Origin: Bacteroidales bacterium
Lineage (GTDB): Bacteria > Bacteroidota > Bacteroidia > Bacteroidales > UBA4181
Length of the DNA stretch: 38,841 nucleotides
NCBI GenBank assembly: GCA_031265445.1
Contig: JAISCQ010000164.1
Coordinates: 1 to 38,841, forward strand
Direction: 5' to 3'
In this document: piece after piece, positions 1-38,841 of the stretch
Layout of the letters: each line of letters begins with the position of its first letter
Position numbering within the stretch: position 1 is the first letter of the stretch
Position numbers and translations under genes: made by a program
Notes under the pieces: model-generated
Databases searched by the model: none
What the model was told of the DNA's origin: nothing
The model's input: only the letters and a program-made list of their open reading frames with translations

Positions 1-39
1 GGACATTGCCTGTAAGAAATTTTCGAGAAATTTCGACAT
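1..39 (-). CDS. N-terminal fragment of an unidentified gene leaving the window on the left
   Basis: An ATG at 39-37 opens a frame that runs to the window edge without a stop and encodes MSKFLENFLQAMS. A canonical Bacteroidota promoter lies 46 bases upstream on the same strand, which is the main reason to call it. Thirteen residues are too few to assign a family, and the frame could stop just beyond the edge. Confidence 0.4.
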   Translation of the reverse strand, partial: MSKFLENFLQAMS

Positions 40-84
40 GATAAAGAATGCTTTTGATATGTTTTTGACATTAAAAATCGGGGA

Positions 85-115
85 CAAATATAAATGGTTT
101 TTGAACAAAAACAAA
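85..115 (-). promoter_or_regulatory. Bacteroidota-type promoter reading off the left edge
   Basis: Read on the minus strand, TTTG (115-112) is followed after exactly 19 bases by TATATTTG (92-85). This matches the primary-sigma consensus of the phylum, TTTG-N19-21-TAnnTTTG. It points at the partial gene starting at 39. Confidence 0.65.
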
Positions 116-150
116 AAAAGATTTGTTATGGGGGTGTTTTTTTATTTTTT

Positions 151-538
151 TGACCCTGACAGGTCGGGGCGACCCTGTCAGGTCGTTTTACGTAAGCTTA
201 CGTATACGAACCTGTCGGGGTCAAAACCGCAAATACGTCGACCACCGCTGTCAGGGTCAGGACCGCTGACAGGGTGCGTTACCCCGTTGAGCGGCATTTG
301 TAATGCCGCTCGGAACACGAGGCAATTTGCAATTGCCTGCGACGGGATCAATTCGCCAGGTTGCCCCGTTGAAGTTATCAGGAGGATCATATTTCGATTC
401 AAGAATCGATTTCCGGATTGCAAATCCGGAAATGTTCCGAGCCGAATTGCAAATTCGGCTCAACGGCGCTACCCTGACAGTGGTCGACAGACCCTGTCAG
501 CGGTGGAGTTTATTGTTTTTACTGACCCTGACAGGTCG
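151..538. repeat. Palindromic dispersed-repeat cluster, left copy
   Basis: This gene-free stretch is a mosaic of short palindromes. Module A (151-220) carries CCTGTCAGG-type inverted motifs and the 16-base palindrome TACGTAAGCTTACGTA. Module B (434-538) carries a GAGCCGAATT hairpin followed by CCCTGACAG and GACCCTGTCAG motifs. Both recur inverted at 38573-38737. Between them lie hairpins at 289-311, 320-338, 395-408, 411-431 and 439-461, most with loops of TGC, GCA or TTGTA. The cluster overlaps the last codons of the GH92 gene at 519-537. No intact coding sequence is convincing here. The design resembles REP/BIME-type intergenic elements, but no transposase of that class is in the window. 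Confidence 0.8.
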
Positions 539-2831
539 TTGACGTTCCCCATTTTACATTCGGCCGACTACCCATGACCAGTTCTATCCTGCCTCCGTTC
601 ATGATGTCGGCATAGTCGATGCAGCAGCGGCTGTAAGCCTGTCCGTTCAGCGTTGCCGACTGTATGTAAACATTTTCCGGCGAATTTCCGGACACTTCCA
701 CGGTAAATGTTTTTCCACCGGGAAGATTCCAGACAATGCGGTCGAACAGGGGAGAGGTAAGCTCAAAGCGTGTTTCTCCCGGACATACCGGATGAATCCC
801 GCTCGCCGCCAGCACGTACCAGGCCGACATTTGCCCGACGTCTTCGTTGCCGACCAGTCCCTCCACGCCGGTTTTGTAGGCATGCTCGCAGATGAAGCGC
901 GACCATTGCTGCGTTTTCCACGGCTCGCCGAGGCGGTTGTACAGGAACGGGATATGATGCACCGGTTCGTTGGCGTGGTTATAATAGTTGTTCCAGAGCA
1001 TGTTGGCGGGAGTGTTTGCGAACATGCTGTCCAGGTCGGCGATAGCAGCCCGGCGTCCTCCCATCAGCTCCGCCATTCCGGCGACGTCGTGCGGGACAAA
1101 CCATCCCTGCTGATACGGGTTCGACTCGGCGCAACCGTAATCCTGCCGGAGGCGTCCTTCGGGGGGCAGGGGGGCAAACGAACCGTCGTTCCGTCGCGGG
1201 CGGAACCAGTGCATCTCGTCTGCGTCCCAGATGTTACGGTATGATTGGGACAGTTTGAGGTATTTTTCCTGCTCGGCCGTTTTACCCAACTGTCGGGCCA
1301 GCTCCGCCATGCACCATTCGGTGTAGGCATGTTCGAGCGTGCTTGAGATGTCGCCCGAGTGCCCCCGTTTTTCGTTTCCGAAACGTTCGGTCGTTGCCAC
1401 GGCGTATTTCCATGCGCGTTCCGTGTCGAACCCGCGGATACCTTTGGCGTATGCGTCAACAATGACGGATATGGCGGGATTACCCAGCATGCAGCCGCTG
1501 TATGCGTTCAGGAACTCCCAGCGTTCGAGGTAGCCTTCGCCGCTTTCTTCGGCAAGCGTGACAAGCGAGTTAATGAGGTCGTTCACCACGTCGGGGGAGA
1601 TAATCGTTTGCAGGGGCATCTGGCTCCGGAAGACGTCCCAGCCGCTGAAAACCGTCCGCTTGCGGAACGAGTCGGCCGTATGTACTTGACGGTCGCCGCC
1701 AGGATATTTTCCATCCGCATCGCTGAACATGCGCGGGTCAATCATCGTGTGATACAGGGCGGTGTAGAAAATCGTCCGTTGCGCCTCCGTTCCCCCGCTC
1801 ACGGTGATTCGTCCCAGCGCTTCGTCCCACAGCGCGCGGGTCTGTTCGCGGACTTTGTCGAAATCCCAGTGCGGGATGCCGGCTTCGAGGTTTTTGCGCG
1901 CGCCTTCTTCGCTGACAAACGAGATGCCGGTCTTCATCAAAACCTGCTCGCCTGCCGAAGTCTCAAATTCAGTGAAAAAACCAAGATGTTTTCCCTCGTA
2001 ACTTTTTACATTGCGGATGATCTGCGCGCCTGCCACCAATTGCTGATAGGCGTCGCTCGTCACTTCTTCGCGGCGTCGCACCTGATCATCGGGGATATCG
2101 GCGCTCCATACGCCGGTATTTTTCAGCGGTCGCGAGAATTTTGCGCAGTAATATACGGTATAGAGAGCCTTTCCGGCGCCGTTACCCCAGCCGCCGCCTT
2201 CGGGCGTACATTCCATTCGTCCGGAGACGGTATGGCCGTCGACGACCTTCAGCGTTTGCCATGTAGATGTTCCTCCAACCCTGCGGGACAGGTCAATCTG
2301 TATTCGCGACGTCCTGCTTTCCGGATAGGTGAACCGGAGCATTCCGGCGCGGGGCGTGACGGTCGCTTCCGCCCGGATATCATCATCGGTCAGGTGTACG
2401 GAATAGTAGCCGGCTTTTGCCGTTTCGGTCGCCTTGTCGTATCGCGAGCGGTAGCCGGCTTCCGGTTGTTCCGGTTTCCCGGCAATGACCTTCAGGTCGC
2501 CGGTTGTGGGCATGGCGAGGAAATTGCCGAGGTCGCCATACCAGCCGACGCCGCTCATTTGCGTCATCGCAAATCCTTCAATGGTCGTATGTTCGTAGCT
2601 GTAACCGCAGCCGTTGTCGCCGCCGGTGATCGTGTTGGGACTGACCTGCACCATCCCGAACGGAGACGCCGCGCCGGGAAAGGTTTTGCCTAACCCGTGA
2701 TTCGCGCCCGCAGCACGGATGTTTGTACTTGCGCCGATCAACGGGTCGACATAATCGGAGAGACGCACTTCCTGCCGGATACCGCATGCATACGCCGGCA
2801 AACATAAAATAAAAAGAATCACTGTTTTCAT
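519..2831 (-). CDS. GH92 family alpha-mannosidase lipoprotein
   Basis: Glycoside hydrolase family 92 enzymes are calcium-dependent exo-alpha-mannosidases that trim mannose from host or fungal glycans, usually at the cell surface or in the periplasm of Bacteroidota. The 770-residue product is of usual length. The N-terminus is hydrophobic and ends in AYAC, a lipobox-like cleavage site. The mature protein begins with the family's YVDPLIG segment. The ESNPYQQGWFVPHDVAG block around residue 568 holds the likely acid Glu, and GNEDVGQMSAWYV around residue 660 is the active-site block; most relatives have two Asp there, while this one has Glu-Asp. The last residues (TCQGQ and the stop) are read from a copy of the intergenic repeat, so the native end was probably just after PNVKWG. 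The gene lies 54 bases downstream of uvrA on the same strand and may be co-transcribed with it. No susC/susD pair is nearby. Confidence 0.93.
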   Translation of the reverse strand: MKTVILFILCLPAYACGIRQEVRLSDYVDPLIGASTNIRAAGANHGLGKTFPGAASPFGMVQVSPNTITGGDNGCGYSYEHTTIEGFAMTQMSGVGWYGDLGNFLAMPTTGDLKVIAGKPEQPEAGYRSRYDKATETAKAGYYSVHLTDDDIRAEATVTPRAGMLRFTYPESRTSRIQIDLSRRVGGTSTWQTLKVVDGHTVSGRMECTPEGGGWGNGAGKALYTVYYCAKFSRPLKNTGVWSADIPDDQVRRREEVTSDAYQQLVAGAQIIRNVKSYEGKHLGFFTEFETSAGEQVLMKTGISFVSEEGARKNLEAGIPHWDFDKVREQTRALWDEALGRITVSGGTEAQRTIFYTALYHTMIDPRMFSDADGKYPGGDRQVHTADSFRKRTVFSGWDVFRSQMPLQTIISPDVVNDLINSLVTLAEESGEGYLERWEFLNAYSGCMLGNPAISVIVDAYAKGIRGFDTERAWKYAVATTERFGNEKRGHSGDISSTLEHAYTEWCMAELARQLGKTAEQEKYLKLSQSYRNIWDADEMHWFRPRRNDGSFAPLPPEGRLRQDYGCAESNPYQQGWFVPHDVAGMAELMGGRRAAIADLDSMFANTPANMLWNNYYNHANEPVHHIPFLYNRLGEPWKTQQWSRFICEHAYKTGVEGLVGNEDVGQMSAWYVLAASGIHPVCPGETRFELTSPLFDRIVWNLPGGKTFTVEVSGNSPENVYIQSATLNGQAYSRCCIDYADIMNGGRIELVMGSRPNVKWGTSTTCQGQ

Positions 2832-2885
2832 ACCTATAATAATATTACATTCGGAACTTTTTGTTGCATTGCCTCTGGGGCCGGG

Positions 2886-5738
2886 CTATTTGATTCCTTC
2901 CTGCCGTAGAAATTCCGCCGTGTAGCTTTTCTTATCTTTCGCCACCTGTTCGGGGGTGCCGCAACAGATCAGTTTACCACCGCCGGCGCCTCCTTCAGGC
3001 CCAATGTCGATGATCCAGTCGGCCATCTTGATGACATCCAGGTTATGCTCAATCACTACCACGGTATTGCCGCGGTCCACCAAGCGGTTGAGTACATCCA
3101 ACAGGGCGCAGACGTCGTCGAAATGGAGTCCGGTAGTCGGTTCGTCGAGGATGTATAGCGTCTTGCCGGTATCGCGTTTGGCCAGTTCGGTGGCTAACTT
3201 CACCCGCTGGCTTTCGCCGCCCGACAGTGTGGTGGAAGGCTGTCCCAGTTTAACATAGCCCATCCCCACCTGTTGCAGGGCAAGCAGGTGGGGCAGTATC
3301 GAGTGGTGGTTCCGGAAAAACTCCGCAGCCACGTTGATGGTCATGTCCAGCACATCATGGATGTTTTTCCCGTTGTACTTTATTTCGAGCGTTTCGCGGT
3401 TGTAGCGTTTTCCGTTGCAGATATTGCAGGGCACGTACACGTTGGGCAGGAAATTCATCTCGATGGTTTGCACTCCGGCGCCGCAGCAGGTTTCGCAACG
3501 GCCGCCCTTGACGTTGAACGAAAACCGTCCCTGGTTGTATCCGCGGATCATCGACTCGGGCGTTTTGGCAAACAGATCGCGTACGTCGGTGAACAGGCCG
3601 GTGTAGGTGGCCGGGTTCGAGCGCGGCGTGCGTCCCAGCGGCGACTGGTCTACCTGGATCACCTTGTCGATGAACTCCAACCCTTCGATGCTTTTGTAGG
3701 GCAGCGGTTCCTGCAACGAGCGGTAGAAATGCCTGCTGAGGATGGGTTGCAGCGTTTCGTTGACCAATGTTGATTTTCCGCTTCCCGATACGCCCGTCAC
3801 ACAGATGAACATTCCCAACGGAAAATCGACTGTTATTTTTTTGAGGTTGTTACCCTCTGCGCCCTTGATGCGGAGTATTTTGCCTTTGCCCTGGCGCCGC
3901 TGTGCGGGTATGTTGATGGCTTTTACGCCGTTAAGGTATTGCGCCGTAAGCGAATTGCCCTTAACAATCTCCGATGGCGGCCCCACGGACACGACCTCGC
4001 CGCCTTTGCGTCCGGCCATCGGTCCCATGTCCACCACGTAATCGGCCGAAAGGATCATCTCCCGGTCGTGTTCCACCACGATGATCGAGTTACCCGCATC
4101 GCGCAGTTGTTGCAGCGCCTGTATCAGCTTGCGGTTGTCGCGCTGGTGCAGGCCGATACTTGGCTCGTCCAGGATGTAGAGTACATTCACTAATTGTGAA
4201 CCGATTTGTGTGGCAAGGCGTATCCGCTGGCTCTCACCGCCCGACAGGCTTCGCGAGCCGAGGTTCAGCGAGAGGTAATACAAGCCCACGTCGAGCAGGA
4301 AGCGGATGCGGGTGCGTATCTCCTTGATGATTTCGTGCGCGATCTGCTTCTGCCTGTCCGTCAGGTGTTCCTCCAGGGTGTCGAACCAGTTGTTGAGCGT
4401 GCTCACGTCCATGGCGGCCAGTTCGGCAATATTTTTGCCGTTGATGCGGAAATGGAGCGATTCCTGCTTGAGCCGCGCTCCGTGACATTCGGGACAAACG
4501 ACATGACGAATGAACTGTTTGGCCCAGGATTGCGCTTTCTTCGACGGGTTTTCGGAATGTTCCTGAGTCACGTAATTCACTACGCCGTCGAAACTTACCT
4601 GGTATTCGAATTTCCCGTAAGGGCTTTTTACTTTGAATGCGCCTTCCGTTCCGTAGAGGATTGCTTGCAGGGCCTCATCCGGAAATTCGTTCAACGGCAT
4701 ATTCAGCGTACAGCCGTATTTGGAGGCGATGGCTTCCACCTGGCTGAAAATCATGGATGCCTTGGCCGGTCCCAAAGGTGCGATGCCGCCATTGCTGATG
4801 TTTTGTTTGGGATCGGGGATGATCTTGTCCATGTCCGCTTCCGATACTTCGCCCAGTCCGTTGCAGTACGGACAAACGCCCTGCGGCGAATTGAACGAAA
4901 AGGTATGAGGGGCGGGTTCGTTGTACGACAATCCTGTGGCAGGGCACATCAGTTGGCGGCTGTAATAGCGGGTGTCGCCGCTCTCCCTGTCGATCACCAT
5001 CATCACGCCTTTTCCCTGCTTCATGGCCGTTTGCACGGATGCTTTCAGGCGTTTGCCGGTTTTTTTCTCCACCATTAACTTGTCCACCACCATTTCTATA
5101 TAGTGCAACTTGTAGCGGTCTACCTTCATGCCGGCTTTCAGTTCGCACACTTCGCCGTCGATACGGGCATGCAGGAATCCTTTGCGCCGTATCTGCTCGA
5201 ACAGTTCCTTATAGTGTCCCTTGCGGCCTTTCACCAGTGGGGCGAGGATATATACCGCTTTTCCGGCAAACCGTTCCATCATCAGGGTGATGATCTGGTC
5301 GTCCGTGTACTTCACCATCTTCTCGCCCGTGTTCATCGAATAGGCTTCGGCAATACGGGCATAGAGCAAACGCAGGAAGTCGTACACCTCGGTGATGGTG
5401 CCCACGGTACTTCGCGGGTTACGGCTCACGGTCTTTTGCTCGATCGCGATGACAGGACTCAGTCCGGTAATTTTGTCGACATCCGGACGTTCCATATCCC
5501 CGAGGAACTGCCGTGCGTAGGCCGATAACGTTTCAATGTAGCGGCGTTGACCTTCCGCATAGATCGTATCAAAAGCCAGCGATGATTTTCCGCTGCCGCT
5601 TAGTCCCGTAATCACAGTCAACCGGTCGCGCGGAATGACCACATCGATATTCTTCAGGTTATGTTCGCGAGCGCCGTAAACCTCAACGGTATTGGCCGGA
5701 TCGCCTGTTCTCTTTGATTTTTGATATTCAATTCGCAT
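2886..5738 (-). CDS. uvrA: Excinuclease ABC subunit A
   Basis: UvrA is the damage-recognition ATPase of nucleotide excision repair; a dimer loads UvrB onto lesions. The 950 residues show both ABC modules: Walker [10 protein letters not shown] near residue 51, a first [12 protein letters not shown] signature, a second Walker [10 protein letters not shown] and a second [12 protein letters not shown]. The C-terminal zinc module is intact (RCETCCGAG and PCNICNGK). In the first zinc module the four ligand positions read C265, T268, C289 and C292, so one Cys is replaced by Thr. The start ATG at 5738 lies 20 bases from a TACATTTG -7 element, giving a short leader. GH92 follows on the same strand. 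Confidence 0.97.
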
Positions 5739-5757
5739 GAGATAAGAATGGAGTCGA

Positions 5758-5765
5758 CAAATGTA
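5758..5765 (-). promoter_or_regulatory. -7 element for uvrA
   Basis: TACATTTG on the minus strand fits TAnnTTTG and lies 19 bases before the uvrA start codon. No good TTTG is present at the -33 distance, so only the -7 half is supported. Confidence 0.45.
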
Positions 5766-5858
5766 GTAATTGAAATTTGAAATCTGATCGTTGAAAACCG
5801 AGAATTTATTCTTTTTTTGAGGCGCTGTGAGAGAAAGAATGGGGTAAAAAGATCGTTT

Positions 5859-5888
5859 TTTGCATGTTACAGGAAAAGATTACCTTTG
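5859..5888 (+). promoter_or_regulatory. Promoter for the LolA-like gene
   Basis: TTTG at 5859-5862 is followed after 18 bases by TACCTTTG at 5881-5888, close to the Bacteroidota consensus. Transcription should begin near 5893-5896, leaving an unusually long leader of about 160 bases before the start at 6054. Confidence 0.6.
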
Positions 5889-6053
5889 TGAGGTAAAAAT
5901 TAAAAGACGGGAAGCCCTGAAACAAGAACGGGTACTGATCGGGAGCATCGGCGAAAGCAACGGGGAACATGCGACCGACAGGTACAACAGGGTGGACTTA
6001 ACCGAATTATCGTTGCTTGCTTTGTGTCAATTTTAATCTGAAATCATTTTAAT
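5889..6053 (+). other. Long 5' leader of the LolA-like gene, function unknown
   Basis: After the promoter the sequence changes from AT-rich to about 50% GC for some 140 bases, then becomes AT-rich just before the start codon. One frame (5848-6036) is free of stops for 62 codons, but its only usable start, a TTG at 5860, sits inside the promoter. I recognised no known RNA family and no terminator-like hairpin. It could be a structured leader, a small RNA or a decayed coding segment. Confidence 0.35.
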
Positions 6054-6728
6054 ATGTCTCAAAAACGCGTTCTTCACGCTTCACTCTTTGCGTTCCTTTT
6101 CCTGTTTTCCGCTTACGGACAGGACGATAGCCGTTCGCAAAAAATCATCGACGATATGGCAGCCAAGTTTAAATCGTATCGGAGCGTGTCCCTTAAATTT
6201 TCCGTAATCATCACGCAATTGCAGGATAAGTCGGAAACGGAGCAGGAAGGGAAAATATGGGTGAAGGGCGACAAGTACAAACTTGAAGCGCCCGATTATA
6301 CGCTCTATTTCGACGGATCGAAGGTTTACCAGTATCTGCCCGGGGCCAGGGAAGTGAACATCACCAAGCCCGATCCCGACGAAACCGATGAGGATTTCCG
6401 ATTATTGAACCCGCAAACGTATTTCCATCTTTCGTCAAAAAGCTTCAAAAGCAGACTGATCAAGGAAAGCATCCGGGATAACCGCAAAGCGTACGAAATA
6501 GACCTGTATCCCATACAGCTGAAAACCACCAAATATTCGCGTATTCGTATGATGGTCGAGAAATCGACCCTGCAATTGGTTCATTTAAAGGTTTTCCTGA
6601 AAGACGGTTCCCAGTATGCACTTTCGTTCAAGCCGTATGATGTACTGCAGACCGCTTTGCGCGATTCCTTTTTTACATTCAATACAATTGAACATCCTGA
6701 TGTGGAGGTGATTGACCTGACGTTTTAA
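6054..6728 (+). CDS. LolA-like outer-membrane lipoprotein carrier
   Basis: LolA is the periplasmic chaperone that receives lipoproteins from the LolCDE transporter and carries them to the outer membrane. The 224-residue product begins with a signal peptide whose hydrophobic core ends in AYGQ, giving cleavage near residue 22. It continues with the family pattern: a helix ending in MAAKFKSYRSVS, then alternating strands including GKIWVKGDKYKLEAPDYTLYFDG and the motif KVYQYLPGAREV. Bacteroidota homologues are usually annotated as outer membrane lipoprotein carrier protein LolA, and this length fits. It stands alone on the plus strand between uvrA and htpG; no LolB or LolCDE gene is in the window. 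Confidence 0.88.
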   Translation: MSQKRVLHASLFAFLFLFSAYGQDDSRSQKIIDDMAAKFKSYRSVSLKFSVIITQLQDKSETEQEGKIWVKGDKYKLEAPDYTLYFDGSKVYQYLPGAREVNITKPDPDETDEDFRLLNPQTYFHLSSKSFKSRLIKESIRDNRKAYEIDLYPIQLKTTKYSRIRMMVEKSTLQLVHLKVFLKDGSQYALSFKPYDVLQTALRDSFFTFNTIEHPDVEVIDLTF

Positions 6729-6771
6729 CCTCATTCCAACCCGGTTTGCAGCCTGACAGGGCTGATCGGCG

Positions 6772-6813
6772 AAAAAAAAACAAGCGGCTGGGAATCACTC
6801 TCCGCCGCTTGTT
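6772..6813 (-). terminator. Intrinsic terminator of htpG
   Basis: The arms ACAAGCGGC (6780-6788) and GCCGCTTGT (6804-6812) form a GC-rich hairpin. On the minus strand it is followed by a run of T from the A-tract at 6772-6780. It lies between the convergent LolA-like gene and htpG. The plus-strand side lacks a U-tract, so it is best read as the htpG terminator, possibly weakly bidirectional. Confidence 0.8.
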
Positions 6814-6835
6814 ACACATATGAAACAAAAGCTAC

Positions 6836-8881
6836 TTACTTTATTATATCAACGCTCCGATGTATGAATTTGTTCAATTCCTCACCTTTGAGCATATTAT
6901 TCGCTAACAGGGCCAAATCGACCAATTGGCGGGCGAGTTGGCTGGTTTTACCGTATTCGGCCAACACATTTTTTTTGTTGTTGCGTATCCCGTCTTCCTT
7001 TTTTTCCAGTTCGTCGCGCCTGTCTTTTTGCGCCTGATCTATTTCCTCTTCTTTTTTACCTTTGATTTGTTCCTTCAAGACATTCAACTCTGTGCTCACA
7101 GGCTCCAACTCGCCGGCAATGGCTTTGAGCTGTTCACCCAGGTCGCCGTTCTTTTCGGCAATCACCTTTTTCACCAGCGGGTGGTCGGTATTCACTGCCA
7201 GGTTGAAACTGTCGGGCATCTGTCCGTAGAAGTTCATTCCTCCTCCGCCGCCCAAGGCCGACATATCCTTCATCCTGCGCATAAATTCCGCCTGGGTGAT
7301 GATCATCGGTTGCGCCCGTTCGCCCATGCTTTCGCAGGTGACGAAGAAGTGTCCGGCTGACGATGGCATCAGCGGTTCGAAAATTTCGCGCATGTCGTCC
7401 TGTTCGGCCTGCGGCAGGGCGCTTGCTATATGGCCGTCTTTTTGTATCAGGCGGTCTACTACATCCGAGTCCACGCGGGCGTAGTGCACATCGCTGTTTT
7501 TGCTTTCGAGGTAATTGATGAAGTGGATATCCAGCTGTCCGTCCAGGCTCAGCACATCGTAGCCTTTGGCTTTGGCCGCCTCGATGAAACTGTACTGCGC
7601 CTGCACATCGGTAGCATAGAGGTATACCGTTTTCCTGTCCTTGTCGGTTTGCTCGCCTTTCACCAACTGGTGATACTCGTCGAGCGTGAAATACCTGTTA
7701 TCCGTATTTTTCAGCAGGATAAACTTTTCGGTGCGTTCTGCGAATTTTTCTTCGGAGATCATACCGTATTCGATGAAAAGCTTCAGGTTGTCCCATTTCT
7801 TTTCGAATTCGGGACGATCCTTCTTGAAGATCTCTTCCAGGCGATCGGCCACTTTCTTGGTGATGTGGCTCGAAATCTTCTTCACGTTCGAATCGCTCTG
7901 CAGGTAACTGCGCGATACGTTGAGCGGGATGTCCGGCGAATCGATCACGCCATGCAGCAGGGTAAGAAAGTCGGGTACGATGCCTTCCACCGAGTCCGTC
8001 ACGTACACCTGGTTGCAGTACAACTGTATCCTGTTCTTCTGAAATTCGATATTGCTCTTGATTTTCGGGAAGTACAGTATTCCCGTGAGGTTGAACGGAT
8101 AGTCCACGTTCAGGTGGATGTAGAACATCGGGTCTTCCTGCATCGGGTACAGGTCGCGGTAGAACTTCATGTAGTCTTCGTCCTTCAAATCGGCAGGCTT
8201 GCGCGTCCACAGCGGGCTGACATCGTTGATGATCCTGTCCTTTCCGGTTTCCACCTCTTTGCCGTCCTTCCATTCCTTTTCCTTGCCGAAAGCGATTTCG
8301 ACGGGCAGATAGCGGCAGTATTTGCGCAACAGGCCTTCGATACGCTGTTCTTCGAGAAATTCCTTCGACTCGTCGTCAATGTGCAGGATGATTTCCGTAC
8401 CGCGATCGGCCTTGTCGGAATCCTCCATCCTGTATTCGGGGCTGCCGTCGCATATCCATTTCACGGATTTGGCGCCTTCCCGGTACGAGAGGCTGCGCAC
8501 TTCCACTTTTTTCGACACCATGAAGGCCGAGTAGAAACCCAGCCCGAAATGCCCGATAATGTTCTGGTCCTTATATTTCCTGATGAATTCGTCGGCGCTC
8601 GAAAACGCGATTTGGTTCAGGTATTTATCCATTTCCTCGGCGGTCATCCCGATGCCATGGTCGGTGATGATCAGTTTATCTTTTTCCAGGGCCACGCGTA
8701 TGGTCAAGTCGCCCAGTTCGCCTTTGAACTCGCCGCTCGATGCCAGCGTCTTGAGTTTTTGTGTGGCATCAATGGCATTCGAGATGATTTCGCGCAGGAA
8801 AATTTCGTGATCGGAATAGAGGAATTTCTTGATGATCGGGAAAATGTTCTCGGTGGTTACGCCAATGGTTCCGTTTTGCAT
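6836..8881 (-). CDS. htpG: Chaperone HtpG (bacterial Hsp90)
   Basis: HtpG is the cytosolic ATP-dependent Hsp90 chaperone. The 681-residue product begins MQNGTIGVTTENIFPIIK and contains the GHKL ATP-binding motifs: FLREIISNAIDA, ITDHGIGMT and IIGHFGLGFYSAFMV. The middle domain has the catalytic-loop segment IPLNVSRSYLQSD, followed by a charged C-terminal dimerisation region. The phylum's form is longer than E. coli HtpG (624 residues), and this matches it. The gene is monocistronic, with a promoter at 8915-8946 and a terminator at 6772-6813. No CIRCE-type operator was seen. Confidence 0.97.
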   Translation of the reverse strand: MQNGTIGVTTENIFPIIKKFLYSDHEIFLREIISNAIDATQKLKTLASSGEFKGELGDLTIRVALEKDKLIITDHGIGMTAEEMDKYLNQIAFSSADEFIRKYKDQNIIGHFGLGFYSAFMVSKKVEVRSLSYREGAKSVKWICDGSPEYRMEDSDKADRGTEIILHIDDESKEFLEEQRIEGLLRKYCRYLPVEIAFGKEKEWKDGKEVETGKDRIINDVSPLWTRKPADLKDEDYMKFYRDLYPMQEDPMFYIHLNVDYPFNLTGILYFPKIKSNIEFQKNRIQLYCNQVYVTDSVEGIVPDFLTLLHGVIDSPDIPLNVSRSYLQSDSNVKKISSHITKKVADRLEEIFKKDRPEFEKKWDNLKLFIEYGMISEEKFAERTEKFILLKNTDNRYFTLDEYHQLVKGEQTDKDRKTVYLYATDVQAQYSFIEAAKAKGYDVLSLDGQLDIHFINYLESKNSDVHYARVDSDVVDRLIQKDGHIASALPQAEQDDMREIFEPLMPSSAGHFFVTCESMGERAQPMIITQAEFMRRMKDMSALGGGGGMNFYGQMPDSFNLAVNTDHPLVKKVIAEKNGDLGEQLKAIAGELEPVSTELNVLKEQIKGKKEEEIDQAQKDRRDELEKKEDGIRNNKKNVLAEYGKTSQLARQLVDLALLANNMLKGEELNKFIHRSVDIIK

Positions 8882-8914
8882 ATTTTTTTTAGACTTTATG
8901 GTTTTATGATTTTA

Positions 8915-8946
8915 CAAAATAAGAATCAATAATGATTTCGTTCAAA
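8915..8946 (-). promoter_or_regulatory. Probable htpG promoter
   Basis: On the minus strand TTTG (8946-8943) is followed after 20 bases by TTATTTTG (8922-8915), one mismatch from TAnnTTTG. The start codon is 33 bases further on. Confidence 0.5.
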
Positions 8947-9055
8947 CAGCAAACAAAGCGTGTGCCATCAGCTAAACGGCTGACATTTTGTGGCAATTTA
9001 TCCGTGCAGGATGCCAAATTGACATGTAATGCAGATGCTTCACGCAACCCGAAGC

Positions 9056-9439
9056 TCAAAACCATTTCCGCTTTTTGGGTGGAGTTTCTTCTTGAAGAGG
9101 TTCATGATTCATCATTTGCCATACTTTTCCCCACTCCACAAATCCGCCAAGATTACGGTCGTCAATAAAGATATCGGCATGCACCTTGCGGCTCATCCGG
9201 GTTTCGTCCCATTCCTCTTCGGGATAGCTGCGGTTAACCGCGTAAAACTCTACGCCGTTTTTCCGGCAAAATGCTACGGCTTCGTCCAGTTCTTTTCCCG
9301 AACGGTAAGTCCACAAAATCAACAGGTGTCCTTCCTTTTGCAAGGTCTTGAGCGTCCTGAACGCAAAACGCTTCTCTTTCCCGATACCGGGATAACGATC
9401 GTCAACGATCGTCCCGTCAAAATCTACTGCGATAATCAC
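9056..9439 (-). CDS. Small HAD-superfamily hydrolase, BT0820-like
   Basis: A 127-residue cap-less HAD protein. The nucleophile motif DFDGT (Asp6 and Asp8) is at the N-terminus, the second motif appears as WTYRSG, and the C-terminal acidic pair is in FIDDRN. The spacing and the sequence YPEEEWDETRMSRKVHADIFIDDRN match the small hypothetical hydrolases of Bacteroidota typified by BT0820. The natural substrate is unknown. The gene stands alone, preceded by TATTTTTG at 9474-9467 on the minus strand. Confidence 0.85.
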   Translation of the reverse strand: MIIAVDFDGTIVDDRYPGIGKEKRFAFRTLKTLQKEGHLLILWTYRSGKELDEAVAFCRKNGVEFYAVNRSYPEEEWDETRMSRKVHADIFIDDRNLGGFVEWGKVWQMMNHEPLQEETPPKKRKWF

Positions 9440-9466
9440 TCTTGATCCGATTTATTTACCTGTTCG

Positions 9467-9474
9467 CAAAAATA
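9467..9474 (-). promoter_or_regulatory. -7 element for the HAD gene
   Basis: TATTTTTG on the minus strand lies 27 bases before the HAD start codon at 9439. No -33 partner is visible. Confidence 0.4.
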
Positions 9475-9520
9475 CAATAAATTTGACATCCGGAAGGAAA
9501 TATGAAAACGCGTTACCCTT

Positions 9521-9554
9521 TGACCCTGTCAGGCCCGGCGAACCCGGCAGGTCG
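9521..9554. repeat. Degenerate copy of repeat module A
   Basis: The stretch begins TGACCCTGTCAGG and ends GGCAGGTCG. It aligns with 151-184 of the left cluster with several substitutions, placing the repeat in the HAD-thioesterase gap. Confidence 0.55.
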
Positions 9555-9620
9555 CTGATGTACGTCAAATCAGGCTGTCCATCCTCCATATTTCTGATAC
9601 GTCCTGTGTATTTACTTGTT

Positions 9621-9628
9621 ATCTTTGT
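9621..9628 (+). promoter_or_regulatory. -7 element for the thioesterase gene
   Basis: TATCTTTG fits TAnnTTTG and lies 18 bases before the start at 9647, implying a very short leader. Confidence 0.5.
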
Positions 9629-9646
9629 CCTTTCAATCATATTATT

Positions 9647-10057
9647 ATGTATATATTCGAGACATCCATACGGGTGCGTTATGGCGAGACCGACCGGATG
9701 GGTTATGTATATTACGGCAATTATCCGTTGTATTACGAGGTTGGGCGCACGGAAATGCTGCGTTCCGCAGGGTTGAGTTATCGGGCAATGGAAGAGGAAG
9801 GTATCCTTCTGCCGGTTCATTCGCTGAGCATCAAGTATATGGAACCTGCGCGATATGATGATTTGCTGACTTTGAAGGTGATCCTCAAGGAATTGCCCAC
9901 AGCAAAAATTCAGTTTCACTATGAAATATACAACGAACAGGGCAAATTGCTGAATACGGGCGAAACGGTGCTGGTATTTGTGGATGCGCAAACCCGTCGG
10001 CCTTGCCGGGCGCCGGAAGCGCTTATCAAGGAACTGGAAAAATATTTTCCCGGCTAA
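9647..10057 (+). CDS. YbgC/4HBT-type acyl-CoA thioesterase
   Basis: A 136-residue single hot-dog domain enzyme expected to hydrolyse acyl-CoA thioesters in the cytosol. The diagnostic N-terminal motif reads [16 protein letters not shown], with the catalytic Asp at residue 16, followed by the helix [16 protein letters not shown]. The remaining strands ([32 protein letters not shown]) follow the family order. In some bacteria YbgC belongs to the tol-pal operon; here it is alone. Its stop codon overlaps that of the convergent ATPase gene: TAA at 10055-10057 shares bases with the opposite TAG at 10056-10054. Confidence 0.92.
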
Positions 10058-10758
10058 TCCACCCGGATGTTCGGGTTAATTTCGTCCGACTCCACCTCTC
10101 CGTCGCGGAGCCTGATGATGCGGTGAGCATAGCGGGCAATATCCTCTTCGTGGGTAACCAGTACGATGGTGTTGCCGTTGCGGTGTATTTCGCTGAATAG
10201 CCGCATAATGTCAATAGATGTTTTACTGTCCAGGTTCCCGGTAGGCTCGTCGGCCAGGATAATCGACGGGCTGCCGACCAGCGCACGGGCTACCGCTACC
10301 CTTTGGCGTTGTCCGCCTGACATTTCGTTGGGTTTGTGATGCATGCGTTCGGTAAGCCCTACCTGTTCGATCACTTCCAATGCCCGTTCCATACGTTCCG
10401 TTTTGGGTATGCCTGCGTATATGAGCGGCAGTTGTACGTTGCCCAAGGCGTCATAGCGGGGCAGGAGGTTAAAGGTCTGGAAAACGAAGCCAATTTCCTT
10501 ATTGCGGACTTCGGCCAGCTGGTCGTCGGCCATGGTGCTCACATCCTGACCGTTAAGGATGTAAGTGCCATGCGTGGGCGTATCCAGGCAACCGATAATA
10601 TTCATCAGGGTCGATTTTCCGGAACCCGACGGACCCATGATGGCTACGTATTCATTCTTTTCGATATCAACGGTTACCGTCTTGAGTGCGGGGACTTCAA
10701 TGGTTCCGCCCACCATATAAATTTTTGCAATATCTTTTAACTGGATCAGCTTTTCCAT
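10054..10758 (-). CDS. MacB/LolD-type ABC transporter ATP-binding protein
   Basis: A 234-residue ATPase with Walker [10 protein letters not shown], the Q-loop in [18 protein letters not shown], signature [15 protein letters not shown], Walker [13 protein letters not shown] and the switch His in VTHEEDIA. The family powers export of lipoproteins, macrolides or peptides together with a FtsX-type permease. No permease is adjacent, so the partner must be encoded elsewhere. The ATG at 10758 ([14 protein letters not shown]) is preferred over an in-frame ATG at 10833, which would add 25 hydrophobic residues unlike the family. A terminator at 10862-10899 separates it from the upstream TlpA-like gene. 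Confidence 0.92.
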
Positions 10759-10861
10759 ACAAACTGTTTTGATGCTTGAAAACGAAATGATAAAGAAAGA
10801 TAAAAAAATTGTAACGGATGGCGAAATTAACATTTGTTAACGTGAACTGCGATATTTCCGA

Positions 10862-10899
10862 ATAAAAAAAGGCTGCCTCTTTCTATAAGGGCAACCTTC
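10862..10899 (-). terminator. Terminator of the TlpA-like gene
   Basis: On the minus strand the arms AGGTTGCC (10897-10890) and GGCAGCCT (10877-10870) pair with one G-U, and a T-rich run follows (the A-tract at 10862-10870 on plus). It lies 24 bases after the stop codon. Confidence 0.8.
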
Positions 10900-10922
10900 C
10901 TTTTGTTGTGGCATCCGGGTAT

Positions 10923-12860
10923 CTATATTGCCTTTTCGATATCCGCCTTCATCTTTTCCACACCCGGAAACCCGGTATACCGGGCCTGTTGTTTCCCTTG
11001 CCTGTTGTATATCATGTAGGTGGGAATTCCGTCGATGCCGTATGTTTTGTACCAGTATCCCCATTGTGCTTCGCTTACGCGGTAATGCTCGCCGGATATG
11101 CCGGGATAGGTCTTCGTCCATGTGTTCAGGGGCGATGTTTCGCCGGTAAGGTACAGGAACACCACGTCTTTTCCTTTCATCTCTTCCTTCAGCGGGTGAA
11201 TGGCTTTCATGGCCTGCATGCAGGGGCCGCACCAGGTTGCCCAAAAGTCAACTACAACTACTTTTCCTTTGTACCCGGCCAGGACAGCATCGAACATTTT
11301 TTCCTGCGTTACTTTTGGCAGTTCGTTCACGATGCTCTCTTTGTTTTCCCTGTTAGCAGCGATAACGGCAGCCATTTTATCGCTTTCGGCAATCAGGGTT
11401 TCGGCATAAGCGGGCCTGTCCTTGAAAGCAGCGCGCAGTTCCTGCTTGTCGGCATCGGTAAACAGTTTCATGTCGCTGAGTTGCCGCCCGTAGAATTGAC
11501 TCTGTACCACGTCGAACAGGACGCCCTGATCGGCGTCCGGCGCAAATTTTTCCCTGAAGCAGGCGAAACGTTCTTTTGCCGGTTTGTCGTTGCCGTCGGG
11601 AAGATTGAAATAATCGATATCTGCAAGCGCATCCGTCAAGTAAAGATAACCGGGAAGGTACGACATGTGATCATTGAGTCCGGTTTTCAGGAACGAGTAG
11701 TATTCCGCGTCCGGCTTTTCGGGTTTGAAAGTTACCTTATCCCTGTCTTCGCGCTTGATCCGGTTTATCTGCATGTAGGCCGCATTGACAAACTCTTCGT
11801 ACTGCATCAGCAGGGGATAAATTTCCATTTTGATGGAGTTTTCTACCATCATCTGCGTATGGGCAGGGTAGTTTTTTTGTTTTACTTCATCCAGTTTCCG
11901 GTTCATGATGCCCCATATATGCTGTTTAAATTCTTCAGGTTTCATGTTTACGGTTTCCTGCATCAGCTGCTGATAGTCGAACAGGCCATGCGATGCCCGG
12001 TCGATGGCTTTCAGGTCGGCGCTCGTGAAACAACTCCCGACAACATACTGGTAAATGGAATCGCCGGGTTCTTTATCTGTCCGGTAACGCGACAGAAAGC
12101 GGCTGCGTTTCTTCAGGTCGATATACATTTTTACTTCCCTGCCGGGAATCAAAAATACAGAACCTAAGGAAGAGCTGGTGATGCCGGTCATGCCCGGTGT
12201 GATCTCGCCACTGAACGAGCCGTCTTCGGCAATCGGGAATTTGACTTCGATTCTTTCCCCATAAGCAATATTGGCTGTATAAAAAGTAACTTCACGAGGT
12301 TCCATGCCATCGACATAACCCAGCAGCCGGCCGCTCACCTTAGCCGGTTGTGTGCTGCAACCGGGCGCAGGCAGCGGTTCGGATGATGTATTTGCTGCCT
12401 CCTGCGGGATGGCGTCGAACGTCACCCTGGCGTTGGGCAACAAATAAATTCCCCAAATCTTGAAGCAGTCGGGACAATCGCTTTCGATAAAGTCGATTTT
12501 GGTAATTTCCGGCTTCAATGGAGGGAAAAAGAGCTTGAACGAAATGGTTCCCGACTCGGGCATAAAGGTCTCTTCGTCGAGGTTAATCCCCTCGGTCCAC
12601 ACTACCTGCAGTTTATCGCTGCCCCCGCTTTCGCGAATGTAGGTGTCCTTGCTGATCCTGATCCAGTTGTGCGGGCGGAAATATGCATCGATATGGAAAA
12701 CCGTAGCCGAATCGGACATTTCTATTTTATCGATTTCGAGGGTAGGGCCGCTCGACAGATCAAATACGGGCCGCTCGACAACCGCAGGCCGTTCCGGGCT
12801 ACAATTATACAAGCCCCATACGCAAAGGGTTATGATGATTAAATTTTTCAAATTTTTCAT
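10923..12860 (-). CDS. TlpA-like thioredoxin-fold lipoprotein
   Basis: A 645-residue envelope protein. The hydrophobic N-terminus ends in LYNC, a lipobox-like site, so it is probably a lipoprotein facing the periplasm. Residues 20 to about 250 are beta-rich and include a CSTQPAKVSGRL strand typical of the domains that precede thioredoxin modules in Bacteroidota. Residues 260-500 look helical. The C-terminus is a TlpA/ResA thioredoxin domain with WCGPC at 543-547 and a cis-proline in GIPTYMI at Pro613. Family members reduce periplasmic disulphides, for example in cytochrome c maturation, but the substrate is not indicated by context. The gene is monocistronic, with a promoter at 12911-12938 and a terminator downstream. 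Confidence 0.88.
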   Translation of the reverse strand: MKNLKNLIIITLCVWGLYNCSPERPAVVERPVFDLSSGPTLEIDKIEMSDSATVFHIDAYFRPHNWIRISKDTYIRESGGSDKLQVVWTEGINLDEETFMPESGTISFKLFFPPLKPEITKIDFIESDCPDCFKIWGIYLLPNARVTFDAIPQEAANTSSEPLPAPGCSTQPAKVSGRLLGYVDGMEPREVTFYTANIAYGERIEVKFPIAEDGSFSGEITPGMTGITSSSLGSVFLIPGREVKMYIDLKKRSRFLSRYRTDKEPGDSIYQYVVGSCFTSADLKAIDRASHGLFDYQQLMQETVNMKPEEFKQHIWGIMNRKLDEVKQKNYPAHTQMMVENSIKMEIYPLLMQYEEFVNAAYMQINRIKREDRDKVTFKPEKPDAEYYSFLKTGLNDHMSYLPGYLYLTDALADIDYFNLPDGNDKPAKERFACFREKFAPDADQGVLFDVVQSQFYGRQLSDMKLFTDADKQELRAAFKDRPAYAETLIAESDKMAAVIAANRENKESIVNELPKVTQEKMFDAVLAGYKGKVVVVDFWATWCGPCMQAMKAIHPLKEEMKGKDVVFLYLTGETSPLNTWTKTYPGISGEHYRVSEAQWGYWYKTYGIDGIPTYMIYNRQGKQQARYTGFPGVEKMKADIEKAI

Positions 12861-12910
12861 ACTGTTTACATTTTGATGATTGATGATGGTTGATAAATTC
12901 TATTGTCGGA

Positions 12911-12938
12911 CAAAGTTACATATTAAAGACGATGCAAA
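12911..12938 (-). promoter_or_regulatory. Promoter of the TlpA-like gene
   Basis: On the minus strand TTTG (12938-12935) and TAACTTTG (12918-12911) are separated by 16 bases, a little short of the consensus. The start codon is 50 bases downstream. Confidence 0.45.
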
Positions 12939-13090
12939 AAAAAAATTGTTACACGAAGATGCAATTCTTTTTGTAAGGCAACGACGCGATAAGCGGTGCA
13001 ATTCAAATTAGCCAGCCTGTCAAGGCAAAACAAGTTCATTTCTGTATGTCCATATTCACGAAAAACGAGGTTTCATTCAATGTGAACATT

Positions 13091-13218
13091 GAGTATTACC
13101 GTACTCGACACTCGAGTACGGTAATACTCAACACCCGAGTACGATAATACTCAACACCCGAGTACGATAATACTCGACACCCGAGTACGGTAATACTCGA
13201 CACCCGAGTACGGTTGTA
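13091..13218. repeat. 23-bp tandem repeat, five units, with a flanking palindrome
   Basis: Five head-to-tail 23-base units occupy 13104-13218 (13104, 13127, 13150, 13173, 13196). Each contains TACTCG-ACACC-CGAGTA or a close variant, a small hairpin. Just upstream, GAGTATTACCGTACTCG (13091-13107) is the exact reverse complement of 13112-13128, making one larger hairpin with the first unit. The unit length is not a multiple of three and no frame is open, so it is non-coding. It is not a CRISPR array because there are no spacers. Confidence 0.9.
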
Positions 13219-13376
13219 CGCGGGTGTCAGGTACAGTCATACCGGATTAAACTGTTAGCGGCCTGGCAAACCTTCCGGTTTTCAACTGCCTGCTTTCTTT
13301 GGTGTTGCCTTGCGAAAGCGTTGTGCGGACTTCTACATAATCCCATACGCAAAGGACTTGTCAATAAGTTAGCGTA
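13219..13376. other. Intergenic stretch with no recognised feature
   Basis: I see no start-to-stop frame with homology, no hairpin with a U-tract and no TAnnTTTG element in this part of the 1-kb gap between the TlpA-like gene and the hybrid sensor gene. Confidence 0.5.
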
Positions 13377-13778
13377 TCAATACGGTACGATCATGTAATT
13401 CCACCCGGTTCCGCCTGCCGCATCGGTAGATGCACCGGTTTGAAGAACTTTGTTGCTTATGTCTGCATCATTTTGGGACCGGATTACGATTCGTTTTCGC
13501 TGAACGCGGATACCCCGCTCGGCGAAGCCTGCGCCGTGCAGAGGAAGCTGCCTTTTCGCTCCGGGTAGCTGCCTTTTTGCTTCGGGCAGCTGACTTTTCG
13601 CTCCGGGCAGCTGACTTTTTGCTCCGGGTAGCTGACTTTTTGTTTCGGGTAGCTGACTTTTCGCTCCGGGTAGATGACTTTTCGCTCCGGGCAGCTGACT
13701 TTTTGCTTCGGGCAGCTGACTTTTTGCTCCGGGCAGCTGACTTTTTGCTTCGGGTAGATGATTTTTTGTAAAATCCGG
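13377..13778 (-). pseudogene. Possible start-less gene remnant crossing the 21-bp minisatellite
   Basis: On the minus strand a frame is open for 134 codons between the stop at 13781-13779 and the TGA at 13379-13377, but it has no ATG, GTG or TTG near its beginning. Through the minisatellite it reads as a QLPGAKS heptad, and then continues into a non-repetitive tail with NDADISNKVLQTG and ends GGTGWNYMIVPY. Of three common variable positions in the repeat, two (CTG/CTA and GCA/GCG) are silent in this frame and one (GGA/GAA) is not. The other frames change residues more often. This suggests past coding, but no family was recognised. It may equally be chance. Confidence 0.3.
13546..13755. repeat. 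21-bp minisatellite, ten units
   Basis: Ten contiguous 21-base units of the type AGCTGACTTTTTGCTCCGGG plus one base run from 13546 to 13755, with C/T variation at a few fixed positions. Three degenerate units follow on the right, rich in TTTTTGTAAAA. The 21-base period is seven codons, so all six frames give heptad repeats: a basic KSAARSK type on minus (13468-13782), LRAADFS on plus, and QLPGAKS in another minus frame. Confidence 0.92.
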
Positions 13779-13857
13779 TCATCTTTTTGTAAAAACAGAC
13801 ATTTTTTTTGTAAAAACTGTTTATAGCTTGTAGAAATTGACCGATTTTTGAATTTCT

Positions 13858-13889
13858 ATTGTTTTTTACTGAAATGCAGCATACTTTAG
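13858..13889 (+). promoter_or_regulatory. Possible promoter of the hybrid sensor gene
   Basis: ATTG (13858-13861) and TACTTTAG (13882-13889) are separated by 20 bases, with one mismatch in each half to the Bacteroidota consensus. The start codon is 27 bases downstream. Confidence 0.35.
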
Positions 13890-13916
13890 CAGCCTTACAT
13901 ATATATCATACCGGTC

Positions 13917-16900
13917 ATGCAGCTATTTTGCAAACACATCCTCACTGTTTTGTTCTTCATCGCCTGCTGTTCCTGCAAGCATGCGGCGGATTATGGCTAT
14001 GTGCTTCCGCGTGAAGCAGATGATTCCCAGACCACATCCCCGCTTGTGTCGTACCTCAACATAACGTCATTCTGCCGGGATTCGCTGGGTTACATGTGGA
14101 TTGCCACGCTGGACGGACTGAACCGCTACAACGGATACGAATTTGTACATTACCGCCACGACGCGAATGATTCCACTTCGCTGGACAATGTGTTTATCTA
14201 TTCGCTCTTTCTCGATTCGGCTCATCGCTTATGGATCGGTACCGCCACCGGCATCAACCGCTACGACTTCGCCGACAACCGTTTTGTACGTTACACCAAT
14301 CCGGAAATAACCGGCTACACCGCCTTCTTCGAGGATCATGCGGGATGTATCTGGGTCGCCACGTTTTCAGGACTTGCCTACATGGATACCGTACATCAAA
14401 CCGTAAAACTGTTGCCCGACGGCCCGAAACAGTGCAGCCTGGTCCGGGAAGACAAACAGCGCCGGCTATGGACAGGCACCAAGGGAGGACAGGGACTGGC
14501 CCTGAAAAAGAACGATTCATGGGAATATTTCCCGCTGCCCGGAAACCGTCGCGTAAACTGTATCTACCAGGATTCGCAGCATATCTGGTGGCTGGGCACC
14601 GAGGCCGGCATCGCGTTATTTGACCCGTTGAACGGAACATTCGGCGAACCACCCTTCCCCTGCTCATGGGATATTAATTTCATCGAAGAGATAGAACCGC
14701 TGAAACTGCTCATCGGCACAAACGGACAAGGCATGTTCCAATATGACATCGTTTCGAGGCGGTTAGTGCATGACGAACCCCGGAAACTGAATCCGTTTCA
14801 TTCCGTCCAGATGCTCTCCTGCTACGTGGACAAACAGAACAATGTATGGACAGGAACTTTCGACAAGGGTTTTTTCGTATGGAACAAAGAACTGGACTAT
14901 TTCAACGCCGACCATCAACTCAGCGACCGCTTCAAGGGCAAATTTATCACGCGCATTACGGAAGACCGCTACGGCAATCTCTGGATCGCTACCCGTTACG
15001 ACGGCCTGTTCTGTTACACATCCAAACAGAAACTGATTTCGTACCGGGCGCAAAACCCGGATTTATTCCCCGATGAAAACGATTTTTTAGAATCTATTTT
15101 CATCGATTCGCAGGACCGAATCTGGATCGGCCTGGCAAACCGCCTGATCGTAGCTCGCATCTCGTCCGGCGGAGAACTGCGCGCGCCGGAATACGTTCAC
15201 CTGCCCGACGTAAGAACGACCAAGGAAGACCTGCACGGCAATATCTGGATCGGCACCCGGTCGGAACTGTTAAAAATAGAAAGCGGGCAACCTCCTGTCG
15301 CCCTCAAATCCATGCTGAAGCAGTTCAGCAACGTTCCCGATATTTGTATCCGCTCGAACGGCGACATCTATTTTTCGGTCTTCGAAACCGGCATTTTCAG
15401 GATCGGGGAAAATGATACCGCGATACAGAAGGTGAAAATCCCGCCGGAAGCTCAAAAAATAGCCCATCGCTGCGTTACTTTTTTTGAAGATTCCAAACAT
15501 CGCCTCTGGATGGGAAGTTACGGTAACGGCATGGCCTGCCTGGCAGAAGAAGAATGTATGATTTTCACCCGTAACGACGGATTGCCGAACAACAATATCC
15601 TGTGTTTCTGCGAAGATTCGCAAGGCGACATCTGGATGAGCGCCTCGCACGGAATCTGCAAACTGCGTTTTTCCGATACCACGCTTACCAACTATTTCAG
15701 CAGCGACGGCGCCCTGGGCGATCAATATTTCGAAAAGGCCGGATTGCGACATTCCGACGGACGTATTTTCTTCGCCGGCAACCACGGATTTACCTCCTTC
15801 AACCCCATCGAAGTCTTCTCCAACAAACATGCGCCCAGGATATGCATCGAAGACTTGAAAATATCCAACCGAAGCGTCAAACCCGGAAAAGGATCCGTAC
15901 TGACCAAAAACATCCTCCTCACCCGTGAGGTCACGCTCAACCACAAGCAAAATACCATTTCACTGGACTATGCCGGCATCGACTATCTGTTGCCGGATAA
16001 ACTGACCTATAAATATCAAATGGAAGGAATAGACACAAAATGGAACCTCGTAGGAAACCTGCGCCGAATATCCTATCCTACTCTTCCGCCGGGAAACTAT
16101 ACGTTCAAAGTACACGCCGTCAACCGCGATGGCGTGGAAAGCCTTCGCCCTGCAACCTTATCCATCAGCGTCAAACCGGCGCCCTGGTTCTCATGGTGGG
16201 CCTGGTCGCTGTATCTGTTTGCTTTCCTTTTACTGACATTCATGCTTTTCCGGTTTTCCTTTAAACTGAAAATGGACCGCCGTCTTCTCGAACTGGAACA
16301 TAATGAAAGGAAACGCGAACGCGAAGTATCGGAAATGAAAATCACCTTCTTTACCAACATATCCCATGAGCTGCGCACCCCGCTCACCCTCATCTCCGCC
16401 CCGCTGGAACAGCTCCTTTCCATGGATTCGCCGGACGAAAACAACACATGGCTGCTGAAAATCATCTCCCGCAATGTGCAAAACATGTTACGCCTGATCA
16501 ACCAGCTAATTGATTTCAGGAAAATAGAAGACGGAATACTCGCACTGCAGGTACAGCAAACGGACTTGATACGGCACGTACGCAACATACGGGAAAATTT
16601 CGCCTATCCGGCCGACCGTAAAAACATCACGATGCCCTTTTACCCGCATGTGCCGGAATTGTACGCCTGGACGGATACGGACAAACTCGAAAAAATCCTG
16701 CACAATTTATTATCCAATGCGTTAAAATATACGCCCGAAAACGGATGCGTGGAAATCCTGACCGGCGAACTGACCGGAACAGTCGCCGCAGAAAAATATC
16801 AAATCAACACCGGACAGGAACATCCGTTTGTAGAGATTACCGTGACGGACACCGGCGCCGGCATCCCCAACGACAAACTCAGCGAACTGTTCATCCGCTA

Positions 16901-17933
16901 CCGACAAATCAAAAATCCATCAGGAAACAAACCGGATTACAGCGGTAGCGGGATCGGGCTCTACTATACCAAACGACTGGTGGAAAAACACCATGGAAAA
17001 ATCCGGGCCGAAATAAAACCCGGCGGAGGTATGATCTTTTCGTTCATCCTCCCGATGGCAGACATCTATTCAAAACATGAAAAAATATCCCAAACAGACA
17101 TCATACCCGATGACACCCCAAAAAACATCCCATTGTCGAAAAAAAACGGGACACAGGAACATCCGTACTGTATTTTAATCGTGGAAGACAATATCGAGCT
17201 GAGAGATTTTATCCGGCGCATGCTCAGTGACAGCTACCGGGTAAGGGAAGCTCCGAACGGAGAAACGGCCTGGAACATGATACAAAACAACTCCATCGAC
17301 TTAATCCTGAGTGATATCATTATGCCGGGAATATCAGGATATCAGCTTTGTTCCCTGGTAAAGGAAAGCCCCGAATTTTGCCATATCCCCGTTGTGATCC
17401 TGACCGCCAAAAGCAGTATCAACGACCAGATGGAAGGCTTGGAACATGGCGCCGACGCTCACATCTGCAAGCCATTTCATGTGAATCACATGCTCCTGGT
17501 CATTAAAAATCAGTTTATCAACCGGGACCGGCTGCGCCGATACTTTTCCACGCCACAGTCACAGGAAAAGACGTCCATTCCGGTACCTATCAACGAATAT
17601 GACCGGAAATTTATGGATAAACTGACGGATCTGCTGAATCAAAGATTATCCGACCCAAACCTTGATATTGATTTAATCTCCCGGGAAATGGGATTCAGCC
17701 GCACAGGATTCTACCGGAAAATTAAAGGACTGACAGATACGGCGCCCGTTGATTTTTTGAAAAGCTACCGCTTGCGACGGGCCGCCGAAATGATGATGAA
17801 ACATATCCCATTGATCGACATCGCAGAACAAACGGGCTTCAATTCCTATTCCTATTTTTCAAAAGCATTTAAAAAACAATACGGAGTATCTCCAAAAGAA
17901 TATCAAAACTCCCGGCTAACACCCATCGATTGA
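13917..17933 (+). CDS. Hybrid two-component system sensor/regulator (HTCS)
   Basis: A 1338-residue one-protein signalling system that senses a periplasmic ligand and controls transcription. The order is: N-terminal signal sequence; two seven-bladed-propeller-type regions of Reg_prop repeats (such as YMWIATLDGLNRYNGYEF and RLWIGTATGINRYD) over about residues 45-670; a Y_Y_Y domain to about 745; a membrane helix near 757-781; HisKA with phospho-accepting His817 in SHELRTPLTL; HATPase with NLLSNALKYTP, DTGAGIP and SGSGIGLYY; a receiver with Asp1133 in LILSDIIMPG; and a C-terminal AraC-type HTH ending GVSPKEYQN. In Bacteroides such proteins regulate adjacent polysaccharide-utilisation loci in response to oligosaccharides. 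Here no susC/susD or enzyme cluster flanks it, so its target is unknown. Confidence 0.97.
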   Translation: MQLFCKHILTVLFFIACCSCKHAADYGYVLPREADDSQTTSPLVSYLNITSFCRDSLGYMWIATLDGLNRYNGYEFVHYRHDANDSTSLDNVFIYSLFLDSAHRLWIGTATGINRYDFADNRFVRYTNPEITGYTAFFEDHAGCIWVATFSGLAYMDTVHQTVKLLPDGPKQCSLVREDKQRRLWTGTKGGQGLALKKNDSWEYFPLPGNRRVNCIYQDSQHIWWLGTEAGIALFDPLNGTFGEPPFPCSWDINFIEEIEPLKLLIGTNGQGMFQYDIVSRRLVHDEPRKLNPFHSVQMLSCYVDKQNNVWTGTFDKGFFVWNKELDYFNADHQLSDRFKGKFITRITEDRYGNLWIATRYDGLFCYTSKQKLISYRAQNPDLFPDENDFLESIFIDSQDRIWIGLANRLIVARISSGGELRAPEYVHLPDVRTTKEDLHGNIWIGTRSELLKIESGQPPVALKSMLKQFSNVPDICIRSNGDIYFSVFETGIFRIGENDTAIQKVKIPPEAQKIAHRCVTFFEDSKHRLWMGSYGNGMACLAEEECMIFTRNDGLPNNNILCFCEDSQGDIWMSASHGICKLRFSDTTLTNYFSSDGALGDQYFEKAGLRHSDGRIFFAGNHGFTSFNPIEVFSNKHAPRICIEDLKISNRSVKPGKGSVLTKNILLTREVTLNHKQNTISLDYAGIDYLLPDKLTYKYQMEGIDTKWNLVGNLRRISYPTLPPGNYTFKVHAVNRDGVESLRPATLSISVKPAPWFSWWAWSLYLFAFLLLTFMLFRFSFKLKMDRRLLELEHNERKREREVSEMKITFFTNISHELRTPLTLISAPLEQLLSMDSPDENNTWLLKIISRNVQNMLRLINQLIDFRKIEDGILALQVQQTDLIRHVRNIRENFAYPADRKNITMPFYPHVPELYAWTDTDKLEKILHNLLSNALKYTPENGCVEILTGELTGTVAAEKYQINTGQEHPFVEITVTDTGAGIPNDKLSELFIRYRQIKNPSGNKPDYSGSGIGLYYTKRLVEKHHGKIRAEIKPGGGMIFSFILPMADIYSKHEKISQTDIIPDDTPKNIPLSKKNGTQEHPYCILIVEDNIELRDFIRRMLSDSYRVREAPNGETAWNMIQNNSIDLILSDIIMPGISGYQLCSLVKESPEFCHIPVVILTAKSSINDQMEGLEHGADAHICKPFHVNHMLLVIKNQFINRDRLRRYFSTPQSQEKTSIPVPINEYDRKFMDKLTDLLNQRLSDPNLDIDLISREMGFSRTGFYRKIKGLTDTAPVDFLKSYRLRRAAEMMMKHIPLIDIAEQTGFNSYSYFSKAFKKQYGVSPKEYQNSRLTPID

Positions 17934-17993
17934 AGCGAGTGGGGTAGCCGGCGGAAGGGGTGCGTCGCTGTCTTTTTCACCGCGATCAACCTG

Positions 17994-19361
17994 TCAGCAG
18001 ATAATTTTTTCCAGCACGCCGACATTTTTAGCAATATCTTCGTCAGATAAAGCGTAATTGGTCAGATCGCCGGAAAAATACTGGTCGTATGCAGCCATAT
18101 CCACCAGTCCGTGACCCGAGAGGTTGAAAAGGATTGTTTTCTGTACCCCTTCTTCTCTGGCTTTCAACGCTTCGTTGATGGTAGCGGCAATAGCATGTGA
18201 CGACTCCGGCGCAGGAACAATCCCTTCGGTGCGGGCGAAAAGAACTCCGGCTTCGAATGAATCCAGTTGCTGGATGTCCACCGCTTCCATCATTCCGTCC
18301 TTCATTAGCTGGCTCACAATCATCCCTGCGCCGTGGTAACGCAACCCTCCTGCATGGATGTGGGCGGGGGCAAACTGATGTCCGAGCGTGAACATCGGCA
18401 GCAGCGGGGTGTAACAGGCTTCGTCGCCGAAATCGTACTGGAAGACGCCGCGTGTCAGTTTGGGACATGAAGCAGGTTCGGCAGCGATAAACCGTGTTTT
18501 GCGTCCAGCCTTGATATTGTGGCGCATAAACGGGTACGAAATGCCCGAGAAATTGGAACCTCCGCCAAAGCAACCGATCACGATGTCGGGGTATTCGCCT
18601 GCAATTTCCATCTGTTTTTCGGCTTCAAGCCCGATCACGGTCTGGTGCAGCGACACGTGGTTCAACACGCTTCCCAGCGTATACTTGCAGCCGGGTGTTT
18701 GCATGGCCAGCTCAATGGCTTCGGAAATGGCCGTACCGAGGCTTCCCTGATAGGTAGGATGATCGGTGAGGATCTTGCGTCCTGCCTTGGTCGACATGCT
18801 GGGCGATGTGATCACCTGCGCGCCCCAGGTCTGCATGAGCGAACGACGGTAAGGCTTCTGCTCATAACTGATTTTCACCATATAAACAGCCAGCTCCAAT
18901 CCGAAAGTTTTGGCGGCAAACGACATGGCCGTACCCCATTGCCCGGCGCCCGTTTCGGTAGTGATATTGGTCAGTCCTTCCTTTTTGCAGTAATACGCCT
19001 GCGCCAGCGCCGAGTTGAGCTTGTGCGAACCGACAGGACTTACGCTCTCATTTTTGAAATAAATGCGCGCGGGAGTATCCAGCGCCTTTTCCAGCCCTGT
19101 AGCGCGTACCAGCGGCGACGGCCGGTAAATTCTGTATTTCTCGCGCACTTCTTCCGGTATATCGATCCATGTATCGGTCTGGTTCAGTTCCTGCCGCGCC
19201 AATTCTTCGGCAAAGATGGGATACAGGTCTTCGGGCTTCAGCGCCTGCTTGGTTCCCGGGTGCAGGATCGGCAGCGGTTTGTGAGGCATCTCGGCCATGA
19301 TGTTATACCATTGCGCCGGTATTTCCGATTCGTTGAGTACAATTTTTTTTGGGTTTGTCAT
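17994..19361 (-). CDS. trpB2: Tryptophan synthase beta chain, TrpB2 type
   Basis: The 455-residue pyridoxal-phosphate enzyme condenses indole with serine to make tryptophan. TrpB2 proteins are longer than the canonical TrpB (about 400) and usually act without a tight TrpA partner, often as indole salvage enzymes. The PLP lysine is Lys114 in GSHKLN, the catalytic Glu is Glu136 in TETGAGQWG, and the cofactor phosphate loop is FGGGSNF. The C-terminal LSGHGLVDMAAYDQY block is also typical. No trpA, trpC or trpE is in the window. Expression is almost certainly controlled by the attenuator immediately upstream (19415-19555). It converges with the hybrid sensor gene. Confidence 0.93.
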   Translation of the reverse strand: MTNPKKIVLNESEIPAQWYNIMAEMPHKPLPILHPGTKQALKPEDLYPIFAEELARQELNQTDTWIDIPEEVREKYRIYRPSPLVRATGLEKALDTPARIYFKNESVSPVGSHKLNSALAQAYYCKKEGLTNITTETGAGQWGTAMSFAAKTFGLELAVYMVKISYEQKPYRRSLMQTWGAQVITSPSMSTKAGRKILTDHPTYQGSLGTAISEAIELAMQTPGCKYTLGSVLNHVSLHQTVIGLEAEKQMEIAGEYPDIVIGCFGGGSNFSGISYPFMRHNIKAGRKTRFIAAEPASCPKLTRGVFQYDFGDEACYTPLLPMFTLGHQFAPAHIHAGGLRYHGAGMIVSQLMKDGMMEAVDIQQLDSFEAGVLFARTEGIVPAPESSHAIAATINEALKAREEGVQKTILFNLSGHGLVDMAAYDQYFSGDLTNYALSDEDIAKNVGVLEKIIC

Positions 19362-19414
19362 GATAATTGATTTTTAGAATGATAAATAATTGATTTTGAT
19401 TTTTCAAATGCGTA

Positions 19415-19456
19415 TTAAAAACAAAAAGAGCCTGTTGATACGAACAACAGGCTCTT
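19415..19456 (-). terminator. Attenuator terminator hairpin upstream of trpB2
   Basis: On the minus strand AAGAGCCTGTTG (19456-19445) and CAACAGGCTCTT (19437-19426) form a perfect 12-bp stem with a 7-base loop, followed by TTTTTGTTTTT. It lies between the trp leader ORF and the trpB2 start. Its 5' arm can pair alternatively with 19499-19488, the antiterminator arrangement. Confidence 0.92.
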
Positions 19457-19499
19457 ATGATGCTATATCCATAACAGGCACAACACACCTCATTGTTCG
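19441..19499 (-). promoter_or_regulatory. Predicted antiterminator pairing of the trp leader
   Basis: On the minus strand CGAACAATGAGG (19499-19488) can pair with CCTGTTGTTCG (19451-19441): seven base pairs, a small internal loop, then three more. The second arm overlaps the 5' arm of the terminator, so the structures exclude each other. The first arm contains the leader stop codon and would be covered when a ribosome completes the leader. A CATTG/CAATG pairing (19509-19505 with 19495-19491) could act as the competing upstream hairpin. Confidence 0.75.
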
Positions 19500-19555
19500 G
19501 AGAGCAATGCGTGCCACCACCAGAAATTCGAATGGATGTTTGTGCTTACGTACAT
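19490..19555 (-). CDS. trpL: trp operon leader peptide with three consecutive Trp codons
   Basis: The ATG at 19555-19553 opens 21 codons ending at TGA 19492-19490. The peptide reads MYVSTNIHSN followed by FWWWHALLSEQ, so residues 12-14 are TGG TGG TGG. Three adjacent Trp codons in so short a frame are the hallmark of an attenuation leader. When charged tRNA-Trp is scarce the ribosome should stall there and leave 19499-19488 free to form the antiterminator. When tryptophan is plentiful it reaches the stop, masks that segment and allows the terminator to form. The frame lies about 20 bases after the predicted transcription start and 128 bases before trpB2. It is too short for most gene callers. 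Confidence 0.9.
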   Translation of the reverse strand: MYVSTNIHSNFWWWHALLSEQ

Positions 19556-19582
19556 TTCTTACTTTTTTACTTTTTGATGCTG

Positions 19583-19612
19583 CAAATATAAATGTAATTT
19601 TTTAAAATCAAA
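19583..19612 (-). promoter_or_regulatory. Promoter of the trp leader-trpB2 unit
   Basis: On the minus strand TTTG (19612-19609) is followed after 18 bases by TATATTTG (19590-19583). Transcription should begin near 19576, about 20 bases before the leader ATG. The promoter sits just after the mqnC stop codon, so trpB2 has its own start site. Confidence 0.75.
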
Positions 19613-19630
19613 AAAAATATTGATTACTTA

Positions 19631-20710
19631 TCAACATGACAAATGCTCATACTTTTGATTACGCAGGATCGGTGTGAAACCTGCTTTGCGAATAGCTTCC
19701 CGCATGCCGGCAACATCCGTTTGATGCTTTGCGCCGGCGGCCGATACTACGTTTTCCTCCATCATCACCGAACCCAGGTCATTGGCCCCGGCGTACAACG
19801 CCAGCAATCCGGCCGGTATTCCTGCTGTAAGCCACGAAGCCTGTATGTTGGTAACGTTAGGCAGCATCACACGGCTGACGGCGATCATACGCAGATGATC
19901 CTGCGTGCGGATGCTCATGTTGCGTTCGAGCACTGTTCCCGCACTCTGGAATGGCCACGAAATGAAAGCAAGAAATCCGTGAGCGCCTTCCGGCTTTTGC
20001 GCCTGCAGGTCGCGGATATGAATCAGGTGCTCGATGCGTTCCCTCTCGGTTTCCACATGGCCGAACATCATCGTTGCCGATGTCGGCAGGTTCATGGCGT
20101 GGGCTTCGCGCATGACGTCGAGCCATTGCTGCGTCGTGCATTTGCCGGGCGAGACCATCCGTCGTACCCGGTCCGACAAAATCTCGGCTCCGGCGCCCGG
20201 CAAACTGTCCAACCCGGCCTCAACCAGCGCTTCGAGCGTTTCACGGTAACTCATTCCTTCCTTTCCTGCGATATGATGGACTTCCGGAGGGCCCAACGCA
20301 TGCAGTTTTAGCCCGGGATAACGTTTTTTCAGCTTCCGGAACAAATCATCGTAAAATGGCAGGCCCAGGTCGGGATGCATGCCGCCTTGCAGCAATAGCT
20401 GATCGCCGCCGATTGCGAACAGTTCCCCGATCTTTGCATCGTATTCTTCATCGGTCGTGATATATGCATCGGCGCTGTTGCGGGTTCTGCAGAAGTTGCA
20501 AAAACGGCAATGCGACACGCACACATTCGTATAGTTGACATTGCGGTCGATCTGCCAGCTTGCCGCATCACCCGGGATATGGATCTGCCGGAGCCGGGAA
20601 CCCAGTTGCATCAATTCGGCTAAAGGAGCGCGGCGATACAGAAACAGCCCTTCGGCAACCGAAAGAAACTGCAAATCCAATGCCTTATGGTATAAATCGG
20701 GAAGATTCAT
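19631..20710 (-). CDS. mqnC: Cyclic dehypoxanthinyl futalosine synthase
   Basis: This radical SAM enzyme cyclises dehypoxanthinyl futalosine in the futalosine branch of menaquinone biosynthesis. The 359-residue length fits. The iron-sulfur motif CX3CX2C is Cys64, Cys68 and Cys71 in CVSHCRFCNF, inside the VNYTNVC...FC context of the MqnC/MqnE group. The choice of MqnC over MqnE rests on SATMMFGHVET, the ISWPFQ segment and the C-terminal MEENVVSAAGA. MqnE proteins I know differ at these places. No other mqn gene is in the window. It lies 106 bases downstream of the DeoR regulator on the same strand and directly upstream of the trp leader promoter. Confidence 0.9.
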   Translation of the reverse strand: MNLPDLYHKALDLQFLSVAEGLFLYRRAPLAELMQLGSRLRQIHIPGDAASWQIDRNVNYTNVCVSHCRFCNFCRTRNSADAYITTDEEYDAKIGELFAIGGDQLLLQGGMHPDLGLPFYDDLFRKLKKRYPGLKLHALGPPEVHHIAGKEGMSYRETLEALVEAGLDSLPGAGAEILSDRVRRMVSPGKCTTQQWLDVMREAHAMNLPTSATMMFGHVETERERIEHLIHIRDLQAQKPEGAHGFLAFISWPFQSAGTVLERNMSIRTQDHLRMIAVSRVMLPNVTNIQASWLTAGIPAGLLALYAGANDLGSVMMEENVVSAAGAKHQTDVAGMREAIRKAGFTPILRNQKYEHLSC

Positions 20711-20816
20711 GGGGAAATAAGCTTTTCCGGAAAGGCAGGCCCTTTCTTTGTCAGGGACAACAGCATGGAGCCATCCCGCAGAAAAATGACCGGATTTCCC
20801 GTATCGATCAAAATGA

Positions 20817-21578
20817 TCATACCAGCGTCACCTCGATTCCCTTTTCCCGTAAAATTTGCACCACATTGGCCGGGGCGTTCGTATCCGTGATGATCCGGTG
20901 TACCCGGTTGAGATCGCAAATCTTCCCGAATCCGCGTTTGCCGAATTTGGACGAGTCGGCAAGCACGATTACTTTTTGCGACGCCCGCATCATCATCCGG
21001 TTGAGGTGCGCTTCGCCGATATTGCTGGTGGTGAACCCAAAATCGAGATCAAACCCGTCAATGCCGATAAAAAGCTTGTTGCAGGCCAGGTTGCTCAAGA
21101 AGCTTTCGGACTCGGGGCCAATCACCGATGCGGAACTTTTCCGAACGGGGCCGCCTAACTGGATCACTTCGATGTTATGCCGGTAGCAAAGGCTCAGCGA
21201 AACTTTTACCGACGAGGTAATGACCGTTAACGGCTCGGTAAAATTAATCCTGTTGGCAAAAGTCAGTACGGTGGTTCCCGAAGCAATGATGATGCGATCG
21301 TCCCGTTCCAGGAGCTGGCCGGCTGCATCCGCTATGCGGAGCTTTTCATTCACCATGATCTTCTCTTTCTCGTCAATATGACGGTCGCCGATCAGCGAGC
21401 TGAAAAGACTGACGCTCCCGTGGCTGCGGAACAGCAGCTTGCGACTTTCGAGTTCTTTCAGATCTTTCCGGATCGTCACAGACGAAACCCCAATGCGTGC
21501 GCTCAGGTCGACAATCGTCGCATAGCCGTCCTTTTCAAGCTCACTCAGGATCAGTTTATGGCGCTGGGAAATATTCAT
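20817..21578 (-). CDS. DeoR/GlpR family transcriptional regulator
   Basis: A 253-residue repressor-type regulator. Residues 6-58 form the DeoR winged helix, with recognition helix VSSVTIRKDLKELES. The remainder is the sugar-phosphate-sensing DeoRC domain, including IASGTTVLTFANRI, the QLGG turn and IGIDGFDLDFGFTT. Family members usually repress sugar or nucleoside catabolic genes and are released by a phosphorylated sugar. No such catabolic gene is adjacent, since mqnC follows on the same strand and a flavin protein is divergent. Its targets therefore lie elsewhere or include itself. A strong promoter precedes it at 21603-21633. Confidence 0.92.
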   Translation of the reverse strand: MNISQRHKLILSELEKDGYATIVDLSARIGVSSVTIRKDLKELESRKLLFRSHGSVSLFSSLIGDRHIDEKEKIMVNEKLRIADAAGQLLERDDRIIIASGTTVLTFANRINFTEPLTVITSSVKVSLSLCYRHNIEVIQLGGPVRKSSASVIGPESESFLSNLACNKLFIGIDGFDLDFGFTTSNIGEAHLNRMMMRASQKVIVLADSSKFGKRGFGKICDLNRVHRIITDTNAPANVVQILREKGIEVTLV

Positions 21579-21602
21579 ATCATTTTTTTATAAAAACCGG
21601 AA

Positions 21603-21633
21603 CAAAGGTAAGGATAAATGAACACAAAACAAA
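21603..21633 (-). promoter_or_regulatory. Promoter of the DeoR regulator gene
   Basis: On the minus strand TTTG (21633-21630) and TACCTTTG (21610-21603) are exactly 19 bases apart, a perfect Bacteroidota consensus. The start codon is 24 bases downstream. Confidence 0.75.
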
Positions 21634-21804
21634 TAAAATGCGGGGCAAACAGGCATTTAAAAAAACCGGAGGTAATTGAAGAAATATGCCCGAAGTTCGG
21701 ACGAAAATGATTCTCCATACGTTTTTGAAAACAAAATCATAGATAGAACAGTTCCGATTTTGGAAAAAAGCATATTGATGAAACGTCCGTTTGGATAAAA
21801 CCTT

Positions 21805-21812
21805 TACCTTTG
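21805..21812 (+). promoter_or_regulatory. -7 element for the flavin split-barrel gene
   Basis: TACCTTTG lies 26 bases before the start at 21839. No TTTG is found at the -33 distance. Confidence 0.5.
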
Positions 21813-21838
21813 GGGCGTAAATTTAAATACCAAACGAT

Positions 21839-22276
21839 ATGGATAAAATCATAGAATTTCTTGACTCCTGCGGAGTCTACTACTTAGCCACGTCCGACGG
21901 CAATCAGGCAAAAGTGCGTCCCATGAACTTTGCCCGGAACGTAAACGGCAAACTGAGTTTTTACACCAGCAAGCTGAAAGACCTCTATAAACAGCTGGAG
22001 AAGAACCCGCTGGCGGAGGTTTCCGCAGCAGGCAAAGGGGGATGGATTCGTATTCGCGGCCCTGTCATCTTTCAGGATTCGCCGGAAATTTTCGAGAAAT
22101 GGGCCGCCGAAGCCGAGTATTTCAGATTTGCCGATGAAAACAGAGTTGCATGCAGCTTTGACTTCGCAACGGTCGAATTTATGCCGGGCTATCAGGCTCC
22201 CCTGCCGGATTTTGCGGCCAATTGGGAGAAAACGGTCATGCCGGAGGAGGAAATCAAATATACCGGTAAACTGTAA
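21839..22276 (+). CDS. Pyridoxamine 5'-phosphate oxidase-like flavin split-barrel protein
   Basis: A 145-residue split-barrel protein. The opening segment places a short helix before a strand VYYLATSDGNQAKVRPM, followed by NGKLSFYTSKLKDLYKQL and AEVSAAGKGGWIRIRGPVIF, the usual layout of the PNPOx-like/general stress family that binds FMN or a related flavin. It is shorter than true PdxH (about 210 residues) and lacks its C-terminal dimer region, so vitamin B6 oxidation is unlikely. The exact activity is unknown. It is monocistronic and has its own terminator at 22341-22366. Confidence 0.85.
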   Translation: MDKIIEFLDSCGVYYLATSDGNQAKVRPMNFARNVNGKLSFYTSKLKDLYKQLEKNPLAEVSAAGKGGWIRIRGPVIFQDSPEIFEKWAAEAEYFRFADENRVACSFDFATVEFMPGYQAPLPDFAANWEKTVMPEEEIKYTGKL

Positions 22277-22340
22277 TCTCCGTACGATGCTTTTGACTAC
22301 CGGTCGGGAGCCGTATTGATAGAAAAATGTAAACCAAAAG

Positions 22341-22366
22341 AGGCTGCCTCGACAGGCAGCCTTCTT
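22341..22366 (+). terminator. Terminator of the flavin split-barrel gene
   Basis: AGGCTGCCT (22341-22349) and AGGCAGCCT (22354-22362) form a perfect 9-bp stem with the loop CGAC, followed by TCTTT. It resembles the hairpin at 10862-10899. Confidence 0.85.
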
Positions 22367-22438
22367 TGTCGGTAATTGCTGCTGCCGTCCTTTGGACGGG
22401 TGATTTTATGTTGCATAAAAGTACTTGCGTGACGAAGT

Positions 22439-23872
22439 CTATTGCCGGTACGACGGCCGGGTTTTACCTTGTTCGATATTCAAATACTTGTTGACACAGG
22501 CCGGAATTTCACCCGGTTGATGTGATACGAAAATTAGAGTCCTTTCGCGACAGTATGTATTCAGTAAATGTTTTGCCGATTCTATGGCATGTGCATCCAT
22601 CCCCTGGAATGGTTCGTCTAAGACCAGCATGGGCGGGTTTTTCAACAAAGCCCGTATCAATAGTACCCTATTTTGCTGCCCGGTGGATACCCGCTGAAAA
22701 AGAGTTCCGGTAAGGTGGGGAATGGAAAAATAATCGAACAGTTCCTCCATCATGGTAACGATATCGCGGGTAATGACCGTCTTCCCGTATGGGTTCTCCT
22801 GTAGTCCGCTCAGCGCGGTCTCGCCACATGTCCGGTCCTGCCGGAAATAAACATGCATTTCGGGCGACACGAACCCCACGTGGTCTTTGATATCCCAAAT
22901 ACTCTCCCCTGTGCCTCGCCGGCGGTCGAACAGGGTGATCTTATTGGCATAAGCCTGCGGATTATCGGCAAAAATCAAACTCAACAGCATGGATTTACCC
23001 GCTCCGTTAGGTCCGGTCAGCGCCCATTTTTCGCCGTGACGGATCGTCCATTCGGCATGATCCAATACTGTGGTATCGCCGTAAACAATGGTTACCTGAT
23101 CCAACATGACGGCTATTTCGAACGTCTTTACGGGCGCGGTCGGCAAGTGTGGCAGAGGTGAAATCTGTCCGGGAACAGACCGCCCGGCTGCATTACCCTC
23201 TCGTGTTGATAATCGCTTGGCAGCGAACCGTTCGATCTCCATCACATGGGTAATGATATCGGGCATCTCGCCATCGCCTGCCACCATGATCACCTGTGTA
23301 CCCATGTGGGTAACCCGGCGCAGCGTTTCTGAAATATAATCCCTTGCTTTTGTGTCCAACCCCGTGTAAAGGTTGTCAAGCAACAGCAATCGCGGTTTTT
23401 TGAGAAGCGCTTTTGCAATCAACATCTTTTTGAATTGCCCGTTGGACAGTTTGATGATTTCCATATCCGCCAATCGCCGAATATCCAACGCCTCCAGTTC
23501 GGGTAATGTTTCGTCCGTGTTCCATCCGAGGTATTCGCGGACGGTGATAATCCCATCCGTTTCGGTAGCGTGATAGCGCTGCTGGTAGTAGAAATCGCCA
23601 TAATTGATCGAATGATCATTGAAATACACGGAGGCGATCAAACGATGCGGCTCCGGGTCTATTACCCCGTTGGCAGCGGGCAGGAAGTATGCTGTATCGC
23701 CTTTTATCTTGACCAGGCGGCCTTCGACAACTTCGAGAAAAGTGGTTTTACCGGAGCCGTTGACGCCTGTAATGGCCCAGTTCTCGCCTTCATTCATTTC
23801 CCAAGTGGTATCGGGGAAAACCGTATATTGGAATTTCCGGAATGTGGCATCTTCGAATCTGATCAGTGGCAT
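22439..23872 (-). CDS. ModF-like tandem ABC ATPase
   Basis: A 477-residue cytosolic protein with two ABC modules and no membrane segment. Module 1 has Walker A GVNGSGKTT (Lys42), a degenerate signature LSNGQFKKML and Walker B LLLLDNLYTGLD, where the usual catalytic Glu is Asn. Module 2 has GPNGAGKSM, signature VSTGQQNRVLL and LVLDEPFQGMD with the Glu intact. So probably only one site hydrolyses ATP. Members are annotated as ModF or molybdate transport ATP-binding proteins, but the name comes from gene neighbourhood in E. coli and no modABC is present here. The substrate or role is unproven. Confidence 0.85.
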   Translation of the reverse strand: MPLIRFEDATFRKFQYTVFPDTTWEMNEGENWAITGVNGSGKTTFLEVVEGRLVKIKGDTAYFLPAANGVIDPEPHRLIASVYFNDHSINYGDFYYQQRYHATETDGIITVREYLGWNTDETLPELEALDIRRLADMEIIKLSNGQFKKMLIAKALLKKPRLLLLDNLYTGLDTKARDYISETLRRVTHMGTQVIMVAGDGEMPDIITHVMEIERFAAKRLSTREGNAAGRSVPGQISPLPHLPTAPVKTFEIAVMLDQVTIVYGDTTVLDHAEWTIRHGEKWALTGPNGAGKSMLLSLIFADNPQAYANKITLFDRRRGTGESIWDIKDHVGFVSPEMHVYFRQDRTCGETALSGLQENPYGKTVITRDIVTMMEELFDYFSIPHLTGTLFQRVSTGQQNRVLLIRALLKNPPMLVLDEPFQGMDAHAIESAKHLLNTYCRERTLIFVSHQPGEIPACVNKYLNIEQGKTRPSYRQ

Positions 23873-23939
23873 TGGCGATTTTTGATTATTTGATTGACGA
23901 TATATTGATCAATAGTCATCCCTGCTTTTAGCAAGCGTA

Positions 23940-23947
23940 CAAAAGTA
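23940..23947 (-). promoter_or_regulatory. -7 element for the ModF-like gene
   Basis: TACTTTTG on the minus strand lies 67 bases before the start codon at 23872 and is divergent from the ruvB promoter. Confidence 0.45.
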
Positions 23948-24018
23948 TAGATTTTATATCAACTTGCATGATTTACCAATTTTCAATGTCCGATACTCGA
24001 TATTCAATTTTCAATTCC

Positions 24019-24026
24019 TATCTTTG
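24019..24026 (+). promoter_or_regulatory. -7 element for ruvB
   Basis: TATCTTTG lies 20 bases before the ruvB start at 24047. The -33 region is AT-rich without a clear TTTG. Confidence 0.5.
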
Positions 24027-24046
24027 ACCTCTGAAAAATTATTTTC

Positions 24047-25069
24047 ATGCCGGATACAGTAGAATTTCGCACCAACAATTGGGATAAGGAGGACAAAGAA
24101 CTCGACCGCTCGTTGCGGCCTGCCGGCTTCGTTGAATTCAGCGGGCAACCCAAAGTGGTGGATAATCTCCGTGTATTTGTGCAGGCTGCCAAGATGCGCG
24201 GCGAAGCGCTCGACCATGTATTACTGCACGGCCCTCCGGGCTTGGGAAAAACGACCCTGGCCAACATCGTTGCCAATGAATTGGGCGTTAACCTGAAATT
24301 ATCGTCGGGGCCGGTGCTCGACAAACCCGGCGACCTGGCAGGTATTCTCACCAACCTCGAGAAAAACGACGTGCTGTTTATCGACGAGATCCACCGGCTC
24401 AGTCCCGTAGTGGAGGAATACCTCTACTCGGCCATGGAGGATTACACCATTGATATATTGATTGATAAAGGCCCCAGCGCCCGGTCGATACAGCTCACGC
24501 TTCATCCGTTCACACTCGTAGGCGCCACCACCCGGTCGGGGTTGCTCACCAGTCCTTTGCGGGCGCGGTTCGGCATTACCTGTCACCTGCAATACTACAA
24601 TACGGATGTCCTCACGCATATTGTAACACGCGCAGCCCGCATCCTGAAAGTCCCGATTGAACCGGAAGCTGCCGCAGAAGTAGCTTCGCGCAGCCGTGGC
24701 ACACCGCGTATTGCCAACGCGCTGTTACGTCGCGTACGCGACTTTGCCCAGGTGAAAGGCGATGGAACCATCAATTTGGAAATCACGCGCTACGCACTGG
24801 ATGCCCTGAACATCGACCGCCACGGCCTGGATGAAATGGACAACCGGATACTGCGCACCATGATCGAAAAATTCCGTGGAGGCCCCGTGGGGTTGACTAC
24901 CATTGCTACTGCAGTGGGCGAAGACCCCGGAACCATTGAGGAAGTGTACGAACCGTTTCTGATCAAGGAAGGATACCTGAAACGAACACCGCGCGGCCGC
25001 GAAGTAACAGCTATTGCATATACCAATCTCGGGATCAGCCGCTACAAAGACCCGGATTTGCTGTTTTAG
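24047..25069 (+). CDS. ruvB: Holliday junction branch migration helicase RuvB
   Basis: RuvB is the hexameric AAA+ motor that, with RuvA, drives branch migration at Holliday junctions. The 340-residue product has Walker [10 protein letters not shown] (Lys68), Walker [13 protein letters not shown], sensor 1 in [11 protein letters not shown], the arginine finger in PLRARFGI, and the C-terminal winged helix with [11 protein letters not shown] and [10 protein letters not shown]. The length matches the family. Neither ruvA nor ruvC is adjacent. The gene converges on the serine dehydratase gene with only 13 bases between the two stop codons. Confidence 0.97.
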
Positions 25070-25082
25070 GAAATGTTCCCAC

Positions 25083-26285
25083 TCACACCCTTCCCAACTG
25101 CCTGGCAAGTCCGCCTTCCGATGTTTCCTTATACAGGCTTGGCAAATCGTGCCCGGTTTGACGCATCGTTTCCACCACCTTGTCGAAACTGATGCGGTGC
25201 ACGCCGTCCGACAGGGTTGAATAGAGGTTAGCGTCCAGTGCGCGGACAGCGGCAAAAGCATTGCGTTCGATACAGGGAATCTGCACCAGGCCGCACACCG
25301 GATCGCAGGTAAGCCCGAGATGATGTTCGAGGCCCATTTCGGCGGCGTATTCTATCTGTGCCACGCTTCCGCCGAATAATTGGTTGGCAGCGGCCGCTGT
25401 CATGGCGCAGGCTACACCTATTTCGCCCTGGCAACCCACTTGCGCCCCCGATATCGAAGCATTGGTTTTTACGATGTCGGCAATCAGTCCGGCAGTAGCC
25501 AATGCCTTGTGTATCTTGCTGTCGGGAAATTCGTAACTTTTGTACAAGTGGTACAGCACGCCCGGCAACACGCCCGACGAACCGCAAGTAGGCGCGGTGA
25601 CTACTTCGCCGCCGCTCGCATTTTCCTCCGATACCGCCAACGCATAAGCATATACTAATGCCCGGCTTTTTAGCGAAGCCTTGTAACCTGCTGCTTTTAT
25701 ATGGTATGCCGCCGCTTTACGCTGCAAACCCAATCCGCCGGGCAGCACGCCTTCGTTTTCGAGTCCGCGTTGTACGGCAGCCTTCATCATATCCCAAACG
25801 TCGGCAAGGTAAAGCCAAATGCCTTCACCTTCTTTTTCAAGAACATATTCCCAATAGGTTCGTCCTTTCTGTTCGCACCATGCAAGGATGTCCTGCATAG
25901 TAGAGAGGTCGTACATCCGTACGTTTTCCTTCCGTGTGCATCCCTCTTCCACGATTTCGCCACCGCCGATGCTGAAGAAGACCTGGCTGCCGGTAACGTT
26001 CCCGGCTTCGTCAATCGCTTCGAACTTCATTCCGTTAGGGTGGTCGGGCAGAAATACCTTGGGTTCCCAGACGATCTCCACAGGGTATGGATACAATGTT
26101 TTAACGATGGCTGCATCCGTAAGGTGTCCTTTGCCGGTTGCCGCCAAGCTTCCGTAAAGCGTCACTCGAAACGACCCGGCCTGTGAGTTTCTGATGAGAA
26201 ACAGCTCGGCTGCGAACTTCGGCCCCATGGTATGGCTGCTCGAAGGGCCAAGCCCGATCTTGTATATGCTGCGAATTGATTCCAT
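25083..26285 (-). CDS. sdaA: L-serine ammonia-lyase, iron-sulfur dependent, single chain
   Basis: The enzyme deaminates L-serine to pyruvate and ammonia in the cytosol, using a [4Fe-4S] cluster as Lewis acid. The 400 residues hold the beta domain (opening SIYKIGLGPSSSHTMGP) and the alpha domain in one chain. Cluster cysteine candidates are Cys234 in PTCGSSG and Cys327, Cys331 and Cys338 in TCDPVCGLVQIPC. It is somewhat shorter than the E. coli enzyme (about 454). It stands alone, converging with ruvB and diverging from the VWA gene. The nearest promoter-like element, TATCTTCG, is one base off consensus. Confidence 0.95.
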   Translation of the reverse strand: MESIRSIYKIGLGPSSSHTMGPKFAAELFLIRNSQAGSFRVTLYGSLAATGKGHLTDAAIVKTLYPYPVEIVWEPKVFLPDHPNGMKFEAIDEAGNVTGSQVFFSIGGGEIVEEGCTRKENVRMYDLSTMQDILAWCEQKGRTYWEYVLEKEGEGIWLYLADVWDMMKAAVQRGLENEGVLPGGLGLQRKAAAYHIKAAGYKASLKSRALVYAYALAVSEENASGGEVVTAPTCGSSGVLPGVLYHLYKSYEFPDSKIHKALATAGLIADIVKTNASISGAQVGCQGEIGVACAMTAAAANQLFGGSVAQIEYAAEMGLEHHLGLTCDPVCGLVQIPCIERNAFAAVRALDANLYSTLSDGVHRISFDKVVETMRQTGHDLPSLYKETSEGGLARQLGRV

Positions 26286-26450
26286 AAAAGATAATTTGCG
26301 GGAGCGAAGATAGCGGAAATAAAAGATTTTTTTGCTAACATTGTCTTTTTATTAGAATTTTGCAGGATGTGTTACTATTTTCCTTGTTATAACCATATTA
26401 CAATGCGGGAAATTATTGTCAACCGGTTCATCGGATAACACTAAAAACTC

Positions 26451-27608
26451 ATGGAAGATCCCAGGATGACCCGTTGGCGCCTTGTGTTGGGCGGACAGGC
26501 CGGAGGCGAACTCGGCGATATGCAACTTTCCGGACAGGATTCGGTAATGGATGCTGCATTGGCAGCCATATACGATGGCGCCAGCAGCGGACAGGGAGGC
26601 GGTAAAGGCGCAGGTCTTGGCCCTTCGGCTCCAAACCTGGCCAAGTGGCTTACAGATATTCGCACCTTTTTTCCGACCGATGTAGTGAGCGTGATCCAGT
26701 CCGACGCCATCGAACGCAAGGGGCTGACCAAACTGTTGCTCGAACCCGAAACGCTTAAAAACGTGAAGCCCGACATCTCTATGGTGGGAACGCTGATGGC
26801 TTTGAAGGGACAGATACCCGAAAAGTCGAAGGAAACTGCCCGGCAACTCATCAAGGAGGTGGTGGACGAGATCATGAAGCGCATGGAGCAGGATTTGCGC
26901 CGCGCCGTCACGGGAGCGCTCAACAAACGCGCACATTCGCCCATCAGTAATTTTTCGGCAACCGACTGGAAACGAACCATCAATCGCAACCTCCGCAACT
27001 ACGATACCGAAACGAAACGGCTGATCCCCGAAAAATTCTGGTTTTTCGAGCGTAGCCGCAAGCAAAAATCATGGACGGTAATCCTCGACATTGACCAAAG
27101 CGGCTCGATGTGCGACTCAATTATCTATTCGTCGGTGATGGGATCTATCTTTGCCAGTATGCCTTCGCTGGACACCCATGTAGTGGCATTCGACACGGAA
27201 GTAGTAGACCTGACGGAACTTTGCCGCAACGACCCCGTAGATATGCTTTTTGGCGTACAGTTAGGCGGCGGCACGGATATTAATAAATCGGTAAGCTATT
27301 GCAGCACAATGATCGTCGATCCCCGCAAGACCCTGTTTATCCTCATTTCCGACCTGTACGAAGGCGGTGTGGAAGCCGGCCTGCTGCGACGCCTCGAGGA
27401 GATGCATGCCGCCGGGGTGAAGGCGATCACGCTCCTTGCCCTCTCCGACCGCGGCAAGCCGGACTACGACGAACAACTGGCGAAAAAAATCGGCAAATTA
27501 GGTATTCCGTGCTTCGGGTGTACGCCCGACCGTTTGCCCGAATTAGTGGAAGCCGCATTGAAAGGTTATGACCTGATGAAGTTCGGCGAGAAAGGAAGGA
27601 ACGCATGA
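26451..27608 (+). CDS. VWA-domain protein of the MoxR/DUF5682 cluster type, orphan
   Basis: A 385-residue cytosolic protein. The start segment MTRWRLVLGG, the block KETARQLIKEVVDEI, the NKRAH-linked TDWKRTINRNLRNY segment and a C-terminal von Willebrand A domain match proteins normally encoded beside a MoxR-type AAA+ ATPase, a DUF5682 protein and a SWIM zinc-finger protein. The metal-ion-dependent adhesion site is intact: Asp215, Ser217 and Ser219 in DIDQSGSM, with the Thr in LGGGTDIN. Such pairs are thought to act as metal-assembly or quality-control chaperones. None of the partners is in this window. Either ATG 26451 or the in-frame ATG at 26466 could be the start. Confidence 0.85.
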   Translation: MEDPRMTRWRLVLGGQAGGELGDMQLSGQDSVMDAALAAIYDGASSGQGGGKGAGLGPSAPNLAKWLTDIRTFFPTDVVSVIQSDAIERKGLTKLLLEPETLKNVKPDISMVGTLMALKGQIPEKSKETARQLIKEVVDEIMKRMEQDLRRAVTGALNKRAHSPISNFSATDWKRTINRNLRNYDTETKRLIPEKFWFFERSRKQKSWTVILDIDQSGSMCDSIIYSSVMGSIFASMPSLDTHVVAFDTEVVDLTELCRNDPVDMLFGVQLGGGTDINKSVSYCSTMIVDPRKTLFILISDLYEGGVEAGLLRRLEEMHAAGVKAITLLALSDRGKPDYDEQLAKKIGKLGIPCFGCTPDRLPELVEAALKGYDLMKFGEKGRNA

Positions 27609-27673
27609 TCCCTGTCAGTCTTGACCTGCATTTTTATCTCCCAATTTTAGCCCGCGCACAGTATAACTGACTC

Positions 27674-27781
27674 ATACTGATTATCAATCAAAAAAAGCAT
27701 ATTTTTTTTTACAAAAAATGAAACCTTATCGGGGCTAAATCAGTATATATATATATTATTACAAATAGGTATAATCAGTAT
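27674..27781. promoter_or_regulatory. Three ATCAGTAT octamers upstream of the anti-sigma-type gene
   Basis: ATCAGTAT occurs at 27739-27746 and 27774-27781, and its reverse complement ATACTGAT at 27674-27681. They lie within 110 bases of very AT-rich DNA just before the gene at 27792. The arrangement could be an operator. In such AT-rich sequence some recurrence is expected by chance. Confidence 0.25.
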
Positions 27782-27791
27782 GTATTTATTT

Positions 27792-28196
27792 ATGGAGCAA
27801 AAGTTGAAAATAGCATCAAAAACGGACAGTCTGCACTTGGTAGAAAAGTTTGTAGATGATTTCTCGGCGAGCTATAATATCGACCACGACGTATATGGTA
27901 ATTTGTTAATAGCCACACTCGAAGCGGCCAATAATGCGATTACGCATGGGAATAAGCTTGATGAAAACAAGGAGGTGGAGATCGTTTTCTCCAAGGATGA
28001 TGAAAAGATTCTCCTGACGGTGAGAGATGAAGGTCTCGGGTTCGATTACAAGCATATACCCGACCCTACCTCGCCCGAGAACCTGGAAAATATGAGCGGA
28101 CGCGGCGTATTCCTGATGTCAAAGCTTTCGGATGACATAGAATTTGAGGACAACGGAAGTTTTGTCAGGATGACGTTTTCTTTTTTAAGAAAATAG
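27792..28196 (+). CDS. RsbW-like anti-sigma factor ATPase/serine kinase domain
   Basis: A 134-residue single-domain GHKL protein. The N-box reads EAANNAITHGN, the G1 region VRDEGLGFDY, and the G2 region GRGVFLMSKLSD, as in the HATPase_c_2 family of anti-sigma factors and switch kinases. Family members phosphorylate STAS-domain antagonists or hold sigma factors. Neither an RsbV-like nor a sigma gene is adjacent. I prefer the ATG at 27792 (MEQKLKIASKTD) over the one at 27780, because the earlier codon overlaps an octamer repeat and adds only four residues. ybeY follows three bases after the stop, so the two are probably co-transcribed. Confidence 0.88.
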   Translation: MEQKLKIASKTDSLHLVEKFVDDFSASYNIDHDVYGNLLIATLEAANNAITHGNKLDENKEVEIVFSKDDEKILLTVRDEGLGFDYKHIPDPTSPENLENMSGRGVFLMSKLSDDIEFEDNGSFVRMTFSFLRK

Positions 28197-28199
28197 ACG

Positions 28200-28658
28200 T
28201 TGGCCATTCGATTCTTCTCTGACGGGATTTCGTTTCAACTTGAAGGTAAACGAAAAATAACACAGTGGCTCAAGCGGGTTGCCGCCGAAGAAGGAAAGAA
28301 AGCCGGCAGTTTATGTTACATTTTTGTGTCGGATGACATCCTTCTCGACATCAACAAAAAATACCTGCAGCACGATTATTATACTGATATCATAACTTTC
28401 GACGATTCGGTCGGAGACGCGATCTCCGGCGAAATGTACATCAGCATCGATACCGTAAAATCAAACGCAAGAGACTATCATGCAGATTTCCGCAATGAAC
28501 TGCTTCGTGTTATGGTACACGGGGTACTTCATCTGTGCGGACACAAGGATAAAACCGCAGGCGAGCAACTGGAAATGCGTGCCGCCGAAGCGAAATATAT
28601 GGATTGGTTCATCGCGGCACGACCTTCATTACATCCTGTTTTGACGGCTGTCCTCTGA
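28200..28658 (+). CDS. ybeY: Endoribonuclease YbeY
   Basis: YbeY is a metal-dependent endoribonuclease for 16S rRNA 3' maturation and ribosome quality control. The 152 residues contain YYTDIITFDD and the metal motif VHGVLHLCGHKD. His107 and His111 are the first two ligands; the position of the third E. coli histidine is Asp117 here. The start is a TTG at 28200, three bases after the upstream stop; the encoded MAIRFFSDGI matches the usual beginning of the phylum's YbeY, so the rare start codon is well supported. It is translationally close to the anti-sigma-type gene and converges with the small membrane protein gene. Confidence 0.95.
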   Translation: MAIRFFSDGISFQLEGKRKITQWLKRVAAEEGKKAGSLCYIFVSDDILLDINKKYLQHDYYTDIITFDDSVGDAISGEMYISIDTVKSNARDYHADFRNELLRVMVHGVLHLCGHKDKTAGEQLEMRAAEAKYMDWFIAARPSLHPVLTAVL

Positions 28659-28690
28659 CCATTGCGCTGAGATACGCTGGATTCTTTGAT

Positions 28691-28822
28691 TTATTCCGTA
28701 TGGTCGTCGCTTGCGTGATCATGGTCCTCGTTGCCCGAATGTTTCGAACTGATTTTTGATCCCAGTCTTCCCAACAAAAATAATAAGACAACAATGGTTA
28801 CTGCAACTGCCATTCTTTCCAT
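28691..28822 (-). CDS. Small membrane protein with a His/Asp-rich tail (43 residues)
   Basis: On the minus strand ATG 28822-28820 opens 43 codons to TAA 28693-28691. The start is six bases after the stop of the histidine kinase gene. The product has one hydrophobic segment, MAVAVTIVVLLFLLG (residues 4-18), a short basic stretch, then a hydrophilic tail ending NEDHDHASDDHTE. The composition is that of a single-pass membrane microprotein with possible metal-binding or acidic-tail character. No family was recognised. Tight spacing suggests co-transcription with the kinase. It is below common length cut-offs, so it may be missed in annotation. Confidence 0.5.
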   Translation of the reverse strand: MERMAVAVTIVVLLFLLGRLGSKISSKHSGNEDHDHASDDHTE

Positions 28823-28828
28823 AAAACA

Positions 28829-30904
28829 TTAAGTATTTCGATCATCTTGCATGTTTTGCAGTTCTTTCCTGATGGTGAAGAAAAATATGCTTCCTTTTCC
28901 TTCGACCGATTCTACCCAGATGCGCCCACCCATTCCTTCCACCAGACCTTTGGAAATGGACAAACCTAAACCTGTGCCTCCACGCATTTTGGATTCGGGA
29001 TTGCCCTGGCGAAAATACTCGAAAATCACTCCCTGCTGATTCTTGGGAATCCCGACGCCGGTGTCTTCCACGAAAAACAGCAATTCCGAAGGATCGTCAG
29101 CCGGTTCGCAGCCAAAACGGATAAAGCCTTTATCGGTATATTTGACGGCGTTTTCGATCAGATTGGACAACACCTGTTTGAGCCGTTCGGGATCGTTGAA
29201 CAGCACGACCGGATGAATGGACCGGCTATCGTCGAGAATGATGTTCAAGGGCTTCCGCTCGCTGAGATACTTTTCCCAGTGTTGCCGTATTTCTTCCATC
29301 AGCGGATTCGGTGCAAAATGGGTGGGATATACCACCACTTGCCGTACGTCAAGTTTCGATATGTCGATAATATTTTTGATCAGGTGCAGCAACTGGTCAA
29401 TGCTTTCGTGTACGATACGGATGTATTTGCTGCGTTTTGCGGCCGGGATGTCTTCTCTTTCGATGAAGCCGATAAACCCAAGGATGGCATTCATGGGTGT
29501 ACGTATTTCGTGCGACATATTCGAAAGAAATGCCGATTTGAGCCTGTCCGATTCTTCGGCCTGCTCCTTGGCCTTTTCCAGCGATATTTCCACTTCTTTT
29601 TGCCGGGTAATGTCGATCACAAAACCATCCCAAACAATATCGCCATTCTTTTCCGGATGGGGTAACGAACTGTGGTATAACCATGCTTGCCGGTGACGAT
29701 TCGTATACCGGTGCTCGAAAGAAAAGGGAGTCATCGTCCGGATGCTCTCCTTCTCCTTTTTCTTCAGTTCGCTGACGATTGCCGAATCGTTGATCAAAGG
29801 CATCAAAATCTCTTTTTTCCGGAGGATGGCACCGGCAGATATGCCGACCAGTTGCTCCACCATGTTACTGATGTACGAAATATATTCGCTGCCGTCGGGT
29901 CTGGTGACCTTTCGGTAAATGAATCCCGGCAAATTGTCGCTTAGATGACGGAGTTGCTGCTCCTTATCGGCTTGTTCCACGGTTTGCGTGCGCACCATTT
30001 CCTCGAGATACTCTTTGTACATGTTCAATTCGTCGGTCGACCGGCGCAGTTCCTCCTGTATTTGCAGTATTTCCTCGTGCTGTTCCTGCAACCGGACGTT
30101 GTTGCTGCGTGTGCGACGGCGGCTCCGGATGATGATCCCCAACAGCACCGCTAAAAAGCCTGTGGCAAACAGGATCATGAAGATGCCGAGGCGATGGCGA
30201 TCGATGAGTTGCTGTTGTTGTTTTACCTGCGCTTTCCATTCGGCTTCCTGCCGGTCCTGCTGCTCTTTTATTTCGTATTCCATTTGCAGCAACTCCAAGC
30301 GGTTCCTGCTTTCCACGGCAGCTATCGAGTCCTGTACACGGATGGATTTTCGTTTGATCCGGTACGCAGACCTGTCATCGCCCCTGAGTTGGTATATTTT
30401 AGCTAATCCGTCATAAACAGCCGGTTCCGGAGCGGCTGTCGCCACCTGCTCGCTCCACCTGAGCGCATCCCGGAAACAGGTTTCGGCTTGCTCCGTTTCG
30501 TTGTTTGCCAGGTAGAATTGAGCAGCACGCAGGTATACATCGCTGATGGTAGCCGCATGACCCGATAAAAGCGCCTGATGAATGGCTTTGTCCAGATCAT
30601 GCCGGGCGCTGTCCGGTTTACCGGCGGCCTGGTTCAGATGAGCCGATTCCTGATATAAAATGGCCAGGTTATGATGTTGCGGATCGTGTTGCATGTTGTA
30701 GAGCATCAGCTTGCCCGTATCGGTCTTTTCGTGCCTCAAGCTGTTCCTCAGGCTGTCGGCCGGCGGAGTCGCCACTTCGCTATCCCTGTTTTGTTGATTA
30801 TATGGCGACAAATGCACGGCTTTTAAGGAAAATGCGGAAACATCACAGGACAAACCTCCTGCCCACAGGATACATCCCAATGTATGAATGTATAAAAACT
30901 TCAT
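28829..30904 (-). CDS. TPR-PAS sensor histidine kinase
   Basis: A membrane sensor kinase of 691 residues from the preferred ATG at 30904, which begins MKFLYIHTLGCILWAGG, a signal sequence; an upstream in-frame ATG at 30946 would put 14 polar residues before it. The periplasmic part holds TPR-like helices to about residue 200. A membrane helix (IFMILFATGFLAVLLGIII) is near 240-262, followed by a coiled coil rich in Gln and Glu, a PAS domain ending GFVIDITRQKE, HisKA with His465 in SHEIRTPMNAILG, and HATPase with NLIENAVKYTD, DTGVGIP and GTGLGLSISKGLV. There is no receiver domain in this protein and no response-regulator gene nearby. The small membrane protein gene follows immediately. Confidence 0.92.
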   Translation of the reverse strand: MKFLYIHTLGCILWAGGLSCDVSAFSLKAVHLSPYNQQNRDSEVATPPADSLRNSLRHEKTDTGKLMLYNMQHDPQHHNLAILYQESAHLNQAAGKPDSARHDLDKAIHQALLSGHAATISDVYLRAAQFYLANNETEQAETCFRDALRWSEQVATAAPEPAVYDGLAKIYQLRGDDRSAYRIKRKSIRVQDSIAAVESRNRLELLQMEYEIKEQQDRQEAEWKAQVKQQQQLIDRHRLGIFMILFATGFLAVLLGIIIRSRRRTRSNNVRLQEQHEEILQIQEELRRSTDELNMYKEYLEEMVRTQTVEQADKEQQLRHLSDNLPGFIYRKVTRPDGSEYISYISNMVEQLVGISAGAILRKKEILMPLINDSAIVSELKKKEKESIRTMTPFSFEHRYTNRHRQAWLYHSSLPHPEKNGDIVWDGFVIDITRQKEVEISLEKAKEQAEESDRLKSAFLSNMSHEIRTPMNAILGFIGFIEREDIPAAKRSKYIRIVHESIDQLLHLIKNIIDISKLDVRQVVVYPTHFAPNPLMEEIRQHWEKYLSERKPLNIILDDSRSIHPVVLFNDPERLKQVLSNLIENAVKYTDKGFIRFGCEPADDPSELLFFVEDTGVGIPKNQQGVIFEYFRQGNPESKMRGGTGLGLSISKGLVEGMGGRIWVESVEGKGSIFFFTIRKELQNMQDDRNT

Positions 30905-30960
30905 CTTCGCCTGTTTAAAAACTTCATTATTGTTGCATCTGATCATAACCGGAAAACCAT

Positions 30961-31028
30961 GTCACTGCGAGGAGGAACGGAGCAATCGCGTGCTGTGGTG
31001 CGACGGCTTCGCAACCGTTCGCAATGAC
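30961..31028. repeat. Dispersed palindromic repeat of the GTCATTGCGA type
   Basis: GTCACTGCGA (30961-30970) and TCGCAATGAC (31019-31028) are inverted with one mismatch and enclose AGCAATCGCG and GCGACGGCTTCGCAACCG. Repeats with these ends are common in intergenic regions of Bacteroidota and other phyla. It lies between the phosphohexomutase stop and the kinase start, on the same transcript if they are co-transcribed. Confidence 0.75.
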
Positions 31029-31037
31029 GTGTCCATA

Positions 31038-32432
31038 TCAGTCTGTTTCCCGAATGTCCGCTATGATCTTTTTTGCCAAAAGGTCGGCGCCTTCCCTGGT
31101 TTTGCTTTCGGTATAGATGCGGATGACCGGTTCGGTGTTCGATTTCCGCAAATGCACCCATTCGTCGGCAAAATCAATCTTGACGCCGTCGATGTCGTTC
31201 ACCTGCTCATGGGCATAACGCTGCTTCATTTTCATGAGTATGGCATCCACATCCACGCCGGGGCCAGGTTCAATCTTGTTTTTCGACATGTAATATTCGG
31301 GATACTGCGCCCGCAACTGCGAACAGGTTTTCCCCGATTTCGCAAGATGTGTCAGGAACAGTGCGATACCCGCCAGCGCATCGCGCCCGTAATGCAATGC
31401 GGGATAGATGACGCCGCCATTTCCTTCGCCGCCGATCACCGCGTTATTGGCTTTCATGGCGGCAACCACATTTACTTCGCCTACAGCCGCCGCCGTGTAT
31501 CGCCCGCCGTGCTGTTGTGTTACATCGCGTAAAGCACGCGACGACGACAGGTTGGATGATGTGTTGCCTTTCGTGCGGCTCAGCACATAATCGGCAACAG
31601 CCACCAGCGTATATTCTTCACCGAACATGCTCCCGTCCTCGTTAACAATGGCTAAGCGGTCGACATCGGGATCAACCACAAAACCGACGTCGGCGCCGTG
31701 GTCTTTCGTTACTTTCGATATCTCCGTCAAGTGTTCCGGCAACGGCTCGGGGTTGTGCGGGAAATGACCGTTGGGTTCGCAGTACAATTCGATGATATCC
31801 GCTACGCCCAGCGCCTGCAGCAACTGAGGAATTACGATGCCGCCCACCGAGTTGACGCAATCGACCGATACTTTGAATTTTTTTTCGCGGATCGCCTCTA
31901 TGTCTACTAACGGGAGTTCCAGCGCTTTGTCGATATGATATTTCGTATAATCCTTCCCGGTAACGCTGCCCAGGCCGTCCACGCCGGCAAACGAAAATCC
32001 GTCGCTGGCGGCAATCGACAGTACAAGCTTGCCGTTCTTATCATCAAGGAACTCGCCGTTACTGTCTAACAGTTTCAAGGCATTCCATTGCTTCGGGTTA
32101 TGGCTCGCGGTAAGGATGAGGCCACCCTGTGCTTTTTCGGCAGTAACCGCCATCTCTACGGTAGGCGTGGTTGCCAGCCCGATATCCACCACATCGACAC
32201 CCATTCCCGTCAGGGTGCCCGTCACAATCTGCCGTACCATCGGTCCCGAAATACGGGCGTCGCGACCTGCCACTATTTTGATGCGGCCCCTGTACCCCCT
32301 GCTTTCGGCCTGTTGCTTCGCCCAAAGGGAGTATGCCGCCGTAAATTTAACGATATCAACGGGGGTCAGCCCGTCCCCCGGGCGACCGCCTATGGTTCCT
32401 CTAATTCCTGAGATTGATTTGATCAGTGTCAT
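31038..32432 (-). CDS. glmM: Phosphoglucosamine/phosphohexose mutase
   Basis: A 464-residue alpha-D-phosphohexomutase. The phosphoserine is Ser110 in LTASHNPKQWNALK, the magnesium loop is Asp254, Asp256 and Asp258 in DPDVDRLA, the sugar loop is GEGNGGVIYP and the phosphate-binding loop RKSNTEPVIRIYTE. The opening SISGIRGTIGG and the absence of a separate mannomutase signature favour GlmM, which converts glucosamine-6-phosphate to glucosamine-1-phosphate for cell-wall precursors. The superfamily is hard to split by eye, so phosphomannomutase or phosphoglucomutase activity remains possible. Its -7 element at 32495-32502 is back to back with that of the divergent AlbA gene. Confidence 0.88.
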   Translation of the reverse strand: MTLIKSISGIRGTIGGRPGDGLTPVDIVKFTAAYSLWAKQQAESRGYRGRIKIVAGRDARISGPMVRQIVTGTLTGMGVDVVDIGLATTPTVEMAVTAEKAQGGLILTASHNPKQWNALKLLDSNGEFLDDKNGKLVLSIAASDGFSFAGVDGLGSVTGKDYTKYHIDKALELPLVDIEAIREKKFKVSVDCVNSVGGIVIPQLLQALGVADIIELYCEPNGHFPHNPEPLPEHLTEISKVTKDHGADVGFVVDPDVDRLAIVNEDGSMFGEEYTLVAVADYVLSRTKGNTSSNLSSSRALRDVTQQHGGRYTAAAVGEVNVVAAMKANNAVIGGEGNGGVIYPALHYGRDALAGIALFLTHLAKSGKTCSQLRAQYPEYYMSKNKIEPGPGVDVDAILMKMKQRYAHEQVNDIDGVKIDFADEWVHLRKSNTEPVIRIYTESKTREGADLLAKKIIADIRETD

Positions 32433-32494
32433 TGATGGTTATTTTTAAATGTATCAAAAAGTTTTACAAATTTATTTCCAAAACCAATAAGCAG

Positions 32495-32502
32495 CAAAAA
32501 TA
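32495..32502 (-). promoter_or_regulatory. -7 element for glmM
   Basis: TATTTTTG on the minus strand lies 62 bases before the glmM start codon at 32432. Four bases separate it from the plus-strand element at 32507. Confidence 0.45.
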
Positions 32503-32506
32503 GACA

Positions 32507-32514
32507 TATTTTTG
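32507..32514 (+). promoter_or_regulatory. -7 element for the AlbA-domain gene
   Basis: TATTTTTG lies 36 bases before the GTG at 32551. It is divergent from, and almost touching, the glmM element. Confidence 0.45.
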
Positions 32515-32550
32515 TAATTTTACGGATCGATCCTGTTGTTGTCTATTGTT

Positions 32551-33189
32551 GTGGCTCATTATCTTCAAACGCTTATATCGCAGGGCGAGCATCAACATCT
32601 TGATTTTAAGTTCGAGATCAGCGATGCCCGCAAAATTGCCAAATCATTCGTTGCTTTTGCGAACACCGAAGGAGGCAAATTGTTGATTGGCGTCAAGGAT
32701 AATGGTATGATTACCGGCGTGCAGACCGAAGAAGAGCTTTATATGGCGGAAGCAGCCGCATCGTATTACTGCACGCCTCCTGTAGCTTACAGCCTGCGCA
32801 AATGGGAACGCGACGGGAAAACCGTGCTGGAAGCGGATATTCCCGAAGGCGCTGAGAAGCCCTATTATGTCAAGCAAAAGAATAGGCCGCCCGAAGCGTA
32901 CATCCGTGTAGCCGACGAAAATATCAAGGTATGCAGCGTACAACTAACCGTATGGAAGAAACAAAAAAGCCCGTTGGGCCTTTATATCGCAGATGCCGGG
33001 GAGAAGAGCCGGGTGCTGGCTTATTTGGAGGAACACCGGTGCATTACCTTCAACGCAGTATGCAAAATATGGATGATGAGTCGCAAAAAAGCGGAACAAT
33101 TGCTGGCCGACCTGGTTTATTTGAACATTCTTGAAATTGAATATCAGCATGACCGGGTTTTGTTCCGAATGAAATCGCGCGCCCAATAA
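32551..33189 (+). CDS. AlbA_2 (Schlafen-type) DNA-binding domain protein
   Basis: A 212-residue protein. The N-terminal half is an AlbA_2 domain: GEHQHLDFKFEISDARKIAK, then FANTEGGKLLIGVKDNG, the characteristic core. The C-terminal half looks like a winged helix (KKAEQLLADLVYLNILEIE), so a transcription regulator or nucleic-acid-binding role is likely. There is no ATG at the beginning. GTG 32551 gives a start HYLQTLISQGE that fits relatives; TTG at 32536 is an alternative that would lie very near the transcription start. The gene is divergent from glmM. Its targets are unknown. Confidence 0.83.
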   Translation: MAHYLQTLISQGEHQHLDFKFEISDARKIAKSFVAFANTEGGKLLIGVKDNGMITGVQTEEELYMAEAAASYYCTPPVAYSLRKWERDGKTVLEADIPEGAEKPYYVKQKNRPPEAYIRVADENIKVCSVQLTVWKKQKSPLGLYIADAGEKSRVLAYLEEHRCITFNAVCKIWMMSRKKAEQLLADLVYLNILEIEYQHDRVLFRMKSRAQ

Positions 33190-33289
33190 AGGAATCTTTG
33201 CCGGCAGTCGCCTCCCATGAACAGGCGCCATATTTACGATCTTTATGTCATGCGTTCCGGGTTAATTTTCAATTTTCAATTTAAATATA

Positions 33290-33297
33290 TACTTTTG
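33290..33297 (+). promoter_or_regulatory. -7 element for the GWxTD-rlmB unit
   Basis: TACTTTTG fits TAnnTTTG and lies 40 bases before the start at 33338. Confidence 0.5.
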
Positions 33298-33337
33298 CGT
33301 GATGATCCGGGTGATGAAAACAAAAAATTAAAGATAC

Positions 33338-34627
33338 ATGCAAAGGTCGTATCATATATGGTTGGTTTGCAGTATGACGCTGTTTTTGGCGGCATGTGGT
33401 TCATCGAACAAAAACCAGACGTCCAGAATCAACAAACCCATACTGTACAATCCGGCTTCGTCGTCATTGCATCCGAAACTGGGCGTTTTCCATGTTTCTG
33501 ATGTTGAGTCGCAGTTGTATATCATGCTCAACACCACCGAATTGCTTGTGAGCGAGGCCAACCAGAACCGTATCCCCCAATCGGAAATCAGGATCCATTA
33601 CGAATTGTTCGACTGCACTGATATCGAGAATAATAAAACAGTCAATGACAGTTCTACCTTTGTTAATTTCGTAGAAATCAAAAAGCAACAAAAAATCATT
33701 GTATTCCCGATCATGATCCCGGTTGAGCAGGGACGACGTTACATGCTGCTGGTGCAAATCACTGATTTATTGCGTCGCAACACCATCAGGCAGTTCCTCA
33801 CGGTCAATAAAACAAACATCTATTCGCCACAGAATTTCAAGATCACGGCTTTAAACGGCAGTCCTAAACTCGAAAACACAATCACCGGGAACGATATTTT
33901 CCGCATTGCCTACCAGCGGAAACCTGTCGACAGGCTTTTCATTAAATATATGAGTACGCCGCGATCCGTCGCTACTTCGCCATTGGCGCCCGCTCCTGCA
34001 GAGGAACCGGCGTTCAAGCCCGACAGTATCTGGATACAATCGTACAGTCCCGATACCAATTTCATGTTTGGCTATGAAGGTTTGTACCTGATACAAACAG
34101 ATACCACCCAACAGGATGGTTTATTACTGATGAATTTTGGCCCCTCTTTCCCGAGCGAAGACCGTACGGCACAATTGGTTCAACCCGTACAGTACCTCAC
34201 TACCGGCGCCGAATATCAGAAAATGAGCGTCGATAAGGCGCCCAAGAAAATGATGGACGATTTCTGGTTAGCGGCTACGGGCAGTACCGACAAGGCCCGG
34301 ATGCTGATCCGCGTGTTTTATACGCGCATGTCGTATGCCAACCAATATTTTACCGATTATAAGGAAGGTTGGAAAACAGACCGGGGGATGATTTACCTGA
34401 TCTATGGTCTACCAAACAGCATCAACAAAGGCTCCGATTCGGAAACATGGGAATATACGCGCAAGCAGCAGGCCAACCCGGTAACTTTTGTCTTTGACAG
34501 GAGAACTTCTCCTTACTGCGAAGACCATTTTGTGCTGCGCCGCAACGATCCGCAATCGATTTTTTGGCGGCAGGCCGTTGATAGCTGGCGCAAAGGAAAA
34601 GTATTTAACTTCAACGATTTGGAATGA
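33338..34627 (+). CDS. GWxTD-domain lipoprotein
   Basis: A 429-residue envelope lipoprotein. The signal sequence ends in LAAC with the lipidated Cys at residue 20, followed by GSSNK. Residues 45-290 are beta-rich. The C-terminal domain carries the defining motif YKEGWKTDRGMIYLIYG near residue 343, followed by the WEYTR and FVFDR strands of the family. GWxTD proteins are known from Bacteroidota and some other phyla. A link to gliding or type IX secretion has been proposed for some, but no sprA/por genes are in this window and the role is not established. The stop codon overlaps the start of rlmB as ATGA. Confidence 0.9.
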   Translation: MQRSYHIWLVCSMTLFLAACGSSNKNQTSRINKPILYNPASSSLHPKLGVFHVSDVESQLYIMLNTTELLVSEANQNRIPQSEIRIHYELFDCTDIENNKTVNDSSTFVNFVEIKKQQKIIVFPIMIPVEQGRRYMLLVQITDLLRRNTIRQFLTVNKTNIYSPQNFKITALNGSPKLENTITGNDIFRIAYQRKPVDRLFIKYMSTPRSVATSPLAPAPAEEPAFKPDSIWIQSYSPDTNFMFGYEGLYLIQTDTTQQDGLLLMNFGPSFPSEDRTAQLVQPVQYLTTGAEYQKMSVDKAPKKMMDDFWLAATGSTDKARMLIRVFYTRMSYANQYFTDYKEGWKTDRGMIYLIYGLPNSINKGSDSETWEYTRKQQANPVTFVFDRRTSPYCEDHFVLRRNDPQSIFWRQAVDSWRKGKVFNFNDLE

Positions 34628-35364
34628 CCGCCCCCTCCCAGCAGATGATTTTCGGGTTGCATCCGCTCATGGAAGCGATTGATGCAGGCCGCGAGATCAG
34701 CAAGGTATTGTTACGGAAAGGTCTCGCAGGCGACATGTACCGCGAATTACTTGTGTCGTTGCGGAAACATGACATACCTTCGCAGGTGGTGCCTGTGGAG
34801 AAGCTCAACCGAATTACCCGTAAAAACCACCAGGGAGTGATTGCGTTCGTGTCGCCGGTAGAATATGTCCGCATCGAAAACCTGATCCCGTCGTTGTTCG
34901 AAAACGGTGAAAACCCGTTCATTATCATTTGCGAAGGAATAACCGACACCCGCAATGCAGGCGCCATAGCGCGCACGGCCGAGTGTGCCGGAGCACATGC
35001 CATACTCCTGCCCACCAAAGGTTCGGCCATGATCAGCGCCGATGCAGTGAAAACATCTGCCGGGGCGCTGAACCACATTGCCGTTTGCCGGACGGACAAC
35101 TTGCGATCAACCCTTGTGTTTCTGAAAAACAGCGGATTGAAAATTATTGCCGCCACGGAAAAAGCCCGTGACATATATCATCAGGTCGATCTCACAGGCC
35201 CGGCTGCCTTGTTACTGGGCGCCGAAGATGCCGGCATACCCGCCGAATATCTGCGGATGGCCGATGTTGCAGTGAAAATTCCGGTGAAAGGTCATGTATC
35301 ATCGCTTAATGTATCGGCGGCGGCGGCGGTACTGATGTACGAAATGGTGAAACAAAATCATTGA
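34624..35364 (+). CDS. rlmB: 23S rRNA 2'-O-methyltransferase of the RlmB/TrmH family
   Basis: A SPOUT-fold enzyme that uses S-adenosylmethionine to methylate a ribose in RNA; RlmB acts on G2251 of 23S rRNA. The 246 residues have the short N-terminal substrate-binding domain (IFGLHPLMEAIDAGREISKV) and the three SpoU motifs: DTRNAGAIARTAECAGA, LLLGAEDAGIP and IPVKGHVSSLNVSAAAAVLMYE. Target specificity cannot be fixed from sequence alone. Start and upstream stop overlap by four bases (ATGA at 34624-34627), so translation is probably coupled to the GWxTD gene. Confidence 0.92.
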   Translation: MTAPSQQMIFGLHPLMEAIDAGREISKVLLRKGLAGDMYRELLVSLRKHDIPSQVVPVEKLNRITRKNHQGVIAFVSPVEYVRIENLIPSLFENGENPFIIICEGITDTRNAGAIARTAECAGAHAILLPTKGSAMISADAVKTSAGALNHIAVCRTDNLRSTLVFLKNSGLKIIAATEKARDIYHQVDLTGPAALLLGAEDAGIPAEYLRMADVAVKIPVKGHVSSLNVSAAAAVLMYEMVKQNH

Positions 35365-35442
35365 TGAGCGGCTGGATGACCGCAAAGATGAAGTTGAACG
35401 ACGCATCGGTTCGGTTCCTTCGGTCGCTCACTCTGCAAGCAA

Positions 35443-35475
35443 CCCCTGACACTGCTGACAGGGTTGAGCCGCTCG
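35443..35475. repeat. Fragment of the window-end repeat family
   Basis: CTGACAGGGTTGAGCCGCTCG resembles, with gaps, the stretch joining CGCTGACAGGG and the hairpin arm GAGCGGC at 263-296. It lies between rlmB and ppdK. Confidence 0.45.
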
Positions 35476-35580
35476 TAGATTGAGGTTTCTTTGTCAGTGA
35501 AAATCAATCTGATAAAATCACAGCGTCTCAAAAAAAGAAAGAACCCGAAAGTAGCCTGTATGATTTTTTTGTTTTTTTTA

Positions 35581-35588
35581 TACTTTTG
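35581..35588 (+). promoter_or_regulatory. -7 element for ppdK
   Basis: TACTTTTG lies 37 bases before the ATG at 35625 and overlaps an in-frame TTG at 35586. That rules the TTG out as a start if this promoter is used. Confidence 0.5.
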
Positions 35589-35624
35589 TCCTCAGAAAAT
35601 CACATCATAAATCTTAATAAACCA

Positions 35625-38357
35625 ATGTCCAAAAACAAATATGTATATTTTTTCGGGAACAAGACCGCCGAAGGTAACGGTTCGATGAAAGACCTGCTGG
35701 GTGGCAAGGGCGCCAACCTGGCCGATATGAACTTGATAGGAATCCCCGTACCTCCGGGTTTTACCATTACAACGGAAATCTGTACCGAATATTACAAGAC
35801 AGGCCGCGAAGGCGTTATTCAAACCATCTGTCCCGCAGTGGAGGAAGCCATGAAGAAAGTAGAAGCCGCTGTTGCCGGGCCTAAATTCGGCGACAAGACC
35901 AATCCGCTTTTGGTTTCTGTGCGTTCGGGCGCCCGCGCCTCCATGCCGGGTATGATGGACACCATCCTCAACCTTGGCCTGAACGACGATGTTGTGGAAG
36001 CTATCGCTGTGAAGACCGGCAATCCGCGTTTTGCATGGGACTCGTACCGCCGCTTCGTGCAGATGTACGGCGACGTGGTACTCGACCTGAAACCCGTGTC
36101 GAAGGAAGACCACGACCCGTTTGAAGAAATCATCGACCGTATGAAGAAGGAACGCGGTGTTGAACTCGATACCGACCTTACCACCGGCGATTTGAAGGAA
36201 TTGGTGGCCCGTTTCAAGAAAGCCGTCAAAGAAAAAACCGGGAAAGACTTCCCTGCCGATCCATGGGAACAACTATGGGGCGCTGTCATGGCTGTTTTCG
36301 GAAGCTGGATGAACGACCGCGCCATCCTCTACCGCAAACTGAACCAGATACCCGCCGAATGGGGTACAGCCGTGAATGTACAGGCCATGGTATTCGGCAA
36401 CATGGGCGCCAACTCGGCCACAGGTGTTGCTTTCACCCGCGATGCCGGTACGGGCGAAGCCTTATTCAATGGCGAATACCTGATCAACGCACAGGGCGAA
36501 GACGTGGTAGCCGGAATCCGTACTCCGCAGCAGATCACCAGGATCGGTTCGCAACGCTGGGCCAAACTGGCCGGCGTATCCGAAGAGGAACGCGCCGCCA
36601 GGTACCCGTCGCTCGAAGAAGCCATGCCGTCGGTTTACAAGGACCTGTTCGACACCCAGAAACACCTGGAAACACATCACAGGGACATGCAGGACATCGA
36701 ATTTACCATCCAGGACGGTAAGCTCTGGATGCTGCAAACCCGTAGCGGCAAACGTACCGGTGCGGCCATGGTGAAAATAGCAATGGATATGTGCCGCGAA
36801 GGCATGATCGGCGAGGAAACAGCCGTATTGCGCTGCGAAGCGCAGAAACTGGACGAATTGCTGCATCCTGTTTTCGATAAGGACGCTTTGGCAAAAGCAT
36901 CGGTGATTGCACAGGGATTACCTGCTTCTCCGGGCGCTGCCACCGGACAGATCGTATTCTTTGCCGAAGATGCCGAAAGTTGGGCTGCCGGCGGCAAGAA
37001 AACCATTCTGGTACGTGTTGAAACCTCTCCGGAAGATTTGAAAGGAATGCATGTAGCACAGGGCATCCTTACTGCACGCGGCGGTATGACCTCACACGCC
37101 GCCGTCGTGGCTCGCGGCATGGGGAAATGCTGCGTATCGGGCGCCGGGAACCTCGTGATCGACTACAAGGCGCGCACATTAACCACCAAAGGCAAGACTT
37201 ACAGGGAAGGCGACTGGATTTCGCTCAACGGATCAACCGGTAATGTCTACGAAGGCCGAATCAAGACCAGGGAAGCCGAACTGAGCGGCGACTTCGGCGA
37301 ACTGATGTGCCTGGCCAGCAAATACGCCCGCCTGCAGGTTCGCACCAACGCCGACACACCGCACGACGCCAGGGTTGCCCGCGATTTCGGCGCACAGGGC
37401 ATCGGCTTGTGCCGCACCGAGCACATGTTCTTCGACGGCGACAAGATCGTCCCGATGCGCGAAATGATCCTGGCCGACGACGAAACCGGACGCCGCAAGG
37501 CGCTCGCCAAACTCCTCCCGTTGCAACGCGCCGACTTCGAAGGTATTTTCGAAACCATGCAGGGCTTGCCGGTAACCGTTCGTTTGCTCGATCCGCCACT
37601 GCACGAATTTGTACCGCACGATGAAAAAGGTCAAACCGAAATGGCGCAGGTAATGGGCGTTTCGTTGCAAAAAGTGAAAGAAAAAGTAGAATCGCTGCAC
37701 GAATTCAACCCGATGCTTGGTCACCGCGGTTGCCGTTTGGGGAATACTTATCCTGAAATTACCGAAATGCAGACCCGCGCCATCATCGAGGCTGCTTTGA
37801 ACCTGAAGAAACGCGGTATCGAAGCCATCCCCGAAATCATGGTTCCGCTGGTAGGCATCCTGTACGAACTGAAATTGCAGGAAAAGATCATCCGCGAAAC
37901 CGCCCGGAAAGTTTTCGACGAACGCAACGATCATATCGACTTCAAGGTAGGTACGATGATCGAAGTGCCGCGGGCTGCGCTTACCGCCAACCGCATTGCC
38001 GAGGCGGCCGAGTTTTTCTCGTTCGGCACCAATGACCTGACGCAAATGACCTTCGGCTATTCCCGCGATGATATTGGCAAATTCCTGCCGGTATACCTGG
38101 AAAAAGGCATCCTGAAAAACGACCCGTTCGAAATCCTCGACCAAAAAGGCGTCGGACAACTGATCAGCATGGCCACCGTCAATGGCCGTTCCATCCGTCC
38201 CGATTTGAAAGTCGGTATCTGCGGCGAACATGGCGGCGAACCGAGCTCCGTGGAATTTTGCCACCATATCGGCCTCAACTATGTGAGCTGCTCGCCTTTC
38301 CGCGTGCCCATTGCACGTTTGGCAGCCGCACACGCAGCCATCAAGGGAAACCACTAA
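35625..38357 (+). CDS. ppdK: Pyruvate, phosphate dikinase
   Basis: PPDK interconverts pyruvate, ATP and phosphate with phosphoenolpyruvate, AMP and pyrophosphate in the cytosol. In fermenting Bacteroidota it can run glycolytically to save energy as pyrophosphate. The 910 residues contain the N-terminal ATP-grasp region ([44 protein letters not shown]), the phosphohistidine His491 in [13 protein letters not shown], and the C-terminal PEP barrel with [23 protein letters not shown] and the catalytic Cys889 in [17 protein letters not shown]. The ATG at 35625 ([14 protein letters not shown]) is chosen; the upstream TTG lies in the promoter. A strong terminator follows. Confidence 0.97.
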
Positions 38358-38370
38358 ACAAAGTGCGAAC

Positions 38371-38396
38371 GGTTCATGATGCATGCACCATGAACC
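38371..38396 (+). other. Stem-loop between ppdK and its terminator
   Basis: GGTTCATG (38371-38378) and CATGAACC (38389-38396) form an 8-bp stem with a ten-base loop. There is no U-tract, so it may protect the 3' end of the transcript rather than terminate it. Confidence 0.45.
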
Positions 38397-38422
38397 GCAA
38401 CCGGCTATTGTTGAATATCTTG

Positions 38423-38457
38423 AAACCCGGCAGATCAACCATTTGCCGGGTTTTTTT
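38423..38457 (+). terminator. Intrinsic terminator of ppdK
   Basis: AAACCCGGCA (38423-38432) and TGCCGGGTTT (38444-38453) pair perfectly around an 11-base loop, with T continuing to 38457. Confidence 0.92.
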
Positions 38458-38474
38458 AATGAGAAACCTGACTG

Positions 38475-38563
38475 TAGAGACGCGATGCATCGCGTCTCCA
38501 ACCCCTGTAGCAAAGACGCGTCTCCAACCCCTGTCGGCAAAGACGCGATGCATCGCGTCTCTA
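38475..38563. repeat. GAGACGCGATGCATCGCGTCTC palindromes, two full and one deleted copy
   Basis: A 22-base perfect palindrome is at 38477-38498 and its 20-base core recurs at 38541-38560. Between them, AGACGCGTCTCC at about 38513-38524 is a copy lacking the central bases. The copies are joined by CAACCCCTGT linkers. Palindromes of this type are dispersed in many bacterial genomes. Confidence 0.8.
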
Positions 38564-38572
38564 CAACGCAGC

Positions 38573-38737
38573 CTGTCAGGTTCGTATACGTAAGCTTACG
38601 TAAAAAAACGACCTGACAGGGTCGCCGCGACCTGTCAGGGTCAATAACAATAACAATAACAAAACCACCGCTGACAGGGTCTGTCGACCACTGTCAGGGT
38701 AGCGCTGTTGAGCCGAATTTGCAATTCGGCTCGGAAC
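38573..38737. repeat. Palindromic dispersed-repeat cluster, right copy (inverted relative to the left)
   Basis: Modules A (about 38573-38643) and B (about 38642-38737) are the reverse complements of 151-220 and 434-538, with small differences such as extra A residues after TTACGTA. Here the modules are contiguous, while in the left cluster other hairpins lie between them. The GAGCCGAATT hairpin is at 38710-38732. A short AATAAC microsatellite sits between the modules. Confidence 0.85.
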
Positions 38738-38740
38738 ATG

Positions 38741-38841
38741 AGGGTGTGTCAAAAGTGGCACATCCTCTTTTTCTATTGGAAGTGCCTCATGCGGCATGTT
38801 TCATTTTGAAGCACCATTTTTGCCTTACTTTTGATTGTGGG
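38741..38841 (+). mobile_element. Possible left end of an insertion sequence, incomplete
   Basis: Directly after the repeat, GAGGGTGTGTCAAAAGTGG (from 38740) resembles terminal inverted repeats of several Bacteroidota insertion sequences. A -7-like TACTTTTG is at 38826-38833. No transposase codons are within the window, so this is tentative. The same first bases pair with CACATCCTC followed by TTTTT, so a terminator is an alternative reading. Confidence 0.3.

Follow-up and report, generated by a model that had tools for sequence, protein, structure and literature searches.

The window, by which we mean the whole 38,841-nt stretch of DNA that was analysed, encodes on its minus strand a 455-aa TrpB-like PLP enzyme (trpB2, 17994..19361) that matches TIGR01415 and PRK12391. 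Its product scores 600.8 bits against TIGR01415 (cut-off 518.9) and 704 bits against PRK12391, and it reaches 148 bits against TIGR00263, the trpB1 model, under the cut-off of 392; a score above the TIGR01415 cut-off and below the TIGR00263 cut-off places it in the TrpB2 class. The solved chains closest to it are 6hul_B, 4qys_B and 6hte_B, and the enzyme probably acts as a synthase that makes tryptophan from indole, which may be free or come from TrpA. Because its 3′ neighbour, a hybrid sensor kinase gene (13917-17933), is convergent, trpB2 appears to be transcribed alone. Upstream of the leader described below lies mqnC, on the same strand and ending at 19631. The sequence-only reading of this DNA had called trpB2 solitary, which holds for the locus, with its own promoter and a convergent gene downstream, but probably not for the genome, where trpC-trpF-trpA is also encoded.

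Anatomy of the trpB2 leader

The minus-strand sequence ahead of trpB2 begins with a Bacteroidetes-type promoter (19612-19583), in which TTTG (19612-19609) is separated by an 18-nt spacer from TATATTTG (19590-19583). It is followed by a 21-codon leader peptide ORF, MYVSTNIHSNFWWWHALLSEQ, which runs from ATG at 19555 to TGA at 19490 and carries TGG TGG TGG at codons 12-14 (19522-19514), the putative sensor, referred to as segment 1. W-rich ORFs occupy the same place in relatives, with WWW, WRW, WWxW or similar motifs. Segment 2 (19499-19487), the 5′ strand of the antiterminator, is made up of CGAACAAU (19499-19492) and AGGU (19490-19487); it starts 22-23 nt past the first Trp codon and extends across the leader stop codon, which lies within it. 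Segment 3 (19452-19441), the 3′ strand of the antiterminator, overlaps the 5′ arm of an intrinsic terminator (19456-19415), whose stem (19456-19426) has 12 pairs, 6 of them GC, and a loop of 7 nt, and is followed by a U-rich tail. Promoter and leader ORF had both been described in the sequence-only reading and agree base for base, and the hairpin that had been proposed, with a 5′ arm overlapping segment 3, is found as well. The locus contains what is expected of an attenuator, namely a short ORF in which codons of the regulated amino acid stand in tandem, an intrinsic terminator between this ORF and trpB2, and an antiterminator that excludes the terminator and whose 5′ strand, as judged from folds and covariation, is positioned to fit a ribosome stalled at the Trp codons versus one at the stop.

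Apart from the leader, the window has no short WWW ORF; shuffled windows contain 0.15 on average. At genome scale, we inspected the 120 nt downstream of each of the 70 TGGTGGTGG sites in the assembly: a short ORF and, after it, a terminator were seen only at the trpB2 leader, and a second WWW leader was seen at none of these sites, the likely place for one, the trpB1 promoter, being absent from the assembly. Among leader-bearing loci, 18 of 27 have a TANNTTTG box no more than 120 nt ahead of the leader ATG, versus 2.1 expected from shuffles.

Exclusive folds and their conservation

When the RNA was folded only to 19441, segment 2 paired with segment 3, as the sequence-only reading had suggested for a segment spanning the leader stop codon; this fold has −25.6 kcal/mol and a z score of only −1.26. 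With the Trp codons left out, the same antiterminator fold has −20.8 kcal/mol and a z score of −3.05, and 1 of 200 shuffles was as good. In its MFE fold (z −3.63), the complete leader forms the terminator instead of the antiterminator, together with a possible 1:2 pause or protector hairpin (GGCAC...GUGCC, 19515-19477, minus strand) that uses the Trp-codon region. The alternative folds appear in the order expected of an attenuator.

TrpB2 is present in 57 of 149 relatives; those close relatives that could be named are for the most part uncultured Bacteroidales MAGs, Candidatus Azobacteroides and Paludibacter. Of 57 Bacteroidales loci that could be tested, 29, from about 23 genera, have a short W-rich leader ORF ahead of trpB2. 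Further WRW-type leaders, in Paludibacter and others, came from a second set of 80 loci, and viral contigs yielded no relative. Paludibacter sp. 221 (L167) is a leader-bearing relative that can be cultivated. Of 27 leaders examined, 26 have the terminator hairpin, which differs in sequence between loci and ends 23-114 nt ahead of the trpB2 start, leaving it uncovered. In 26 leaders the strand that can pair with the terminator arm begins 14-39 nt past the first Trp codon. Taken together, these 26 antiterminators differ from dinucleotide shuffles with a combined p of about 3e-12, for sequences that are not fully independent; individually, 13 of the 26 do not stand out.

Covariation was assessed on a MAFFT alignment of 19 sequences. 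The antiterminator is paired in 92% of cells, with double-sided changes in 7 of 13 pairs, and the terminator in 98% of cells, with double-sided changes in 9 of 10 pairs; slid controls gave 33-56% and 20-53% pairing, respectively, and the covariation score of either structure was reached by 0 of 500 shuffles. These counts lean towards structure, since the sequences were picked for having a leader and a terminator. Because the two structures have segment 3 in common, covariation in both points to selection on two mutually exclusive structures. The alignment of upstream regions from related Bacteroidales, proposed earlier as the check on the attenuator, has thus come out in its favour, with Trp codons conserved and both exclusive stems covarying across many genera.

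Predicted attenuation and the role of TrpB2

On this evidence, the leader very probably controls monocistronic trpB2 by ribosome-mediated transcription attenuation, with charged tRNA-Trp as the signal that is sensed. With tryptophan plentiful, the ribosome would pass the three Trp codons and reach the stop at 19490, covering segment 2; segment 3 would then be available for the terminator, and transcription would stop near 19415. When Trp-tRNA is scarce, the ribosome would stall at 19522-19514 and leave segment 2 free to capture segment 3, which would block the terminator and allow trpB2 to be transcribed. Whether segment 2 is free under a stalled ribosome and covered at the stop was judged from the size of the ribosome footprint. 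The conserved Trp codons, the terminator and the competing antiterminator, with compensatory changes in both stems, support the attenuation logic put forward in the sequence-only reading; the response to tryptophan is predicted from this architecture.

The hairpin could alternatively be merely the terminator of mqnC, with the Trp-codon ORF ahead of trpB2 a coincidence, given that the same-strand gene mqnC stops at 19631 and that no further terminator was noted ahead of the leader. However, the promoter sits between mqnC and the hairpin, and leader, terminator and antiterminator covary across genera. Moreover, mqnC is upstream of trpB2 in no other locus compared, including that of the closest relative (G003), which has the same leader and a TrpB2 99% identical to the one here. 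Conservation and the absence of mqnC upstream in this relative led us to reject the combination of a chance ORF and an mqnC terminator, and we consider such an origin of the hairpin scarcely credible. It is also very unlikely that translation or RNA stability is the main level at which the leader acts, or that its peptide has a function of its own. Short upstream ORFs have several possible modes of action, and termination here is predicted, but a U-tailed hairpin that does not cover the trpB2 start is kept in nearly all leaders; the leader peptides differ widely between species outside the Trp codons, which makes an own function of the peptide improbable.

A further possibility, which we regard as tentative, accepts the leader as real and takes the Trp-regulated TrpB2 to be a de novo partner or back-up of TrpB1/TrpA, not an enzyme of free-indole salvage. 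It would fit the presence of trpC, trpF and trpA in the same genome (contig C221, locus L062, 313-2601) and the arrangement in one relative, the single-contig genome G143, where trpB2 is part of the trp operon, inserted between trpG and trpD (L026 1-3857; order trpB1-E-G-B2-D...-A, with gene names judged from the sequences and from trpB1 and trpA matches). It is opposed by the persistence of TrpB2 in 13 genomes, 89-100% complete, in which TrpA, TrpB1 and TrpC were not detected. Eight of these genomes (G017, G051, G052, G056, G078, G079, G116 and G134) keep the Trp leader, and therefore the leader is tied to the conversion of indole to tryptophan. Retention of TrpB2 without TrpA and TrpC, the pattern expected of indole salvage, was found in these 13 relatives and not in the genome studied here, which has trpC and trpA. 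To judge from their gene content, TrpB2 in the 13 genomes can only act on outside (free) indole or another substrate. Conversion of free indole to tryptophan is reported for Thermococcus kodakarensis TrpB paralogs in work cited in PMC11085991. De novo and salvage roles of TrpB2 could both hold, in different species.

For the genome studied here, the searches covered an assembly that is 85% complete, in which no TIGR00263 match above the cut-off was found, trpE is missing and tryptophanase gave no match. A standard trpB1 probably exists and was lost from the assembly, because trpC-trpF-trpA sits at a contig edge; the missing trpE and trpB1 are most simply explained by an assembly gap, with contig C221 starting inside the trp operon. 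We rejected as unsafe the idea that TrpB2 is the organism's only beta subunit, as trpE is missing too and the contig begins within the operon at trpC-F-A. Directly after trpA (L062 2711-6958) lies a 1415-aa ORF that by eye looks like a glycogen synthase/alpha-glucan phosphorylase fusion.

Returning to the attenuator, we lean, on balance, towards a picture in which Bacteroidales that lost the tryptophan pathway keep Trp-codon attenuation on a stand-alone TrpB2, so that the capture of indole from neighbours would be regulated and demand-driven, and in which the leader is repeatedly being lost, with stages of decay visible in close relatives. The physiological role of TrpB2 is usually guessed; the leader supplies an argument from regulation that it serves tryptophan supply in Bacteroidales, including genomes with no detectable pathway.

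Known attenuators and the distribution of the leader

The E. coli trpL leader (Rfam Trp_leader) has tandem Trp codons and works by 1:2, 2:3 and 3:4 pairing. The trpB2 leader follows the same logic; however, the enterobacterial attenuator controls the trp operon, whereas the leader here precedes a single trpB2, belongs to another phylum, differs in sequence and has no Rfam match. An Rfam search of the window and the locus gave nothing above the cut-off, and we dismissed sub-threshold sRNA matches at the locus as chance similarity to a strong hairpin.

Within the phylum, the Bacteroid-trp RNA (RF01692, 'Bacteroidete tryptophan peptide leader RNA') is listed in Weinberg et al. 2010 (PMC2864571). 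Like the trpB2 leaders, it occurs in Bacteroidetes and has a structured leader after a WWW leader peptide, but the leader and stem sequences differ, and its target is the trpB1 operon and not trpB2. In congeners and other relatives, the trpB1 operon has its own W-rich leader in 18 of 20 loci, and these leaders match RF01692 with up to 90.7 bits (cut-off 49 bits; 48.3 bits in the congener G008, locus L067). RF01692 had no match in the genome studied here even at E 10, and among 20 trpB2 loci it matched only L034, with 40.8 bits, below the cut-off. As they do not score as RF01692, the trpB2 leaders form a sister set that is not catalogued and has another target, an addition to the known Bacteroidetes trp-operon leaders.

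Predicted attenuators also precede trpB1EDGC and trpB2A in Corynebacterium diphtheriae (PMC1262725), where, much as here, a second unit containing a trpB is predicted to be under Trp-codon attenuation; in that actinobacterium, however, 'trpB2' shares an operon with trpA, whereas the TIGR01415-type TrpB2 described here is transcribed alone. For the Bacteroidetes species Flavobacterium psychrophilum, a transcriptome study notes leader-peptide attenuation upstream of amino-acid biosynthesis operons, in a passage on attenuation that does not name trpB2 or indole salvage (PMC9723704). The mechanism is thus long known and, as RF01692 is already catalogued, the attenuation logic is not new to the phylum; what is new is the target, a leader set outside RF01692, and its retention where only TrpB2 remains.

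The leader is distributed patchily. Within the genus, four of the eight genomes with a TrpB2 match have no leader (G002, G004, G005 and G007). One of these, G004, has two TrpB2 copies (L003 and L031), 88% and 87% identical to TrpB2 here, neither of them with a Trp-codon leader. On the tree, the leader presence label requires 17 changes, at least 11 of which are forced by well-supported branches, with presence calls that are approximate because a simple W-cluster rule was used. Two leaders are down to one Trp codon (L166, YWRLQ; L169, YWRC) and were counted as leaderless in the tree, and at L154, L157 and L168 a promoter and hairpin lie upstream of trpB2 without a Trp ORF. These five loci are apparent decay stages of the attenuator, whose decay is visible even inside the genus; such a patchy distribution, with decay under way, is a natural series in which attenuator gain and loss can be studied.
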